Under the pieces are notes generated by a model, which saw only the letters and a program-made list of their open reading frames with translations, was not told the DNA's origin and did no database searches. Positions 1 to 64,000 of a DNA stretch of 64,000 bases are shown in pieces; position 1 is the first letter of the stretch, and each line of letters begins with the position of its first letter. Both the position numbers and the translations under genes were made by a program. This DNA is from Deltaproteobacteria bacterium (GTDB taxonomy: Bacteria; Myxococcota; Myxococcia; Myxococcales; 40CM-4-68-19), in assembly GCA_005879315.1 (NCBI GenBank), contig VBLC01000033.1:1-64000 (forward strand). The letters are read 5' to 3'.

Positions 1-2
1 GC

Positions 3-1300
3 TCGCGCATCGCCGTCGAATGCGACGGGCAGCTCAAGACCGGCCGCGACGTGGCCATCGCCGCCCTGCTCGGCGCCGAGGAGTTCGGCTCCGCCACCGC
101 GCCCCTGGTCGCGCTCGGCTGCGTGATGATGCGCGCTTGCCATCTCAACACCTGCCCGGTGGGAATCGCCACGCAGGATCCCGCGCTGCGCAAGCTCTAC
201 GCCGGCGACCCCTCTTACGCGGTCAACTTCATGAACTTCGTCGCGCAGGAGTTGCGCGAGCACATGGCCGTGCTCGGCTACCGCACCGTCGACGAGATGG
301 TGGGGCGCTCCGAGCGCATCGAGATGCGCCGCGCGGTCGACCACTGGAAGGCGCGCAACCTCGACTTCTCCCGCATCCTCTTCAAGCCGACCGTGCCCAA
401 GCATTACGGCCGCACCTGCAAGATCGCGCAGGAGCATCGGGTCGACGAGTCGCTCGACGCGCGCGACCTCATTCCGCTGTCACGCCCCGCGCTGGAGCGA
501 GGCGAGCGCATCGAGGCGCGCCTGCCCATCCGCAACACCAACCGCGTGGTGGGCACGCTGCTCGGCTCCGAAGTGACGCGCCGCTACGGCCCCGAAGGAC
601 TGCCGGACGACACCATTTCGCTCCATTTTCGCGGCTCGGCCGGACAGAGCTTCGGCGCCTTCATCCCGCGGGGCATGACGCTCACGCTCGAGGGCGACGC
701 CAACGACTACATCGGCAAGGGATTGTCGGGCGGGAAGATCATCGTCCGCCCCCCGCGCAATGCGACCTTCGTTCCCGAGGAGAACATCATCATCGGCAAT
801 GTCGCCTTCTACGGCGCGACGGGCGGCGAGGCCTACGTGCGCGGCGTGGCGGGCGAGCGCTTTTGCGTGCGCAACTCCGGCGTTCAAGCCGTCGTCGAGG
901 GCGTCGGCGATCACGGCTGCGAGTACATGACCGGTGGCCGCGTCGTGGTGCTGGGCAGGACCGGGCGCAACTTCGCCGCCGGCATGTCCGGGGGCATCGC
1001 CTATCTGCTCGACGCGCGCTTCTGCAATCTCGAGATGGTCGCGGTGGAGGAGCTGCAAGACCCCGAAGAGATCGCGCTCGTGCGCGGGATGATCGAGCGG
1101 CACGTGCGCTACACCGGCAGCGTTCCCGGCGAGCGCGCGCTGCAGAGCTGGCCCCGCTTCCTCCGCGTCATCCCCAACGACTACCGCCGCGTGCTCGAAG
1201 CGCAGGGGCGCATGCGGCAGAGCGGGCTCTCCGCCGCCGAGGCGGAGATGGCTGCGTTCGAGGAGAACGCGCACGACGAGAGGCGCGTAAGCGGAAACTG

Positions 1301-1301
<1 letters not shown>
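3..1301 (+). CDS. gltB: Glutamate synthase large subunit, C-terminal part
   Basis: This is the last 432 codons of the large (alpha) subunit of glutamate synthase (GOGAT), which makes two glutamates from 2-oxoglutarate and glutamine. The glutaminase domain and most of the FMN barrel lie upstream of the window. Codons 39-50 carry the C-x5-C-x4-C motif ([12 protein letters not shown]) that binds the 3Fe-4S cluster. The glycine-rich GXGXG beta-helix domain follows from about codon 180 (for example [11 protein letters not shown]). The stop TGA shares its last base with the ATG of the next gene (TGATG), so both subunits are probably translated in a coupled way. The frame is open from base 3, so the entry is a 5' partial. 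No frameshift is seen. Confidence 0.95.
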
Positions 1302-2782
<1,481 letters not shown>

Positions 2783-2784
2783 GC

Positions 2785-3156
2785 TACCAGATAAGTAGTG
2801 TTCGTAGGGGTACGCCATGCCCGCACGTTCTTGCCGACCGGGAAAAATCGCGCTCGCGGCAGGGCGGCGTCAATCATCAGCTCCCCGTGCTGCCCTCTAA
2901 GGCCTTGATGAACTCTGGCCTCGAGAACTTCGCCATCACCGATCCTATTTGCTTCGCCTTGCGCCTCCAATACCGGTTGCTCGGGGACGAATAGAAACGC
3001 TCTACCCGTTATCCAGTGAAAGAACTGTTTCTCGAATAGAATCGTTAGTTGCCGGTGATACAAGACGCCAAATTCCTCGTCGTCGGGGAATTCATCGAGG
3101 AGTCCCTCAAGCGGCGATTGCGGTCTACCAGGTGCTGGATCGCTGACGTCGGCATC
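2785..3156 (-). pseudogene. Fragment of an unidentified gene, lower GC
   Basis: This 400-bp gap after gltD is clearly less GC-rich than its surroundings. On the minus strand one frame stays open from 3156 into the gap and reads like real protein (for example EGLLDEFPDDEEFGVLYHRQ, then FFHWITGRAF and GEANRIGDGEVLEARVHQ). It has no ATG or GTG at its upstream end, where a TGA interrupts it, and it runs into antisense gltD at its downstream end. I read it as a remnant of about 120 codons from a laterally acquired gene, truncated on both sides. I do not recognise the family. The plus-strand ORFs over it look like shadows. Confidence 0.4.
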
Positions 3157-3198
3157 TCACTTTAGCGCGGCGTCTTCCGGTGCTCTACACTGCGCCGC

Positions 3199-3570
3199 GT
3201 GAACGAGCTCTGCTGGATCACGCTGCAGGTCCCCGACGTCGAGCAGTCCCGCCGCTTCTGGCGCGAGGTCGTCGGGCTGGCCGAGAAGTCCTACAGCCCC
3301 GGATGGGTCGAGCTGGAGCTGAAGCCCGGCCTTTCGCTCGCGCTCCATCCCGTCTTCTACGCCAAGGCGCTCGACAAGCGCGGCTACGACCGCGGCGGGC
3401 CGGTGCTCGGCATCCGGGTGATGAACCTCGACGAGATGGGCGCGCTGGTCGAGCGCAACGGAGCCAAAGCGCTGGGCAGCGCGCACGAGATCCCCGGCGG
3501 CCGGGCGCGCGACTTCGAGGACCCCGACGGCTACGTCTTCGAGCTGGTGGAGCTTGCCGGAGCTCCCTGA
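3199..3570 (+). CDS. VOC family (glyoxalase-like) protein
   Basis: This 123-residue protein has the single-domain vicinal oxygen chelate pattern: a first beta strand with a conserved helix (WITLQVPDVEQSRRFWREVVG), a central strand, and the closing ARDFEDPDGYVFELVE segment whose Glu commonly serves as a metal ligand. VOC proteins include glyoxalases, dioxygenases and antibiotic-binding proteins, and the substrate cannot be deduced here. The start is GTG. The last 17 bases overlap the start of the downstream DNA glycosylase gene, so the two are probably cotranscribed and coupled. Confidence 0.75.
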   Translation: MNELCWITLQVPDVEQSRRFWREVVGLAEKSYSPGWVELELKPGLSLALHPVFYAKALDKRGYDRGGPVLGIRVMNLDEMGALVERNGAKALGSAHEIPGGRARDFEDPDGYVFELVELAGAP

Positions 3571-4441
3571 CGTCACCGTCTATGTCGAAGCGCTCAAGGC
3601 GCGCGTGCTCGGCGAGCCGCTCGAGGGCGTGCGGATCGCGAGCCCGTTCGTCGTGCGCACGTTCGATCCAAAGCTGGGCTCGGCAGCCGGCAAGCGCGTC
3701 GAGGACGTCTCGCGGCTGGGCAAGCGCATCGTCTTCGCGCTCGAGGGCGGGCTCTTTCTCGTCATCCATCTGATGATCGCCGGGCGGTTCAAATGGCTCG
3801 AACGCGGCGCGAAGATTCCCGCCAAGGTCGGTCTCGCCGCTTTCGATTTTCCCAAGGGCACGCTGATCCTCACCGAGGCCGCCACCAAGAAGCGCGCCTC
3901 GATCCACCTCGCGCGCTCGCTCGACGAATTCCGCCGCGGCGGCATCGAGCCGCTCGAAAGCACTCGCGAGGAGTTCGACCGGGCGCTGCGCAGCGAGAAT
4001 CACACCCTGAAGCGCGCGCTCACCGACCCTCGGCTCTTCTCCGGCATCGGCAACGCCTACTCCGACGAGATCCTGCACCGCGCGCGCCTTTCGCCGGCGC
4101 AACTGACGCAAAATGTCAGCCCGGAGGACGCAACGCGGCTCTACGAAAAGGTGCGCGAAGTGCTGCTCGAATGGACCGAACGGCTGCGCGCGCAGGCCGC
4201 AGGCAGGTTTCCCGACAAGGTCACCGCCTTCCGCGACGAGATGGCGGTGCACGGCAAGTATCGCAAGCCCTGCCCGGTGTGCGGCACCGCCGTGCAGCGC
4301 ATCGCCTACGCCGACAACGAGACCAACTACTGTCCCCGCTGCCAGACGGGCGGCAAGCTTCTCTCGGACCGCAGCCTGAGCCGCCTGCTCCACGACGACT
4401 GGCCGAAGACCATCGAGGAGCTGGAGGAGCGCCGGCGCTGA
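3554..4441 (+). CDS. Fpg/Nei family DNA glycosylase/AP lyase
   Basis: The 295-residue product is a base-excision repair enzyme of the formamidopyrimidine/endonuclease VIII family, which removes oxidised bases and nicks the abasic site. The start is TTG at 3554 because it gives the N terminus MPELPD, and in this family catalysis needs Pro and Glu directly after the removed Met. The helix-two-turn-helix part is near residues 150-170 (FSGIGNAYSDEILHRARLSP). A C-terminal zinc finger is complete (CPVC, then CPRCQTGG sixteen residues later). I cannot decide between MutM and Nei specificity. The gene overlaps the VOC gene by 17 bases. Confidence 0.88.
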   Translation: MPELPDVTVYVEALKARVLGEPLEGVRIASPFVVRTFDPKLGSAAGKRVEDVSRLGKRIVFALEGGLFLVIHLMIAGRFKWLERGAKIPAKVGLAAFDFPKGTLILTEAATKKRASIHLARSLDEFRRGGIEPLESTREEFDRALRSENHTLKRALTDPRLFSGIGNAYSDEILHRARLSPAQLTQNVSPEDATRLYEKVREVLLEWTERLRAQAAGRFPDKVTAFRDEMAVHGKYRKPCPVCGTAVQRIAYADNETNYCPRCQTGGKLLSDRSLSRLLHDDWPKTIEELEERRR

Positions 4442-4460
4442 ACCGGCTCCGTTGCACCCA

Positions 4461-4483
4461 CAGCTGTTGCGATGCAACAGCTG
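4461..4483 (+). terminator. Perfect hairpin after the glycosylase gene
   Basis: A 10-bp perfect stem (CAGCTGTTGC with GCAACAGCTG) closes on a 3-nt loop, 20 bases after the glycosylase stop. No T-run follows, so it may be a stabilising 3' end or a factor-dependent terminator rather than a classical intrinsic one. Confidence 0.4.
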
Positions 4484-4530
4484 CAACCGTTGCAGCTCGG
4501 CAAAAGCGCACTCCTTTCGTGGCGCATGGC

Positions 4531-4546
4531 TGGCACGAAGCCTGCT
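4531..4546 (+). promoter_or_regulatory. Possible sigma-54 promoter
   Basis: TGGCACGAAGCCTGCT has the GG-N10-GC spacing of a -24/-12 promoter, with one departure from the usual TTGC (CTGC). It lies about 26 bases before the start of the 54-residue membrane protein, so transcription would begin just ahead of its strong Shine-Dalgarno sequence. This rests on pattern matching at one site only. Confidence 0.3.
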
Positions 4547-4572
4547 CTTGATCGCGCCAGGAGGGACTGCAA

Positions 4573-4737
4573 ATGCGAGTGCTCCGCGAATGGGGAGTTC
4601 CTGTGGCCGTCATCGCCGCCTGGTGGTTCGCGCTGGTCTGGGTGCTTCAGGTCGCCATGGCGCCGGTGCCCGAGCGGCTGCACATGAGCCCTCCCCGGCG
4701 TCCCGTCGCCGCGAAGCTCGAGCCCCGCCACTCCTAG
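4573..4737 (+). CDS. Small single-span membrane protein (54 aa)
   Basis: This short ORF has an excellent ribosome-binding site (AGGAGGG, 7 bases before the ATG). It encodes 54 residues: a short charged N terminus, one hydrophobic span of about 20 residues (VAVIAAWWFALVWVLQVAM), and a basic Pro-rich tail. Its third codon positions are GC-rich like those of neighbouring genes. The last bases of its TAG stop overlap the stop of the convergent radical SAM gene. I know no family for it. The RBS, the transmembrane segment and the possible promoter upstream make it likely to be expressed. Confidence 0.6.
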   Translation: MRVLREWGVPVAVIAAWWFALVWVLQVAMAPVPERLHMSPPRRPVAAKLEPRHS

Positions 4738-6626
4738 CTTTGGAACGAGTCGCTGGGCTGCACTCGCTGCGGCCCGCGCCGACTGACCTTGCGCCGGGGC
4801 GGCTTGTCGGCCGCTCCGGCCATGCGGCGCGCCTTGCGGGCCAGCTCGCGGTACGGCGGCAAGTGCGGCTGCAGCAGCGCGCGCTGCATCGCTTTCTCGT
4901 CGGCGCCGCGCGGGACGTGAACCGGCTTGCCGGTGTTCGGGTGATAGCCCGAGTAATACATGTCGGTCGCCAGCGTCATCGGCGTGGGCGTGAAGTCCTG
5001 GACCTGCTGGGGGCGCCAGCCGTTCTCGGCCAGGTAGTCGGACAGCTCGACCATGTCCTTCACCTCGCAGCCGGGATGGCCGGAGATGAAGTAGGGGATC
5101 AGGTACTGCTCCTTGCCCGCCTCCGCGCTGTACTTCTCGAAGAGCTCCTTGAAACGGACGAACATCTCCTTGCCCGGCTTCTTCATCACCTTCACCACGC
5201 CGGGGGAGATGTGCTCGGGCGCGATCTTGAGATGTCCGCCCACGTGGTTTGCGATCAGCTCGCGGATGTATTCGTCGCCGTGCTTCTCGTCGGCGAAGGC
5301 CAGGTCGTAGCGCACTCCGCTGGCGACGAAGGCCCGCTTCACTCCCGGCAGCTCGCGCGCTTTCTTCATCAGCGAGAGGAGCGGAGCGTGATCGGTTCCG
5401 AATTTTTCGCAGACGGTCGGATAGACGCAGGAGGCGCGGCGGCAGACCTTGTGCCACTCCTCGTCGGTGCAGACCATCTGCCACATGTTCGCGGTGGCGC
5501 CGCCGATGTCGCTGACGATCCCCGTCCAGCCGGGAAGCTCGCGCAGCGATTCGATCTCGCGCAGCACCGACGCTTCGCTGCGCGAGGCCACGTCGCGCCC
5601 CTGGTGCTCGGTGATGCAGCAGAAGCTGCAGCCCGCCGCGCAGCCGCGCATGATGGTGACGCTGAAGCGGATCTGCTCCCAGGCGGGAATCTTCGCCCCG
5701 CCGTACATCGGGTGCGGCAGCCGCGTGAAGGGCAGCTCGTACTCGGCGTCGAGCATCTCCGTCGAGGGCGGCGGCGCAGGCGGATTCAGGTAGACCCACT
5801 GCCCGCCATGCGGCTGCGTTAGGATGCGCGCGTTGTCGGGGTTGTGCTCGAGATGGTAGAGCCGCGAGAACTCCGCGTAGACCTTCTTGTCGGCGACGAT
5901 CTCCTCGTAGGAGGGGAGCCGCACCTCTTCCCGATCGCGCTCTCCGACCAGAGCGCGAAGAGAATCGCCGTCCTTGAAGCGCACCGCGGTGCCGCGGACG
6001 TCGTTGATGCCGCAGATGTCCTCGCCGGCAGCGAGCCGCGCGGCGATCTCGAGGATCGGCCGCTCGCCCATTCCGTAGACGAGGAGATCGGCGGGGCAGT
6101 CGATGAGGATCGAATGGCGGACGCGGTCGCTCCAGTAATCGTAATGCGCGAGCCTCCGCAGCGACGCCTCGACGCCGCCGATGATCACCGGCGCGTCGGG
6201 AAATGCTTTCTTCAGCCGGCGCGCGTACACCGCCGTGGCGTAGTCCGGACGCTTGCCGGGCGCGGCGCCGGGCGTGTACGCGTCGGTCGGGCGACGCTTC
6301 CTCGAAGCGGTGTAGTGGTTGACCATCGAATCCATGTTGCCGCTCGAGACGCCGAAGAAGAGCCGCGGCTTGCCGCAGGCCATGAAGTCGGCCAGGCCGC
6401 TCTTTTCGTCCCAGCGCGGCTGGGAGACGATCCCTACCTTGAACCCTCGCGCGGCGAGCAGGCGACCGATCAGCGGCACGCCGAAAGTGGCATGGTCGAC
6501 GTACGCGTCGCCGTTGACGAGCACGACGTCGAGCTGTTCCCAGCCCCGGGCGCGCGCCTCGGCAAGGCTCACCGGCAGGAAGGCCTCGGGGCGCGCCTTG
6601 CTCTTGAGCTGCACCAGCGCGGCCAT
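4734..6626 (-). CDS. YgiQ family radical SAM protein
   Basis: The 630-residue product matches the UPF0313/YgiQ family of radical SAM proteins, whose substrate is unknown. The N-terminal part is a B12-binding-like Rossmann region (LVNGDAYVDHATFGVPLIGR). The radical SAM cysteine motif CAAGCSFC lies near residue 325 and would bind a 4Fe-4S cluster that cleaves SAM. The characteristic KIAPEHISPGV and DFTPTPMTLAT segments follow. A basic C-terminal tail of about 40 residues ends the protein. The ATG at 6626 lies about 100 bases from the divergent Pro/Ala-rich gene, so the gap between them probably holds two promoters. Confidence 0.9.
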   Translation of the reverse strand: MAALVQLKSKARPEAFLPVSLAEARARGWEQLDVVLVNGDAYVDHATFGVPLIGRLLAARGFKVGIVSQPRWDEKSGLADFMACGKPRLFFGVSSGNMDSMVNHYTASRKRRPTDAYTPGAAPGKRPDYATAVYARRLKKAFPDAPVIIGGVEASLRRLAHYDYWSDRVRHSILIDCPADLLVYGMGERPILEIAARLAAGEDICGINDVRGTAVRFKDGDSLRALVGERDREEVRLPSYEEIVADKKVYAEFSRLYHLEHNPDNARILTQPHGGQWVYLNPPAPPPSTEMLDAEYELPFTRLPHPMYGGAKIPAWEQIRFSVTIMRGCAAGCSFCCITEHQGRDVASRSEASVLREIESLRELPGWTGIVSDIGGATANMWQMVCTDEEWHKVCRRASCVYPTVCEKFGTDHAPLLSLMKKARELPGVKRAFVASGVRYDLAFADEKHGDEYIRELIANHVGGHLKIAPEHISPGVVKVMKKPGKEMFVRFKELFEKYSAEAGKEQYLIPYFISGHPGCEVKDMVELSDYLAENGWRPQQVQDFTPTPMTLATDMYYSGYHPNTGKPVHVPRGADEKAMQRALLQPHLPPYRELARKARRMAGAADKPPRRKVSRRGPQRVQPSDSFQS

Positions 6627-6727
6627 GGCGACTGCTTATAACCTCCTGCCCGATGTAGGTACATTCCATCGCTGCGTGAGGCGGGGGTGGTTCTGCTATC
6701 TTCGATCTCCTCTCGCGGAGCGCAGCC

Positions 6728-8656
6728 ATGTCCGACGCCATCGAGCCCGTTCAATCCGCGCCCCTTCCGGCGGAGGGCGCTGCGCTTTCGCGCGCGGCCG
6801 ATCCGCTCGCAGACGACTGGTCCGAAGGTCTGCGCGGGCCGGTGCGTGCGCTGGGGATTCCCGAGCCGAAGCGGTTGCAGCCGGACGAGATCGCGCCGGC
6901 AGCTCCTCCACAGCCCGCTGCGCCTGCCGCCGAAGTCGAGGCGCCCGATGGCTGGGCGGCGACCGAGGACCCGCTGCACTCGCACCCCCCGGCTGCGGCC
7001 GACTTTCGCGATACACCGCCCTCGCCCGCGCCGGCGTTCGTCGCGGAAATGCCGCCTGCACCGCCGTCGTTCGAGGCCGAGGCGCCGCCTGCGCCGCCGT
7101 CGTTCGAGGCCGAGGCGCCGCCTGCGGTGCCGTCGTTCGAGGCGGACAAGACCCCGCCGTCGGCCTCGCCGGCGTTCGTCGCTGAGGTTCCTCCGGCCGC
7201 GCCTGCCTTCGTCGCGGAGCCCGCCGCTTCGTTGGCGCAACCTCCTCCGGCAGAGCCGGCGGTCTCTTGGATCGCGCCAGCGGCCACTCCCGCGGCCGAA
7301 GCCATTCCTACGGTTCCTCAGGCCGCGGCTCCGGCGCCGCCAGCTCTCGCTCCCAGCGTCGAAGCACCGCCGGTCTGGACTGCGCCACCTGCCGCTCCCG
7401 CCGAGGAGCCGGCCACTCCCTGGAGCGAGCCGGTCGCAGCTCCGCCCTCTGCCCCAGCGGTCGATCCATGGACCGCCGCGACTCCCGCCATCGATCCCTG
7501 GACCGCCACGCCGGTCACTGCCGAGACCCAGGCTTCGGCTTGGGGCGCAGTTGCAGCGATGCCAGCGGCTCCGATCACCGCTCCTGAAGCCGCCGCTCCG
7601 GCGCCTGCCGACGCCTGGTCGATGCCTCCGCCTGTCGACTCTTCCGCGCCGGCCGCCGATCCGTGGAGCGCGAGCCCCGCGCCGGCTGCCGCCGAAGAAT
7701 GGAAAACGGAAGCGCCGAGCGACGAATGGCAGGAGATCAAGAGGGAGCCGCCGCCCGATCTCGGCGCGACGCCGGCCGCGGACTGGAGCACGCTCTCGAA
7801 AGGTCCCAACTGGGCCGCCCCGCCTCCCACCGATGCTGCTGCGCCCGCCGAAGACTCCTGGGGCGCGCCTCCGCCCGCGCTCACGAATTCGGCCTGGGAC
7901 GCTCCACCCGCCCCCGCGCCGGCTGCCGCCGCCGGGAGCGAATGGTCCCCTCCGACTGCGGCTCTCGAGGCGGAGTGGTCCCCACCGCCGCCGCCACCCG
8001 AGAGCATGCCCTCGTGGACTCCCCCGCCGGCCGCCGTTGTCCTCGAGGAATTCGAGCCGATCGAGCCAACGCCGGGCGCAGCGAAGGATCTGTTCGGATC
8101 TGTTCCGGCGGGCGGTTCGCTCGCCGGCGACGATGATCTGACGGCCGCCGAGACGCCGGCCGGGGAGGAAAAGCCGGTGGTGCTTTCCGACGACGACGCC
8201 GATCTCCTCGTTCCGATCGACGATGACTCGCCCGCGCCCAAGGCGCAGCCGCTGGCGCAGTTCTCGCCGGTTTCGCTCAGCCCGCTGGAGGTGTCCGGCG
8301 AATTTCGGGTGGCGGTGCACACTCGCGGCGGTCGGACGGTGCGCGGGTCGGTGAAGGACATCGACCTGGCAAAGTCGTCGTTCCTGCTCTCGCCCCAGGG
8401 CGGGGGCGACTACGAAACCGTCTACCACAGCGACGTGAAGGCCATCTTCTTCATGCTCGCGCCCAACGAGAAGGCGCAGCAGGGCGACGGCAAGAAAGTG
8501 CGCGTCACCTTCGCCGACGGGCGCACCGTCGACGGGCAGCGCGACGGAGGCGAGGCGAAGCACGGGTTCTTCATCGTGCCGCTCGACGCGCAGAGGACGA
8601 ACACGCGAAAGATCTACATCGCGCGCGAAGCCACCTCCGACGTCAAAGAAATCTGA
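6728..8656 (+). CDS. Pro/Ala-rich disordered protein with C-terminal beta domain
   Basis: The 642-residue product starts with about 500 residues dominated by Ala, Pro, Ser and Glu. Short tryptophan motifs recur in this region (DPWTA, PWSEP, DAWSMPPP, EWSPP), and a perfect 11-residue repeat occurs three times. This part is probably disordered. The last 120 residues form a folded domain of beta-rich sequence (FRVAVHTRGGRTVRGSVKDI ... VRVTFADGRTVDGQ), two copies of a strand-turn-strand unit that recalls small PilZ-like or DUF6982-type domains of myxobacteria. That assignment is tentative. No signal peptide is present, so it is probably cytoplasmic. A role as a tethering or regulatory protein is plausible but unproven. 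Confidence 0.7.
   Translation: MSDAIEPVQSAPLPAEGAALSRAADPLADDWSEGLRGPVRALGIPEPKRLQPDEIAPAAPPQPAAPAAEVEAPDGWAATEDPLHSHPPAAADFRDTPPSPAPAFVAEMPPAPPSFEAEAPPAPPSFEAEAPPAVPSFEADKTPPSASPAFVAEVPPAAPAFVAEPAASLAQPPPAEPAVSWIAPAATPAAEAIPTVPQAAAPAPPALAPSVEAPPVWTAPPAAPAEEPATPWSEPVAAPPSAPAVDPWTAATPAIDPWTATPVTAETQASAWGAVAAMPAAPITAPEAAAPAPADAWSMPPPVDSSAPAADPWSASPAPAAAEEWKTEAPSDEWQEIKREPPPDLGATPAADWSTLSKGPNWAAPPPTDAAAPAEDSWGAPPPALTNSAWDAPPAPAPAAAAGSEWSPPTAALEAEWSPPPPPPESMPSWTPPPAAVVLEEFEPIEPTPGAAKDLFGSVPAGGSLAGDDDLTAAETPAGEEKPVVLSDDDADLLVPIDDDSPAPKAQPLAQFSPVSLSPLEVSGEFRVAVHTRGGRTVRGSVKDIDLAKSSFLLSPQGGGDYETVYHSDVKAIFFMLAPNEKAQQGDGKKVRVTFADGRTVDGQRDGGEAKHGFFIVPLDAQRTNTRKIYIAREATSDVKEI
7051..7149 (+). repeat. Three tandem 33-bp coding repeats
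   Basis: Three adjacent 33-bp units encode the 11-residue repeat APPAPPSFEAE with few substitutions, inside the disordered region of the gene starting at 6728. Copy number could change by slippage or recombination. Confidence 0.85.
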
Positions 8657-8697
8657 AAGCGGGCCCGGAGCGCACTCGCACACCGGTGCGGATGTCG

Positions 8698-9438
8698 TCA
8701 GTGCAGGTACTTGTCCGAGCCGCGGCCCGGTTTGCCGAACGGATCGTTCTCTTTTCGCACGACCCGCAGCTTGCTCCGGCGCAGCCGCCGGTCGATCCAC
8801 CACACCTTCATCCGCAACAAGAGATTCCGCGGCGGGTGGCCGCCGGCGAAGAGCACTCCCGCGCCGAGGCCGAAGAGCTGCGGCAGGTAATCCGTCCATC
8901 TCCCCATGATCATGAAGACGACGGTGATGCCCGCCGAGATGGGCAGCATCCACCGCGCCGGCACCGGGATGAAATAGAGGAAGATCTGCGCGTCGGGCAT
9001 GAGGACCGCGAAAGCGGCGATCAGCCCCTCGAGCGACGACCAGTTCCCGAAATAGGCGTGCTGCATCACCCGCGGCGAGGCGAGCGCAACCAGCGCCGTC
9101 GCCACCGCGCCGGCCGCGCCGGTGAGAAGATAGAAGGTGACGAAACGCCGCGTGCCCCAGCGCTGCTCGAGCGACGCGCCGAGAAGCCACAGCCCGAGCA
9201 GTGCGAAGAGCAACCCGAGCGGATCGGGATTGAGAAAGGTGTACGTCAGCGGCGTCCAGATCTTGCCGTGCCAGGTCTCTTCGGGAATGAACGCCACTTG
9301 CCGCGCCAGCGCATTGCCCGACTCGCCCATCACCGCGACGAGAAGGGAGACGGCCAGCGTCGCGATACAGAGCCACTTCACCCCGCGAGTGAAGGGCGGC
9401 ACTCCGAACGTCATCCCAGGCCGGCCGCGCGGGCTCAT
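8698..9438 (-). CDS. Rhomboid-like membrane protein, probably inactive
   Basis: The 246-residue product has about six transmembrane segments and the conserved rhomboid core after the first span (WTPLTYTFLNPDP ... GASLEQRWGTRRFVTFYLL). At the place of the catalytic GxSG motif it reads GNWSSLEGL. Where the TM6 histidine is expected (usually AHLGG) it reads PQLFG. One serine could still align, but the catalytic His appears replaced by Gln, so I call it a pseudo-protease. The C-terminal 45 residues are cytosolic and very basic. It stands alone between the Pro/Ala-rich gene and the 9.5-12 kb operon. Confidence 0.75.
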   Translation of the reverse strand: MSPRGRPGMTFGVPPFTRGVKWLCIATLAVSLLVAVMGESGNALARQVAFIPEETWHGKIWTPLTYTFLNPDPLGLLFALLGLWLLGASLEQRWGTRRFVTFYLLTGAAGAVATALVALASPRVMQHAYFGNWSSLEGLIAAFAVLMPDAQIFLYFIPVPARWMLPISAGITVVFMIMGRWTDYLPQLFGLGAGVLFAGGHPPRNLLLRMKVWWIDRRLRRSKLRVVRKENDPFGKPGRGSDKYLH

Positions 9439-9458
9439 CTCCTCCCCACTCTAAGCGG

Positions 9459-9659
9459 TCAGGGCCGTGGCCGCTCGCGATAGAAAAGCGTGATCGTCAG
9501 GCAGTGGAACTCCTTGTCGGAGCTCTGGGTGACGATCTTGTCGACGATCTCCAGCTGCTGGTTGTCGTGGATCCAGCGGGTGATGTTGTCGCCCATCGCC
9601 TCGCGATCGCGGGCCAGGGTGGTGGAGAAGATCTTCATGCCGGTGAATTGCGTCGTCAT
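9459..9659 (-). CDS. Small Cse60-like protein (66 aa)
   Basis: The ATG overlaps the stop of the upstream condensing-enzyme gene as ATGA, which fixes the start and implies coupled translation. The 66-residue product has the pattern MKIFSTTLARDREAMGD ... IVDKIVTQSSDKEFHCLTIT, a helix and strands resembling the small Cse60 family first described in sporulating Bacillus. No membrane segment or cysteine pair is visible. Its tie to a metabolic enzyme by overlapping reading frames is its only functional hint. The family assignment is from memory and needs a profile search. Confidence 0.6.
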   Translation of the reverse strand: MTTQFTGMKIFSTTLARDREAMGDNITRWIHDNQQLEIVDKIVTQSSDKEFHCLTITLFYRERPRP

Positions 9660-10873
9660 CGTCGCACCTCGCGGACGATCTGCGCCACCTCGGCCTCGGT
9701 GAGGGTGCGGTTGCTCGCCTTCGCCTTTGCCAGGATCGCCTTGGCGAGCGGCTCGTCGGCGGCGATCTCGTGCCGCGCCAGCCAGTGCTTGACGTTGGAG
9801 AGGCCGCTCATCGGGCCGATCTCGATCTGCTGCTCCTTGCCGAACTCGCCCGCCGGGACGCCGGAGTAGACGCGGTCGGCGAGCGCGCGGTCGCCTTTGC
9901 GCTGCGCCTTGATGATGGCGGCGGCGTGCACGCCGGTGGCGGTGCGGAAGGCATCGCCCCCGGCGACCGGGTAGTTCACCGGCAAGGTGTGGCCGGTGGC
10001 CTTGGCCGCGAGCTCGACGAAGCGGACGAGGCTCTTCATGTCGCGCGGGCCGTAGATGGGGTGGCCGAGGAGCTTGAGGTTCACGAGCAGCTGATCGCAG
10101 GCGGTGTTGCCCACGCGCTCGCCGATGCCGGCGGCGCAGCCGTGCAGCCGCGTCGCGCCCGCCGCGCCTGCCGCCAGCGCATTGGCGAGAGCGAGGCCGC
10201 GGTCGTTGTGGCCGTGCCAGTCGAGGCCGATCTCGGGGCCGACCGTGCTGCGCACCCAGCGGACCAGCGCGGCGGCGCCCTCCGGCGTGGCGTGGCCGAC
10301 AGTGTCGCAGAGGCAGAGCCGCTTCGCCCCCGCTTCGATGGCGCTCTTGAAGAGGCGGCGCAGATCCTCCGGCTTGCTGCGGGTCGTGTCCTCGGTGACG
10401 TAGGTGACGGCGAGGCCCTGCTTGACGGCGAAGGAGATGGCCTCCACCGACTGCTTCTCGATGAAGCCGAGGTCCCACTCCTCTGCGTACTGGCGGATCG
10501 GCGAGCTGCCGATGAAGGCGTAGACCTCGAGCGGCACGCCGGTCTGCTCTTGCAGCTCGGCGGCCGGCTCGATGTCCGAGACGACCGTGCGGCAGGCGAC
10601 ATTGAGATTGATTCTCAATTTCGCATCGCGCTTCTCCTCCGCCAGCCGCTTCACCGAGGCGCGCTGGTGCGCCCCGGCGCCGGGCAGTCCCACGTCGAGC
10701 TGGTAGACGCCGAGCTCGTCGAGCAGATGGAGGATCTCGACCTTGGCCTCGAGTGGCGGATCGATCGCCGAGGGGCTCTGGATGCCGTCGCGCAGCGTCT
10801 CGTCGAGCACGACCGCAGCGGCGAGCTCGCCGGGGCAGCCCGCGCCGTTCCAGTCGTGGAAGAGATCCGGCAC
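9656..10873 (-). CDS. DRE-TIM condensing enzyme (2-isopropylmalate/homocitrate synthase type)
   Basis: The 405-residue enzyme belongs to the DRE-TIM metallolyases that condense acetyl-CoA with a 2-oxo acid. The metal- and substrate-binding motif DETLRDG is at residues 24-30. The HGHND metal motif is near residue 217, followed by the conserved AAGIGERVGN loop. It lacks the full-length regulatory (allosteric) domain of classical LeuA, which fits shorter homocitrate synthase-like members. The GTG start lies 11 bases after the thiolase stop. The substrate could be 2-oxoisovalerate, 2-oxoglutarate or another keto acid, and no residue I can see decides it. The 66-residue Cse60-like gene follows with an ATGA overlap. 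Confidence 0.82.
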   Translation of the reverse strand: MPDLFHDWNGAGCPGELAAAVVLDETLRDGIQSPSAIDPPLEAKVEILHLLDELGVYQLDVGLPGAGAHQRASVKRLAEEKRDAKLRINLNVACRTVVSDIEPAAELQEQTGVPLEVYAFIGSSPIRQYAEEWDLGFIEKQSVEAISFAVKQGLAVTYVTEDTTRSKPEDLRRLFKSAIEAGAKRLCLCDTVGHATPEGAAALVRWVRSTVGPEIGLDWHGHNDRGLALANALAAGAAGATRLHGCAAGIGERVGNTACDQLLVNLKLLGHPIYGPRDMKSLVRFVELAAKATGHTLPVNYPVAGGDAFRTATGVHAAAIIKAQRKGDRALADRVYSGVPAGEFGKEQQIEIGPMSGLSNVKHWLARHEIAADEPLAKAILAKAKASNRTLTEAEVAQIVREVRR

Positions 10874-10884
10874 GGCGGATGATT

Positions 10885-12081
10885 TTACGCGGACTCGAGC
10901 AGCACCGCGATGCCCTGACCGCCGCCGATGCAGGCCGAGCCGAGGCCGCGCCGGACGCCGCGCCGCTTCATCTCGTGCAAGAGGTGCGCGGTGATGCGCG
11001 CGCCGGAGGCCGCCAGCGGATGGCCCACGGCGATGGCGCCGCCGTCGACGTTGGTGCGGTCGCGGGACAGACCGAGCTCCTTCTCTACCGCGAGATACTG
11101 CGGCGCGAAGGCTTCGTTGACCTCGAAGAGATCGAAGTCGTCCAGCTTCGCCTGGTGCCGCTCGAGCGCGCGGCGGACTGCCGGCGCAGGTCCGATCCCC
11201 ATGATGGAAGGATCGCAGCCGGAAATCCCCCAGCCGAGCAGCTTGCCGATGGGCTTGAGGTTCCTCTTCTCCGCGAAGGCGCGGGTGCAGAGGACCAGCG
11301 CTCCCGCGCCGTCGCAGATCCCGCTCGCCGCGCCGGCGTGGATGACGCCGTCCTTCTTGAACACCTTGGGGAGCTTCGCCAGCCCCTCGACGGTGGCGTC
11401 GGGCCGGTTGTGCTCGTCGCGCGCGAACTGGACGGTGGCGCCCTTCTTGCCGGGCAGCTCCATCGGCGCGATCTCTTCCGACAGCCTTCCCGCCTCCTGC
11501 GCCGCGGCGAAGCGCTTCTGCGAAAGCACGCTGTACTCGTCGACCTCGCGCTGCGAGACGTTGTATTTGACCGCCAGGTTCTCGGCCGTCATCGCCATCG
11601 GCAGGCCGACGTAGCTGTCGGTCAACGCCTCCCAGAGCGAATCTTCCAGCTTGGGGGACTTGCCCAGCTGCACGCCGAAGCGGATGCCGCGCGCCACGTG
11701 AGGCGCCTGCGACATGTTCTCGGCGCCGCCGACGAGCGCGCACTCGCTGTGGCCCGCGAGCATCTCCAGCGCGGCGTCGACGATGGCCTGGAAGCCCGAG
11801 CCGCAGAGGCGATTGACGGTCAGCGCCGGCACGTGCTGCGGCAGGCCTGCCCGGAGTCCGATGTGGCGCGCGACGTAGATTGCGTCGGGGCTGGTCTGGA
11901 CGACGTTGCCGAAGACGACGTTGTCGATCTCCACGGGGTTCACCTTGGCGGCGGCGATGGCCGCCTTGGCGGCGTGCACGCCGAGGTCGGTGGCGGAGAC
12001 GTCCTTGAGCGTGCCGCCGTAGGTGCCGAACGGCGTGCGCCTGGCCGAGAGAAAGACGAGCTCAGTGGGGATGGGCTTCAT
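10885..12081 (-). CDS. Thiolase (acetyl-CoA C-acyltransferase)
   Basis: The 398-residue product is a full-length thiolase of the degradative/biosynthetic type acting on acyl-CoA. Catalytic Cys93 is in NRLCGSGF. The VNEAFAPQ segment, the GHPLAASGAR histidine loop and the C-terminal active-site cysteine in GSACIGGGQG are all present, so the enzyme should be active. It could cleave 3-ketoacyl-CoA in beta-oxidation or condense two acetyl-CoA. It is the first gene of the minus-strand operon with the DRE-TIM enzyme (11-base gap). An 86-base divergent region separates it from the small membrane protein gene at 12168. Confidence 0.93.
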   Translation of the reverse strand: MKPIPTELVFLSARRTPFGTYGGTLKDVSATDLGVHAAKAAIAAAKVNPVEIDNVVFGNVVQTSPDAIYVARHIGLRAGLPQHVPALTVNRLCGSGFQAIVDAALEMLAGHSECALVGGAENMSQAPHVARGIRFGVQLGKSPKLEDSLWEALTDSYVGLPMAMTAENLAVKYNVSQREVDEYSVLSQKRFAAAQEAGRLSEEIAPMELPGKKGATVQFARDEHNRPDATVEGLAKLPKVFKKDGVIHAGAASGICDGAGALVLCTRAFAEKRNLKPIGKLLGWGISGCDPSIMGIGPAPAVRRALERHQAKLDDFDLFEVNEAFAPQYLAVEKELGLSRDRTNVDGGAIAVGHPLAASGARITAHLLHEMKRRGVRRGLGSACIGGGQGIAVLLESA

Positions 12082-12167
12082 GGCCGCAGCATAACCGGCT
12101 GCGCACCCCGGTGCGACCCGCTCGATTTCGCAGATGACACCTGCGAAACTGTCGCCGAGGAGGGGCC

Positions 12168-12572
12168 GTGAAAATCTGGCTGCGCGCGGCGTCGGTCCTC
12201 ACCGCGGTCTTCACGCTCGGGCATTCGTTCGGGACTTTCCGCGAGCCGGAGGGCGCCCAGGTGCCGGTCGCGACGATGATGAGAGCGGTCTCGTTCGACC
12301 TCCTCGGATTTCCGCGCACCTACTGGGGCATGTTCGTGGGGTACGGCGAGCTGATGATCGTCACCGGCGTCTTGCTGGTGGTCCTTCTCTGGTTGCTCTC
12401 GGGGATGGCGGCCGATCAGGTGCGGCCGCTCGCTCTCGCCATCGCGATTGCGCAGGCGGCCTTCGCGGTGATCGCCTGGCGCGACTTCTTCTGGGCGCCC
12501 GCGGCGCTCAACGGCCTCTCGGCCGTCTGCGCGGTCATCGCGGTCACGGCTCGACGGGGAAGCGCGCCCTGA
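12168..12572 (+). CDS. Four-span small membrane protein (LIC_13387-like)
   Basis: The product has 134 residues and about four hydrophobic spans. Its N terminus (WLRAASVLTAVFTLGHSFGT) is typical of the small integral-membrane family annotated as LIC_13387. The start is GTG, preceded by GAGGAGGGG, a strong ribosome-binding site. Function is unknown. The 3' end overlaps the convergent thioesterase gene by 29 bases. Confidence 0.7.
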   Translation: MKIWLRAASVLTAVFTLGHSFGTFREPEGAQVPVATMMRAVSFDLLGFPRTYWGMFVGYGELMIVTGVLLVVLLWLLSGMAADQVRPLALAIAIAQAAFAVIAWRDFFWAPAALNGLSAVCAVIAVTARRGSAP

Positions 12573-12942
12573 CGTCCTCGGGAATGCGGATGGCGCGGCC
12601 GCGCCCGAGATCGATGTAGGCCCAGTCGGTGGCGGCGGTCGCCAGCACCTCCGCGCCGCGCAGGATGCGCGTCTTGCGCAGGCTGCTGGCGCGGCCCATC
12701 TCCGCGACGCGCGTCTCCACCGTCAACTGATCGCCGGCGAAGGCCGGCCGCAGATAATCGATCTCGTGCCGGCGGACGACGAAGGCCTCGCCGCGCGCGA
12801 GATAGTCCTCGCGGCCCAGCCCGCACGCGGTCGAATGCGCGCGGGCCGCTTCCTGCACCCAGCGCAGGTAGACCAGGTTCGAGGCGTGGCCGAGGTCGTC
12901 GATGTCGGCCGGCGCGACCGCTACCGCAAAGAGGAAAGGCAT
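12544..12942 (-). CDS. Hotdog-fold acyl-CoA thioesterase (YbgC/FadM type)
   Basis: This 132-residue hotdog protein carries the 4-hydroxybenzoyl-CoA thioesterase signature near its N terminus (DIDDLGHASNLVYLRWVQEA), in which the Asp before LGH is the catalytic carboxylate. It should hydrolyse an acyl-CoA. The ATG at 12942 lies inside the 3' end of the dehydrogenase gene upstream (22-base overlap), so the two are coupled. The longer upstream frame is only antisense or shifted dehydrogenase sequence. Confidence 0.85.
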   Translation of the reverse strand: MPFLFAVAVAPADIDDLGHASNLVYLRWVQEAARAHSTACGLGREDYLARGEAFVVRRHEIDYLRPAFAGDQLTVETRVAEMGRASSLRKTRILRGAEVLATAATDWAYIDLGRGRAIRIPEDVRARFPVEP

Positions 12943-13982
12943 GCGAGGAGCTCTTCGCCGACCTGCTCGGTGGTGGCGGCCGGCCCGCCGAGAAAGGGCA
13001 CCAGGTCGGGCGTGCGCGCGCCGCGCTCGATCTGCTGCTCGACCGCTGACTCCAAGAGAGCCGCCTCGCGCGGATGACCGAGGTGCTCGAGCATCAGCGC
13101 GCCGCTCAAAGCCATCGCCAGCGGATTGGCTTTCCCCTTTCCGGCGATGTCCGGCGCGCTGCCGTGCACCGGCTCGAAAAGCGAGACGCGCCCGGGGTGG
13201 ATGTTTCCGGAAGCCGCGATGCCGAGCCCGCCGGTGAGGGCCGCGCCCAGATCGGTGAGGATGTCGCCGAAGAGGTTGTTGGTGACGATCACTTGATACG
13301 CCTCCGGCTGACGGATGAGATCCATCGCCAGCGCATCGACGTACATCGCTTTCGCCTGCAGCGCGGGATGGCGCGCGCTCACCTCGGCGAAAACGCGCCG
13401 CCAGAGGCCGTGGCCGAAGAGGAGCACGTTGGCCTTGTCGGCCAGGCACACGCGCGAAAGCCCGCGCTGCCCGGCGTACTGGAAGGCGGCCTCGCAGATC
13501 CGCTCCACGCCACGGCGCGTGTTGATCTCGACTTCCTGCGCGATCTCGTCGGCGGTGCCCTGCCGGAAGACACCGCCGATGCCCGCGTAGAGTCCCTCGG
13601 TGTTCTCGCGAAAGAAGGTGAGGCGCAGATCTGCGCGCCGCTTGCCCTTGAGCGGCGTCAGGCGATCGTCGAAGAGCAGGCAAGGCCGCAGGTTGATGTA
13701 GAGGTCGAGCTCGAAGCGCATCGCGAGGAGGATGCCCTTGGCGTGCTCGTTCCCCGGAACGCGCGGATCGCCCACCGCGCCGAAATAGACCGCGGCAAAC
13801 TCCTTGCGCAGCGTCTCCATGAAACCCGGCGGGAGAATGGTTCCATCGCGCAGGTAGCGCTCGGCGCCGAAGTCGAACCATTCGAAGCGGAGCGGCAGGC
13901 CGAAGCTTTCCAGGATGCGCACGCCGATGCGCGCCACCTCGGGCCCGATGCCGTCGCCGGGGATGACCGCGATGCGCTGCAC
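12921..13982 (-). CDS. Isocitrate/isopropylmalate dehydrogenase family enzyme
   Basis: This 353-residue metal- and NAD(P)-dependent decarboxylating dehydrogenase of 2-hydroxy acids spans the whole fold, from the IPGDGIGPE start to the VHGSAPDIAGKGKANP signature with a conserved NAD-binding loop. Visible substrate and metal residues include the Arg-rich YINLRPC strand, FFRENTEGLYAG, DKANVL and the TNNLFGDILTDL aspartates. It is LeuB-sized but could also act on tartrate, homoisocitrate or malate. The chosen GTG at 13982 places the motif IAVIPGDG directly after the start. It is coupled to the thioesterase gene. Confidence 0.85.
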   Translation of the reverse strand: MQRIAVIPGDGIGPEVARIGVRILESFGLPLRFEWFDFGAERYLRDGTILPPGFMETLRKEFAAVYFGAVGDPRVPGNEHAKGILLAMRFELDLYINLRPCLLFDDRLTPLKGKRRADLRLTFFRENTEGLYAGIGGVFRQGTADEIAQEVEINTRRGVERICEAAFQYAGQRGLSRVCLADKANVLLFGHGLWRRVFAEVSARHPALQAKAMYVDALAMDLIRQPEAYQVIVTNNLFGDILTDLGAALTGGLGIAASGNIHPGRVSLFEPVHGSAPDIAGKGKANPLAMALSGALMLEHLGHPREAALLESAVEQQIERGARTPDLVPFLGGPAATTEQVGEELLACLSSLR

Positions 13983-14036
13983 GGCGCCGACCCTAGCTTG
14001 ACTTACGGCGGCTGTCGCGCTTGGATCCGCGATCCC

Positions 14037-14216
14037 ATGCCCCAGCGCGAACTCGAGCAGCAGAAGCCGGAAGTGTCCGCCCCGCCCTCCTGGGAGCGAT
14101 CCCCCTGGGTGCCGGAGGAGCGGATCGCGGCGCAGCCCGAGGGGCAGGAGCAGCTGGCGCTGCCGCTGCGGCTCGCCGACCAGAACGAGCACGTCGTCGA
14201 TCTGTTCGAGCGGTAG
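14037..14216 (+). CDS. Small acidic hypothetical protein (59 aa)
   Basis: A 59-codon ORF with about 90% G or C at third codon positions starts with ATG at 14037 and ends just before the sugar dehydrogenase gene. The product is rich in Glu, Gln and Pro (MPQRELEQQKPEVSAPPSWE) and has no membrane segment. I see no clear Shine-Dalgarno sequence apart from a weak GGAT. Codon bias supports it as a real gene; its function is unknown. Confidence 0.5.
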   Translation: MPQRELEQQKPEVSAPPSWERSPWVPEERIAAQPEGQEQLALPLRLADQNEHVVDLFER

Positions 14217-14227
14217 CCACCTCCACA

Positions 14228-15316
14228 GTGGCGCTGCGGCTCGCGGGTCTGGCAGCAAACATCGTGATGCTGGCCTGCGGCGGCGCCACGGCGCAGTGTC
14301 TGCTCGAGTCGCGCAGCAGCTGGGGTCCCGACGGCGCCGTTGCGGTGCGGGCCGAGACGGTGGTGAGCGGCCTGGAGGTGCCGTGGAGCTTCGCCTTCCT
14401 CGCCGGCGGCGAAGTGCTCGTCAGCGAGCGGCCCGGCCGTGTCCGCCTCCTGCGCAAGGGCCAACTCGAGGAGCAGCCGGTGCTGACCATCAAGACCGGC
14501 GAAAGCTCCGAAGGGGGGCTGCTCGGCATCGCCCTCGACCCGAAGGACGCCTCGCGGCTCTTCGTCTACGTCACCGTGCCCGGACCGGAGAACCAGCTGC
14601 AGCGCTGGAAGCTGGCCGCCGATCACAAGAGCGCGGCGCTGGAGAAAGTGGTGCTCTCCGGAATCGCGGCCGGCACCTTCCACGACGGCGGCCGCATCCG
14701 CTTCGGCCCCGACGGCGCGCTCTACGTCGGCACCGGCGATGCGCGCCAGCCGGATCTCTCGCAGGACCCCTCGAGCAAGAACGGCAAGCTGCTGCGCGTC
14801 TCGCCCGACGGCAACGTCGAGGTCTTCCTGCTCGGCATCCGCAACCTCGAGGCCTTCGACTGGCTCGACGAGACGACGTTGATCCTCGCCGACCACGGGC
14901 CGAGCGGCGAGATGCTGCGCTTCGGCCACGACGAGGTTTCGGTCGCGCACAAGGGCGACAACCTCGGCTGGCCCACCATCTATGGCTGCGAGAAGAAAGC
15001 GGGGATGGTGTCGCCCATCATCTCGTGGGTGAATGCGCTGCCGCCCGGAGGAGCCGTGCTCTACCGCGGCGACGCCATCCCCGAATGGAAGGGCAGCTTC
15101 CTCATCGCCTCCCTGGGCGCGGCGCACCTGCATCGCGTAGTGCTCAAGGGCGGGCAAGTCGACAAGCACGAGGTCTACTTCCGCGGCGCGTACGGCCGGC
15201 TGCGCGAGATCGCGGTCACTCCCGCGGGGGAGCTGTGGGTCTCGACCTCGAACTGCGATGGCCGAGGCCGCTGCGGCCCGCAGAAAGACCGGATCCTGCG
15301 GATCGTGCCAAAGTGA
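14228..15316 (+). CDS. Exported PQQ-dependent sugar dehydrogenase family protein
   Basis: The 362-residue product belongs to the glucose/sorbosone dehydrogenase beta-propeller family, which oxidises aldoses with PQQ in the periplasm. The N terminus is a signal peptide (GTG start, hydrophobic LAGLAANIVMLAC), and the cysteine could be lipidated although the lipobox is imperfect. Propeller blades show the typical VPWSFAFLAGGEVLVSERPG opening and the FHDGGRIRFGPDGALYVGTGD blade with the active-site His. Some family members have lost enzymatic activity, so dehydrogenase function is inferred. The CMD gene follows 4 bases later, probably in one operon. Confidence 0.82.
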   Translation: MALRLAGLAANIVMLACGGATAQCLLESRSSWGPDGAVAVRAETVVSGLEVPWSFAFLAGGEVLVSERPGRVRLLRKGQLEEQPVLTIKTGESSEGGLLGIALDPKDASRLFVYVTVPGPENQLQRWKLAADHKSAALEKVVLSGIAAGTFHDGGRIRFGPDGALYVGTGDARQPDLSQDPSSKNGKLLRVSPDGNVEVFLLGIRNLEAFDWLDETTLILADHGPSGEMLRFGHDEVSVAHKGDNLGWPTIYGCEKKAGMVSPIISWVNALPPGGAVLYRGDAIPEWKGSFLIASLGAAHLHRVVLKGGQVDKHEVYFRGAYGRLREIAVTPAGELWVSTSNCDGRGRCGPQKDRILRIVPK

Positions 15317-15320
15317 GGGG

Positions 15321-15893
15321 ATGACCCCTCTCCTCATCGCCGTCCTTCTCGCTGCTCCGAAGATTCCCTACGTTGCCGAGGACAAGGTCGGCCCCCCCGA
15401 TCTGGTCGCGGCCATCCGCGCGCGCCGCCCAGGCGGCAAGCTGTGGAACCTCGACCGCATGCTCTTGAACAGCCCCGCCTTCGCCAAGGGATGGAACGCC
15501 ATGTTCGGAGCCATCCGCGGGCAGCTTTCGCTCCCCGGCAAGCTGCGCGAGATCTCCATCATGGCCATCGCCGTGCTCAACAAGGCGGACTACGAGTGGG
15601 CGGCGCACGAGCCGGAGCTCAAGAGCGCCGGCGGCTCTGCCGAGCAGATCGCGGCGCTCAAGGACCCGGTCGCCGCGAGCAAGAACGAGAAGCTCTTCGA
15701 CGAGCCCGAGCGGGCCGCGCTCGCCCTGGCGATCGAGATGACGCGCGAGGTCCAGGTGCAGGATGCGACGCTCAAGCGCGTGCGCGCGGCGCTGTCCGAT
15801 CAGCAAGTCGTCGAGCTGATCGGCACCATCGCTGCGTACAACATGGTCTCGCGCTTTCTCGTCGCCACCGGCGTCGAACCCGATCCTCGTTAG
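15321..15893 (+). CDS. Carboxymuconolactone decarboxylase family protein
   Basis: The 190-residue product starts with a short hydrophobic leader (MTPLLIAVLLAAP), possibly a signal sequence, and continues with an all-helical CMD/AhpD-like domain. The LREISIMAIAVLNKADYEWAAHE stretch corresponds to the conserved Glu/His region of CMD proteins. The CxxC pair of AhpD is absent. A GAGGGG ribosome-binding site precedes the ATG. It is cotranscribed with the PQQ-type dehydrogenase. Function is unknown beyond family membership. Confidence 0.75.
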   Translation: MTPLLIAVLLAAPKIPYVAEDKVGPPDLVAAIRARRPGGKLWNLDRMLLNSPAFAKGWNAMFGAIRGQLSLPGKLREISIMAIAVLNKADYEWAAHEPELKSAGGSAEQIAALKDPVAASKNEKLFDEPERAALALAIEMTREVQVQDATLKRVRAALSDQQVVELIGTIAAYNMVSRFLVATGVEPDPR

Positions 15894-15907
15894 TATATCT
15901 GCCCCGG

Positions 15908-16059
15908 AAATTCGCTCCGTGTTGTTGAGTGATGAATGTCAGGGGAGGGTTGTAGATTGTCCCGTGATTCGGATCGAAGGCAGGACACTTCGATCCGAAT
16001 CACGGAACAGTCTACAACCCACTCCTGAGATCCATCGCCAACCAACACGGAGCGAATTT
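15908..16059. repeat. 152-nt near-perfect palindrome
   Basis: Two arms of 72 bases face each other across an 8-base loop (15980-15987). The outer 17 bp are perfect (AAATTCGCTCCGTGTTG with its complement at 16043-16059). The central 33 bp match except two positions (15947-15979 against 15988-16020). The 22 bp between these pair at about 14 positions. The element is lower in GC than its surroundings and lies between convergent genes. It could be a MITE-like insertion, a bidirectional end structure or a structured RNA. No clear target-site duplication is visible. Confidence 0.9.
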
Positions 16060-16073
16060 ACGATTACGTGTAC

Positions 16074-16147
16074 TAGTCGCGGCCGCTCCAGGCGGCTTGG
16101 CGACCACGCTTGTGGAGTTTCAGTTGGAGGCCGTGAGATGCGCTCTA
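16074..16147 (+). repeat. 74-nt structured element, copy A
   Basis: This stretch is about three quarters identical to 36784-36857. Both start with TAGTCGCGGCCGC, form a short hairpin (GCCGC/GCGGC), share TGTGG and end with AGATGCGCT. The last three bases are the complement of the hydro-lyase gene stop codon, exactly as copy B ends on the hslU stop. A third copy lies at 44761-44834 on the other strand. Confidence 0.75.
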
Positions 16148-18115
16148 CGAGGTCAGCTTCTCGAAGACGGCGGTGCCGTGGTGCTGGATCGCCGGCACGA
16201 TGCCGCCCTCGCCGGCGAGCGCGCTGATGATGCGCGAGGGAGCTTCGGCCGTGAAAGTCTGGCCGGCGACGCGGACCTCGCCGGCGGCGACGTCCACCTC
16301 GATCTCCTCGCCTTCCTGCGCCGCCTGATAGAAGGCCGCGTCGTGCACGACGAGGAAGGGCAGCGCTTCGTTGACGAGGTTGCGCTTGTGGATGAAGGCG
16401 TAGCTTTTGGCGACGATCGCCTGCACGCCTGCGCCCTTGAGCGCCAGCACCGCCTGCTCGCGCGAGCTGCCCGAGCCCCAACCCTCGCCGGCGACGACGA
16501 CGCGAGCCCCTTCGACAGCCCGCTGGAAGAATTCCGGACGGACGAAGTGGAAGGATTTCGCGCCGAGCTCGGGCAGCGAAGTGAGATGGCAGAACTGGCC
16601 GGGGATGATGGCGTCGGTGTCGATGTTGTCGCCGAAGCGCTGGATCCGCGAGCGGATGACGGCGGCGCGCTGCTTGTCCTTCGCGCGCTGCTCGCGCGCG
16701 CTGCCCGCGGTGGCGCCAGCCGGAGCGAGATGGACGTTGGGCTCGACCGCGCTCACTTCCGGCGGGCGCCGCTGCTTTCGCTCCCCGAGAATTCTCCGAT
16801 AGCGGTCCTGGTCGATCTTCGCCAGGAGCGGCCGCGGATCGGCGATCGCCATTCGCGAAGCAGCGGCCGCGACCGTCGCGGCCGAGGCGAGATAGGCGAG
16901 CGATCCTTCGCCCATGCGGTTCTCGTAGTTGCGGTTCTGCGAGGAGAGCCACTTCTCGCCCTTCCCGGCCTTGCGCGAGGCGACGCCGAGGCACATCGAG
17001 CATCCGGGCGGGTCGACGCGGAATCCGGCCCGCTGGTAGATCGACCAGAGACCGGCGCGGCGCAGGTTTTCCTCGATGCTCAAGTCGCCCGGCACGACGA
17101 TCTGCTTGTCGTTCGGCTCACGCCGCGCGCCCGCGGCCTCGAGCAAGAGCGCCGCCAGCACCAGCTCCTCTTCCGTCGTGGTGCAGGCGCCGATGAAGAG
17201 GCCGTCGAGCGGCATGCCGGAAAGCTCGCCCACGCCCGCCGCCTTGTCGGGCGAAAATGGTTTGGCAATCTGCGGCTCGAGATTTTGCAGATCGATTCGA
17301 TAACGGGCGAGGTAGGGCGCCTCTGGATCGGCGCGATACGCCTGCATGGGAAGAACGGCCGCCGGATCGTCCTCGTCGCTCCGCCCCGCCAGCCAGGCCG
17401 CGGTCACCTCGTCGGCCTCGAAGATGCCGTTGAGGCCGCCGAACTCCGCCGTCATGTTGGCGATGGCGAAGCGCGAGTCGGTGGAGAGCTGCTTGACGCC
17501 GTCGCCGCGGTATTCGACGGAGCGCTCCATCGCGACGGTATTGCGGCCGAGCAGGCCGAGGGTGCGAAGGATCACTTCCTTGCCGCCGAATCCGAAGGGC
17601 AGGGTGCCGCTGTACTCGACGGCGATGGCTTCGGGCACCTCGATCCAGGAAGTGCCCAGCACCATCGCGACCACGATGTCCGCCCCGCCCAGGCCGATGG
17701 CGACAGCGCCGAGACCGCCGTGCGAGGAGGTGTGCGAGTCCGCTCCCAGCACGACGTCGTTGGGCCGCACCAGATCGCGATAGAACCTGGTGTGCAGGAT
17801 GGTGCGATTCGAGTCGTAGAAGTGCTTGATGCCGCTCTCCTTGGCGAAGCTCTGCGAGAGCTGCACCAGCTTCTGCGCGCGCTTGTCGGTGGCGAGCGTG
17901 ACCGGATCGACGGTGTGATCGACGGCGAGGAAGAAGCGATCCTTGTCGTGGATCCGGGGCCGCCCCAAAAGCCCGTAGGTGCGCTCCATGCCGTTCCACG
18001 CCAGCTCGCTGGCGATGGTCCAGTCGACGGTGACCTGGAGGACGTCGCCCGCCTGCACCCAAGGCCGCGGCAAATTGCGCGCGTGCGCGGCGAGGATCTT
18101 CTGCGTCAACGTCAT
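16145..18115 (-). CDS. Fused LeuC/LeuD-type hydro-lyase (aconitase superfamily)
   Basis: The 656-residue protein joins both parts of a 3-isopropylmalate dehydratase or homoaconitase. Residues 1-470 are the large subunit: the GADSHTSSHGGLGA motif and the three 4Fe-4S cysteines near residue 308 (FIGACTT) and residues 370-373 (PGCSMC). From about residue 488 follows the swivelling small-subunit domain (GDNIDTDAIIPGQF and GEGWGSGSSREQAV). The single-chain layout resembles Aquifex-type aconitases, so isomerisation of citrate, isopropylmalate or homocitrate is possible. I chose ATG at 18115; a start 69 bases upstream adds only basic residues. The stop codon sits in repeat copy A. Confidence 0.88.
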   Translation of the reverse strand: MTLTQKILAAHARNLPRPWVQAGDVLQVTVDWTIASELAWNGMERTYGLLGRPRIHDKDRFFLAVDHTVDPVTLATDKRAQKLVQLSQSFAKESGIKHFYDSNRTILHTRFYRDLVRPNDVVLGADSHTSSHGGLGAVAIGLGGADIVVAMVLGTSWIEVPEAIAVEYSGTLPFGFGGKEVILRTLGLLGRNTVAMERSVEYRGDGVKQLSTDSRFAIANMTAEFGGLNGIFEADEVTAAWLAGRSDEDDPAAVLPMQAYRADPEAPYLARYRIDLQNLEPQIAKPFSPDKAAGVGELSGMPLDGLFIGACTTTEEELVLAALLLEAAGARREPNDKQIVVPGDLSIEENLRRAGLWSIYQRAGFRVDPPGCSMCLGVASRKAGKGEKWLSSQNRNYENRMGEGSLAYLASAATVAAAASRMAIADPRPLLAKIDQDRYRRILGERKQRRPPEVSAVEPNVHLAPAGATAGSAREQRAKDKQRAAVIRSRIQRFGDNIDTDAIIPGQFCHLTSLPELGAKSFHFVRPEFFQRAVEGARVVVAGEGWGSGSSREQAVLALKGAGVQAIVAKSYAFIHKRNLVNEALPFLVVHDAAFYQAAQEGEEIEVDVAAGEVRVAGQTFTAEAPSRIISALAGEGGIVPAIQHHGTAVFEKLTS

Positions 18116-18206
18116 CGGCCGGCGGTCCACGGGCGCTCTTGAATGCACCGTCTTTGCCCCGCGCGCAACCCATCGGCGCTGCAACCGTTGCGGTTGGGGG
18201 GTCCAG

Positions 18207-18224
18207 GGGGGAGCGAGCTCCCCC
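18207..18224. repeat. Hairpin in the region before the wax ester synthase gene
   Basis: A perfect 8-bp stem (GGGGGAGC/GCTCCCCC, 2-nt loop) lies in the 185-base gap between the divergent hydro-lyase and acyltransferase genes. GC-rich inverted repeats of this kind are frequent in such genomes. No T-run follows. I see no other feature in this gap. Confidence 0.5.
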
Positions 18225-18300
18225 TTGGTGGAGGCGCCGGAGGCGCCGGATCGAAAAAGCCGTGCAACGGAGCTATGGACGTCCGAATCGGTCTAGGCTC

Positions 18301-19722
18301 ATGGCAATGGATACTTGGTTCGAAAGGTTGAGCGCTCTCGACGCGCTCTTTCTCGAACTCGAGGATCGCTCTTCCCACATGCACGTCGGCGCGGTGGCGC
18401 TCTTCGAGGGCCCGCCGCCGCCCTACCGCGACTTCCTCTCCTTGATCGAGGCGCGCCTGACGCACGTCCCGCGCTACCGGCAGCGGGTCCTGTTCGTGCC
18501 GGGCAACGTCGGCCGGCCGGTCTGGATCGACGAGACGCAATTCGATCTCGAGTACCACGTGCGGCGGACCGCGCTGCCCGCCCCCGGCGGCGAGGAGGAG
18601 CTGAAGCGGCAGGTCGGCCGGCTGCTCTCGCAGGCGCTCGATCGGGAGAAGCCGCTCTGGGAGATGTGGCTGGTCGAGGGCCTCGGCGACGGCCGATTCG
18701 CGGTCGTCTCGAAGACCCATCACTGCATGCTCGACGGCGTCGCGCAGATGGATCTCGCCACGGTCCTGATGGATCCCGAACCGAGCTCGGCGCCGCCGCC
18801 GCAGCCAGACCCGTGGAACCCGCGCAAGGCCCCGCAGCTTGCGGAGCTGCTCAGGACGTCGCTGAAGGAACAGCTTGCGCATCCGCTGCGGTTCGTGCGC
18901 GAGGCTCTGGAGCCGAACAGCGAGGCGGCGAAGCTCCTCGGCGAGGTCTTCTCCGGGCTCAAGCCGCTGATGGACGTCTTCTCGATGGGGCTGGCGCCGC
19001 CCTCGCCGCTCAACGTCCCCATCGGCCCGCATCGACGGTTCGAGATGCTCGAGCTGCCTCTCGCCGAAGTGAAGGATGTGCGCGCTGCGCTGGGCGGAAC
19101 GGTGAACGACGTTCTCCTCGCCATCGTCGCCGGCGCGCTGCGCAGCTGGCTGACCGCGCGCGGCCAGCCGCCCACCGCCGACCTTCGCGCGCTGGTCCCG
19201 GTCAGCATGCGTTCGCCGAAAAAGCGCCCGCGCGCGGGCAATCAGATCGCCGCCATCTTCTGCCCGCTGCCGCTGACCGAGCCGAGGCCGCTCGAGAGGC
19301 TGCGCAAGGTGCGCGAGGCGATGAGGGGCGTGAAGAAGAGCGGTCAGTACATGGGCGCGCACGCGCTCTCGCGCCTCGGCGATTTCGCGCCCCCCACCCT
19401 CCTCGCCCAGGCCGCGCGGCTGCAGTTCGTCACGCGCGTCTTCAATCTTCTGGTGACGAATGTGCCGGGGCCGCAGTTTCCTCTCTATCTTCTCGGCCGC
19501 CGCATGCTGAGCTGCCATCCGCAGATCCCCCTCGCCAAAGAGCAGGCCCTCGGGATCGCCCTGCTCAGCTACGACGGCCGCATCGGGGTGGGACTGGTGG
19601 GAGATGCCGACGCTGCGCGCGATCTGCCCGAGCTCGCGCTCGCGCTGCGCAGCGCCCTCACCGAGCTGCGCGCCAGCGCTGGCGCAGAGGGAGGCGCTGA
19701 TCTAGCGTGTGCGCCGCCATGA
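18301..19722 (+). CDS. Wax ester synthase/diacylglycerol acyltransferase (WS/DGAT)
   Basis: The 473-residue acyltransferase makes wax esters or triacylglycerols from acyl-CoA, which are storage lipids. The catalytic HHxxxDG motif is complete (THHCMLDG, about residues 139-146). The PLW motif (EKPLWEMWLVEGL) and the NDVLLAIVAGAL segment of the C-terminal domain are also present. The ATG at 18301 gives a typical N terminus (ERLSALDALFLELE); a second ATG six bases on is possible. The TGA stop overlaps the ATG of the peptidase gene (ATGA), so the two are coupled. Confidence 0.92.
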   Translation: MAMDTWFERLSALDALFLELEDRSSHMHVGAVALFEGPPPPYRDFLSLIEARLTHVPRYRQRVLFVPGNVGRPVWIDETQFDLEYHVRRTALPAPGGEEELKRQVGRLLSQALDREKPLWEMWLVEGLGDGRFAVVSKTHHCMLDGVAQMDLATVLMDPEPSSAPPPQPDPWNPRKAPQLAELLRTSLKEQLAHPLRFVREALEPNSEAAKLLGEVFSGLKPLMDVFSMGLAPPSPLNVPIGPHRRFEMLELPLAEVKDVRAALGGTVNDVLLAIVAGALRSWLTARGQPPTADLRALVPVSMRSPKKRPRAGNQIAAIFCPLPLTEPRPLERLRKVREAMRGVKKSGQYMGAHALSRLGDFAPPTLLAQAARLQFVTRVFNLLVTNVPGPQFPLYLLGRRMLSCHPQIPLAKEQALGIALLSYDGRIGVGLVGDADAARDLPELALALRSALTELRASAGAEGGADLACAPP

Positions 19723-21131
19723 CCACGCCCGCCCCCATCGACGACAAGGCGATCGAAAAAGCCCTCGCCCACCACGCCGCGCACCAGAGCGAATATCTCG
19801 AGGAGCTGAAGAAGCTGGTACGCATCCCCAGCGTCTCCTTCGCGGGCTTCGACGGGGAGCAGGTGCGCCGCAGCGCCGAGGCGACCTGCGACCTGATGCG
19901 CCGCAAAGGACTGGAGAACGTCCAGATGCTGGAGATGCCCGACGCGCATCCCTATGCGTATGGCGAGTGGAAGAAAGCGCCGGGCCGTCCTACTCTCCTG
20001 CTCTACGCGCACCACGACGTGCAGCCGGCGGGCGAGGCTTCGAAATGGATCATCCCCGATCCCTTCGAGCCCACCGAGAAGGACGGCCGCCTCTTCGCCC
20101 GCGGCGCCGCCGACGACAAGGCCGGCATCCTCGTGCACATCGCGGCCATCGACTCCTGGCTGAAGGCGCACGGCTCGCTGCCGGTCAACGTCAAGATGAT
20201 CGTCGAGGGCGAGGAAGAGGCCGGCTCGGGCTCCTTGCCCGCCTTTCTCAAGAAGCACCGGCAGATGCTGCAGGCGGACGCCATCGTCCTCACCGACACC
20301 GCGAACTTCGAAACCGGCCTGCCGTCGATCACCACCGCCCTGCGCGGCATCGTGGTGGTCCAGGTGGAAGTGAAGGCGCTCAAGCAGCCGGTGCACAGCG
20401 GTATGTGGGGCGGGCCGGTGCCCGACCCGGCGATGGCGCTCTGCAAGATCCTCGCGCGCCTCGTCGACGATCAGGGCCGCATCAACCTGCCCGGCATCTA
20501 CGACAAGGTCCGCCCGCTCAGCGCGGAGGAGAAGAAGTCGATCGCCGCGCTCCCCACCAACGACGATCTCTTCCGCAAGCAGGCCGGCATGCTGCCCGGC
20601 ACGAAGCTCCTCGGCGGCATGCCTCCGTGGGAGATGAACTGGCGGCAGCCCTCGCTCGCGGTCAACGCCATCCAGGCCAGCTCGCGCAAGGACGCGCGCA
20701 ACATCATCTGCGACAGCGCCTGGGCGCGCGTCGGCGTCCGCACCGTGCCCGACATGGACGTGAAGGAAGTGCGCGACAAGCTCATCGCCGCCCTGAAGAA
20801 GGACCCGCCCTGGGGCGTACAGGTCGAGGTCACCTTCGAGAGCGACGGCGGATGGTGGTACACGCAGGCCGACGCGCCCGCCTTCCGCGCCGCCCGCAAA
20901 GCCCTCCGGGAAGGCTACGGCAAGGAGCCGGTCAGCATCGGCTGCGGCGGATCGATTCCCTTCGTCGACCCTTTCACCAAGGAGCTGGGGGGCGCCCCCG
21001 CCCTGCTCATCGGCGTCGAAGACCCTTACTCCAACGCGCACTCGGAGAACGAAAGCCTCCATCTGGGGGACTTCGGCAAAGCGGCGAAGAGCGCCATCCG
21101 CTTCTACGCCGAGCTGGTCCGTTCTTCTTGA
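19719..21131 (+). CDS. M20 family dipeptidase
   Basis: This 470-residue zinc peptidase has the M20 layout. Metal ligands are in LLYAHHDVQPAG and GAADDKAG, the catalytic Glu pair in VEGEEEAGSGS, and a late His in SNAHSENESLH. The central dimerisation domain lies between. It should cleave dipeptides or related amide bonds in the cytoplasm, as no signal peptide is seen. The ATG at 19719 is preferred over GTG at 19707 because it overlaps the upstream stop as ATGA. Confidence 0.9.
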   Translation: MTTPAPIDDKAIEKALAHHAAHQSEYLEELKKLVRIPSVSFAGFDGEQVRRSAEATCDLMRRKGLENVQMLEMPDAHPYAYGEWKKAPGRPTLLLYAHHDVQPAGEASKWIIPDPFEPTEKDGRLFARGAADDKAGILVHIAAIDSWLKAHGSLPVNVKMIVEGEEEAGSGSLPAFLKKHRQMLQADAIVLTDTANFETGLPSITTALRGIVVVQVEVKALKQPVHSGMWGGPVPDPAMALCKILARLVDDQGRINLPGIYDKVRPLSAEEKKSIAALPTNDDLFRKQAGMLPGTKLLGGMPPWEMNWRQPSLAVNAIQASSRKDARNIICDSAWARVGVRTVPDMDVKEVRDKLIAALKKDPPWGVQVEVTFESDGGWWYTQADAPAFRAARKALREGYGKEPVSIGCGGSIPFVDPFTKELGGAPALLIGVEDPYSNAHSENESLHLGDFGKAAKSAIRFYAELVRSS

Positions 21132-21137
21132 TCTGCT

Positions 21138-21665
21138 TCAGCGATAGACCTGCACCCGCTCGCCCTTGCGGCCTTCCTCGCGCAGCGCAATTCCCAGGCG
21201 CGCCGCCGCCGGGCCGACGAAGTAGACGCTCCCTTTCACAGGCGAGCTCTTGCGGAAGCGCGACTTGATCAGCTCCTGCAGCTCGCGAACGGCTTTGAGG
21301 AAGCGCGCTGGCTTTCCTCCCAGCCGCGAGTTGTCGCCGGCCGTTTCCGTCTCCGCCCAGAAGGAGCCGGAGCGCAGCTCGCCGTCCTCGTCGGGAAGGG
21401 AGCGCGAGAAGAAGATCACCGGCGAGGCCACCTCATCGATTTTCCAGTTGCCGCGGTCGGGGCCGCGCCGGATCGGATAGCCGATCACGTCGCCGGCAGC
21501 GAGGTAGTAGGCGGGGTCGATCAGCTCGGTCTCGCCGCAGACCAGGGGCGCCGCATAGCCCGGCTCGCTCAGCACCGGCCACAGCTCGAGCTGCAGCCGC
21601 TCCAGCCTCCGCAGCAGATCGCGCTCGTCGTCCGGCGCCATGAAGACCCGGATCTGCAGCGCCAC
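21138..21665 (-). CDS. Conserved-looking hypothetical protein (175 aa)
   Basis: The GTG start at 21665 overlaps the stop of the TerB-like gene (TAGTG), which sets the start and implies coupling. The 175-residue product is a soluble alpha/beta protein: a first strand (VALQIRVFMAP), a helix of charged residues (RDLLRRLERLQLELWP), then conserved-looking aromatic and Gly segments (DPAYYLAAGDVIGYPIRRGPD). I do not recognise a family. Its only context is the TerB-like partner. Confidence 0.65.
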   Translation of the reverse strand: MALQIRVFMAPDDERDLLRRLERLQLELWPVLSEPGYAAPLVCGETELIDPAYYLAAGDVIGYPIRRGPDRGNWKIDEVASPVIFFSRSLPDEDGELRSGSFWAETETAGDNSRLGGKPARFLKAVRELQELIKSRFRKSSPVKGSVYFVGPAAARLGIALREEGRKGERVQVYR

Positions 21666-22108
21666 TACTCTCCCTTGGTGGGAGGGAACTTTCCGTGCAG
21701 CTGCGCCGTCTCGAAGAGGCGCGCGACGACCTCCTCGTCGAGGTCGAACATGTCCTGCAGCGCCTTGAGGATCTCCAGCTCCGCGGGAGGCGCCTTCCCG
21801 TCGGCCACGACCACCGAGGCGGCGAGCCCGAAGGCGAGCTCGCGCGAGGCCTTGTCGGGGAGGCGGTCGACGATGGAGGGCAAGATGTGCTCGAGGCTGT
21901 GGGCCTCGGCGACGCGCCGGGCAGCGTGCTCCAGCGCAGTGCGCAGATCGTCGGCGTGGATGCCGTGGAATTCGGGCCGCTCGAAGACGCGGCGGTAGAT
22001 CTCCTCCATCTCCTCCTTGTCCACTTTGCCGTCGGCGGCAGCGGCCAGCATCATCGTCTCGAACAGCGCCGCCTGGACGGTGGTGTCGCTGAAATGCACG
22101 TGCTTCAT
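21665..22108 (-). CDS. TerB-like (tellurite resistance TerB fold) protein
   Basis: The 147-residue all-helical product resembles the TerB domain. Its first half carries the typical acidic DGKVDKEEMEEIYRRV segment and its second half a related VADGKAPPAELEILKAL segment, which recall the two pseudo-repeats of the fold. TerB domains bind metals and act at the membrane interface; resistance to tellurite is not implied. The ATG at 22108 begins the helix-rich part. The downstream 175-residue gene overlaps its stop. Confidence 0.72.
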   Translation of the reverse strand: MKHVHFSDTTVQAALFETMMLAAAADGKVDKEEMEEIYRRVFERPEFHGIHADDLRTALEHAARRVAEAHSLEHILPSIVDRLPDKASRELAFGLAASVVVADGKAPPAELEILKALQDMFDLDEEVVARLFETAQLHGKFPPTKGE

Positions 22109-22178
22109 CGGCGGGCAGTTTCCACTGCGCCGCCAGCAATGTCCACCGCCGCGCGAGCGCTTGTGGTAGGCAAGCCAC

Positions 22179-23756
22179 ATGCGAGCGATCGCTGCGCTCG
22201 TCCCGCTGGCGGCGCTCGCCTGCAAGACCGCGGTGCGGCCGACGGCGCGGGCGGAGACGCCCTCCTCCGCCAATGCGGGGCCGACCGACACAGGGCCGCC
22301 GCCGTCCGAACCGGCGCCGCCGCCCCCGCAGCCCTTTGCGGTCATCGCCACCATCTCGGACCTCGCCGTGGTGGCGCTCGATGCTCCCGCCTTTGCGCAG
22401 CTCTCGCACGACCAACGCCTGGATGCTTTGCGCGCGTCGCAAACGGCGGCCGCGATGGATGCCGCCGCGATGGATTACGGCCACACGCTCGGGATCGTCC
22501 GGATGCTGCGGGCCATCCTCTCGCGGCCCGCGGTGGTGCCGCCCCAGCTCTTGCCGCGCATCCGCGATTTCGCCCGCGCCGTCTACCTGAATCGCGGAGT
22601 CCACGATGTGGAGACCCGGCGGAAGCTGGTGCCACCCTTCTCCATGGCCGAGCTGCGCATCGCGGCGCTGGCGGCGCAGGCGGCAGGCGCCGATTTCGCT
22701 CTGCCGGGAGCGAAGCTCGAGTTCGCCCTGCGCGCGCTGGAGGGGCCGTTCTTCGATCCGCGCGTCGATCCACAGCGGCCTCGCTCCGAGCCGCGCTCCA
22801 GCGAGCCGCTGCCCGAGGCCGCTGCGCCGCTCGAGCTCGTGCCTTTCTCGGGGCGCCTCTTCATCGGGATCGCCGACGAGGAGCGCTCGCACCCGCTCGC
22901 CGCGCTCGCCCAGTTGTCCGCCTCGCAGAACCGGCCTGTTCCAGCCGCGGAAGCGCTGCAGCTGACGGGCGGAGCGGGGCCGCTGCCCGCATTCGGATTC
23001 GCCTTGCCCGGAAGAGTCGCCCTCTTCGCCGCGGCGGCTGACGCGCTCGACAAGGTCCGCACCGCTGGCGCGCTTTCCGCGCTGGCTGATCCCGCTCTCG
23101 CTTCAGATCTGTTGCGCTGCCTGCCGCAGCATCGTCTCGCCCAGCTGGCGCTGCGCGAGGTCATCGGCCGGCAGTCCGAAGGTCTCGACGCCACTCTCGA
23201 CGAGGCCCGCGCCGACCTGGTCGCGCACGTGCTCGCGGCCGATCCGCGGCTGCGCGAGCTGGGCCTCTTGAGCGCACGCTGCCAGCAGCTCTGGCCGCAG
23301 TTCGCCGCGACACTCTGGTTTCTCTCGCAGGCTCACCTGCCTTCCGGCGAGCGGATCGAGGAGGAGCGGCAGCGCGCCACCCAGCTCGAGCTCTGGTGGT
23401 TCACCGGCAAGGGTGCGCTCTCCGAGCGCCACGAGGCCGGCCGGCGCTTTCTTTCCGCCGACCCGGCGCGGTTCCAGAAGGCCGCCTCCGAGCTGCTCGC
23501 GCTCTTGCAGGACATCGCCGCCTCGCGCGACCTGGTGCGGCTGCGCGATCTGCTCGAGTCGCACGCCAGCAAGCTCGACGCTCAATGGCGCAACGACGTC
23601 ATCGCCCGGCTCCGTGCCGCGGGCATCCCCCGGCGCGTGGCGCTGTTGCCGCCGCGGCTCGAGCCGGTGCTCATCGAGGGCAAGGAGATCGATGCGCAGG
23701 CGAGACCGGTCGAGGATTTCGACGCCGGGATCCTCCGCGAGTGGGCCGCGTTTTGA
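22179..23756 (+). CDS. M49 (DPP III)-like lipoprotein lacking zinc ligands
   Basis: The 525-residue product begins with a lipoprotein signal (MRAIAALVPLAALACK) and a Pro-rich linker, so it should be anchored in the envelope. From residue 50 it reads like bacterial M49 dipeptidyl-peptidase III relatives: VYLNRGVHDVETRRKLVPPF near residue 135 and LDEARADLVAHVLAADPRL near 340. In this family HExxGH precedes the EExxxD/E segment, but here the same place reads REVIGR (residues 326-331), replacing both zinc-binding histidines with Arg. The central part also looks shortened. It is probably a catalytically dead homologue. Confidence 0.65.
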   Translation: MRAIAALVPLAALACKTAVRPTARAETPSSANAGPTDTGPPPSEPAPPPPQPFAVIATISDLAVVALDAPAFAQLSHDQRLDALRASQTAAAMDAAAMDYGHTLGIVRMLRAILSRPAVVPPQLLPRIRDFARAVYLNRGVHDVETRRKLVPPFSMAELRIAALAAQAAGADFALPGAKLEFALRALEGPFFDPRVDPQRPRSEPRSSEPLPEAAAPLELVPFSGRLFIGIADEERSHPLAALAQLSASQNRPVPAAEALQLTGGAGPLPAFGFALPGRVALFAAAADALDKVRTAGALSALADPALASDLLRCLPQHRLAQLALREVIGRQSEGLDATLDEARADLVAHVLAADPRLRELGLLSARCQQLWPQFAATLWFLSQAHLPSGERIEEERQRATQLELWWFTGKGALSERHEAGRRFLSADPARFQKAASELLALLQDIAASRDLVRLRDLLESHASKLDAQWRNDVIARLRAAGIPRRVALLPPRLEPVLIEGKEIDAQARPVEDFDAGILREWAAF

Positions 23757-23763
23757 AGGCTCT

Positions 23764-24537
23764 TTACGCCGGCTTGAATCTCGCCAGCGCGACGGTGATG
23801 TTGTCCACGCCGCCGTTGCCGTTCGCCTCGTCGATCAGCTGCTGGCAGGCCTTCTGCAGCTCCGGCTCGCCGGCGATGACCTCGGCGATGCGGTCGTCGG
23901 TCAGCATGCCGGTGAGACCGTCACAGCAGACCACGCAGACGTCACCCGGCTCGAGGTCCCAGGCGGAGACGTCGACCTCGGTCTGCTCGGCCATGCCCAG
24001 CGCGCGAGTGATGACGTTCTTGTGCTGGAAGTTGGCGATCTCGTCCTCGGAGAGACGGCCGGTCTTGATCAGCTCATTCAGGAGTGAATGATCGGTCGTG
24101 GTCGGATGCAGTTCGCCGCGCCGCCAGAGATAGCCGCGGCTGTCGCCGACCCAGCCGAACCACGCCCTCTTCTCGCGCACCAGGCAGCCGACGAAGGTGG
24201 TCCCCATGCCCCGCTTGCTGCCGGCCGCGCTGGCGGTCGCTTCGGCGGCCTCGCGGATGCGCTGGTTGGCCCATTGCGCAGCGACCTGCAAGAGGTTCGT
24301 GCCTTCGTCCTTGCTGCGGTCGTAGCGGAAGGGCCAGGTGGCGTCGGGATCGTTGGCGATCTCGAAGAACCTCTTGACGGTGTCGACGCCGATGCCCGAG
24401 GCGACTTCGCCGGCCTCGTGCCCTCCCATGCCGTCGCAGACGACGGCGACGCGATGCTCCGGCAGAAGCAAAAGCGAGTCCTCGTTGTGGTCGCGCTTGC
24501 GGCCGACATCGGTGGCGCCGGCGAACTCGAAGGGCAT
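23764..24537 (-). CDS. PP2C-type protein serine/threonine phosphatase
   Basis: This 257-residue phosphatase of the PP2C (Stp1) type removes phosphate from Ser/Thr with two metal ions. All diagnostic motifs are present: DVGRKRDHNEDS at the N terminus, VCDGMGGHEAGE with the metal-binding Asp, GDSRGYLWR, the CCDGLTGML loop and the closing GGVDNITV. It is cytoplasmic and single-domain, a likely partner of the many Hanks-type kinases expected in such organisms. None is encoded in this window. Confidence 0.94.
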   Translation of the reverse strand: MPFEFAGATDVGRKRDHNEDSLLLLPEHRVAVVCDGMGGHEAGEVASGIGVDTVKRFFEIANDPDATWPFRYDRSKDEGTNLLQVAAQWANQRIREAAEATASAAGSKRGMGTTFVGCLVREKRAWFGWVGDSRGYLWRRGELHPTTTDHSLLNELIKTGRLSEDEIANFQHKNVITRALGMAEQTEVDVSAWDLEPGDVCVVCCDGLTGMLTDDRIAEVIAGEPELQKACQQLIDEANGNGGVDNITVALARFKPA

Positions 24538-24657
24538 GGTCGGCGGAGCATAGCCGATCCCAAAGGGCGCCCGCCTCACGCATTCGTCCGACGCCCCGCG
24601 TTGCTGCACCGGACGGCGATCCTTAGGTTTTTCTCGAAGCCAACCGAGGAGGCGCGC

Positions 24658-24921
24658 GTGGGCAAGCACACCAGGACACCGAGGGGGCACAGGCGCCGCG
24701 AGGCGGCGCTCGATCGCAAGTCTCCGATGACGGAGAGGCTGCGCGCGAAGGCGGAGCAGCGTCTCGAGGACATGCCCGAGCCGATCAAGCGCGCCATCGG
24801 CCTCGGGGAGACCGTGGTCGGACTGATGCTGATTCCGCTTCGCTTCGGCCTGCACCTCGCGTGCGACTTCCTCGAAGTGCCCGCTGCTCTGCTGCGCGTC
24901 TTCTCCCGCCGGGAGACGTAA
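24658..24921 (+). CDS. Small basic amphipathic protein (87 aa)
   Basis: GTG at 24658 follows GAGGAGG by 6 bases, a strong ribosome-binding site. The 87-residue product has a very basic N terminus (GKHTRTPRGHRRREAALDRK), a charged helix (TERLRAKAEQRLEDMP), and a C-terminal hydrophobic stretch (LGETVVGLMLIPLRFGLHLA) that could lie in or on the membrane. The TAA is two bases before the phosphatase-like gene's ATG, so the two are in one operon. Function is unknown. Confidence 0.6.
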   Translation: MGKHTRTPRGHRRREAALDRKSPMTERLRAKAEQRLEDMPEPIKRAIGLGETVVGLMLIPLRFGLHLACDFLEVPAALLRVFSRRET

Positions 24922-24923
24922 CC

Positions 24924-26708
24924 ATGCGCGGGGAGGGGTTCCGCTCGCGGCTCGTGCAGGGCCTCGTGCGGCGCGTGCTCCGGCCGATCGCGGCGGGTGG
25001 GCGGCAGGCGCGCAGCCCGCTCCCCTCGAGCAGGCGCATGCTCCTCCTCCACCTCGACGGCGTCGGAATGTCGCAGATCGAGAGCGCGATGGAGCGCGGC
25101 TACGCACCCACGCTGCGCGCGCTGCTCGAGCGCGGTCCCTATCGCCTCTCGCTCTGTCATGGCGGCGCGCCCACTTCGACCCCTGCCTTCCAGGCCGGCC
25201 TTCTCTACGGCATCGACTACGACATCCCCGGCTACACCTGGTACGACAAGCGGCGCCGCCGCGAGATGCGCATGGACCGCGCCAGTGACGCCCGGCTGAT
25301 CGAGGCCGACCTCTGTGCCCGCGGCGTGCCGCTGCTCGCCGGCGGATCGGTGTACTGCTCGATCTTCTCCGGCGGGGCGCGCTCGCGGCGCTGGGCGCTC
25401 TCGGGCTGGGACGAGAGGCTCTGCGCCGAGGACTTCGGCGTCGAGGACCTGGCCCGCTCTCCGCTCGCGCCGCTGCTCCGCGACGCAACCGCCGCCACGC
25501 TCGTGCATGCCGCGACCGCCGGCCGCATCGCCGGGGCGCTCGGGATGGACATCGCCTCCGGCGCGGTGGAGATGGCGCGCTGGATCAAGAGCGCCGGATC
25601 GGCGCAGCACGAGCACCAGTTCCTCTTCCATCGCGTCCTGACCGAGTGTCTGTTCGCCGAGTTCGCCGCCAACTCCTGCGTGATGGACATCGCCCGCGGC
25701 ACGCCCATCGCCTACGCCTGCTTCATCGGCTACGACGAATACGCCCATCGCCGCGGACCCGCCTCGCGGATGGCTCTGCTCAAGCTCTGGGAGCTGGACC
25801 GGATGCTCGGCCGCATCATCGCCGCGGCGCGCGCGCTGCCGGAACTGAAGTACGAGCTCTACCTCTTCAGCGACCACGGTCAGGCGGCGACGCGGCCTGC
25901 CGAGCAGATTCTCGGCGAGACGCTCGGCGAACATCTGCTCGCCGAGGGACCGCTGTCGGGCGGCGGCGAGACCTATCTCGCGGCGGCGCGGGCGCGCTGG
26001 CTGCGGACCCTTTCGCGCGCCTTGCCTGGCTTGCTCGGCACCGCGCTGCAGGCGCTGGCGCGGCGGACGGCGAAGTCGCTCGATGCCGCCGAACCCTCCC
26101 ATGCGGACGGGCCGCTCCTGATCGTGCCAGCGGGCGACATCGCCCACCTCTACTCGACGGAATTCTCCGAACCCCTGCTCGAGCCGCACATCCGCGCGGC
26201 GCACCCCGGTCTGCTCGAGCGAGCGGTGCGCTCGCCTGCGGTCGGCTTTGCGCTGGTTCGCGGGGCGCGAGGCGAGGCCATCGCGCTGCGCGGCGACCGC
26301 CGCCTGGAGCTCGATCGCCCCGCGGAAGCGCTCGAATTCACCCACGAGGTCGGCCATCCCCTCGCGGCCGTCTATGCCCGCGATCTATTGCGCATGCGCA
26401 GCGCTGGGGACGTCGTCCTGCTCGGGACCGCCGCGGCAGCCGGCGGCGTCGTCGCCTTTCCCTGGGAGTTCGGCTCCCACGGCGGCCTCGCCCCCGAACA
26501 GCTCGACACCTTCATGATCCACCCCGAGGATCTGGGGGAGAACGCGTTCGCCTCGGTGGTCCGGCCACAGGACCTCCACCGGTTCTTCATGGAGCGGAGC
26601 GGGCGTTTTGTACAAAATGTACAAACTGTACAGTCTGCGCACTCCGGAGACTCTGGAGACTCCGGACAGACCGGTGACTCCGGTGCGCACCAGCCATGCG
26701 GCTCGTGA
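24924..26708 (+). CDS. Alkaline phosphatase superfamily (type I phosphodiesterase-like) protein
   Basis: The 594-residue product matches the alkaline phosphatase/nucleotide pyrophosphatase core. It starts at the metal-binding DGVGM of LLLHLDGVGMSQIESAM, has the nucleophile region GGAPTSTPAFQAGLLYG (Thr near residue 83), later metal ligands in YDEYAHRRGP and FSDHGQAA, and a GSHGG histidine near residue 520. It may hydrolyse a phosphodiester or act on a membrane substrate. No signal peptide is visible. The last 40 codons are low-complexity (VQNVQTVQS then GDSG repeats) and may be expendable. It overlaps the EEP gene by 13 bases. Confidence 0.8.
   Translation: MRGEGFRSRLVQGLVRRVLRPIAAGGRQARSPLPSSRRMLLLHLDGVGMSQIESAMERGYAPTLRALLERGPYRLSLCHGGAPTSTPAFQAGLLYGIDYDIPGYTWYDKRRRREMRMDRASDARLIEADLCARGVPLLAGGSVYCSIFSGGARSRRWALSGWDERLCAEDFGVEDLARSPLAPLLRDATAATLVHAATAGRIAGALGMDIASGAVEMARWIKSAGSAQHEHQFLFHRVLTECLFAEFAANSCVMDIARGTPIAYACFIGYDEYAHRRGPASRMALLKLWELDRMLGRIIAAARALPELKYELYLFSDHGQAATRPAEQILGETLGEHLLAEGPLSGGGETYLAAARARWLRTLSRALPGLLGTALQALARRTAKSLDAAEPSHADGPLLIVPAGDIAHLYSTEFSEPLLEPHIRAAHPGLLERAVRSPAVGFALVRGARGEAIALRGDRRLELDRPAEALEFTHEVGHPLAAVYARDLLRMRSAGDVVLLGTAAAAGGVVAFPWEFGSHGGLAPEQLDTFMIHPEDLGENAFASVVRPQDLHRFFMERSGRFVQNVQTVQSAHSGDSGDSGQTGDSGAHQPCGS
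26606..26690 (+). repeat. Low-complexity tandem repeats at a gene end
   Basis: Three 9-bp TGTACA-containing units start at 26609, 26618 and 26627, and TTTTGTACAAAA is a 12-bp palindrome. Next comes a run of imperfect units based on ACTCCGGAG, bounded by GCGCA and TGCGC. The stretch encodes the unusual C-terminal tail of the phosphatase-like protein and just precedes the EEP start. Confidence 0.75.
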
Positions 26709-27463
26709 CCTGGAACATCCACGGCGGCCTGGGCCGAGATGGCCGCTACGATCTGGGGCGGATCGCCGCGCTCCTCGAGGAGATGCGCTGCGACGTCGCC
26801 GCCCTCCAGGAGGTCGGCGACCCGCACCGGACCGACCGCGGGAGCGAAGTGGCCGACCACGCCGCCTGGCTGGGCCGGAGGCTAGGCTGGTTTGCCGCCT
26901 ATGGGCCGAACCTGGTCCTGTCGGGGCGGCCGTACGGCAACGCAATCCTTTCCCGATACCCCATCGAGCGCGCGCAGAACTACGACCTCTCGGTCCGCGG
27001 GCGCGAGCCTCGCGGCTGCCTGCGCGCCGACCTCGACCTGCCCGACGGGCGCAGCCTGCACCTCTTCGATCTCCACCTCGGCCTCTCCGGCGGAGAGCGG
27101 CGCAGGCAAGCGGCGATGCTGCTCTCCGCCGACCTGCTCCGCGACACGGCGCTGACGGCGCCGATGGTGGTGTGCGGCGATTTCAACCTCTGGTCGCCTC
27201 TGCCGGGGCCCATCCTGCGCCTTCTGCGATCGCACCTGCGCGACGCCGCCGTCGAGAGGCGCGCCCGGCGAGCGACGTATCCGTCCCTCTGGCCGCTCTT
27301 GCGCCTCGACCGCGCCTACGTCGACGACGGTGTGGAGATCCTCGCCTGTGGAGTGGTGAACGATCCTCGCACGCGGATGGCCAGCGACCACTTGCCGCTC
27401 TGGGTGGAGCTCGAGCCGCGTCATTCAATGCAGCCGCTAGCCGCGCAGAAGGTCGGTGCCTAG
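26696..27463 (+). CDS. Endonuclease/exonuclease/phosphatase (EEP) family protein
   Basis: The 255-residue product has the complete EEP metal-phosphoesterase signature: TWNIHGGLG at the N terminus, AALQEV with the metal-binding Glu, LHLFDLHLG, VVCGDFNLWS, and the closing MASDHLPL with the catalytic His. Substrates of the family range from DNA to sphingomyelin and phosphoinositides. Its overlap with an AlkP-superfamily gene suggests both act on phosphoester or lipid substrates. There is no signal peptide. Confidence 0.88.
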   Translation: MRLVTWNIHGGLGRDGRYDLGRIAALLEEMRCDVAALQEVGDPHRTDRGSEVADHAAWLGRRLGWFAAYGPNLVLSGRPYGNAILSRYPIERAQNYDLSVRGREPRGCLRADLDLPDGRSLHLFDLHLGLSGGERRRQAAMLLSADLLRDTALTAPMVVCGDFNLWSPLPGPILRLLRSHLRDAAVERRARRATYPSLWPLLRLDRAYVDDGVEILACGVVNDPRTRMASDHLPLWVELEPRHSMQPLAAQKVGA

Positions 27464-27491
27464 CTTGCGCTGAACCCCGGAGGACCCCCCA

Positions 27492-27710
27492 ATGCCAATC
27501 GAGTCACAGAACCCCAACGGCCAGGGCATCGCAGGCGGAATCCTGAGCAACGTCAATCTCGAAGAAGCGCAGCAGGTCATCGAGCAGACGCGCGCCGCCG
27601 TCGACAGCGCTCTCGAGACCGCGGCAGAATTCATCCGCGAGCGTCCGATCGTCTGCCTCGCCGGTGCGCTCGCCGTCGGCTATGTGATCGGCAAGATCGT
27701 TTCCAGGTAA
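27492..27710 (+). CDS. Small DUF883/ElaB-like membrane-anchored protein (72 aa)
   Basis: A GGAGGACC ribosome-binding site precedes the ATG. The product has a Gly/Asn-rich start, a helix of about 25 residues (EEAQQVIEQTRAAVDSALET), then a C-terminal hydrophobic segment ending with the glycine-zipper-like GALAVGYVIGKIVSR. This is the layout of ElaB/YqjD/DUF883 inner-membrane anchors, which in E. coli bind ribosomes. Sequence similarity is weak. It leads a cluster of three small membrane proteins. Confidence 0.7.
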   Translation: MPIESQNPNGQGIAGGILSNVNLEEAQQVIEQTRAAVDSALETAAEFIRERPIVCLAGALAVGYVIGKIVSR

Positions 27711-27716
27711 ACGAAC

Positions 27717-28073
27717 ATGGCCATCAACACGGAGTATCAAGGCGTGGAAACCGGAGAGAAGGGCCCCTTCCACCACGCCAAGGCGGCGGTGGACGAGGCG
27801 AGGGCTTTCAAGGAAGCGTTGGGCAGCTCGGTGTCGAACTTCTCCAGCTCGATCGACCTGCGCGGCCGGGTGCAGCGCCATCCCATCGGAATGGTCTGCG
27901 CGGCGCTCGGCGTCGGGTACGTACTGGGCGGCGGTCTCTTCTCGCCCTTCACTTCCCGGCTGCTCAAGATCGGCATCCGGCTGGCGGTCATCCCGCTGGT
28001 CAAGAGCCAGCTCTCGGCCATGGCAGGGGCAGCCGCCCAGCCGGGCGAGGGTGCGGGCGGCTCGACTTTCTGA
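27717..28073 (+). CDS. Small membrane-anchored protein (118 aa)
   Basis: The gene starts 6 bases after the 72-residue gene. Its 118-residue product has a polar N-terminal half with a helix (AKAAVDEARAFKEALGSS), the segment RVQRHPIGMVCAALGVGYVL typical of DUF883/DUF3618-like membrane anchors, then a second hydrophobic region (IGIRLAVIPLVKSQLSAM) and a Gly-rich tail. It is probably an inner-membrane protein that works with its two neighbours. No enzyme motif is present. Confidence 0.68.
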   Translation: MAINTEYQGVETGEKGPFHHAKAAVDEARAFKEALGSSVSNFSSSIDLRGRVQRHPIGMVCAALGVGYVLGGGLFSPFTSRLLKIGIRLAVIPLVKSQLSAMAGAAAQPGEGAGGSTF

Positions 28074-28125
28074 AGCAGGGACGAACAGTCGTGCGCAGAT
28101 TGCGCTGCGGATGAGCACGGAGGCT

Positions 28126-28150
28126 GCGGCCGCGTGGGGCCGCCTTTGTT
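28126..28150 (+). terminator. Weak terminator-like hairpin before the YtxH gene
   Basis: GCGGCC and GGCCGC form a 6-bp stem with a 6-nt loop, followed by CTTTGTT, between the second and third small membrane protein genes. It could attenuate read-through. The T-run is poor. Confidence 0.3.
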
Positions 28151-28160
28151 GGAGGCGAGA

Positions 28161-28463
28161 ATGATGAAGGACATCAAGAAGCAGGGCCTGAAAGCTTGGA
28201 AGTACCTCAACGACATCGACAGGGATGACGTCCTCGACTATCTGGGTCTCGAGGAGCGGAGCAGCCCCTGGGTGACGGCGCTCGGCACCATCGGCATCTT
28301 CGCGCTCGGCTGCCTGGTGGGCGCCGGAATCGGCCTCGCCTTTGCGCCCAAGAGCGGCGAGGAATTCCGCAGCGAGCTGGGCGAGCGGATGAAGCGCAAG
28401 GCCGATGAGCTGGGCAGCGTGGCGCAGGACTACGCGAACCGTTCGCAGATGCCGGTCACCTAG
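28161..28463 (+). CDS. YtxH-like membrane protein (100 aa)
   Basis: A GGAGGCGAG site precedes the ATG at 28161. The 100-residue product has a soluble N terminus, one glycine-rich membrane span (ALGCLVGAGIGLAFAPKSG) that matches the YtxH/general-stress GAxxGLLFAPKSG signature, and a charged amphipathic tail. YtxH proteins are small stress-induced membrane proteins of unknown function. It closes the 27.5-28.5 kb cluster and is followed by a strong terminator. Confidence 0.75.
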   Translation: MMKDIKKQGLKAWKYLNDIDRDDVLDYLGLEERSSPWVTALGTIGIFALGCLVGAGIGLAFAPKSGEEFRSELGERMKRKADELGSVAQDYANRSQMPVT

Positions 28464-28493
28464 CAAGTCCGGCGTCGTTCGATTTGACGAATC

Positions 28494-28526
28494 GGGGACC
28501 GGACTCTCCGGTCCCCGTCTCATTTT
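28494..28526 (+). terminator. Intrinsic terminator after the YtxH gene
   Basis: A perfect 9-bp stem (GGGGACCGG/CCGGTCCCC, 5-nt loop) is followed by GTCTCATTTTTC. It ends the plus-strand small-membrane-protein operon and sits right after the convergent engB stop. Confidence 0.85.
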
Positions 28527-29126
28527 TCAGGACAGCGCAGAGAGCAGCGCGCGCCATAGCTCCTCGATCCCGAATGGCTCGCGGGCCGAGAAGGCGATGA
28601 TCGGCTGCAGTCCGAGCTGCGCTTGGATCTTCTCCACCTGCCGTCCGCGCCGCGACCGCGAGAGCTTGTCGAGCTTGGTGACGGCGACCAGGACTCTGCG
28701 ACCCAGCGACTCGCCCCAGCGAGCCATCTCGACGTCGCTCGGCTGCGCGCCGATCTGGCCGTCGACCAGGACGACCAAGGCGCGCAGCGGATCGCGCCTG
28801 GAGAGGTAGCGCTCGATCATCTCCTTCCACTGCTCGCGCTCCGCGCGCGGGCCCGAGGCGAAGCCATATCCGGGCAGGTCCGCGAAGCGAACGTCGTGCT
28901 CGGACCTCTCCTCTGTTCGCACCCTCAAATCGAAGAAATTGATCAGCCGCGTACGCCCAGGCGTGCGCGAGACGCGGGCCAGCTGCCGGCGGCCGGCCAG
29001 CGCATTGAGGGCGCTCGACTTGCCGACGTTGCTGCGGCCGCAGAAGGCGAGCTCGGGCGGGCCCGCCGGCGGGTATCCTTCCGGCCCGCTCGCGCTTTTG
29101 ACGAATTCTGCGGAGAGCACGATCAC
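28527..29126 (-). CDS. engB: Ribosome biogenesis GTP-binding protein EngB (YihA)
   Basis: The 199-residue product is the EngB/YsxC GTPase that helps mature the 50S ribosome and links to cell division. The G1 motif is GRSNVGKSS, G3 DLPGYG, G4 TKLD and G5 FSA, all canonical, with the family-specific TPGRTRLINFF in G2. The GTG start overlaps the TGA of the ResB gene (GTGA), so it is translated together with the cytochrome-biogenesis genes upstream. That pairing looks accidental rather than functional. Confidence 0.93.
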   Translation of the reverse strand: MIVLSAEFVKSASGPEGYPPAGPPELAFCGRSNVGKSSALNALAGRRQLARVSRTPGRTRLINFFDLRVRTEERSEHDVRFADLPGYGFASGPRAEREQWKEMIERYLSRRDPLRALVVLVDGQIGAQPSDVEMARWGESLGRRVLVAVTKLDKLSRSRRGRQVEKIQAQLGLQPIIAFSAREPFGIEELWRALLSALS

Positions 29127-30580
29127 TTGCGCGGAAGACCCAGCTCTGCGCAGAGCGTGTCGAACTCGCGCCCGAAGGCCTCCGCGTTGCGGTGCGAGGC
29201 GCCGCCCAGGGCGAGCTTGCCGTCGCGGACCTGCGCCCAGATGCGCTTGTGCGAAGTGTAAAAAGCGATGCCGATGCCGAGGAAGAGCAAGAAGCAGCCG
29301 CTGTAGACGACGGGCGTGCTCGGGTCGCGGGCGATCTGCAGGCCGGTTGCGTAGAGCGGCGCGAGGCGCTCGAAAGAGAAGGAGAAGCGGTCGTCGCGGT
29401 TGCGCCGGTCGAACTGCGCGTCGCGGGTGAAGACCCAGAAGCTCGACTCGCGGCCATCTTCACTGCGCACGACGCGGACCGCCGGACCCAGGCCGGCGAA
29501 GTCGGGGTTGTGGTCGACCAGCTGGTAGGTGAGGCCCTCGGCGGCCCGGATCGGCTCGCCCGCCGCGACGAGCAAGTCGCGGCTCTTGCCGGTGGCGCGG
29601 TCGAACATCGTCACCTTGGCGCGCGTGCCCTCTTCGAGCTGCTGGTAGCTGGCCTGGTAGAAGGTGAGCCCGCCGTAGCGGAGGGGATGGTTGACGGTGA
29701 TGGTCGCGCGAGCCAGCTCGCGGCCCGGCTCGGAATTGCCCAGGTCCTCGAGAGCGATCAGGTCCGACTCGAAAGCCTTCGGGCGGCCGGGCTCGAATTC
29801 CTTGAGACGGAAGTCGGTGCACTGGACGACGAACGGTCTGCCCCGCTCGTCGACCAGCCGGTGCTTGAACATGCTGCCGTCGGGATTGCGCTGGATGAAG
29901 CTCGCGGCGATGCCGCCGTCCTGCCGGACGTTGGCGATGCCCTCGAAGGCAGTGAGCCGTCCGTAGACGCCGCCGCCGAGGATGAGCAGGAGGGAGATGT
30001 GCACCACCCAGACTCCGAACCGCGCGTAGCGGCCGCGCTCGGCGAAGAGCACGCCTTCCTCCGGCGCCTGCACGCGATAGCGGCGCTGTCGCAGCCTTTC
30101 CCCGAGCGCCTCGGCATCGATCGCGCTCGCGGTCGCCGCCACCCGGAAGCGCAGGCCGACCACGTGATCGAGCCGCCGTTCGGGGTAGCGGACCAGATAG
30201 TAGATGCGCGGCAGCCGCTCGAAGGAGCAGGCGATGAGGTTCAGCGCGAGCGAGGTGAGCAGCAGCGTGAACCACCAGGAGTGGAAGAGGTCGTAGAGCT
30301 CGAAAGTCCGGTAGGCGCCGAGCAGCGCGCCGCGGCCCGCGAAGGCCCGCTCGATGTTGGCGAGCGAGTCGTTCTGCGGGTTCACGAAGGTGCCGGCGAT
30401 CATGGCGAGGAAGAGCAAGAGCAGATTCGCCAGCGTCAGCTTGAGCGAGCAGAAGAAGCGCCAGACACGCTCGACGAGGAAGTGGCTCTCCTCTTCGGAC
30501 AGCGGCGGCAGCTGGGCGACTTCGCTGACCGCGCTGCCCGGCGGGCCGGCGGGAACCAGCTCTTCTGCTGCGGCGGTCAC
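29123..30580 (-). CDS. ResB-like cytochrome c biogenesis protein
   Basis: This 485-residue membrane protein belongs to the ResB/Ccs1 family of system II cytochrome c maturation, which presents apocytochrome to the haem ligase. Visible features are a first membrane span (LANLLLLFLAMIAGTFVNPQ), a second pair (WFTLLLTSLALNLIACSF), a third near residue 165 (VWVVHISLLLILGGGVYG), then a large periplasmic domain with the conserved VNHPLRYGGLTFYQASYQ, and a last span near the C terminus. GTG at 30580 overlaps the TGA of the cytochrome gene (GTGA). No ResC/CcsA partner is in the window. Confidence 0.85.
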   Translation of the reverse strand: MTAAAEELVPAGPPGSAVSEVAQLPPLSEEESHFLVERVWRFFCSLKLTLANLLLLFLAMIAGTFVNPQNDSLANIERAFAGRGALLGAYRTFELYDLFHSWWFTLLLTSLALNLIACSFERLPRIYYLVRYPERRLDHVVGLRFRVAATASAIDAEALGERLRQRRYRVQAPEEGVLFAERGRYARFGVWVVHISLLLILGGGVYGRLTAFEGIANVRQDGGIAASFIQRNPDGSMFKHRLVDERGRPFVVQCTDFRLKEFEPGRPKAFESDLIALEDLGNSEPGRELARATITVNHPLRYGGLTFYQASYQQLEEGTRAKVTMFDRATGKSRDLLVAAGEPIRAAEGLTYQLVDHNPDFAGLGPAVRVVRSEDGRESSFWVFTRDAQFDRRNRDDRFSFSFERLAPLYATGLQIARDPSTPVVYSGCFLLFLGIGIAFYTSHKRIWAQVRDGKLALGGASHRNAEAFGREFDTLCAELGLPRK

Positions 30581-31122
30581 GGCCTCGCCTTGAGCCACCG
30601 GGCGAGGAGGTCGGACCCGCGTGAGCGAATCGGGCTTGGATGGGGCACGGGAGCCCCGGAGTATAAAGAGGCGTGGCGCGGCTTGCGCGCCTCTCGCTCC
30701 GCCGTCCAGTGGTCGATGCGAGCCATCGCCTCCTTCACCTCGAAAGGCTTGAGCGAGGGCGACTCGCCGCCGTGGCAGACGAGGCAGCTCTGCGGCGTCG
30801 GATCGATCAGCCCGAAGAGCCGCGCCAGCTCCTTGTCTTTCATCACCACCGCCAGCTCGTAGTAGCGGCCGCCGCCGTGGCAGGTCTCGCAGGAGACGCC
30901 GGCCACTTCGGCCTGGCCCGAGCGCTGCTCGTCGCGCGAATGGCACTGCAGGCAGAGCGGTTTCTGGCGATCGGCGCCGAGCGACTGCGCGGCGCGGGCA
31001 TGCGCGCTCTGCGACCAGATCCGGTACGCCTCGGCGTGGCAAGCGCGGCAGGCCACGGGTCCGACCAGGTCGGACCCGAAGGCGGGCGCCGAGAGGAGCA
31101 TCGCGATCGCCAGGCTCTTCAT
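30577..31122 (-). CDS. Tetraheme cytochrome c family protein
   Basis: This 181-residue exported protein has a short signal peptide (MKSLAIAMLLSAPAFG) and four CXXCH haem-binding motifs (CRACH, CLQCH, CETCH, CLVCH), so it should carry four c-type haems in the periplasm or on the outer face. The pattern resembles cytochrome c-554/NapC-like multiheme carriers. Additional histidines between motifs can serve as axial ligands. It is the first gene of the operon with resB and engB and is divergent from coaE (33-base gap with the promoters). The electron donor and acceptor are unknown. Confidence 0.88.
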   Translation of the reverse strand: MKSLAIAMLLSAPAFGSDLVGPVACRACHAEAYRIWSQSAHARAAQSLGADRQKPLCLQCHSRDEQRSGQAEVAGVSCETCHGGGRYYELAVVMKDKELARLFGLIDPTPQSCLVCHGGESPSLKPFEVKEAMARIDHWTAEREARKPRHASLYSGAPVPHPSPIRSRGSDLLARWLKARP

Positions 31123-31155
31123 GAGAAGTGGCGGAAAATAGCATAGACTTTCTCA

Positions 31156-31746
31156 GTGCGTGTCTATGGGCTGACCGGCAACATCGGCTCGGGGAAGAGC
31201 ACGGTCGCCCGCATGCTGAAGGCGCGCGGCGTGCCCGTGATCGATGCGGACCAAGTCGCGCGCGAAGTAGTGCAGCCCGGCCGGCCGGCGCTGGAGGAGA
31301 TCGCCCAGCGCTTTCCCGGCGTCCTCCAGCCCGACGGCACGCTCGATCGCAAGGCGCTCGGCGACCGCATCTTCGCCGACGCGCGCGAGCGCGAGGCGCT
31401 CAATCGCATCGTCCATCCCCGCATCGCCGAAGAGGTCTCGGCCCGCCTCGGCGCCCTCGCCGGCGCCGGCCATCGCACCGCCGTCTACGAGGCGGCGCTC
31501 ATCGTCGAGAACGGCCTGCACGAAGGGCTCGACGGGCTCATCGTCGTCCTCGCCCCGCCGGAAGTGCAGATCGACCGTCTCCGGCGGCGCGACGGGATGA
31601 GCGAAGAAGAAGCGCGCGCGCGCATCGCCGCGCAGCTTCCCGCGGCCGAGAAGGTCCAGCACGCGCGCTTCGTCCTGGAGAATTCCGGTTCAGAGGCAGA
31701 TCTCGAGGCGCAGGTCGAACGCCTGGTCAAGCAGCTCGAGGCGTAG
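31156..31746 (+). CDS. coaE: Dephospho-CoA kinase
   Basis: This 196-residue P-loop kinase catalyses the last step of coenzyme A synthesis, adding the 3'-phosphate. The Walker A motif GNIGSGKSTV is at residues 8-17, DADQVAREVV follows, and the conserved HPRI and the lid region (RLRRRDGMSEEEARAR) are present. The start is GTG at 31156, giving VRVYGLTG. Length and order match the CoaE family. It is probably independent of argD downstream (59-base gap). Confidence 0.93.
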   Translation: MRVYGLTGNIGSGKSTVARMLKARGVPVIDADQVAREVVQPGRPALEEIAQRFPGVLQPDGTLDRKALGDRIFADAREREALNRIVHPRIAEEVSARLGALAGAGHRTAVYEAALIVENGLHEGLDGLIVVLAPPEVQIDRLRRRDGMSEEEARARIAAQLPAAEKVQHARFVLENSGSEADLEAQVERLVKQLEA

Positions 31747-31805
31747 ACAATCTCAGCCACCGGATGCGCGAGGCGTACGAGAAGAAAGAAAGTTAGACTG
31801 GCCGC

Positions 31806-32999
31806 ATGGGCAATCAGGATCTCGTGCAGCGCGCGCAGACCGTGCTCTTTCAAAATTACCGGACGCAGCCCATCGCCATCGTCCGCGGTGAAGGGAGCTA
31901 CGTCTGGGACGCCGACGGCAAGCGCTATCTCGATTTCATCGGCGGCATCGCCACCGTCAGCGTGGGACACGCCAACCCGCGCGTGCGCGAGGCGCTGCTC
32001 GAGCAGTCGAAGCTGCTCTGGCACGCCTCGAACCTCTACGTGACCGAGCCGCAGGTCCGGCTGGCCGAGAAGCTGACGGCGGCCAGCAGGACCCTCAAGC
32101 GCGCCTTCTTCTGCAACAGCGGAACGGAAGCGAACGAGGCGATGATCAAGCTCGCCCGCCACTACCATGTCGTCAACGGCGCGCCCGACCGCATCGAGAT
32201 CCTCTGCTTCCACAATTCCTTTCACGGCCGGACGATGGGATCGCTCGCGGCCACGGGGCAGCCCAAGTACCAGGAGGGCTTCGGCCCTCTGCCGGCAGGG
32301 TTCCGCTTCCTCGACTACGGCGACGCAGCGCAGCTGGAGAAGAACATCGGCCCGCAGACCTGCGCGGTCCTCCTCGAGCCGCTCCAGGGCGAGGCCGGCG
32401 TGCTCTTGCCGCCGCCCGGCTATCTGAAGAGAGTGCGCGAGCTGTGCACCAGGCACGGCGCGCTGATGATCCTCGACGAAGTCCAGACCGGCATGGGCCG
32501 CACCGGCAGGCTCTTCGCCCATCAGCACGAGGGCGTCGAGCCCGACGCGATGAGCCTCGCCAAGGGCATCGCCGGAGGGGTCCCGCTCGGGGCGCTGCTC
32601 GCGCGCGAGGACGTCGCCAAGGTCTTCACGCCCGGCACCCACGCGAGCACTTTCGGCGGCAATCCCCTGGCGACGGCCGCAGCGTCGGCGGTGATGGATC
32701 TGCTGCAGGGCGGTCTGCTCGACCAGGTGCAGCGGGCAGGGGGACGCCTGTCGCAGCGGCTCGCCGCGCTCTCGCGCAAGACTCCGCGCGCCGCCGGCGA
32801 GCGCGGGCTGGGTCTCTTGCGCGCGCTGCTCTTGTCGGAGGACCTGGCCCCGAAGGTGGTCGCCAAGGCGCGGGATCTGGGCCTTCTCGTCAACGCCATC
32901 GGCGAGCGGGTGGTACGACTTGCTCCTCCATTGACCGCCACCGAGGCGGAGATCGACCAGGCCACGGACCTGCTCCTAGGGTCGGTCACCCAGGCATGA
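31806..32999 (+). CDS. argD: Acetylornithine/succinyl-diaminopimelate aminotransferase (class III)
   Basis: This 397-residue PLP aminotransferase matches ArgD in length and motifs. NSGTEANEAMIKLAR binds the phosphate of PLP, NSFHGRTMGSLAATG is conserved in the ArgD branch, ILDEVQTGMGRTG is the catalytic Asp region, and the PLP lysine is in SLAKGIAGG. It should convert N-acetylglutamate semialdehyde to N-acetylornithine in arginine synthesis. Other class III enzymes (ornithine, 4-aminobutyrate) share these motifs, so substrate assignment is by closest resemblance. Confidence 0.86.
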   Translation: MGNQDLVQRAQTVLFQNYRTQPIAIVRGEGSYVWDADGKRYLDFIGGIATVSVGHANPRVREALLEQSKLLWHASNLYVTEPQVRLAEKLTAASRTLKRAFFCNSGTEANEAMIKLARHYHVVNGAPDRIEILCFHNSFHGRTMGSLAATGQPKYQEGFGPLPAGFRFLDYGDAAQLEKNIGPQTCAVLLEPLQGEAGVLLPPPGYLKRVRELCTRHGALMILDEVQTGMGRTGRLFAHQHEGVEPDAMSLAKGIAGGVPLGALLAREDVAKVFTPGTHASTFGGNPLATAAASAVMDLLQGGLLDQVQRAGGRLSQRLAALSRKTPRAAGERGLGLLRALLLSEDLAPKVVAKARDLGLLVNAIGERVVRLAPPLTATEAEIDQATDLLLGSVTQA

Positions 33000-33077
33000 G
33001 CGAGTTCTTTTCCGGAGCGCTCGCGCTAGGATATCCTTCGCCGGGGGGCGTGGTTCAGGCCCGACCGCAAAGGGAGA

Positions 33078-34016
33078 GTGGTGCTCGCCGCACGCGACGG
33101 GGAGGAAGCGATCGACCTTCCTGCTGACATCCAGCGGGAGCTGCGCGAGCTGGAGTCTCGCGGCGATCGCATCACGCATTACGAGCTCCTCTCCGTTGGC
33201 GCTGACGCGGACGGCGGCGCCATTCGCCGCGCCTATCTGGAGCGGAGCAAGCGCATCCATCCCGACGCCTGGTACCGCAAGGAGGTCGGCGAATTCGGCC
33301 CGCTTCTCACCAAGTGGTTCCAGCGGCTGGCCGCGGCCTACCAGGTGCTCTCCGACGAAGAGACGCGGCTCGTCTACGACCGCGAGCACAAGGGCGAGCT
33401 CTCCGCCAGCGATCGCGCGGCGGTGGACAAGCGCGAGCTCTCGCGCGCCGAGGGGGAACGGCGGCAGCGCGAGCGGCGCGACCGGCTCTTGCACACCAAG
33501 GGCTTCGCCCGCATCGGCGCGGCGCGCAAGCTCTACGAAGAGGCGCTGGCCCACGTCCAGAACTACGAGCGCAGCCAGGCGATCGAGTGCCTCAAGGCGG
33601 CGCGCGAGCTCGATCCCAATCGGAAGGAGATCGTGAGCAAGCTGGTCGAGCTCGAGCGCGAGCAGGCGCGCGCGCGGGCCAAGTCGGCTTTGGCCTCGGG
33701 CAAGGAGCGGGAGGACAAGAAGCTGTGGGCGCAGGCCATCACGGCCTACCACGCCGCCTTCCAGCTCGACCCGAAGAACGGCGCCGCGGCGGCCGGCGCG
33801 GCGCGCTGTTTCCTCTGGCAGGACGATGCGCAGGCCGCCAGCACCTGGGCGACGCGCGCTCTGGAGCTCGACCCGGCCGACCTGGACAGCCGGCTCGTGC
33901 TCGCCGAGGCTTTCATCGCGCTCAAGATGAAAGCGCGCGCTCGCACCGAGCTGAACAACATCCTCAGCAAGGACCCCGAACAGGCGGAGGCGAAGGCCCT
34001 GCTCAAGGGCTTGTGA
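33078..34016 (+). CDS. J-domain protein with TPR region
   Basis: The 312-residue product starts with a J domain (about residues 32-95: HYELLSVGADADGGAIRRAY, then HPDAW, in which HPD activates Hsp70). A charged linker (RRQRERRDRLL) follows, then TPR-like helices from about residue 145 to the end. J and TPR domains together suggest that it feeds a specific client to the Hsp70 encoded 4 bases downstream. The start is GTG at 33078 (33081 is also possible), after AGGGAG. The gene opens a three-gene chaperone operon. Confidence 0.85.
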   Translation: MVLAARDGEEAIDLPADIQRELRELESRGDRITHYELLSVGADADGGAIRRAYLERSKRIHPDAWYRKEVGEFGPLLTKWFQRLAAAYQVLSDEETRLVYDREHKGELSASDRAAVDKRELSRAEGERRQRERRDRLLHTKGFARIGAARKLYEEALAHVQNYERSQAIECLKAARELDPNRKEIVSKLVELEREQARARAKSALASGKEREDKKLWAQAITAYHAAFQLDPKNGAAAAGAARCFLWQDDAQAASTWATRALELDPADLDSRLVLAEAFIALKMKARARTELNNILSKDPEQAEAKALLKGL

Positions 34017-34019
34017 CAC

Positions 34020-35861
<1,842 letters not shown>

Positions 35862-35862
35862 C

Positions 35863-36786
35863 TTGGCCGAAGGCGGCAAATTCTCCGCGCTGCTCCTCGA
35901 GGGCCTCGATCACTACCGCAAGGGGCGGATGATGGAGGCGGTGCGCGCCTGGGAGGAAGCGTACCTGCTCGAGCCGACCAACCTGCGCGCGCGGGAGTTC
36001 TTGCGCTCGGCGCTGGAGCGCATCCATGCGCACATGACGCCGAACACGCTGGCGCGCGAGGCGCAGCGGGTGCAGAGCGACGGCGCCCAGCCGCATCCCT
36101 GGCTGCCTCCGGCGCCGTCGCCCAACACGGTTCCGATGGCAGTGCCGCCTCCGCTGCCGCGCACCGATCCGGCCTCGGAGCGGCCGCCGCTTCCGCCGCC
36201 GGGGCCCAACACCGCGCCGCCTCCGCTCGTGCAGCCCTGGGACGAGGGACCGTCGCTCGCCATTCCCCAGCTGCAGGAAGAGAGCGCCGAGTCGGGCGAC
36301 GAGACCAGCGGGGCGTGGTCGATCCACCGCGAGCCGTTGCCCATCGAGGCGGTGGCTGCCGACGACGAGACCGAAGTGTGGATGCGCGGCGCCCGCGAGC
36401 TGGTGGGGCTCAACGACTTCAGCGGCGCGCTCGAGTTGCTCGGCAAGATCCTCGCGCGCAAACCCAACGACAAGGACGCGATGCAGATGCACGCGTCCTG
36501 CGATCACAATCTCACTCTCATGTACGAGAGCAAGATCGGCTCGATGTTGTCGAGGCCGCGGGTGGCCATTCCGCCCGACGAGGTGATCTGGCTCAACCTC
36601 GATCCGCGGGCCGGGTTCGTGCTGGCGCAGATCGACGGCGAGGTCTCCTTCGAGGATCTCTACGCCATCTGCGGACTGAAGCGCCTCGATACCGCGCGCA
36701 TTCTCTGCCAGCTGCTCGAGGAAGGCGTGGTGCAGGTGCAGGGGCAGGAGAAGGCAGTCGCCAAGCGCGCGATGCACCGCAGTTAG
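35863..36786 (+). CDS. TPR-containing protein with C-terminal winged-helix-like region
   Basis: The TTG start at 35863 follows an AGGAGGG site by 8 bases. The 307-residue product has an N-terminal TPR helix pair (LLEGLDHYRKGRMMEAVRAW), a long Pro-rich linker (residues about 85-130), a second TPR pair (GALELLGKILARKPNDKD), and a C-terminal domain (LAQIDGEVSFEDLYAICGLK ... ILCQLLEEGVVQV) resembling the short winged-helix modules common in myxobacterial proteins. It lies one base after the Hsp70 stop, so it is probably a chaperone client or adaptor. Its TAG begins repeat copy B. Confidence 0.75.
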   Translation: MAEGGKFSALLLEGLDHYRKGRMMEAVRAWEEAYLLEPTNLRAREFLRSALERIHAHMTPNTLAREAQRVQSDGAQPHPWLPPAPSPNTVPMAVPPPLPRTDPASERPPLPPPGPNTAPPPLVQPWDEGPSLAIPQLQEESAESGDETSGAWSIHREPLPIEAVAADDETEVWMRGARELVGLNDFSGALELLGKILARKPNDKDAMQMHASCDHNLTLMYESKIGSMLSRPRVAIPPDEVIWLNLDPRAGFVLAQIDGEVSFEDLYAICGLKRLDTARILCQLLEEGVVQVQGQEKAVAKRAMHRS

Positions 36787-36857
36787 TCGCGGCCGCCGAA
36801 AGGCGGCTCAGCGCCTACGCCTGTGGGGTTGCAGCTTGAAGTTGTCAGATGCGCTAA
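36784..36857 (+). repeat. 74-nt structured element, copy B
   Basis: It begins on the stop codon of the TPR gene and ends on the complement of the hslU stop. The core is a perfect 6-bp stem with a GAAA tetraloop (GCCGCCGAAAGGCGGC), then CTACGC and TGTGGGGTT. The ends are inverted (TTAGTCGC and GCGCTAA). About three quarters of positions match copy A at 16074-16147. Confidence 0.75.
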
Positions 36858-38227
36858 AGAATGTAGCGCGAGAGATCTTCGTCCTTGAGCACCGGGTCGA
36901 GCCGCGATTTCACGTAAGCCGCGTCGATGCGCAGGGTGCGCTGCTCGAGCGACGAGGCGTCGAAGCTCACTTCCTCGAGCACCTTCTCCAGAACCGTGTG
37001 CAGCCGCCGTGCGCCGATGTTTTGCGCGCGCGTGTTCATCTCCTGAGCCACGCTCGCCACCTCTTCCACGCCGCTCGGATCGAAGACCAGCTCGACACCC
37101 TCCGCACCGAGCAACGCCGAATATTGCCTGGTGAGCGCATTGCGCGGCTCGGTGAGGATGCGCACCAGGTCCGCCTGCGAGAGCGCCTCCAGCTCGACGC
37201 GGATGGGAAAGCGCCCCTGCAGCTCGGGGAGCAGGTCGCTCACCTTGGCGACGTGGAAGGCGCCCGCGGCGATGAAGAGCACGTGGTCGGTCTTGATCGG
37301 GCCGTACTTGGTGTTGACGGTGCTGCCTTCGACCAGGGGGAGCAGATCGCGCTGCACGCCGCCGCGGGAGACGTCGGGGCCGTGCGAGACCGCGCCCTGC
37401 GGCGAAGCGACCTTGTCAATCTCGTCGATGAAGACGATGCCGTTGGACTGCACGCGATCGAGCGCCTCGCGGACGACCGACTCCTTGTCGACCAGCTTCT
37501 CGGCCTCCTCCTGCACGAGCAGCTTGCGCGCCTCGGGCAGGGAGAGCTTGCGCTTCTTGGCCTTCTTGCCGAAGGGAAGGCTGCCGAGCATCTCCTGGAG
37601 ATTGAGGCCCATCTCCTCCATGCCCTGCGTGCCGAAGATCTGCATGGTGGGCGTGGTGCGCTCGGCCACCTCCATCTCGACGCTGCGATCCTCGAGCCCG
37701 CCCGCGCGGAGGACGCCGCGCATTTTCTCGCGGGTGGTGCCTCCGATGCCGCGGCCCCCGGCCTGGAAGCCAGCCGAGCCGGAGGTCTCCCGCGAACTGG
37801 CGCCTTCCCGAGAGCCGGGCAAGAGCAGATCGAGCAGCCGCTCCTCGGCCAATTCCTCGGCGCGCGACTGCACGCTCTTCTGCTTCTCCTCGCGGACCAG
37901 GGCGACACCGGCCTCGGCCAGGTCGCGGATCATCGAGTCGACGTCCTTGCCGACGTAGCCGACCTCGGTGAATTTCGAGGCCTCGACCTTGACGAACGGC
38001 GCGCCGGCGAGCCGCGCCAGGCGGCGGGCGATCTCCGTCTTGCCGACGCCCGTGGGCCCCACCAGGATGATGTTCTTGGGCATCACCTCGTCTCGCATCT
38101 CCGCGCCGAGCTGGAACCTTCGCCAGCGGTTGCGCAGCGCGATGGCCACCGCGCGCTTGGCCGCCTGCTGGCCGACGATGTAACGGTCCAGCTCGGCGAC
38201 GATCTGGGGCGGAGTGAGGTCCTTCAT
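36854..38227 (-). CDS. hslU: ATP-dependent protease ATPase subunit HslU
   Basis: This 457-residue AAA+ unfoldase feeds proteins to the HslV peptidase. The Walker A motif GPTGVGKT is at residues 57-64, and Walker B is in [12 protein letters not shown]. The long insertion between them is the HslU I domain. The last residues, DEDLSRYIL, end with the hydrophobic tail that docks in HslV. Its ATG overlaps the hslV stop as ATGA. The stop codon is part of repeat copy B. Confidence 0.97.
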
Positions 38228-38754
38228 AGCTCCTCGATGGAGATGTTCTCGTTGGTGTAGATGCAGATGCGCGCGGCGATGCGCAGCGACTCCTCGCAGA
38301 TCTGCCGGGCGGACAATTGCGAATGCTTGAGCAGGGCGCTCGCCGCGGCCTGCGCATAGGGGCCGCCGGACCCGATGGCGGCCACGCCCTCGTCGGGCTC
38401 GACGACATCGCCGGTGCCGGAGAGAAGCAGCGTCCGCTCCGCGTCGGCGACGAGCAGCAGCGCCTCGAGGCGGCGGAGGAAGCGGTCGGTGCGCCAGTCC
38501 TTGGCCAGCTCCACCGCGGCGCGCGAGAGGTTCCGGGAGAAGTCCTTGAGCTTGGCCTCGAAGCGCTCGAAGAGAGTGAAGGCGTCGGCGGTCGCGCCGG
38601 CGAATCCGGCGAGCACCTTTCCATCCCCCAGGCGGCGCAATTTCTTGGCGCTGTGCTTGAGGACGGTCTTGTCCAGGGTGACCTGACCGTCGGCCGCCAT
38701 CGCGACCTTTCCCTCCCGCCGGACGCAGATCACGGTGGTGGAGCGGATTTTCAT
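38224..38754 (-). CDS. hslV: ATP-dependent protease peptidase subunit HslV
   Basis: This is the 176-residue proteasome-like peptidase of the HslUV complex. A 5-residue propeptide (MKIRS) precedes the catalytic N-terminal Thr (TTVICV), the usual place for autoprocessing. GAAAGLAATADAF-like helix residues and [12 protein letters not shown] near the C terminus match the family. The ATGA overlap with hslU shows an operon. The 158-base region upstream, shared with the divergent ligase gene, contains two copies of the 18-19 bp repeat. Confidence 0.96.
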
Positions 38755-38811
38755 GGTCGGTAACTGTAACAGTCGGAAGCAGCCGTCGCTAAGCCGACTG
38801 CTGCGGCGTTC

Positions 38812-38848
38812 GATGTCCGCCCGAACGTCGATGTCCGCCCGAATCAAG
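38812..38848. repeat. Two copies of the 18-19 bp REP-related motif
   Basis: GATGTCCGCCCGAACGTC (38812) and GATGTCCGCCCGAATCAAG (38830) stand in tandem 18 bp apart, between hslV and the divergent ligase-like gene. They match the motif that forms the 40641-40873 array. A separate 7-bp inverted repeat (CAGTCGG/CCGACTG) lies at about 38770-38800. Confidence 0.7.
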
Positions 38849-38912
38849 TCGCCCTCTCCAGATCCGCGACGAACGCTGCGCGTCCGCCTCCGCAATGTTA
38901 GGTTCGCCTGCG

Positions 38913-39959
38913 ATGGCCGGTTCCTGGGTGACCATTCTCTTCGGCGGCACCTCCAACGAGCGGCGCGTCTCGGTGGCCTCGGCGCAAAACGTCGCCTCCG
39001 TGCTCGACGAGGCGGCAGCCTGGTTCCTCGCCCCCAACGGCGCCGTCTTCGAGGTGGAGCGGGCCGACCTGGGCAAGTGCGAGCGCCCCTTCGAACGCGA
39101 CTTCGTGCCGCTCGGGCCGGCGCGGTTCGCCACGCTGGTCGAGGCGCTGGAAAGCGCGCCCGGCCGCGTCTATTTTCTCGCCTTGCACGGCGGCGAGGGC
39201 GAGGACGGCACCATCCAGCGGATGCTGGAGGCGCGGCGCATCGCCTTCACCGGCCCTGGGGCGGAGGCGTCCGCGCGCGCTTTCGACAAGGAGGTGGCCA
39301 AGCAGGTCGCGAACGCGGCGGGGCTGCGCATCGCCCGCTCCGTCCACCTCTCCAGCCGGCCCGACCTGATGCGCCAGGAGCTGCGCGACATGCTCGCGCT
39401 CTCCGGCCGCACCGTGGTCAAGCCGGTCGCGGGTGGGAGCACGCTCGGCGTCCATTTCATCTTCCGCCCCGAGGACCTCGAGCCGGCCGCGCGAGCGGTG
39501 GAGACTTCGGGCGAGGGTTATCTCGCCGAGGAGTTCGTCGAGGGCATCGAGCTGACGGTCGGCGTCGTCGATGGCCCGCGCGGCGCCCGCGCGCTGCCGG
39601 CGACGGAGGTCCGCCTCGATCCGGGGCGCGCCTTCGACTACGAGGGAAAGTATCTCGGGAAAGGCACCAAGGAGATCACGCCCGCCGAGGTGCCCCAGGA
39701 CGTCGCGCGCACGGCGCAGGACGTAGCGCTGCGGGCGCACATCGCTCTCGGCTGCGAGGGCTATTCGCGCACGGACATCATCGTCGGCAGGGGCGGGCCG
39801 GTCTTTCTCGAGCTCAATACACTGCCGGGCCTGACGCGGATGTCGTTCGTTCCCCAGCAGCTGGCGGCGGAAGGGACGACGATGTTGCAGTTTCTCGAGG
39901 GGCAGATCGGCATCGCGCGCGCCAGGCGCGATCGTCAGCCGCAGTCGGGAATCGTCTAG
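38913..39959 (+). CDS. D-alanine-D-alanine ligase-like ATP-grasp enzyme
   Basis: This 348-residue ATP-grasp ligase begins with the Ddl-type [19 protein letters not shown], continues with [18 protein letters not shown], and carries the substrate and ATP motifs [13 protein letters not shown] and [15 protein letters not shown]. Peptidoglycan precursor synthesis is the likely job, although the substrate may differ from D-Ala. I place the start at ATG 38913 because of alignment to the family; ATG 38895 would add six residues. It is inserted between xerC and hslV together with the RAYT gene. The TAG stop and the RAYT stop overlap on opposite strands (CTAG). Confidence 0.84.
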
Positions 39960-40576
39960 CCGCGGCCGCCGTCACCAGTCCGGCGCCAGTCGAGGCGCAA
40001 GAGCCAGAGCCGCGGCGGCGCGGTGAGCGGCGGGTCGTGGCCGCGGGTGGCCTCCGAGGTGAGCGGGTCGAGGTAGTGAGCGGGCAAAAACCAGCCCTCG
40101 CGCGCGGCGTGGTGGGTGCGGTTGTGCAGCAGGTAGAGGATGGCGAACTGCACTTCCGGAGGCGTCTTCAGGATCCGTGCGTAGTAGCGGTGGGCGATGA
40201 CCTGGCCCCTGCGGCGCATCGTCTTGTTCAAGGCGCGGGCGATCCGGACGCCGAGGCCCTTCATGGCGCGGGCAAGCTGCACCTGGTCGGGCGCCTCGAC
40301 GACGAGGTGGAGGTGGTTCCACTGGACGGAGAAGTGCACCAGGCGGAAGCCGAAGCGCTCGCAGCCCTTGGCGAAGGCGCGCTTGAGAGCGCGGAAGGAG
40401 CGGCGAGTGCGCAGGCTCCAGACTTCGCGGCGCATGCGGATGGTGACGTGGAGCGGCTTCCAGCGGAAATGCTTTCGCTTGCGGTGCGGGACTCGCCGGA
40501 GCGTCTCCCTCCGCTTGCGGCCGGCGCCGCGTCGTTTTCCTCCCCACTGCGGCAGGTCCAACTCGAGCTGTGCCAT
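39956..40576 (-). CDS. REP-associated tyrosine transposase (RAYT, IS200-like)
   Basis: This 206-residue single-domain Y1 transposase resembles domesticated RAYT proteins. The basic start (MAQLELDLPQ then GKRRGAGRKRR) is typical of this branch. The HUH metal motif is NHLHLVV (His88 and His90), and the catalytic tyrosine should be Tyr131 or Tyr132 in AHRYYARIL. RAYTs mobilise or maintain REP repeats. Here a tandem repeat array lies directly upstream, and TAGCCGCGGCCGCC at the 3' end resembles the start of the 74-nt element. The ATG at 40576 suits the family; upstream starts exist. No terminal inverted repeats of a classical IS are visible. Confidence 0.82.
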   Translation of the reverse strand: MAQLELDLPQWGGKRRGAGRKRRETLRRVPHRKRKHFRWKPLHVTIRMRREVWSLRTRRSFRALKRAFAKGCERFGFRLVHFSVQWNHLHLVVEAPDQVQLARAMKGLGVRIARALNKTMRRRGQVIAHRYYARILKTPPEVQFAILYLLHNRTHHAAREGWFLPAHYLDPLTSEATRGHDPPLTAPPRLWLLRLDWRRTGDGGRG

Positions 40577-40640
40577 GGCCGCGAGGGTACGCGGGGGGTC
40601 TGACATCGGCGCCGGCCAGGAGGGGCGGGCCGTGCACCTG

Positions 40641-40873
40641 GATGTCCGCCCAATCAAGTTGCTCCGCGGGGCAACCGCCGATTTTGACCGCCGCAGATGT
40701 ACGCCGAATCAAGTTGCCGCGGCGGCAACCGCTGACGCTGATTCGACCGCCCGCAGATGTACGCCGAATCAAGACGTGCCCTTGTCGCCGGCGCGCAAAC
40801 TTGAATTGGGCGGACATCGCGAGAGGCCCCGTCCCGGCGGCACGAATGCTTCGAACTTGAAAGGGCGGACATT
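40641..40873 (+). repeat. REP-like tandem repeat array upstream of the RAYT gene
   Basis: Three direct units start at 40641, 40696 and 40756 (55 and 60 bp apart). Each begins with GATGTmCGCCsAATCAAG. Units 1 and 2 then carry a hairpin (GTTGCCGC G GCGGCAAC in unit 2; GTTGC ... GCAAC in unit 1) and a GAnnGACCGCC tail, and CGAATCA/TGATTCG flank the unit-2 hairpin. Two further copies of the motif are inverted (40800 and 40856). The array fills most of the 364-base gap between the RAYT start and the xerC stop, in which I see no gene. Confidence 0.8.
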
Positions 40874-40940
40874 CTTCATTGCCGCCCCGCGCCGCTGCCG
40901 CGCGACCCTGCCGCGAACCTCGACGCAGCGAAGCGATCGA

Positions 40941-41813
40941 TCACCCTTTCTTCGCCCGCGGATGCGATTCCTCGTAGATCTGCAGCAGCCTCTCGGACGA
41001 GACGTGCGTGTACCGCTGCGTCGTGGACAGCGAGGCGTGGCCGAGCAGCTCCTGGATCCCCCGCAGGTCGGCGTCCATGTCGAGCAGGTGGGTGGCGAAA
41101 GAGTGGCGGAGCGCATGGGGATGCACGTGCCGGCGCGCGCCGGCCGCGAGGGCGTGGCGGACGACCTGGCGGGCGACGCTTCGAGCAGTCAGGCGGCCAC
41201 CGCGGCGATTGAGGAGGAGCGCCTCGCTGCGCGGACAGAGCTCCCCGCGGCGCGCGAGATACTTGTCGAGCGCCTCGCGCGCCTTGGCCACCAGCGGGAC
41301 GATGCGCTCCTTTCCGCCCTTGCCGCGAACGCGCAGGGCGCCGTCGTGAATGTCCGCCAAATCAAGTCCGGTCAGCTCCGAGACGCGCAGTCCCGCGCCA
41401 TAGAGCAGCTCCAGCGCGCAGCGATCGCGCAGGCCGGCCACCGTGCGCGCATCCGGCGCCTCGAGCAGGGCAAAGCAGTCGTCAACCGAAACGACATTGG
41501 GCAGCGCCACGCGCCGCTTGGGAAAGACGAGCCGCCGCGCCGGGCTGTCCGCGATGTGACCCATGCGCAGGCGGTGCTGGTAGAAAGCGCGCAGGCTGGC
41601 CTGCTTGCGGGCGAGCGTCGCCGGCGAATTGTTGCCGAAGCGAGAGGCGAGAAAAGCGCGCAAGTCATCGCGGCTGGCAGCGTCGAGCTCGACGCCGCGC
41701 TCGCCGAGAAACGCCGCGAGCTGGCGCAGGTCCGAGAGGTAGGCGCGGCGGGTGTGCGGCGAGGCGCGCTCGACCCGGGCGAGGTGCGCGGCGAACTCCT
41801 CCAGCTCCTTCAT
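40941..41813 (-). CDS. xerC: Tyrosine recombinase XerC
   Basis: This 290-residue tyrosine recombinase carries the N-terminal SAM-like DNA-binding domain (HLARVERASPHTRRAYLSDL) and the catalytic residues Arg143 (GAGLRVSEL), Lys165/168, His233-x-x-Arg236, His259 and Tyr268 (RYTHV). It should resolve chromosome dimers. Its place in the dprA-topA-trmFO-xerC-hslVU string corresponds to Bacillus CodV/XerC rather than to a phage integrase. An 18-bp REP-like motif lies inside the gene at 41348-41366 and introduces AT-ending codons (CTT GAT TTG ... ATT). Confidence 0.93.
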   Translation of the reverse strand: MKELEEFAAHLARVERASPHTRRAYLSDLRQLAAFLGERGVELDAASRDDLRAFLASRFGNNSPATLARKQASLRAFYQHRLRMGHIADSPARRLVFPKRRVALPNVVSVDDCFALLEAPDARTVAGLRDRCALELLYGAGLRVSELTGLDLADIHDGALRVRGKGGKERIVPLVAKAREALDKYLARRGELCPRSEALLLNRRGGRLTARSVARQVVRHALAAGARRHVHPHALRHSFATHLLDMDADLRGIQELLGHASLSTTQRYTHVSSERLLQIYEESHPRAKKG

Positions 41814-41860
41814 GCGGCCATGCTGCGCGCCGCAATGCGCGCGTCAAGAATTCGCGCCGG

Positions 41861-43342
41861 TCAGGGCACCTCGGCCACGTACACGCCGCCCTTCCCCGCC
41901 GTCAGCGTCGCGTACACCACTCGCCGGCCCTGCCCATCCGCGAAGCGTCCGCTCGCATCCGCCTCGAGGGCGAACGGCTTCGCCTTGTCCGGCGCCGCCC
42001 CGCTCGCGGAGATGACCGCCAGGTCCACCGCTCGCGCCGACCCTCGATGCGGCTGCTGCAGCAGGATATGCGCCCCGTCTTCGGAGAGATCGAAGCCCGC
42101 GACGTTCGTGGCGAGAAGCGTCGCGGGGGCTGCGCCGTTCATCGTCGCGCGAAGCAGCGAGCAGCTGCGCGGCCCGCCCGCACAGCGCGCCTTGTAATAG
42201 AGCGTGGCGCCGTCGGGCGAGAGCTCCCACCCGTACACGCCCTCGTCGATCTTGCGAGGCGCCTCCGCGCCGGCCAGATCCACCGTCCACAGCTCGATCT
42301 TGAAATCTCCCTTCAGCGGCGCCTGCGCGAGATAGAGCACCCGCCGCCCCTGCGCCGTGAAGCTCTGCACGCGCGGCGCAATCTCGCGCGGCTCCCCGCC
42401 GCCGGCCGGCGAGACCGTGAGCACGCCCGATCTCGCGCGCAGATCGTAGCGCGCCAGACAGAGCAGATCGCCCGCGGTCGTCCAGTGGTAGTCGCTGACC
42501 CTCGGAGCGATCAGCCGCGGCTCGCCGCCGGCGCGGGCCAGCCGGTAGAGATCGCCGGTCGCCTCGCCGGGCTGTTTCGCCGTCGAGAGCAAGGCCAGCT
42601 CGCGCGCGTCGGGCGAAAAGCGCAGCGCCGTGGCGCGGCCGACCTGCTTGCCGCCGATGAGCAGCGGCCTGTCTCCGCCCTTGGGCGGCGGCGGGCCGAG
42701 CACTGCCAGCTCTCCGTCCGAGGCGAAAGCAAAATCAGACGTGCCGGGAGCGACTTCGCGCTTTGCTCCACTGGCCACATCCACCAGCCAGAGCGCTCCT
42801 CCCGCCGACGCTGCTGCACGCGCCGCGATCTGCCTTCCATCCGGCGACCAGGCGATCGACCGCAGCCCATCGATGGTCACCGGCTCTCGCCCACGAAGGC
42901 CGAGCTGCCCCGGGGTAACGTAGGCGAGAACGCCACCGGCCGGGGACCAGGCGAAGTCGCTGGCGGTCGGCGCGAGGCGAACCGGCTCGCCGCCAACCGA
43001 TGCAACCCAGAGCTCGCCTTCGCCGGCGCGGAAATGCCAGGAGGCGAGAAACGCCACCTCTCCGGTCTTGCAGGAGAGCCCGAACGCGCCCGGCTGCGTC
43101 GAGACGCCGGAGCCGACCTTCTTCGCCGCGCCGGTGAGCGCGCCGAGCCAGAGATCGCCGAGGAGGAGATCCTCCGGCACCCCGCGGTCGTCGGGATGCG
43201 CCGCATCGAGGAGAAAGGCGACCGCGCCGTTGCACACCTTCAACTCGCGCGCGATCCCATTCGCGAGCTTTCGCCCCCGCGGTTCCTGGGCGCAAGCGAG
43301 CGCCGGAAGCAAGAAAGCTACGGCCGCAATTCTTCCGCGCAT
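41861..43342 (-). CDS. Exported TolB-like beta-propeller protein
   Basis: The 493-residue product starts with a signal sequence ([19 protein letters not shown]; the Cys may be lipidated) and continues with repeated WD40/PD40-like blades, recognisable by [39 protein letters not shown] and [13 protein letters not shown]. This is the TolB or peptidase-S9 type propeller without a protease domain. The ATG at 43342 lies in the end of trmFO (25-base overlap), so it is coupled to it. It is an addition to the otherwise conserved trmFO-xerC order. Function is unknown. Confidence 0.75.
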
Positions 43343-44682
43343 GCCGGTTCTGGCCCCAGCGTCATGCCCTGCTCGCGCGCCCAGGCGGCGAGGTCGCGGC
43401 GGGCGCGGGCCAGCATCTGCGGCTTGCGGTCCGCTTTGCGCACCCGTTCCGCGAGCGGAGGAAAGAGAGCGTAGACCACGTTGGTGGGCTGATACTGGTA
43501 ATCCTCGGGATGCGCCTCGCCGGTGACGTGCCGCAAGAGCGCGCCGAGCGCCGTCGTTCCCGGCGGCGGGACGAATTCCTCCCATCGCAACCGAGCCAGC
43601 ACGCGTCGCGCAGCGATATGTCCCGACGCGGCGCTCTCGACGTATCCCTCCACCCCGGTGATCTGTCCGGCGCAGAAGACGTGCGGGCGCGCTTTGAGCG
43701 AGCCGTCGCGGGCGATGGTCAAGGGTCCGTTGAGGAAGGTATTGCGGTGCACCTGGCCGAGCCGGATCCATTCCGCATGCAAGAGTCCTGGAATGCAGCC
43801 GGAGAAGATGCGCTTCTGCTCCGGCCAGGTGAGCCTCGTCTGGAAGCCGACCAGATTCCAGGCCGTGCCGGCCCTGTCCTCGCGGCGCAGCTGCACCACC
43901 GCGTGCGGCCGCGCCCCCGTGCGCGGATCCTGCAGGCCGACCGGCTTCATCGGGCCAAAGGCGAGCACATCGCGGCCCCGCTCGGCCATCACTTCGATCG
44001 GCAGGCAGCCCTCGAAATAGCGCGGCTCCTCGAAGGGGTGCGGCGCCACTTTCGCGCCTTGCAAGATCTCGTCGATGAAGTGTTCGTACTGCTCGCGCGT
44101 CATCGGCAGATTCAGATAATCGTCGCCGCCGCCCTTCCCGTAGCGCGACTGCGCGAACGCGACGGAGAGATCGATCGAGTCGCCCGCCACGATCGGCGCG
44201 ATGGCATCGTAGAACGCAAGCTGCTCCGCACCGACCGCTTCCGCCAGCGAGCGGGCCAGCGCCTCTCCCGTGAGCGGGCCAGTGGCGACGATGCACAGCT
44301 CGGCGGGCAGCTCGCGCACCTCCTCGGCGACGACGCGGATGTTCGGGTGCGCGCGTACGCGCGCGGTGAGGCCATCGCTGAAGGCGACGCGGTCGACGGC
44401 GAGCGCATCTCCCGCCGGGACGCGCGCCCGGTCCGCCTGCTGCAAGACCGGCGACCCCAGCCGGCGCAGCTCTTCATGCAAGAGCCCGATGGCGTTGTGG
44501 GGATTGTCGGAGCGCAGCGAGTTGGAGCAGACCAGCTCCGCCAGCCCGTCCTCCTTGTGGGCGGGCGAGCGCCGGACCGGCTTCTGCTCGTGCAGGATGA
44601 CGGGCACACCCGCATCGGCGAGCAGCAGCGCCGCTTCGGTGCCCGCCAGTCCGCCGCCGACGATCTCGATCTCCTGCTGCAT
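43318..44682 (-). CDS. trmFO: FAD-dependent tRNA (uracil-54) methyltransferase TrmFO
   Basis: This 454-residue flavoenzyme methylates U54 of tRNA with methylenetetrahydrofolate. The FAD-binding [10 protein letters not shown] is at residues 9-18. [16 protein letters not shown] carries a family-specific Cys52. The catalytic cysteine is in [15 protein letters not shown], and [16 protein letters not shown] binds FAD. Length and motifs match the TrmFO/Gid family, not MnmG. It follows topA in the conserved order. Confidence 0.95.
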
Positions 44683-44760
44683 GGAGGCCGGTATACGATC
44701 TTGCCGCGCAAAAAGCAGTTCGATCCGGGCAACCGGCTGCTTGTTGCGCCGGACCTACCA

Positions 44761-44834
44761 AAACGCTTCTCAAAACCTCTCAAAGCCCAACACCACGGGC
44801 GCAGCCCCTAAGCCGGCTGCGGCGGCCGGGGCTA
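44761..44834 (-). repeat. 74-nt structured element, copy C
   Basis: On the minus strand this 74-nt stretch follows the plan of copies A and B: TAGCCCCGGCCGCC, a GC-rich hairpin, GCGCCCGTGGTGTTGGGCTT, then GAGAAGCG. It is more divergent than A is from B. It sits between the topA end and the trmFO start, closer to trmFO, with no stop codon of a gene at its border. Confidence 0.55.
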
Positions 44835-44958
44835 GTCGTTAAGTTCACTGCGTTCCGCAGCCGGGCCGGTTGCTCGCGGTGGGGATTCGCTCCCCACGGC
44901 ACACGGTGTGTAGGTCGGCGGGTCGTGGGCGTCACGACCGGCCGGACTGCGGGGCGTT
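44835..44958. other. Hairpin-rich gap downstream of topA
   Basis: No gene fits here. Two hairpins are visible on the DNA: GTGGGGA/TCCCCAC (5-nt loop, about 44879-44899) and GTCGTG/CACGAC (5-nt loop, near 44925-44940). They may form the topA transcript end. I see no T-run. Confidence 0.5.
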
Positions 44959-47325
44959 CTAGGGAAGCGCGGCCGGCTGCATCTCCGCGGGGGACTCGCG
45001 CCGATAACCGCACTCCTTGTCCGGGCAGGCGATGTAGGGCCCTTCCTTGCGCGAATACTTCGCGAGCAGATAGGGCTTTCCGCACTTCGGGCAGGGCTCT
45101 GCGAGCGGACGGTCCCATGCGGCGAACTTGCACTTGGGATAATTCACGCACCCAAAGAAACTCTTGCCGAAGCGGCTCTTCCGCTCAGCGAGCCCACCAC
45201 CGCAGTCGGGACAGACCACGCCCTTCAAGGTGATCGGCCTCGTCGTCTTGCAAGTCGGATAATCGCTGCACGCCAGGAAGCGACCGAAGCGGCCCCGCTT
45301 GTTCACCATCGGCTTGCCGCAGGTGGGGCAGACCTCGTCGGTGGGCAGATCCTCGACCACCTTGATCTTGCCGCCCTCCTCGATGAAGTCCTTGGTGTTC
45401 TTGCAATCGGGGTATCCGCTGCAGGCGAGGAACCGGCCCATCCGGCCCCACTTGATCACCATCGGGCTGCCGCACTTCTCGCAGACCAGATCGGTCGGCG
45501 TCTCCTCGCGCTTGACGTCGCGCATCTGCGCTTCGGCTGCGGCCAGGCTCAGCTTGAAGGGCGCATAGAATTCGTCGAGCACGCTCGTCCAGCCGATCTT
45601 GCCTTCCTCGACCTCGTCGAGCTCCTCTTCCATGCGCGCCGTGAATTGAACGTCCATCACCTTGGGGAAAGCGCCGAGGAGAAGCTCGGTGACGATCTTG
45701 CCCAGGTCGGTGGGATGGAAGCGGCCCTCCTTCTTCTCCACGTACTCCTTGTCCTGGATGGTGGAGAGGATGGCGGCGTAGGTCGAGGGCCGGCCGATCC
45801 CTTTCTCCTCCAGCTCCTTGACCAGCGAGGCTTCGGTGAAGCGCGGCGGCGGCTGCGTGAAGTGCTGCTCGGGGATGAGCTGGACCAGCTCGAGCTTCTG
45901 GCCCTCGGCGAGCGGCGGGAGCTGGCGCGAGACATCGCCCTTCTCTTCGTCCTCTCCCTCCATCTTCTCTGCGCCGGCCTCTTCGGGAGGCGACTCTGCC
46001 TCCTGTCCGTAGACGGCGAGGTAGCCGGCGAACTTGAGGATCTGTCCCGTCGCGCGGAAGGTCGCACGGCCGGCCGTAATATCCGCCGTCGTCTGATCGA
46101 AGACGGCCGGCACCATCTGGCAGGCGATGAACCGGTTCCAGATCAATTCGTAGAGCCGATACATGTCGCGCTCGAGAAAGGGCTTCACTCTCTCGGGCGG
46201 ATGTTCGACGCTGGTCGGCCGGATCGCTTCGTGCGCGTCCTGCGCGCTCTTCTTGGTGCGGTAGTGCACCGGCTCGGGCGGCAGATAGTCCTTGCCCCAT
46301 CGCCCGGCGATGTAGCCGCGCGCAAAGGTGATCGCGTCGGGCGAAAGGCGCACCGAGTCGGTGCGCATATAGGTGATCAGCGCCGTCTGACCGTCGGCGC
46401 CCAGATCCACTCCTTCATAGAGGCGCTGCGCGAGCGTCATCGTCTTCTTGGCGGTGAAGCCCAGCCGGTTCGCCGCGTCCTGCTGCAGCTTGGAAGTGAT
46501 GAAGGGCGGCGGCGCGTTGCGGCGGCGCTCCTTGCGGATGACGTCCTTGACGATGAAGGTCTGCCGGCCGATCTCCTCGACCAGCGGCTTGGTCACCGCT
46601 TCGGACCCGAGCTCGATCTTCTCGCCGTCGAGCTTGATCAGCTTGGCGCGAAACTGGGGAGGCAGCTCCGCCTTGAGGTCCGCCTCGATGCTCCAGTACT
46701 CGACCGCGACGAAGCGCGCGATCTCCTCCTCGCGCTCGACGACCAGCCGCACCGCCACCGACTGCACGCGCCCCGCCGAGAGCCCGCGGCGCACCTTCTT
46801 CCAGAGGATGGGCGAGATCTGATACCCGACCAGCCGGTCGAGGACTCGCCGCGCTTGCTGCGCGTCGTAGAGGTCCCTGTTGAGCTGCAGCGGCTTCGCG
46901 ATCGCCTCCTGGATGGCTTTCTTGGTGATCTCGTTGAAGAGGATCCGCTGCGCCGGCACCTTGGTCCTCTTCAGCTGCTCGTAGACATGCCAGGCGATGG
47001 CCTCGCCCTCGCGGTCCGGGTCGGTGGCGAGCAAGAGGAGCGTCGCCCCCTTCGCCGCGCTCTTCAGCTCGGCAACGACCTTCTTCTTCGAATCGATCAC
47101 TTCGTAGACGGGCTTGAATCCGTGCTCGATGTCGACGCCCATCTTCGACTTGGGCAGGTCCATCACGTGGCCCACGGAAGCTTTCACCACGTAGCCCGAG
47201 CCGAGGTACTTCTTGATCGTCTTCGCCTTGGTCGGCGACTCGACCACGACCAGGGTGCTGCCCCTGGCGCGCGCGGCCGGTTCCTTGCTGGGCTTTCTGG
47301 CCTTCGCTCTCTTCGTGGTCGCCAT
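44959..47325 (-). CDS. topA: DNA topoisomerase I
   Basis: This 788-residue type IA topoisomerase relaxes negative supercoils. TOPRIM motifs (VVVESPTKAKTI, DPDREGEAIAWH) are near the N terminus, and the catalytic tyrosine is in ITYMRTDSVR near residue 317. Four C-terminal zinc ribbons follow (CEKCGSPM, CPTCGKPM, CPDCGGG, CPKCGKPY, each with a second Cys pair). I chose ATG 47325, which opens a basic Lys/Arg/Ala tail (TTKRAKARKPSK); an upstream start at 47370 would add 15 residues. Confidence 0.96.
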   Translation of the reverse strand: MATTKRAKARKPSKEPAARARGSTLVVVESPTKAKTIKKYLGSGYVVKASVGHVMDLPKSKMGVDIEHGFKPVYEVIDSKKKVVAELKSAAKGATLLLLATDPDREGEAIAWHVYEQLKRTKVPAQRILFNEITKKAIQEAIAKPLQLNRDLYDAQQARRVLDRLVGYQISPILWKKVRRGLSAGRVQSVAVRLVVEREEEIARFVAVEYWSIEADLKAELPPQFRAKLIKLDGEKIELGSEAVTKPLVEEIGRQTFIVKDVIRKERRRNAPPPFITSKLQQDAANRLGFTAKKTMTLAQRLYEGVDLGADGQTALITYMRTDSVRLSPDAITFARGYIAGRWGKDYLPPEPVHYRTKKSAQDAHEAIRPTSVEHPPERVKPFLERDMYRLYELIWNRFIACQMVPAVFDQTTADITAGRATFRATGQILKFAGYLAVYGQEAESPPEEAGAEKMEGEDEEKGDVSRQLPPLAEGQKLELVQLIPEQHFTQPPPRFTEASLVKELEEKGIGRPSTYAAILSTIQDKEYVEKKEGRFHPTDLGKIVTELLLGAFPKVMDVQFTARMEEELDEVEEGKIGWTSVLDEFYAPFKLSLAAAEAQMRDVKREETPTDLVCEKCGSPMVIKWGRMGRFLACSGYPDCKNTKDFIEEGGKIKVVEDLPTDEVCPTCGKPMVNKRGRFGRFLACSDYPTCKTTRPITLKGVVCPDCGGGLAERKSRFGKSFFGCVNYPKCKFAAWDRPLAEPCPKCGKPYLLAKYSRKEGPYIACPDKECGYRRESPAEMQPAALP

Positions 47326-47382
47326 GGGGTCCGGGCGCCGATAGATGCCGGCAGTGTGATTTGGATGCAACAGCGAACTGGC

Positions 47383-48540
47383 TCACCTGCGCAGGAAGTA
47401 CTTGCCTGGCCGCTGGACAGCCAGGCCTTTGAGCTCCAGGTCGGCGAGCTTGCGAAGCGCCACCTGGGAGGGGATCTGGGTGCGCAGGGCCAGATCGTCC
47501 AGGTGGGCGGGCTTGCGGTCGTCCAACAGCCGCCAGAGCTGCAGGCTCTCGCCATCGACGTCAGGGTCGGCGATGGGTTTCGGGGTCGCTTTCTCCCGCG
47601 CCTCGCGCGAGGGCGGCGCGGACAGTCCATCGGGGATGGGCCAGTGCAAGCCCTGGAGGACGTCGAACGCACAGCGGGCAGCGGTCGCTTTCTGCCGGCG
47701 GAGGAGCTCGTTCGGTCCGGCCGCCAGCTCGTGGTCACCAGGGACGGCGAAGATGGGTCGCCTTTGCAGCGCGGCGTGATCGGCGGTGATCAGCGCTCCT
47801 GACTTGAGCGCTGCGCGCACGACCACGACCGCATCCGAGAGCCCACTGATGGTGCGGTTGCGCTGGGGAAAATTCTTTTGCGTCGGCGGCGTGCCCGGAG
47901 CGAACCCGGTCACCACCGCGCCTCCCCCACTGGCGATCCGATCGAACAGCTCGCCGTTCTCGGCCGGATAGACGACGTCGATTCCGCAGCCGAGCACCGC
48001 CACCGTCGAGCCCGAGGCAGAGAGGGCGCCCTCGTGTGCGGCGGCGTCGATGCCGCGGGCCCCGCCGGAGACGACCTGCGTGCCGGCGCGAGCGAAGTCC
48101 TCGCCCATGCGGCTCGCGATCTCCAGGCCTTCCTCGTCGGCCTCGCGCGATCCGACCACCGCGATGCGCCGCGCCTCTCGCTGGAGATGTCCCCGCAAAT
48201 AGAGCAGCGCAGGCGGGTTGTCGATCTTGCGCAGCTGCAGCGGATAGTCATCGTCGCCGAGAAGCAGTACCCGGGCGCCGGCCTTCCTGGCCGCCTCGAG
48301 CGCCCAGAGTCCGAGCTCCCGCAGATCAGGAGCCTTGGCCAGATAAGCGCGAGCGCGGGGGCGGAGCTTGAGAATGTCCGCCCTTTCAAGAATCGCCTGC
48401 GGTCCGCGCTCCGCCGCCCCCTGCAAAGTCTGGAATTCCGCAGCGATGCGCCCCAAGCTGGATCCACCCAGCCCCGGCACTGCAGACAACGCGCAAGCGG
48501 CCACGACTTCGGGCCGCACTTGAAGTGCGTCCTTCTCCAC
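47383..48540 (-). CDS. dprA: DNA-processing protein DprA (Smf)
   Basis: This 385-residue product protects incoming single-stranded DNA and loads RecA during natural transformation. The Rossmann-like core is clear: RIAVVGSREADEEGLEIASR, VVSGGARGIDAAAHEGAL, VLGCGIDVVYPAENGELF and FPQRNRTISGLSDAVVVV. A C-terminal winged-helix domain (DDLALRTQIPSQVALRKLADL) ends it. The start is GTG at 48540. A REP-like motif lies inside at 48372-48390 and encodes part of LERADI. The gene heads the topA-trmFO-xerC-hslVU string. Confidence 0.93.
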   Translation of the reverse strand: MEKDALQVRPEVVAACALSAVPGLGGSSLGRIAAEFQTLQGAAERGPQAILERADILKLRPRARAYLAKAPDLRELGLWALEAARKAGARVLLLGDDDYPLQLRKIDNPPALLYLRGHLQREARRIAVVGSREADEEGLEIASRMGEDFARAGTQVVSGGARGIDAAAHEGALSASGSTVAVLGCGIDVVYPAENGELFDRIASGGGAVVTGFAPGTPPTQKNFPQRNRTISGLSDAVVVVRAALKSGALITADHAALQRRPIFAVPGDHELAAGPNELLRRQKATAARCAFDVLQGLHWPIPDGLSAPPSREAREKATPKPIADPDVDGESLQLWRLLDDRKPAHLDDLALRTQIPSQVALRKLADLELKGLAVQRPGKYFLRR

Positions 48541-48607
48541 GCGGGCTAGCCTGCCCGCTTTTGCGCCAGACCGAAAGGTCGCCCGCGGCCAAGGCCCACC
48601 ACCCGGT

Positions 48608-48736
48608 TTACGGCGGCGACGTCTTCGTGGCCGTGACGAGCGGTTCGACCGCGCCCACGGCCAAGTTCACGTCGCCGTCGCCGTCAACGCTCACGTCAAC
48701 CTGAACGACGTTGACGTCAACGCCCAGGTCAATGCG
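48608..48736 (-). pseudogene. Gene fragment with alternating Val/Asp pattern
   Basis: In the 216-base gap before dprA, a minus-strand frame of 42 codons without a start codon reads RIDLGVDVNVVQVDVSVDGD and continues to a TAA. About 36 of 42 third positions are G or C, so it looks like real coding sequence of a beta-repeat protein, cut upstream by a TAG. Within it lies CGTTGACGTCAACG (48709-48722), a perfect 14-bp palindrome. I call it a remnant. Confidence 0.35.
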
Positions 48737-48756
48737 CTAACGAATGAGCGTTGGCG

Positions 48757-50052
48757 CTATCGCGCCCCGCCGCCGGCGCCGCCGGGGTGCATCTCCACTT
48801 GGTCCCCCGCCGCCAGCTCGCGGACGCTCTTGATCACGACGGCGGTGCTGAGGTGCTGCTTGGTGTCGACGACCAGGAGTAGCCCGACGTTCTCGTCCGG
48901 CGTCTTCACCCGCGCGGACTTCTCGCCCTCCTCGCCCGCGGTGTAGGAGCCGACCACCATCTGGTTGGAGAGCCCGTCGCCATGGCGCACCACGGCGAAG
49001 GTGTTCCCTTCCTGCACGCCGTCGGCGGCGCCCTTGTCGATGAACACCTCGTTCGCCTCGCCGTAGTGGGTGAGGCCGGGGTTGAGAGCCGAGACGATCA
49101 CGCCCGACACGTCGGCCGTGTTGGGCCGGGGGGCGATCCGCTTGTCCTGCGGGCTCCAGGTTCGCGCCCGGTCGCCGCGCTCGATCTCCTCGAAGACGCG
49201 CTCGACCTGCACGGTGCAGACGTCGCCGCGCACGCTCAGCACGCTGACGATGCCCACCGTCTTGGTCTTGTCGCCCAGCTTGCGGTGGCTGAGGGGATGC
49301 TCGATGGTGCCGTCGGGGCGGAAGAGGATCAGCTTGTCGCCCGGCTTGCAGGGCGGCTCCGATCTGCGGAACTTCACATAGGCCGTATCGTAAGTGGTGA
49401 GCATCTGCCGCTCCTCGAAGGAGGCGGCGATGCTGCCCGAATCGGCCATCTCATCCGACGAGATGAGCCCGCTGGCATGCACCTTGAGCACCGGAGGCGG
49501 CGTGAAGGCGAGCTTGCCGCTCACGCTCACGGTGTTGTTCTGCGCCTCCTTGCTGTTCTTGTTGATCACCTCGAGATCGGGCGACGAAGGCAGGGTCTCA
49601 TTCACGCCCGCCTCGTTCTCCGCGGCGGCGCTGGTCGCGTCGACGCCCGGTTCGGGTGGCGTCTGCACCTGCGCAGGCGCCTGCTGCCCGCCCTCGCCCG
49701 GGACGAAGTGCAGCTTGTTGCCCGGATAGATCCAGTGCGGGTTCTCGATATAGGGGTTGTTGCTCCAGATCTTCGGCCAGTACCAGGGGTTGTTGAGGAA
49801 CTTCTGCGACAGGTCCCAGAGGGTGTCGCCCCGCTGGATGACGTACTCCTCAGGCGTGCCCGGCAGCGGCTGGACGGTATTGTCGGGAGGGGGCCGCGGG
49901 CTCTGCTCGGTGATCACCGGGGCCGTCTCGGGCCGCTGCGGCGGCGGCTGCTGCTCCTGCGCCGCCGGCTGCTGCGCGCCCGTGCCCAGCGACACCGCCA
50001 GCGCGCCCCCGAGCACCGCTTTTCGCCAGAGCACGATCCTCTTCGTCCGCAT
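48757..50052 (-). CDS. LysM domain-containing exported protein
   Basis: The 431-residue product has an N-terminal signal (LWRKAVLGGALAVSLGTGA), a Pro/Gln-rich linker, and one LysM peptidoglycan-binding domain near residues 68-118 (VIQRGDTLWDLSQKFLNNPW ... IYPGNKLHF). The extra Trp/Tyr-rich part is typical of the long LysM proteins of delta-proteobacteria. The remaining 300 residues are a folded domain with many beta strands of unknown role, containing one Cys pair. It follows the TPR lipoprotein gene with 18 bases between and probably helps organise the cell wall. Confidence 0.82.
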   Translation of the reverse strand: MRTKRIVLWRKAVLGGALAVSLGTGAQQPAAQEQQPPPQRPETAPVITEQSPRPPPDNTVQPLPGTPEEYVIQRGDTLWDLSQKFLNNPWYWPKIWSNNPYIENPHWIYPGNKLHFVPGEGGQQAPAQVQTPPEPGVDATSAAAENEAGVNETLPSSPDLEVINKNSKEAQNNTVSVSGKLAFTPPPVLKVHASGLISSDEMADSGSIAASFEERQMLTTYDTAYVKFRRSEPPCKPGDKLILFRPDGTIEHPLSHRKLGDKTKTVGIVSVLSVRGDVCTVQVERVFEEIERGDRARTWSPQDKRIAPRPNTADVSGVIVSALNPGLTHYGEANEVFIDKGAADGVQEGNTFAVVRHGDGLSNQMVVGSYTAGEEGEKSARVKTPDENVGLLLVVDTKQHLSTAVVIKSVRELAAGDQVEMHPGGAGGGAR

Positions 50053-50070
50053 CGCCTGCCTCCTCGAGAG

Positions 50071-50838
50071 CTACAGACCCTGCAGGAGCATCCGCCCCGC
50101 CGCGGCCTCGGGCGCGTCGGGGTGCTCCTTGTCGAGCTGGGAAAGGACTCGCCTTGCTTCTTCCTTGCGGCCGAGAATGCGGAGGCAGCGCCCCCGCTCG
50201 AGCATCGCCTGCGCAACCGCATCGCCTGCGGGATAGCGCAAGGGCACCGCCTCGAGGAGCGGCAAGGCCTCCTCGCAGTCGCCGCGCACCTCGCGGACGA
50301 GGCCCGCGAGATAGAGCGCATTGTCGGCGGCGGTGTGGCGCGGATGAGCAGCGACGAAGGCGAGGAAGTCGATTTCCGCCTCCGCCTGCTTCCCGGCGTT
50401 GAGCTTCTGCACCGCGGCGACCCAGGCCTGGTCAGCGTCAAATTCCTCGGCCACCTGCGGATCCGTCTCGAGCCGCGAGAGCGCATCCTCGTCGGGCTCC
50501 TTGAGCTGCACCGTCGCCGGCAGCCGCGGCGCGAGCGCCACGGGGTTGATCCGATCGCGGCGCAGCCTGCGGCCCTCGCCGAGCTTGATGGTCTTGAGCT
50601 GCGGCCGCGGCTCTGACCTCGCCGGCGCCGGCTTCGCCACGGAAGCGGGCTGCGCCTTTGCGGCGAGCGCGGCGAGCTTCACCTCCAGGTCCTCGATGCG
50701 GCGCTGCTGTTGCGCGACCAGTGCCGACTGCGCCAGCAGCTGGCTGCGCAGCTCCCTCATCTCCTCCTCCGAAGCCGACTGCCGGACGGGCGCCGAAGCG
50801 CAGGCCGCGAGCGTGGCAAGCAGGATGAGATGGCGCAT
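50071..50838 (-). CDS. TPR lipoprotein with coiled coil (CpoB/YbgF-like)
   Basis: The ATG at 50838 begins a lipoprotein signal (MRHLILLATLAACAS), so the earlier ATGs upstream are not needed. Residues 30-65 form a coiled coil (SEEEMRELRSQLLAQSALVA), a Lys/Arg-rich linker follows, and the C-terminal half has TPR helices (AVQKLNAGKQAEAEIDFLAF ... AMLERGRCLRILGRKEEA). This is the order of CpoB/YbgF, which coordinates peptidoglycan synthesis and outer-membrane constriction, but the sequence match is loose. It lies with the LysM protein downstream in one operon. Confidence 0.75.
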   Translation of the reverse strand: MRHLILLATLAACASAPVRQSASEEEMRELRSQLLAQSALVAQQQRRIEDLEVKLAALAAKAQPASVAKPAPARSEPRPQLKTIKLGEGRRLRRDRINPVALAPRLPATVQLKEPDEDALSRLETDPQVAEEFDADQAWVAAVQKLNAGKQAEAEIDFLAFVAAHPRHTAADNALYLAGLVREVRGDCEEALPLLEAVPLRYPAGDAVAQAMLERGRCLRILGRKEEARRVLSQLDKEHPDAPEAAAGRMLLQGL

Positions 50839-50910
50839 GCGCAAGCGAGAATCCTCGAGGCGCAAGCCGCGCCGCATCCGCCATGATCTCGTGGCGAGGG
50901 CATGGATGTC

Positions 50911-50940
50911 AAAAAAAGCCGCGCGATTTACCCCGCGGCT
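50911..50940 (-). terminator. Intrinsic terminator overlapping the pgeF stop
   Basis: On the minus strand a 7-bp stem (AGCCGCG/CGCGGCT) with a 10-base loop is followed by seven T. The pgeF TAA stop lies in the loop. It separates the pgeF transcript from the TPR lipoprotein and LysM genes. Confidence 0.85.
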
Positions 50941-51620
50941 ACGAAGGCGAGATGTCTCCCTGTGCGGCCCTTGTCGCGACGGTGGCTGAAGAAGGAGGCG
51001 ATGTCGCAGGATGTACACCCTGCCAGCTGTTCGATGCGCTCCTGGGGAACGCCCGCGGCGAGCAAGGCGCGCTCGACGCAGAGGCGCAAGTCCAGGTGGC
51101 GGTCTTCGCCGGCCACGTCCTCGCCGAAGAGGCCGCGGAACTGCGCGACCATCTCCGCCGAAACTTCATAGCAGCACCGCCCGATGGAAGGGCCGATGAC
51201 GGCGAGAATCCGCGCCGGGTCGGCGCCCGCGACGTGCTGGAGCGCGCGCACTCCCCGCCCGGCGATGGAGAGCCGCGAGCCGCGCCAGCCGGAATGGACC
51301 GCGGCCGCCGCGCCCATGTCTTCGGCGTAGAGGAGCACCGGCACGCAGTCAGCGACGCGCACGCCGGCCGCCTCGCCCGCCTCGAACGCCACCACCGCAT
51401 CGGCTCCCTCTTCCTGGCGCTCGGTGGCGGGGAAGATCTCCTTCCCGTTCGCGGCCACCACGCGGTCGCCGTGGACTTGATGGACGGTGCTGATCCCGCG
51501 CGGGATCGAGGCCGCCTCCGCCAGAAGGCGCGCGTCGTCACCGCCGGTCCGCAGCGAGAACCCATGGGCCACGCCGGCGACGGAAAGCAGATGAGAGGTC
51601 AGGAAGAGGCGCTCGTCCAC
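50928..51620 (-). CDS. pgeF: Peptidoglycan editing factor PgeF (YfiH/laccase-domain)
   Basis: The 230-residue product belongs to the YfiH/PgeF family that corrects misincorporated amino acids in peptidoglycan precursors; the fold was earlier described as a polyphenol oxidase. Conserved metal and substrate residues are present: STVHQVHGD, RVADCVPVLL, AVHSGWRGS, and the C-terminal CTSCD ... FSHRRDKGRTGRHLAFV. The start is GTG at 51620. Upstream ORF extension is out of frame with any known gene. A small lipoprotein gene lies 35 bases upstream. Confidence 0.86.
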   Translation of the reverse strand: MDERLFLTSHLLSVAGVAHGFSLRTGGDDARLLAEAASIPRGISTVHQVHGDRVVAANGKEIFPATERQEEGADAVVAFEAGEAAGVRVADCVPVLLYAEDMGAAAAVHSGWRGSRLSIAGRGVRALQHVAGADPARILAVIGPSIGRCCYEVSAEMVAQFRGLFGEDVAGEDRHLDLRLCVERALLAAGVPQERIEQLAGCTSCDIASFFSHRRDKGRTGRHLAFVAAG

Positions 51621-51655
51621 GCCCGGAACAATAACAAGCCCGCGCAGCGGCCGTG

Positions 51656-52249
51656 TTACATCTCGTGAAGCATTTCGGCGATCTCTCGCGCCGCCTGCTC
51701 TTCCGAGGTCCGGTCCGCCGACCGTCCCGCCACTTCCGGCGCCTTCTCCACCAGCACGATGCGCTCGCCGCGCGCGTCGCCCACCACCTTGCCCTCGGGG
51801 TCGACGTCGCTCATTCCCTCGAGCACGAGCCGCCCCGGCTGCCGCTTCACTTGATAGACCGTGCGGGTGCCGCTGCCGCTGGCATCGCCGAGGAAGAAGC
51901 GGTCGTCCACCACCTGCCAGGTGCAGGCCCGGTCGGAGACGCCCGGCTCTTCGCCGTCGACCGAGACCGCGAGCGCCAGCCGGCAAGCGCCGCTGTCCTG
52001 CAGCATCAGCGCGCCCCGCTCGGTCAGGGTGTGCTCCGCGCCGTTGCCGTCGACCAGCTTGGTGCCGGCCTCGCTGATCTCGATCACCTGGTCCACGCCG
52101 TCGAGAGTGGCCCGCGAGCGGATCGACTCCACCGCGTACTTGCCTGGAACAAGCGCCGCCTTGTCCGCCTTCGAGCCGAGGTGAGCGCAAGCGACGCCCC
52201 CGGTTGCCAGCATCGCCGCAAGCACCGCCGAGATCCGCCCACCGGACAT
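51656..52249 (-). CDS. Putative lipoprotein (197 aa)
   Basis: The 197-residue product has a signal peptide ending in GGVACAHLG, where the Cys may be lipidated although the lipobox is not ideal. The mature protein is a beta-rich domain (KYAVESIRSRATLDGVDQVI, ACTWQVVDDRFFLGDASGSG, TVYQVKRQPGRLVLEGMSDV) and ends in a charged helix. I do not recognise a family. It precedes pgeF by 35 bases on the same strand. Confidence 0.6.
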   Translation of the reverse strand: MSGGRISAVLAAMLATGGVACAHLGSKADKAALVPGKYAVESIRSRATLDGVDQVIEISEAGTKLVDGNGAEHTLTERGALMLQDSGACRLALAVSVDGEEPGVSDRACTWQVVDDRFFLGDASGSGTRTVYQVKRQPGRLVLEGMSDVDPEGKVVGDARGERIVLVEKAPEVAGRSADRTSEEQAAREIAEMLHEM

Positions 52250-52382
52250 GGTTCCTCCGCGCCGTTCGCCGGCCCGCGAGCGCTCGCTTGTGCAAGGCGG
52301 CGGCCAGAGGGAAAACCCACGGCTCGGAGGGGCGCCAGCAGCGAGAGGGAACGCCGGTTCCCAGCCGAGGAAGGCGCCGGAC

Positions 52383-53006
52383 TTAGGAGAGGGCTCCGCG
52401 CCCCTTCAGCTGTTTACGGACGAACCATGCCACGGCGAGCAGGCCGACCGCGACGAGAAGCGCATCGAAGCGGTGGAACCAAGGCTTGAGCTGGTCGATG
52501 TGCTCGCCGAGAAGCATTCCCACCCAGGCCAGCCCCAGGCACCAGGGCAGTGAACCAGCGAAGGTGTAGACGACGAATTTTCCCATCGGCATCCGCGCCA
52601 CGCCGGCGGGGAAGGCGATGAAGGTTCGCACCACCGGCAAGAGCCTCGCGACGAACACCGTCACATCGCCGCGGCGGGCGAAAAATTTGTCCGCCCAATC
52701 AAGATGCTCTGGAGAGAGCAGCACGTACTTGCCGTAGCGCAAGATGAGCGGACGCCCCCCATAAGCCCCTGCGTAGTAGGCGGGAATGGAACCGATGACG
52801 CAGCCGATGGCGCCCGCCAGGCCCACTCCCCACAAGGTGAAGCGCCCCGAAGGAACCAGGCTCCCGGCGAAGGGCATGATCACTTCCGAGGGCAGCGGAA
52901 TGCAGGCGCTCTCGATGGCCATCAGCCCCGCCACGCCGCCATAGCCCAGTGCGGAGATGACGCCCTGGATCCAGGCGGCGACCGCCTCGAGCGTCTGCGC
53001 GATCAC
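52383..53006 (-). CDS. DedA family membrane protein
   Basis: This 207-residue SNARE-associated/DedA protein of the inner membrane is a flippase-like family that includes UndP transporters for undecaprenyl phosphate. The signature ESACIPLPSEVIMPFAGSLV, the GSIPAYYAGAYGG segment and RLLPVVRTFIAFPAGVARM with the essential Arg residues are all present. The GTG start overlaps the KamA stop (GTGA). The gene contains the REP-like 19-bp motif at 52685-52703, encoding part of LDWADK. Confidence 0.9.
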   Translation of the reverse strand: MIAQTLEAVAAWIQGVISALGYGGVAGLMAIESACIPLPSEVIMPFAGSLVPSGRFTLWGVGLAGAIGCVIGSIPAYYAGAYGGRPLILRYGKYVLLSPEHLDWADKFFARRGDVTVFVARLLPVVRTFIAFPAGVARMPMGKFVVYTFAGSLPWCLGLAWVGMLLGEHIDQLKPWFHRFDALLVAVGLLAVAWFVRKQLKGRGALS

Positions 53007-54184
53007 CGGTAGTACACCTCGTCGTAGGGAACGCTGCAGTCGGTCTCGCGCGGCTCGGGATAGCTGTACGTCTCACCGCGGTAACTCTTGAGCAGCGTCT
53101 CTCGCTCACGGCGCTCGAGGAGATAATCCGGCTGCAGCGTCACCTTGCCCCCGCCGCCGGGCAGATCGACCGCCAGGTGCGGGACGGCGAGGCCGCTGGT
53201 CCAGCCGCGCAACGCGCCGAGGATCTCGATGCCCTTCTGCAGCGGCGTGCGCAGGTGCTCGAGGCCCTCGGCCAGGTCCATCTGGTGCAGGTAGTAGGGC
53301 CGCACGCGCATCGTCAGGCACTTCTGCATCAAGTCCTTGATCGCGCGGGCGCTGGAGTTCACCCGCCGCATGAGCACCGCCTGGTTCTCGACCGGAATGC
53401 CGTGGTCGACCAGGAGCTCGCAAGCCTCGCGCGCCTCGGGGGTAACCTCTTTCGCGTGATTGAAATGCGTGACGACGAAGAGCGGCGCGAAGCGGCGCAG
53501 CGCGCGGGCCAGCTCCTCGTCGATCCGCATCGGCAGGCAGACGGGCACGCGCGTGCCGATGCGGATGATCTCGACGTGTGGAACGGCGCGGATCTGCTCG
53601 AGCAGCTCGACCAGCCGGGCGGTGGAGAGCAGCAGCGGATCTCCTCCGGAGACGAGAACGTCCCGCACCTCGCGGTGCTCGCGCAGATATGCGACCGCCT
53701 CGTCCAGTTCTTCGCGCGAGATGCCGCCCTCCTCCCCGCTGGTGATGCGCCGGCGGGTGCAGTGGCGGCAGTAGACGGGGCAGTGATCGAGCGCGAGCAG
53801 CAGCACGCGGTCGGGATACTTGTGGACGATGGCCCGCACCGGCCGGTGCCGGTCCTCGCCGAGCGGGTCGCGCAGCTCGCCGGGGCTGCGCAGCGCCTCG
53901 GCCCCCCGGGGAATGGCCTGCATCCGCACCGGGCAAAAGGGATGCTCGGGATCGATGAGGCTCAGGTAGTAGGGCGAGATGCCGAGCCGGAAGATCTCCT
54001 TGGTCTCGAGGCACCCGCGCCGCTCATCCTCGGTGAGCGGGACGAGGCGCGCCAGCTCCTCCAGCGAGCGCACCGAGTGGCGCAGCTGCCAGCGCCAGTC
54101 GCGCCACTCCTCGTCGCTCGCTTCGCGGAACACGCGCCGGCGCATGAGGGCGCGCAAGATGCTCTGCCGCGGCGCGCCGGTCAA
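53003..54184 (-). CDS. KamA family radical SAM aminomutase (lysine 2,3-aminomutase type)
   Basis: The 393-residue product has the radical SAM motif CPVYCRHC near residue 132 and the PLP-binding DLPGGGGKVTL motif of lysine 2,3-aminomutases near residue 345. The N-terminal DEEWRDWRWQLRHSV resembles the classical clostridial enzyme. It may isomerise L-lysine to beta-lysine or act as an EpmB-like modifier of EF-P; no efp gene is in the window. The start is TTG at 54184; an ATG at 54145 would give a 380-residue form. DedA follows with a GTGA overlap. Confidence 0.85.
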   Translation of the reverse strand: MTGAPRQSILRALMRRRVFREASDEEWRDWRWQLRHSVRSLEELARLVPLTEDERRGCLETKEIFRLGISPYYLSLIDPEHPFCPVRMQAIPRGAEALRSPGELRDPLGEDRHRPVRAIVHKYPDRVLLLALDHCPVYCRHCTRRRITSGEEGGISREELDEAVAYLREHREVRDVLVSGGDPLLLSTARLVELLEQIRAVPHVEIIRIGTRVPVCLPMRIDEELARALRRFAPLFVVTHFNHAKEVTPEAREACELLVDHGIPVENQAVLMRRVNSSARAIKDLMQKCLTMRVRPYYLHQMDLAEGLEHLRTPLQKGIEILGALRGWTSGLAVPHLAVDLPGGGGKVTLQPDYLLERRERETLLKSYRGETYSYPEPRETDCSVPYDEVYYR

Positions 54185-54208
54185 GAAGGCGCGCCGCGGC
54201 AGAATCGA

Positions 54209-56503
54209 TCAGAACCCGTAGGTACCGGAAGCCGTGACGTTGGATTTCACCGGTCCGGTCTGGGCGCTGAAGTCCACGAAGAAAGGCGAGAGGTGCGTCC
54301 CTGCGGTCGGCGTAGCTCCACAAGCGTGGCCGTTCGTGGGCGGCACGGGGACCTTGATGGGATTGCTCACGTAGGCGGTGATCCGATAGCCGGGATCGAA
54401 GTCGCCGAAGACGAGCCGCTCGACGCATACGTTTCCGACTGCCCCGCAGGCTTTGGTGTTGTCCGTCGCCGAGACTCGCACCCAGTCGAAGTTGAAGTGC
54501 AAGGCGCCCATCGCTCCCCAGTTGTCCAACTCGGGATATCCACCGAAGGTCTGGAGCGTGAGGCCCGGTTGCGGAGCGAAGAGCGCGGCCGAGTAGGAGG
54601 TGCCCAAGGCGCCCGTGTTGAGCCACGAATCGATCATCTTGGCCGCAGCCGACGCGGTCGTGGCGTCGGCGATGTCGTTGTTGGAGTAGTCGATGCAGCT
54701 GCTCGGCGCCCACGGGTCGGGGACGGCGGAGGGCGCGTCCGAGAAAACGACCCAGGTCGGCGCCCAGATGGTGCGATCCGAGTCCCAGACGCCGTTCGGA
54801 CCGTTGTAAGCGGCGCAGCTGGCGCCGCCGCAGAAGCGTGGCTCGATCGCGCCGTCGTAGACGTTGTTGTCGTTGCTGTCGATGTACGGGTCGCCCTGAT
54901 CGACGAAGATCTCAGTGGGGTCGTAAACACCGTTGTGGTTGGTGTCGATGAAGGCTTCTTCGCCCCGGACCATGGCGATGAGGGTGACCAGCTGATCGCG
55001 CGGGTTGAAGGTGAGCTGTCCGTTGGTCCTCGAAGGCTCCGGATTGTTGCGCGGGAGGGGATATTGCGTCGGCGCCGCGGCCAAAGGGGCGACGTCCATC
55101 GGCGAGAACCCGTTGCCCATGTCCGACGAGAAGGTCACCGTCACCGAGCCCTCGTCCGGATCGGTGGGATTGTTGTAGTCGAACGCTTTGGTCACCGCCG
55201 ATGCGCTGATCGAGCCCGCCTCGGCTGCGAAGGAGACCGGCGTCGGGATGCCCACGCGGTTGCCGTAGCGATCGCTCAGACGCACCGTGCACTCGGTCTT
55301 CTCGAAGAACGAGGTGGTCGTGTACACGGGCAGGTTCGCCTTGGCGCAGGAGAAGTTGAAACCCGATGCGGACGGCTTGGCGCCTCGAACCGCGACAGCG
55401 TGCGACGCGGCCGGGTTTGCCCCGCCCACCACGGTGGCGATGATCGAGCTGACGCCTACCTCCGGACCGGCGCTGTAATCGGCCACGGCGTGGCCCAATG
55501 CGTCAGTTGTCACCGAAGGATGCCCGAGCGCGACCAGGGCTGGCTGCCCCTGCGTGAAGTTTACCGTCACGCCGGGGATGGGCGAGCCGAGCGAGTCAGT
55601 GATGGTGAAAGTCATCAGCCCCGTCTCCTGGATGCCCGAGCCCCTGAGGCCGAGCACCGAGGGCGTGAACGCGGTCGCCATGATGGAAGCCGGGCCGCCC
55701 AGGACCGGCAGCGTCATGATGACCTGCGACCCCGTGATCCAGGCGGTGATGTGCGCAAGGCCCTGCACCGCCTTGCCGGTCAAGGTCAACGTCACATTTC
55801 CGTAGGCGTCGGTCGTGCCCGAGGTGGCCCCGAGCGTGACCAGTGACTCCCCCTGCGCCTCCGCGAAGTTCACCGAGGCGCCCGAAGCCGGGAGGCCGCC
55901 GCTGGTGACGGCGAACGTGGCCGTCGCCGTGCCGGGCAAATTCTGCCCGGCATTTGCCGCGCCAGAGACGATCACGTAGGAGGGGAAGACGCTGCCGAGA
56001 GCAATGGACGTCAGCGACGAGACGCCGCCGTCGCTGCCCGGGGGAGGCGGAGGCGGACCGCCACCACCGCCATCGGTCGCTGACGGGGCCTGCACGGTTA
56101 GCGCCGAAGTGCCGGTCGAGCCCGACCAGGAGATGGTGACGATCACCCCCGCGCCGCCGGAGCACCTCGGATCGCTGCCGACGCCGCAGGTGAAGGTCGC
56201 TTTTGCGGTGCCCGTCGCGTCGAGCGCGACGCCGATCGACGATCCTGCCGCGACGCCCGTCGCCGCCAGGCTGCCGAGGGGAGCGGCAAAGTTCACATTG
56301 CCGGTGCCCGCCTTGCCGGCCGCATCGGTGCAGATCGCAGTGATGTTGGCAGTGGCGACACCGTCGTTGAGGATCGTCGTCTTGTCGGTCGTGACGATGA
56401 CCCGGGCCGTCGTCGCCGGAGGGGAATAGCTGCTCGAGCAGCCGCAAGCCAGCGCGACCACCAGCGCCGGCGTGCGGCGCAGATACTTCACTCGATCATC
56501 CAC
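54209..56503 (-). CDS. Big-1 repeat (Ig-like) lipoprotein with Ca-binding loops
   Basis: The 764-residue product has a lipoprotein signal (ALVVALACGCSS) and three or more bacterial Ig-like (Big-1/invasin) repeats, seen as repeating AxGxVTLTLTGKAxxG strands. Two EF-hand-like Asp loops lie near residues 510-540 (DTNHNGVYDPTE and DSNDNNVYDG). The C-terminal 200 residues contain several Cys pairs and an unusual folded domain. GTG at 56503 follows GGAGGG. The likely location is the cell surface, with adhesive or structural function. It is upstream of the KamA gene by 24 bases. Confidence 0.78.
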   Translation of the reverse strand: MDDRVKYLRRTPALVVALACGCSSSYSPPATTARVIVTTDKTTILNDGVATANITAICTDAAGKAGTGNVNFAAPLGSLAATGVAAGSSIGVALDATGTAKATFTCGVGSDPRCSGGAGVIVTISWSGSTGTSALTVQAPSATDGGGGGPPPPPPGSDGGVSSLTSIALGSVFPSYVIVSGAANAGQNLPGTATATFAVTSGGLPASGASVNFAEAQGESLVTLGATSGTTDAYGNVTLTLTGKAVQGLAHITAWITGSQVIMTLPVLGGPASIMATAFTPSVLGLRGSGIQETGLMTFTITDSLGSPIPGVTVNFTQGQPALVALGHPSVTTDALGHAVADYSAGPEVGVSSIIATVVGGANPAASHAVAVRGAKPSASGFNFSCAKANLPVYTTTSFFEKTECTVRLSDRYGNRVGIPTPVSFAAEAGSISASAVTKAFDYNNPTDPDEGSVTVTFSSDMGNGFSPMDVAPLAAAPTQYPLPRNNPEPSRTNGQLTFNPRDQLVTLIAMVRGEEAFIDTNHNGVYDPTEIFVDQGDPYIDSNDNNVYDGAIEPRFCGGASCAAYNGPNGVWDSDRTIWAPTWVVFSDAPSAVPDPWAPSSCIDYSNNDIADATTASAAAKMIDSWLNTGALGTSYSAALFAPQPGLTLQTFGGYPELDNWGAMGALHFNFDWVRVSATDNTKACGAVGNVCVERLVFGDFDPGYRITAYVSNPIKVPVPPTNGHACGATPTAGTHLSPFFVDFSAQTGPVKSNVTASGTYGF

Positions 56504-56612
56504 AGAATCCCTCCGGGTCGTCGAGCGGGAGGGGTTGCGCTCGACTCCTAGAGTTATCCTTGTTCGCTCACGTCCAGGTCAATTTTTTTCTCTGCCCACA
56601 ACGTGAGTAAAA
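56504..56612. other. Gap between the Big-domain gene and the site-2 protease gene
   Basis: This 109-base stretch is lower in GC than its neighbours and has no ORF. It includes the promoter region of the Big-domain gene. No hairpin with a T-run was found. Confidence 0.4.
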
Positions 56613-57647
56613 TCAGGCCAGTGTGGCCAATTCAGGGTCGCTGCGGAGCGCGCCCAAAGAGGCTCCTGCCTCCTGCGCGCGGCGCACCCAGTTGCGGGCC
56701 CGCTCCGCGCGGCCGGCGCGCAAGTTGGCGCGCGCAGCGACCACCGCCGCGTCCGCCGTCGGGAAGAGCGAGAAGCTCTGTCCGGCCAGAAGCGCCGCGG
56801 CTTCGTAGTCGCCGCGCGCCAGCTCGATCCCCGCGCGCAGCCGCAATCCCGCCGCTTGCGAAGTTCCGCCTCCTGCGCTCTCCAGCTTTTCCGCGGCCGC
56901 GATCGCCGCATTGAAATCACCGCGCGAGAGTGCCGCGCGCGCCTCGTCGGTGGCGCGCTCGATGTCGGATCTCTCCAAGGAGGCCGCCGGATCTCCCTGC
57001 GACGGCTCGACCCCCGTCGCAGCGCGCGCGCGGGCGATGTTCTGGAAGGCGAAGAGCGCGCACCAGGCGAGGACGATGAAGTCCGCCCCCCAGAAGCGCA
57101 GCACGGAAGCGGCGAGAACGACCGCCACCGCCGCAGAGATCCAGGAGGCCAGCCGCACCGACGGTTTCTTGCGCAGCCATTCCAGCACCGCCAGCATCAT
57201 CTGGCCGCCGTCGAGCGGCAGCATGGGCACGAGGTTGAAGCCTGCCCAGACGACGCTCACCAGGATGAACTGCGACATGGTGAAGGCCGTCGGCGTTCCC
57301 GCCGCGGGCGGGAGAGCCCGGACCACCATCCAGCAGAGCGCGCCCAGCACCAACCCGGCAACCGGCCCCGCCAGAGAGAGGATGAACTGCCGCCCCGGCC
57401 CGGGCCGCTCGCGCAGCTGTGGGTAGGTCACGCCGCCGAAGGCCTCGAGGCGGATCTCCGGCCGGCCGCCGTAAAGCCTTCCCACCAGCGCGTGGCCGAG
57501 CTCGTGGGCGAGCACGCTGACGAAGACGACGAAGATCCAGGCCAGCATCTTCCAGCCGAAGCCGAGCCCGCTGCCGAGCAGGACCGCGCTGATGAAGAAC
57601 CAGGGATAGACCAAGACCGGAAATGGCCCTAAGCGGAAGCGCAGCAC
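56613..57647 (-). CDS. Site-2 protease (M50) family membrane protease with TPR tail
   Basis: The 344-residue product is a zinc metalloprotease within the membrane. The HExxH motif is AHELGHALVG (His48, Glu49, His52), the second metal site is LVPMLPLDGGQM near residue 150, and about six spans surround them. From residue 230 on it continues with a soluble TPR-like tail (IERATDEARAALSRGDFNAA). The minimal layout without PDZ fits the S2P group III/SpoIVFB type, usually cleaving anti-sigma factors or membrane-bound regulators. The start is GTG. Confidence 0.88.
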   Translation of the reverse strand: MLRFRLGPFPVLVYPWFFISAVLLGSGLGFGWKMLAWIFVVFVSVLAHELGHALVGRLYGGRPEIRLEAFGGVTYPQLRERPGPGRQFILSLAGPVAGLVLGALCWMVVRALPPAAGTPTAFTMSQFILVSVVWAGFNLVPMLPLDGGQMMLAVLEWLRKKPSVRLASWISAAVAVVLAASVLRFWGADFIVLAWCALFAFQNIARARAATGVEPSQGDPAASLERSDIERATDEARAALSRGDFNAAIAAAEKLESAGGGTSQAAGLRLRAGIELARGDYEAAALLAGQSFSLFPTADAAVVAARANLRAGRAERARNWVRRAQEAGASLGALRSDPELATLA

Positions 57648-57729
57648 AGGCCGCGCAGTCTATCTGCACCGAAGACGCCCTGCAGCCTGCCTTGACCGGG
57701 CCTGGTGGCCCGAGTACACGGATCGATCG

Positions 57730-59085
57730 ATGCGAGAGAGACCGAAAGCGGCCGAGCAGCCGTTCCAGTATCCGCTCGAGCGCGAATATCGCGAGCCGGA
57801 CTGGACGCGCCTGCCGGGCTATCGCGGCGCCTCGCGCGTCGAATGGGAAGACGCCACCTGGCAGCGCAAGAATACCGTCAAGAACCTGCGCGAGCTGAAG
57901 GAGGCGCTGGGCCATTTCCTCGGAGACGATCTGGCGGCGGACATCGAGCGCGATCAGCGCGAGCGCGCCACCATGTCGATCCTCATCACGCCGCACATGA
58001 TCAACACCATGGACGAGCGCGACCTGCGCGCGGATCCGCTGCGCCGCTACATGCTGCCGGCCTTCTCCGATCGGCGCAGCGACTGGGCCAGCCATCCGAA
58101 AGCCTCGCGCGATTCCTTGCACGAAGCGGAGATGTGGCAGGTCGAAGGGCTGACCCACCGATACCCGACCAAGGTGCTGGCGGAGATGCTTTCCACCTGC
58201 CCGCAGTATTGCGGCCATTGCACGCGGATGGATCTGGTGGGCAACAGCGTGCCGCAGGTGAAGAAGCTCAAGTTCCAGGTGGCGCAGAAGGACAGGCACC
58301 AGCAGATGATCGATTATCTGCGCGCGACGCCTTCGGTGCGCGACGTGGTGGTCTCGGGCGGCGACATCGCCAATCTTCCCATCGGCGCATTGGAATCATT
58401 CGTCTCGGCATTGCTCGACCTGCCCAACATCCGGGACGTGCGGCTGGCGTCGAAAGGATTGATGGGCATCCCCCAGCATTTCCTCCAGAGCGAAGTGCTG
58501 CAAGGACTGGAACGGCTGGCGCGTCAGGCTTTCGCGCGCGGCGTGAGCCTTTCCTTGCACACTCATGTCAATCACGCCAATCAAGTGACGCCACTCCTGG
58601 GGAAAGCATCGGGAAAGCTCCTGGAAATGGGGTTTCGCGACGTGCGCAATCAGGGAGTGCTCTTGCGCGGCGTCAATGATTCGCAAAAAGCGTTGCTCGA
58701 TCTCTGTTTCATGCTGCAGGACAACGCCCGCATCCTTCCCTACTACTTCTATATGTGCGACGTGATCCCCAACTCGGAGCACTGGCGCACCAGCGTGGCC
58801 GAGGCGCAGGCGCTGCAGCTCGACATCATGGGGTATCTGCCCGGCTTCGCCACTCCGCGCATCGTCTGCGACGTGCCTTACGTCGGCAAGCGCTGGGTCC
58901 ACCAGGTGACCGATTACGATACCGAGAAGGGGATTTCCTATTGGACGAAGAATTATCGGACCGGCATCGAACGCGACGATCCGGAAGCGCTCACGCGCAA
59001 GTATGAATATTACGATCCAATCTATCTATTGCCCGAATCGGGCCAGCGCTGGTGGCGCGAACAGATCGCCAAAGGCGCGGCCTGA
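57730..59085 (+). CDS. KamA family radical SAM protein (long type)
   Basis: The 451-residue product carries the radical SAM motif CPQYCGHC at residues 157-164. The C-terminal PLP-lysine region reads CDVPYVGKRWVHQV near residue 385, different from the GGGGK motif of the 53-kb paralogue, so the two belong to different subfamilies. The sequence lacks a membrane segment. It should catalyse an amino-acid 2,3-amino shift or a related radical reaction. The gap of 82 bases to the divergent site-2 protease gene holds the promoter. Confidence 0.84.
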   Translation: MRERPKAAEQPFQYPLEREYREPDWTRLPGYRGASRVEWEDATWQRKNTVKNLRELKEALGHFLGDDLAADIERDQRERATMSILITPHMINTMDERDLRADPLRRYMLPAFSDRRSDWASHPKASRDSLHEAEMWQVEGLTHRYPTKVLAEMLSTCPQYCGHCTRMDLVGNSVPQVKKLKFQVAQKDRHQQMIDYLRATPSVRDVVVSGGDIANLPIGALESFVSALLDLPNIRDVRLASKGLMGIPQHFLQSEVLQGLERLARQAFARGVSLSLHTHVNHANQVTPLLGKASGKLLEMGFRDVRNQGVLLRGVNDSQKALLDLCFMLQDNARILPYYFYMCDVIPNSEHWRTSVAEAQALQLDIMGYLPGFATPRIVCDVPYVGKRWVHQVTDYDTEKGISYWTKNYRTGIERDDPEALTRKYEYYDPIYLLPESGQRWWREQIAKGAA

Positions 59086-59091
59086 TCTTTT

Positions 59092-60015
59092 TCAGATGTG
59101 ATCGAGCAGCGCCAGCTCCGTCGGCCCGCCCCGCTCGGGCAGCGGAGCCGAGTTGGCGAGCGGCGCCACCATCGCCAGCGCAGTGGTCCGTTCGGCCGCG
59201 GCGAAGAGGTCGCGCAACTGTCCGGCCGGCCAGAGCCGCAGCTCGATGCGTCCGGTGCGCTGCATGCAGTCGCGCAGCGCGCCGAGCACGCGGTCGCGGG
59301 CCCGATCATTCAGCCAGGCGGCGTCGAGCACATCGAGCGTCTCGCGGCCGAATCGCACCATGGCCGCGCCGTCCTCGGCGATCAGACCCCATTCCGGCTC
59401 GCCGGCGCTGCGCGCGCGGGCCAGCTCGCGCAGGCGGCGCAGCTGGAAGCGCACCGCCCAGCCGTCGCGCGCCAGCGAGAAGCGCGTCTCGCTCTCGCGC
59501 GCCGCCGAGAAGAGACGCGACATCTCCTCCTCGTCGCCGGCCATCGCCGATCGATATCCGCCCGAGACGCGCGGCAGTTGCGAGGTCTCGACGATGGACT
59601 CGCGGCTCTCCACCAGGCGGAAGCCGAGGCGCCGGTAGTAGTCGACATCGATGTCCGAGAAGAGGACTGCCGCCTGCGCGCCCTGGGCGCGAGCGTCCGC
59701 CATCGCCGCGCGGAGCATCGCCGCGGCGTGGCCGCGCCGGCGCAATTCCGGCGGCGTGAAGACCGCGCCGATGCCGAGCACGCGCAGCTCCTTGCGCGCG
59801 GAGGATCCGCGCAGGTCGTAGGCCTTCATCGCGGAGAGAAGCGCGCCTTGCTCCGAGGTCCAGCCGAGCAGACGATAGCGGCCGTGAGCCTCGGGCGCCT
59901 CGGCGAGCCTTCGCTGGAAGGCGAGGAAGCGCGCCTCCTCCAACCCCCCGCCCCAGATGGGATGGATGCCGCGAAAGTAAGCGGCCCGCTCGGCGTCGCT
60001 CAGGTCGCGCAGCAC
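59092..60015 (-). CDS. GNAT acetyltransferase with Eis-like C-terminal domain
   Basis: The 307-residue product begins with a GNAT fold near residues 60-130 (VLGIGAVFTPPELRRRGHAA is the acetyl-CoA binding motif A) and continues with an Eis-type sterol-carrier-like C-terminal half. Eis proteins acetylate aminoglycosides or other amines. GTG at 60015 gives VLRDLSDAERAAY; upstream ATGs lie in antisense sequence of the next gene. It converges with the KamA gene (6-base gap). Confidence 0.75.
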   Translation of the reverse strand: MLRDLSDAERAAYFRGIHPIWGGGLEEARFLAFQRRLAEAPEAHGRYRLLGWTSEQGALLSAMKAYDLRGSSARKELRVLGIGAVFTPPELRRRGHAAAMLRAAMADARAQGAQAAVLFSDIDVDYYRRLGFRLVESRESIVETSQLPRVSGGYRSAMAGDEEEMSRLFSAARESETRFSLARDGWAVRFQLRRLRELARARSAGEPEWGLIAEDGAAMVRFGRETLDVLDAAWLNDRARDRVLGALRDCMQRTGRIELRLWPAGQLRDLFAAAERTTALAMVAPLANSAPLPERGGPTELALLDHI

Positions 60016-60061
60016 GCGCGGACGGTAGCACGCGCCGCTGCGATGACGTAGGGTGCGCGCC

Positions 60062-60514
60062 GTGGACGTTCCCTTTCCCACGCGCCTTTTCTCGCTGCGC
60101 GAGGCCAACGGTCTGGTCGACACGCTCAAGGACCAGTTCACCCGGGCGCGCGAGCTGCGCGATCAGCTGATGGGAGCGCAGGAAAAGCTGGCGGCCGCGG
60201 GCCGGCCCATCGACGGGCCGGAGGTCGAGGTCGATCCGGCCGCGCCGCAGTCGGTGCAAAGGCTGCAAGCGAGAGCGGCCGGCATCATCGCCAAACTCCG
60301 CGATCTGTTGCGCGAGGTGGCCGAGCTCGGCGTCGAGGTGAAAGGCGCCGAGGGGTTGGTCGACTTCCGCAGCAAGCTGCACGGCCGGACGGTGTATCTC
60401 TGCTGGAAGTACGGTGAGGAGCGCATCGAGCACTGGCATGAGCTCGACACTGGCTTCTCCGCCCGAAAGCCGCTGCCCGTCGACGGCGATTTCATCGGCG
60501 ATCTGCTTCATTAG
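60062..60514 (+). CDS. DUF2203 family protein
   Basis: The 150-residue product matches the DUF2203 pattern: an N-terminal helical region (FSLREANGLVDTLKDQFTRA), a linker, and the C-terminal GVEVKGAEGLVDFRSKLHGR and LCWKYGEERIEHWHELDTGF, which is conserved in the family. I chose GTG 60062, as it follows TAGGG by 8 bases; GTG 60053 is also possible. Function is unknown. The TAG stop sits inside a hairpin. Confidence 0.85.
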   Translation: MDVPFPTRLFSLREANGLVDTLKDQFTRARELRDQLMGAQEKLAAAGRPIDGPEVEVDPAAPQSVQRLQARAAGIIAKLRDLLREVAELGVEVKGAEGLVDFRSKLHGRTVYLCWKYGEERIEHWHELDTGFSARKPLPVDGDFIGDLLH

Positions 60515-60586
60515 ACGCTCCCGCGCCGAAGGCGCGGGTATGCGTCTACGCAGTTGCTGGTTGTTTCCGCGAAGGCGGAAACAACC
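60512..60586 (+). repeat. Two tandem perfect hairpins after the DUF2203 gene
   Basis: The first (60512-60548) pairs TAGACGC with GCGTCTA and CCGCGCC with GGCGCGG around a GAA loop. The second (60559-60586) is a perfect 12-bp stem (GGTTGTTTCCGC/GCGGAAACAACC, GAAG loop). The start TTAGnCGC, the GAA loop and CTACGC resemble the 74-nt element, as a more distant relative. The end has no T-run. Confidence 0.75.
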
Positions 60587-60614
60587 TTGGCGGACGTCGG
60601 GCATCGAAGGTCCG

Positions 60615-61874
60615 ATGCGGCGCATCCATCCTGCCTGGCGCGTCGCGGGCGCGACCTTCGTGGTGCTGCTCGTCGCGGCGGCCATCCGCGCGACCGCCGG
60701 CGTGCTCATCGTCCCCTTCGAGCGCGAGTTCGGCTGGTCGCGCGCCACCATCTCCGCGGCCATCTCCGTCAATCTGCTGCTCTACGGGCTGATGGGGCCG
60801 TTCTGCGCCGCCATCGCCGACCGCATCGGCGTGCGCCGCACGATGGCCATCGCCATGTCGATCCTCGCCGGCGCCCTGCTCCTCGCCAGCGCGATCAAAA
60901 GCCCCTGGCACCTGGTCCTGCTCTGGGGCGTCCTGGTCGGCATGGGCACCGGCATGGCGGCCCTGGTGCTCGGCGCGGTCGTGGTCACGCGCTGGTTCAG
61001 CGCGCGGCGCGGTCTGGTGATGGGCGCGCTCACCGCCAGCACGGCGACCGGCCAGCTGCTCTTCTTGCCGCTCCTCGCGCGCGTGGTGGAGACGGACGGG
61101 TGGCGCTCTGCGGTGCGGATCGTCGCGCTCGCCGCTCTCGCGACGGTCGCGCTCGCGATTCTCCTGGTGCGCGAATCGCCCGCGGCCCTGGGCGTGGCGC
61201 CCTACGGCGCGACTGTGATCGCGGCGCCGCCTGCCCGCAGCGGAAATCCGGCTCGCGTCGCCGTGCTCACCCTCTTCCGCGCAGCGCGCAGCGAGGACTT
61301 CTGGCTGCTCGCCCTCACCTTCTTCATCTGCGGCGCGAGCACGAACGGCCTCATCGGCACGCACCTCATTCCCGCTTGCGTCGATCACGGCATCCCGGAA
61401 GTGCGCGCGGCCGGCCTGCTCGCCACCATGGGAATCTTCGACATGTTCGGCACGACCTTGTCGGGCTGGCTCTCCGATCGCTGGGACAACCGCCGGCTGC
61501 TCTTCACCTACTACGGCCTCCGCGGGCTATCCCTCATGTTCCTGCCCCAGGCGCTCATCGGCGGTTCGGGCCTTCTCGTCTTCGCCGTCTTCTACGGCCT
61601 CGACTGGATCGCCACCGTACCGCCGACGGTGCGACTCGCGACCGAGTCCTTCGGCAAGGAGGACGGACCGATCGTCTTCGGCTGGGTGGTGGCCGCCCAT
61701 CAGGTCGGCGCGGGAGTGGCCGCGCTCGGCGCCGGATTCATCCGCACCGAGCTGGGGGACTATCAGGCAGCGTTCTTTGCCGCGGGCGCGCTCTGCCTCG
61801 TGGCGGCGCTGCTCGCCCTCGCAGTGGGACGCATCAAGCTCGCCCCCTGGCGCACCGCCCAGAGCCAGACTTAG
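60615..61874 (+). CDS. MFS transporter
   Basis: This 419-residue major facilitator has 12 predicted membrane segments. The signature loop between helices 2 and 3 is present (IADRIGVRRTM), and the second half has a related segment (GWLSDRWDNRRLLF). The N-terminal FEREFGWSRATISAAISVN motif is typical of the OFA/monocarboxylate-type MFS group, so oxalate, formate or another organic acid is a plausible cargo. The ATG at 60615 begins the first span. The gene stands alone behind the 60.5-kb hairpins. Confidence 0.87.
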   Translation: MRRIHPAWRVAGATFVVLLVAAAIRATAGVLIVPFEREFGWSRATISAAISVNLLLYGLMGPFCAAIADRIGVRRTMAIAMSILAGALLLASAIKSPWHLVLLWGVLVGMGTGMAALVLGAVVVTRWFSARRGLVMGALTASTATGQLLFLPLLARVVETDGWRSAVRIVALAALATVALAILLVRESPAALGVAPYGATVIAAPPARSGNPARVAVLTLFRAARSEDFWLLALTFFICGASTNGLIGTHLIPACVDHGIPEVRAAGLLATMGIFDMFGTTLSGWLSDRWDNRRLLFTYYGLRGLSLMFLPQALIGGSGLLVFAVFYGLDWIATVPPTVRLATESFGKEDGPIVFGWVVAAHQVGAGVAALGAGFIRTELGDYQAAFFAAGALCLVAALLALAVGRIKLAPWRTAQSQT

Positions 61875-61886
61875 GGCCGGCGCCGA

Positions 61887-61976
61887 TCAACAGCCGAGCT
61901 CGTCCTCGTGCTCGACTTGGTGCCCGGCACTCGGTCTCGTGCTTGCCAGAACGAACGCCAGCGCCAGCTCGAGCAC
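61887..61976 (-). CDS. Possible small protein or remnant (29 aa)
   Basis: The 130-base gap between the MFS and ridA genes contains a GC-biased minus-strand frame with a GTG start: VLELALAFVLASTRPSAGHQ, then VEHEDELGC. The pattern, a hydrophobic start and an acidic end with ARHxxxEHE-like sequence, recalls tiny conserved proteins of proteobacteria but looks shortened. No Shine-Dalgarno is clear. Low confidence. Confidence 0.25.
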   Translation of the reverse strand: MLELALAFVLASTRPSAGHQVEHEDELGC

Positions 61977-62004
61977 CCCGCTGTGATCGAGCAGGATCGG
62001 GCTT

Positions 62005-62379
62005 TTAGGGCCTGGCGACGAGCTCGATCTCGACTCGCGCTCCCTTGGGCAGCGCCGCGACCTGCACGGTGCTGCGAGCCGGGGGATCCTTCGGGAAACG
62101 CTTTCCGTACATTTCGTTGACCGCTGCAAAATCATTCAGGTCGATCACGAAGATGGTCGCTTTGACGACTCGATCGAATCCGCTGCCCGCGGCGGCGAGG
62201 ACCGCGGCCAGGTTTTCCATCACCCGCTCGGTCTGCGCGCGGATGTCGCCCTGGACGAGCTGCTGTGTCGCGGGATCGAGCGGGATCTGCCCGCTGGTGA
62301 AGATCAGATCGCCGCTGCGGATGGCCTGCGAGTAAGGCCCGATCGCCTTGGGCGCCTTCTCGGTCGAGACGACCGTCAC
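62005..62379 (-). CDS. ridA: RidA family enamine/imine deaminase
   Basis: This 124-residue RidA protein hydrolyses reactive enamines formed by PLP enzymes such as threonine dehydratase. The substrate-binding Arg is in PPARSTVQVA, and the signature GPYSQAI and TSGQIPLDP are present. The GTG overlaps the upstream lipoprotein stop as GTGA, so it is coupled in the relA/spoT operon. Length and motifs are standard for RidA. Confidence 0.92.
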   Translation of the reverse strand: MTVVSTEKAPKAIGPYSQAIRSGDLIFTSGQIPLDPATQQLVQGDIRAQTERVMENLAAVLAAAGSGFDRVVKATIFVIDLNDFAAVNEMYGKRFPKDPPARSTVQVAALPKGARVEIELVARP

Positions 62380-62579
62380 TTCACCCTCACGCAGCGCTGG
62401 CCGTCCGCATTGTCGGGCCGGTATTCATAGACGCCGAGCCAGCCCTCGGCCTTGTTCTGCAGGAGGCAGGCGCCGCATTCCACCCGGCGCTCGCCCGCGA
62501 CTTTGTCGCAGTCGGAGACGTCCTTGATGACGTGCGCGCAGCCGGCCAGAAGCAAGAGCAGCAATGCCGCGATTTTCAT
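62376..62579 (-). CDS. Small Cys-rich lipoprotein (67 aa)
   Basis: The ATG overlaps the relA/spoT stop (ATGA). The product is a lipoprotein precursor with a clear lipobox (LLLLLAGCAH) and a 45-residue mature part with four further cysteines (CDKVAGERRVECGACLLQ ... RCVRVK), which could form two disulfides. It sits between relA/spoT and ridA, with overlaps on both sides. Function is unknown. Confidence 0.7.
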   Translation of the reverse strand: MKIAALLLLLLAGCAHVIKDVSDCDKVAGERRVECGACLLQNKAEGWLGVYEYRPDNADGQRCVRVK

Positions 62580-64000
62580 ATGCGCTCCACGGAATGAACG
62601 CCGGGGATCTTGCCGATGGCCGAGAGCACGTCGTTGAGCTGCTTGACGTCGGCGATTTCCACCTCGAAGGTGGAGAGCGCGCCCCGCTCGCCGTTGGAGC
62701 GCGCGTTCGCCTGGATGATGTTCACGCCCAGGTCCGCGAAGCTCTCGCTGATCCGCGCGAGAAGGCCCTTGCGGTCGTCGCTCTTGACGCGCAGGTTGAC
62801 CGAGCGCTTGAACTCCCCGTGCACGTCCCAGGCGACGTCGACGCGCCGCTCGGGATCGGTCTCCATCGCCTTCTTGCAACCGCGCACGTGCACCGTGACG
62901 CCGCGCCCGCGGGTGATGAAGCCGACGATGGGATCGCCCGGCACCGGCCCGCAGCATTTTCCGTAGCGGACGAGCACGTCATCGACGCCCCCGATGCGCA
63001 CGCCGCCAGTGGTGCGCGTCCGCTGCGCCACTCGCCGGAAGAGCTCCGTCAGACGATTGCCGCCCGGCTCGCCGTTGCCAGTGGTCGCCTCGGCGACTTT
63101 TTTCTGCGCGTCTGGATAAAGCTTGTTGAGAACATTTGCCGGCGAGAGCTTGCCGTACCCGACCGCGGACACCAGATCCTCGGGCCGCGAGTGGCCCATC
63201 TCGTTCGCGGCCTTGAGGAAGTCCGTCCCCTTCACCACCTTGCCGAAGTTCAAATCGAAGCGCTTGAACTCGCGCTCGAGCAGATCGCGCCCGATGTCGA
63301 TGGAGCGCTCGCGCTGCTGCGTCTTGATGAAGGAGCGGATCTTCGCCTGCGCCCGGGACGTCTTGACGAAGCCGAGCCAGTCCTTGTTGGGGCGCGCGCC
63401 GGGAGAGGTGAGGATCTCGACCGAGTCTCCGTTCTTCAATTTGTAGCGGAGCGGCACCATCTTCCCGTTGACCTTGGCGCCGATGCAGCGCGCCCCCACC
63501 TCCGAGTGGACTGCGTAGGCGAAATCCACCGGCGTCGACCCCTGCGACAGGCTCTTCACGTCGCCCTTGGGGGTGAAGACGAAAACCTCGTCCTGGAAGA
63601 GATCGACCTTGACCGTCTCGAGAAACTCGCGCGGGTCCTTGAGGTCGTGCTGCCACTCCATCAGCTGCCGCAGCCAGGCGAACTTCTGCTCGTCCTTGCC
63701 GCCCTTGTTCCCCTCCTTGTAGGCCCAGTGCGCCGCGATTCCTTCCTCGGCGATGCGGTGCATCTCCTCGGTGCGCATCTGGATCTCGATGCGCTCGCCG
63801 GAAGGGCCGATCACGGTGGTGTGCAGCGACTGATACATGTTCGGTTTGGGAATGGCGACGTAATCCTTGAATCGCCCGGGAACCGGCTTCCAGAGGGAGT
63901 GGATCAGTCCGAGCGCCTCATAGCAGGCAGGCACCGTCTTGAGAATCAGCCGGAAGGCGACGATGTCGTGCAGCTGCGTGACCGACGACAGCCCGTTCTT
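62576..64000 (-). CDS. Bifunctional (p)ppGpp synthetase/hydrolase RelA/SpoT, C-terminal part
   Basis: The gene runs off the window, and 474 codons are visible. They include the end of the synthetase domain (VTQLHDIVAFRLIL, GRFKDYVAIPKPNMYQSLHT and the EIQMRT residues), the TGS domain (DEVFVFTPKGDVKSLSQGST), a helical zinc-finger-like region with GKCCGPVPGD, and the C-terminal ACT domain (VNLRVKSDDRKGLLARISES). The N-terminal HD hydrolase lies outside, so hydrolase activity cannot be judged. It makes the stringent-response alarmone and heads the operon with the lipoprotein and ridA. Confidence 0.94.
   Translation of the reverse strand, partial: KNGLSSVTQLHDIVAFRLILKTVPACYEALGLIHSLWKPVPGRFKDYVAIPKPNMYQSLHTTVIGPSGERIEIQMRTEEMHRIAEEGIAAHWAYKEGNKGGKDEQKFAWLRQLMEWQHDLKDPREFLETVKVDLFQDEVFVFTPKGDVKSLSQGSTPVDFAYAVHSEVGARCIGAKVNGKMVPLRYKLKNGDSVEILTSPGARPNKDWLGFVKTSRAQAKIRSFIKTQQRERSIDIGRDLLEREFKRFDLNFGKVVKGTDFLKAANEMGHSRPEDLVSAVGYGKLSPANVLNKLYPDAQKKVAEATTGNGEPGGNRLTELFRRVAQRTRTTGGVRIGGVDDVLVRYGKCCGPVPGDPIVGFITRGRGVTVHVRGCKKAMETDPERRVDVAWDVHGEFKRSVNLRVKSDDRKGLLARISESFADLGVNIIQANARSNGERGALSTFEVEIADVKQLNDVLSAIGKIPGVHSVERI

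Follow-up and report, generated by a model that had tools for sequence, protein, structure and literature searches.

The closest described relatives of the locus considered here are the TnpA-REP or RAYT systems with their REP or REPIN sequences, also known as REPtrons (PMC8266576, PMC6006769, PMC3116915). A second kind, the TIRYT or TIRtron, consists of a RAYT-like gene with inverted repeats that are unrelated to the GTAG REPs, occur in the genome as singles, dimers or clusters and have the described consensus GGGGWSAS (PMC3733652). Short repeats are also found within genes: intragenic REPs and Rickettsia palindromic elements have been described as insertions, many of which add 20-30 codons or more (PMC3733652).

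The window, by which the whole analysed stretch of 64,000 nucleotides is meant, is contig C50 of the draft genome G000 (4.43 Mb, 98% complete). Its host is a soil myxobacterium of an uncultured genus of Myxococcia, and all genomes compared with it are drafts. No paper linking RAYTs to Myxococcota was found in the literature.

The Y1 gene and its upstream array

The window harbours a Y1 (HUH plus Tyr) transposase-like gene of 206 codons (39959-40576, minus strand), which an earlier note on this DNA had recognized and which matches Pfam Y1_Tnp (PF01797, E=4e-8). The HxH motif is located at residues 88 and 90 and the catalytic tyrosine at residue 148, within YxLxN; H88, H90 and Y148 are invariant in an alignment of 10 homologues and also among 64 homologues of the order. 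The distance of 58 residues between HUH motif and tyrosine fits the medians of 58-67 reported for most subclasses (PMC6006769). The protein does not reach the curated model of REP-associated transposases, NF047646 (REP_Tyr_transpos), with 27 bits vs a cut-off of 80. A search of solved structures returned weak IS200-type matches alone (E=0.19), and no relative was found in a scan of the contigs of named genomes. The gene starts with the ATG at 40574-40576, which is preceded by TACCCT (40584-40589) and, further upstream, by TGTCAGACCCC (40595-40605), all on the minus strand, and the order TGTCAGACCCC-N5-7-TACGNT/TACCCT-like-N6-10-ATG recurs in all homologues of the window subtype. From its sequence, this stretch (40574-40605) is a candidate promoter and leader of the gene.

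The gene is preceded by an array of short repeats, or heads. When the whole window was searched for ATGTMCGCCSAATCAAGT with up to three mismatches, seven matches were obtained against 0.10 expected, the maximum in 100 shuffles being 2. Closest to the gene is the inverted arm R1, ATGTCCGCCCAATCAAG (40642-40658, plus strand), followed at spacings of 55 and 60 bp by R2 (40697-40713, plus) and R3 (40757-40773, plus), both ATGTACGCCGAATCAAG. Beyond them are located two heads of opposite orientation: F2, ATGTCCGCCCAATTCAAG (40800-40817, minus), which is one base longer than the other heads and forms a 61-bp convergent pair with R3, and F1, ATGTCCGCCCTTTCAAG (40856-40872, minus). Read in the direction of the gene, the order is therefore F1 and F2 (forward), R3, R2 and R1 (inverted), TGTCAGACCCC, TACCCT box and ATG. 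The three direct units of 55-60 bp and the two further inverted heads reported in the earlier note are thus confirmed. No head lies downstream of the gene, and both arm orientations are confined to its upstream side.

The same note had described a GTTGC...GCAAC hairpin in two of the units and proposed a bipartite repeat composed of a linear head plus a stem. The letters of the stems are present (40658-40675 and 40713-40729, plus strand), but a stable fold is not predicted in the DNA context (z = +1.6 and -1.6) and the stems are missing from the paralogous array in G000:C87. The stem was therefore discarded as a conserved part of the repeat, and the bipartite unit gives way to a head that would be a single arm, either of a long, imperfect hairpin or of a terminal inverted repeat. 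The window F2-R3 pair itself folds no better than shuffled sequences, so that the window array may have decayed or may serve as a set of separate sites.

Heads at related Y1 genes

The head arrangement is conserved together with the gene. A paralogue of 80% identity (G000:C87:44602-45195) is likewise preceded by two forward and three inverted heads, and the DNA between these heads differs from that of the window. In sister genomes, whose closest homologues are 57-61% identical, convergent forward and inverted heads stand upstream of the Y1 genes at G006:C347, G002:C247, G005:C98 and G005:C87, the spacers ranging from none to about 150 bp. At G005:C98 and G002:C247 the two arms are merged by overlap into one 33-nt hairpin. 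At G005:C87, identical 19-bp heads at 13147 (plus) and 14295 (minus) additionally bracket the gene (13543-14121) as inverted repeats. Folded as single-stranded DNA, the head pairs of the relatives form a 10-bp stem, then a TT/TT bulge and additional pairing, with z = -4.4 to -7.2. Forward arms tend to carry TTT and inverted arms AAT (Fisher p=0.04).

The window subtype is a supported clade among the 64 Y1 homologues of the order. A related motif, GCC/CCC-S-AATCAAG (or GCC- or CCC-N-AATCAAG), stands at the 5' end of most of the order's Y1 genes; in one large group it follows a TTGACA-N17-TANNNT promoter-like sequence and precedes the start codon. Its form changes from one clade of the Y1 protein to another, which argues that it is cognate. 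The claim that the heads belong to this gene is accordingly borne out at the paralogue and the closest sister homologues, with related motifs before most Y1 genes of the order.

Several further Y1-type arrangements were encountered. A second Y1 family is present in G000 in eight copies (C55, C61, C91, C51, C21, C97, C69 and C65; L016-L018, L020-L022, L024, L025). In each, a TTGCA-N17-ATATAT promoter-like stretch leads into CCCCAATC and then ATG, and several adjoin a common repeat ending in CTGTAAAGGATCTACTTGGTTT, possibly the end of an insertion sequence. A convergent mixed pair, ATATCTCCCAATCAAG facing CTTGAAAAGGCGGACAT, is found at about 7664-7780 of G000:C40 (L124) with no adjacent Y1 gene recognized; its ATATCTCCCAATCAAG resembles the motif of the other Y1 family. 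A divergent Y1 gene on G001:C142 (L251) has the same TGTCAGACCCC leader and an imperfect inverted repeat of its own, ATCTCTGCCCAAATCGAT...ATTGATTCGGGCAGAGAT, possibly a second arm specificity. Repeats starting with ACGTCCGCCCATTCAAGT occur at 580338, 580497 and 3479404 of G033:C1 (L088, L096, L102), a genome with a weak Y1 match only, and are similar to the motif that precedes Y1 genes in G041, G051 and G070.

The paralogue layout, the foldable convergent pairs and the bracketing repeats together point to the heads as arms of one cognate structure, a hairpin or a terminal inverted repeat. The 17-18 bp head would then constitute one arm, ATGTCCGCC(C)TTTCAAG in forward and CTTGATTGGGCGGACAT in convergent orientation. 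Exposed as single strands, on the lagging strand, the arms could pair through the 10 bp, bulge and further stem seen in the folds. By analogy with HUH/Tyr chemistry and the known TnpA-REP enzymes, the Y1 protein would most likely bind and nick this arm hairpin. In the window lineage, the arms appear to have increased in number at the locus itself (F,F,R,R,R). Since they stand just upstream of the gene and are locally multiplied, they may act as its own recognition, and probably regulatory, site, through which the protein might control its own expression. In one relative, the arms would delimit a unit that may have been mobile in the past.

With modest confidence, we therefore regard the locus as probably TnpA-REP/TIRYT-like: a Y1 subfamily in which each head would be one arm of a cognate structure, an imperfect hairpin or terminal inverted repeat, that its own Y1 protein would bind and nick and that would serve the gene as a recognition, and probably regulatory, site. 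Against this reading stand the poor fold of the window F2-R3 pair, the lack of a GTAG-type guide, the scarcity of stand-alone pairs and the presence of heads in G023, a genome without a Y1_Tnp gene.

In the model of the earlier note, a RAYT-REP system, this RAYT would have dispersed the heads as REP/REPIN sequences, and copy number would follow the gene. The adjacency of gene and heads and the discovery of additional genomic copies, including convergent pairs, agree with such dispersal, as does a stand-alone convergent pair of 67 bp at G005:C50. This pair is the one clear case, and as there are hardly any others, there is no sign of recent spread. The other scattered copies occur as single arms, in place within coding genes, and neither a GTAG tag nor an individual palindrome is discernible. 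Moreover, head number does not track the window RAYT subtype: G001 (96% complete) has no window-subtype Y1 gene and 15 scattered heads, whereas G005 (100% complete) has two such genes and 3 scattered heads. Across seven related genomes, the total of Y1_Tnp genes shows a weak positive trend with head number (Spearman 0.73, P 0.06). G023, which belongs to another family (2.7 Mb), holds at least 48 head copies, arranged in short tandem arrays, and is devoid of Y1_Tnp genes, so that another protein can own the motif. Copies that sit in place within genes and do not follow the RAYT in number contradict the proposal in part, and we consider dispersal by this RAYT unlikely. The arrays of G023 (C14, C49, C84, C96, C108 and C110; L228, L244-L247) consist of a head-like 16-17-mer, ATGTCCGCCGAWTCAA, spaced mostly 33-52 bp apart.

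Heads scattered through coding genes

The heads away from Y1 loci constitute a second, real phenomenon, separate from the Y1-linked heads. Copies of ATGTCCGCCNWWTCAAG, counted with one mismatch in the seven genomes of the genus and about 130 others of the order, number 23, 15, 26, 5, 3, 7 and 9 in the former. Outside Y1 loci, about 15 remain in G000, 15 in G001, 19 in G002, 5 in G003, 3 in G004, 3 in G005 and 5 in G006. This is equivalent to 0.6-5 per Mb, an enrichment of 20-150 fold over the other genomes of the order, which hold about 0.03 per Mb, or some 0.3 heads each, a few exceptions such as G023, G008 and G033 apart. An exact-head scan of named genomes yielded 8 contigs, most from unrelated taxa with one match each and one from the sister G002.

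The window offers its own examples, all on the plus strand. One, overlooked in the earlier note, is ATGTCCGCCAAATCAAG (41350-41366) inside xerC (40941-41813, minus), and an exact copy is present in the xerC of G002. Another, ATGTCCGCCCTTTCAAG (48374-48390), is situated inside a coding region, and a third with one mismatch (52687-52703) lies in a membrane-protein gene whose orthologues align without a 17-bp gap. Nearly all scattered heads fall within coding regions, where they occupy several frames in sense as well as antisense orientation, coding status being called from codon-position GC and open frame and not from annotation. The genes concerned include xerC, selA (two), a penicillin-binding protein, trpC, mobA, folP, yggS and tatD, among others, with names read from translations except for xerC (Pfam).

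Could these be chance coding matches, with the Y1-linked heads alone being real? Some sites are indeed ordinary conserved coding sequence that is head-like by protein constraint (GGDEF 'GLLNRRTF', MobA 'LEWADI'), and about half of one genome's heads are not shared by its nearest relative. Against this, a Markov model predicts 0.1-0.4 heads per genome vs 14-19 observed in three genomes (P < 1e-16), and the about 130 other genomes of the order average some 0.3 each. A control pattern with swapped halves matched once, overlapping a window head, and had no independent match in eight genomes; the reversed pattern matched once. A search for second heads around 58 scattered heads disclosed, outside the window array, convergent partners only, namely in selA (162 bp), folP (233 bp) and mobA (295-298 bp, four genomes). 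Chance is thus disfavoured by the controls, and as a full account it appears very improbable.

Insertion is likewise disfavoured by the sequence alignments. In comparison with orthologues, the head mostly replaces homologous sequence and leaves no gap of head length; at the head sites selA and folP are 2-3 codons shorter than their orthologues, and trpC alone shows a possible gain of 5-8 residues. REP insertion into genes was rejected on these grounds. The least strained and most economical reading would be that the in-gene heads are a putative protein-binding site which evolved in place and is kept because a head-binding protein uses it.

Which protein this would be leads to two tentative proposals. 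According to the first, the head would be mainly the double-stranded binding site of a host protein, a regulator or chromosome organizer, with about 5-20 chromosomal sites mostly in genes and clusters at Y1 genes that control or silence them. The enrichment, the near-silent controls, the spread over frames and senses without clean insertions, the in-gene convergent pairs and the tandem arrays of G023 without Y1_Tnp all speak for it. Positions outside the search pattern (R at -1, W at +17 and Y at +18) show the same bias in scattered and Y1-linked heads. Conservation is more equivocal. Over all sister genomes heads are no more conserved than their flanks (0.30 vs 0.24 mismatches), which are saturated at silent sites. 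Head-rich genomes compared among themselves share heads more than flanks and the opposite holds against head-poor genomes; since the sites by which richness was scored overlap with those compared, this contrast is in part circular. Conservation between species is only moderate, head counts are small and differ between sister species, the motif lacks palindromic symmetry and no candidate protein has emerged; a host protein as the main owner is possible, though doubtful.

In the second proposal, a 21-bp motif, RATGTCCGCCNWWTCAAGWY, common to Y1 loci and conserved coding genes, might be the chromosomal address for a protein that binds heads and that could itself be a domesticated Y1 protein. Genes would have acquired this motif in place through point mutations and not by insertion, some of them as convergent pairs. 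We offer this as a speculative suggestion of limited likelihood. If the coding heads are a binding site, they would tie domesticated transposases to a chromosome-wide function. To our knowledge, such a role of RAYTs has often been guessed at and never shown.

Comparison with known systems

The locus shares with TnpA-REP/RAYT systems a Y1 HUH/Tyr gene beside hairpin-forming repeats of both orientations, direct and inverted, a bulged stem and, in each lineage, one gene with its own repeat variety. It differs in having no GTAG guide, as far as arrays read by eye reveal, and in that each head is one arm and not a palindrome, pairs of arms making the hairpin. In addition, the scattered copies of G000 are nearly all intragenic with almost no dispersed intergenic pairs, and the protein falls far below the NCBIfam cut-off. 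The window locus is not a standard RAYT-REP system. As regards REPINs, head pairs were seen at Y1 genes and, standing alone, once at G005:C50, with no evidence of movement.

From the IS200/IS605 family the locus has the Y1 transposase fold, whereas a near-identical multicopy element is lacking: the window subtype is represented by just two diverged paralogues, and neither subterminal hairpins at the two ends nor a fixed target could be found for it. The scattered heads resemble intragenic REPs and the Rickettsia palindromic elements in being a short repeat family inside conserved protein genes in several frames; unlike these, they mostly leave no head-length gap, and two sites are shorter than their orthologues.

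The TIRYT/TIRtron arrangement is approached at G005:C87 with its bracketing repeats. The window and most relatives differ in that both kinds of arm, forward and inverted, stand upstream of the gene instead of flanking it, and the intragenic copies are in place and not inserted. On the TnpA-REP/TIRYT-like reading, the Myxococcia would gain a Y1/TIRYT-like subfamily whose cognate arm sequence is defined, together with the puzzle of the same motif being enriched inside ordinary genes without insertion. Our verdict is that the locus is probably a variant of the TnpA-REP/TIRYT kind, with the coding-gene motif as its interesting residue.
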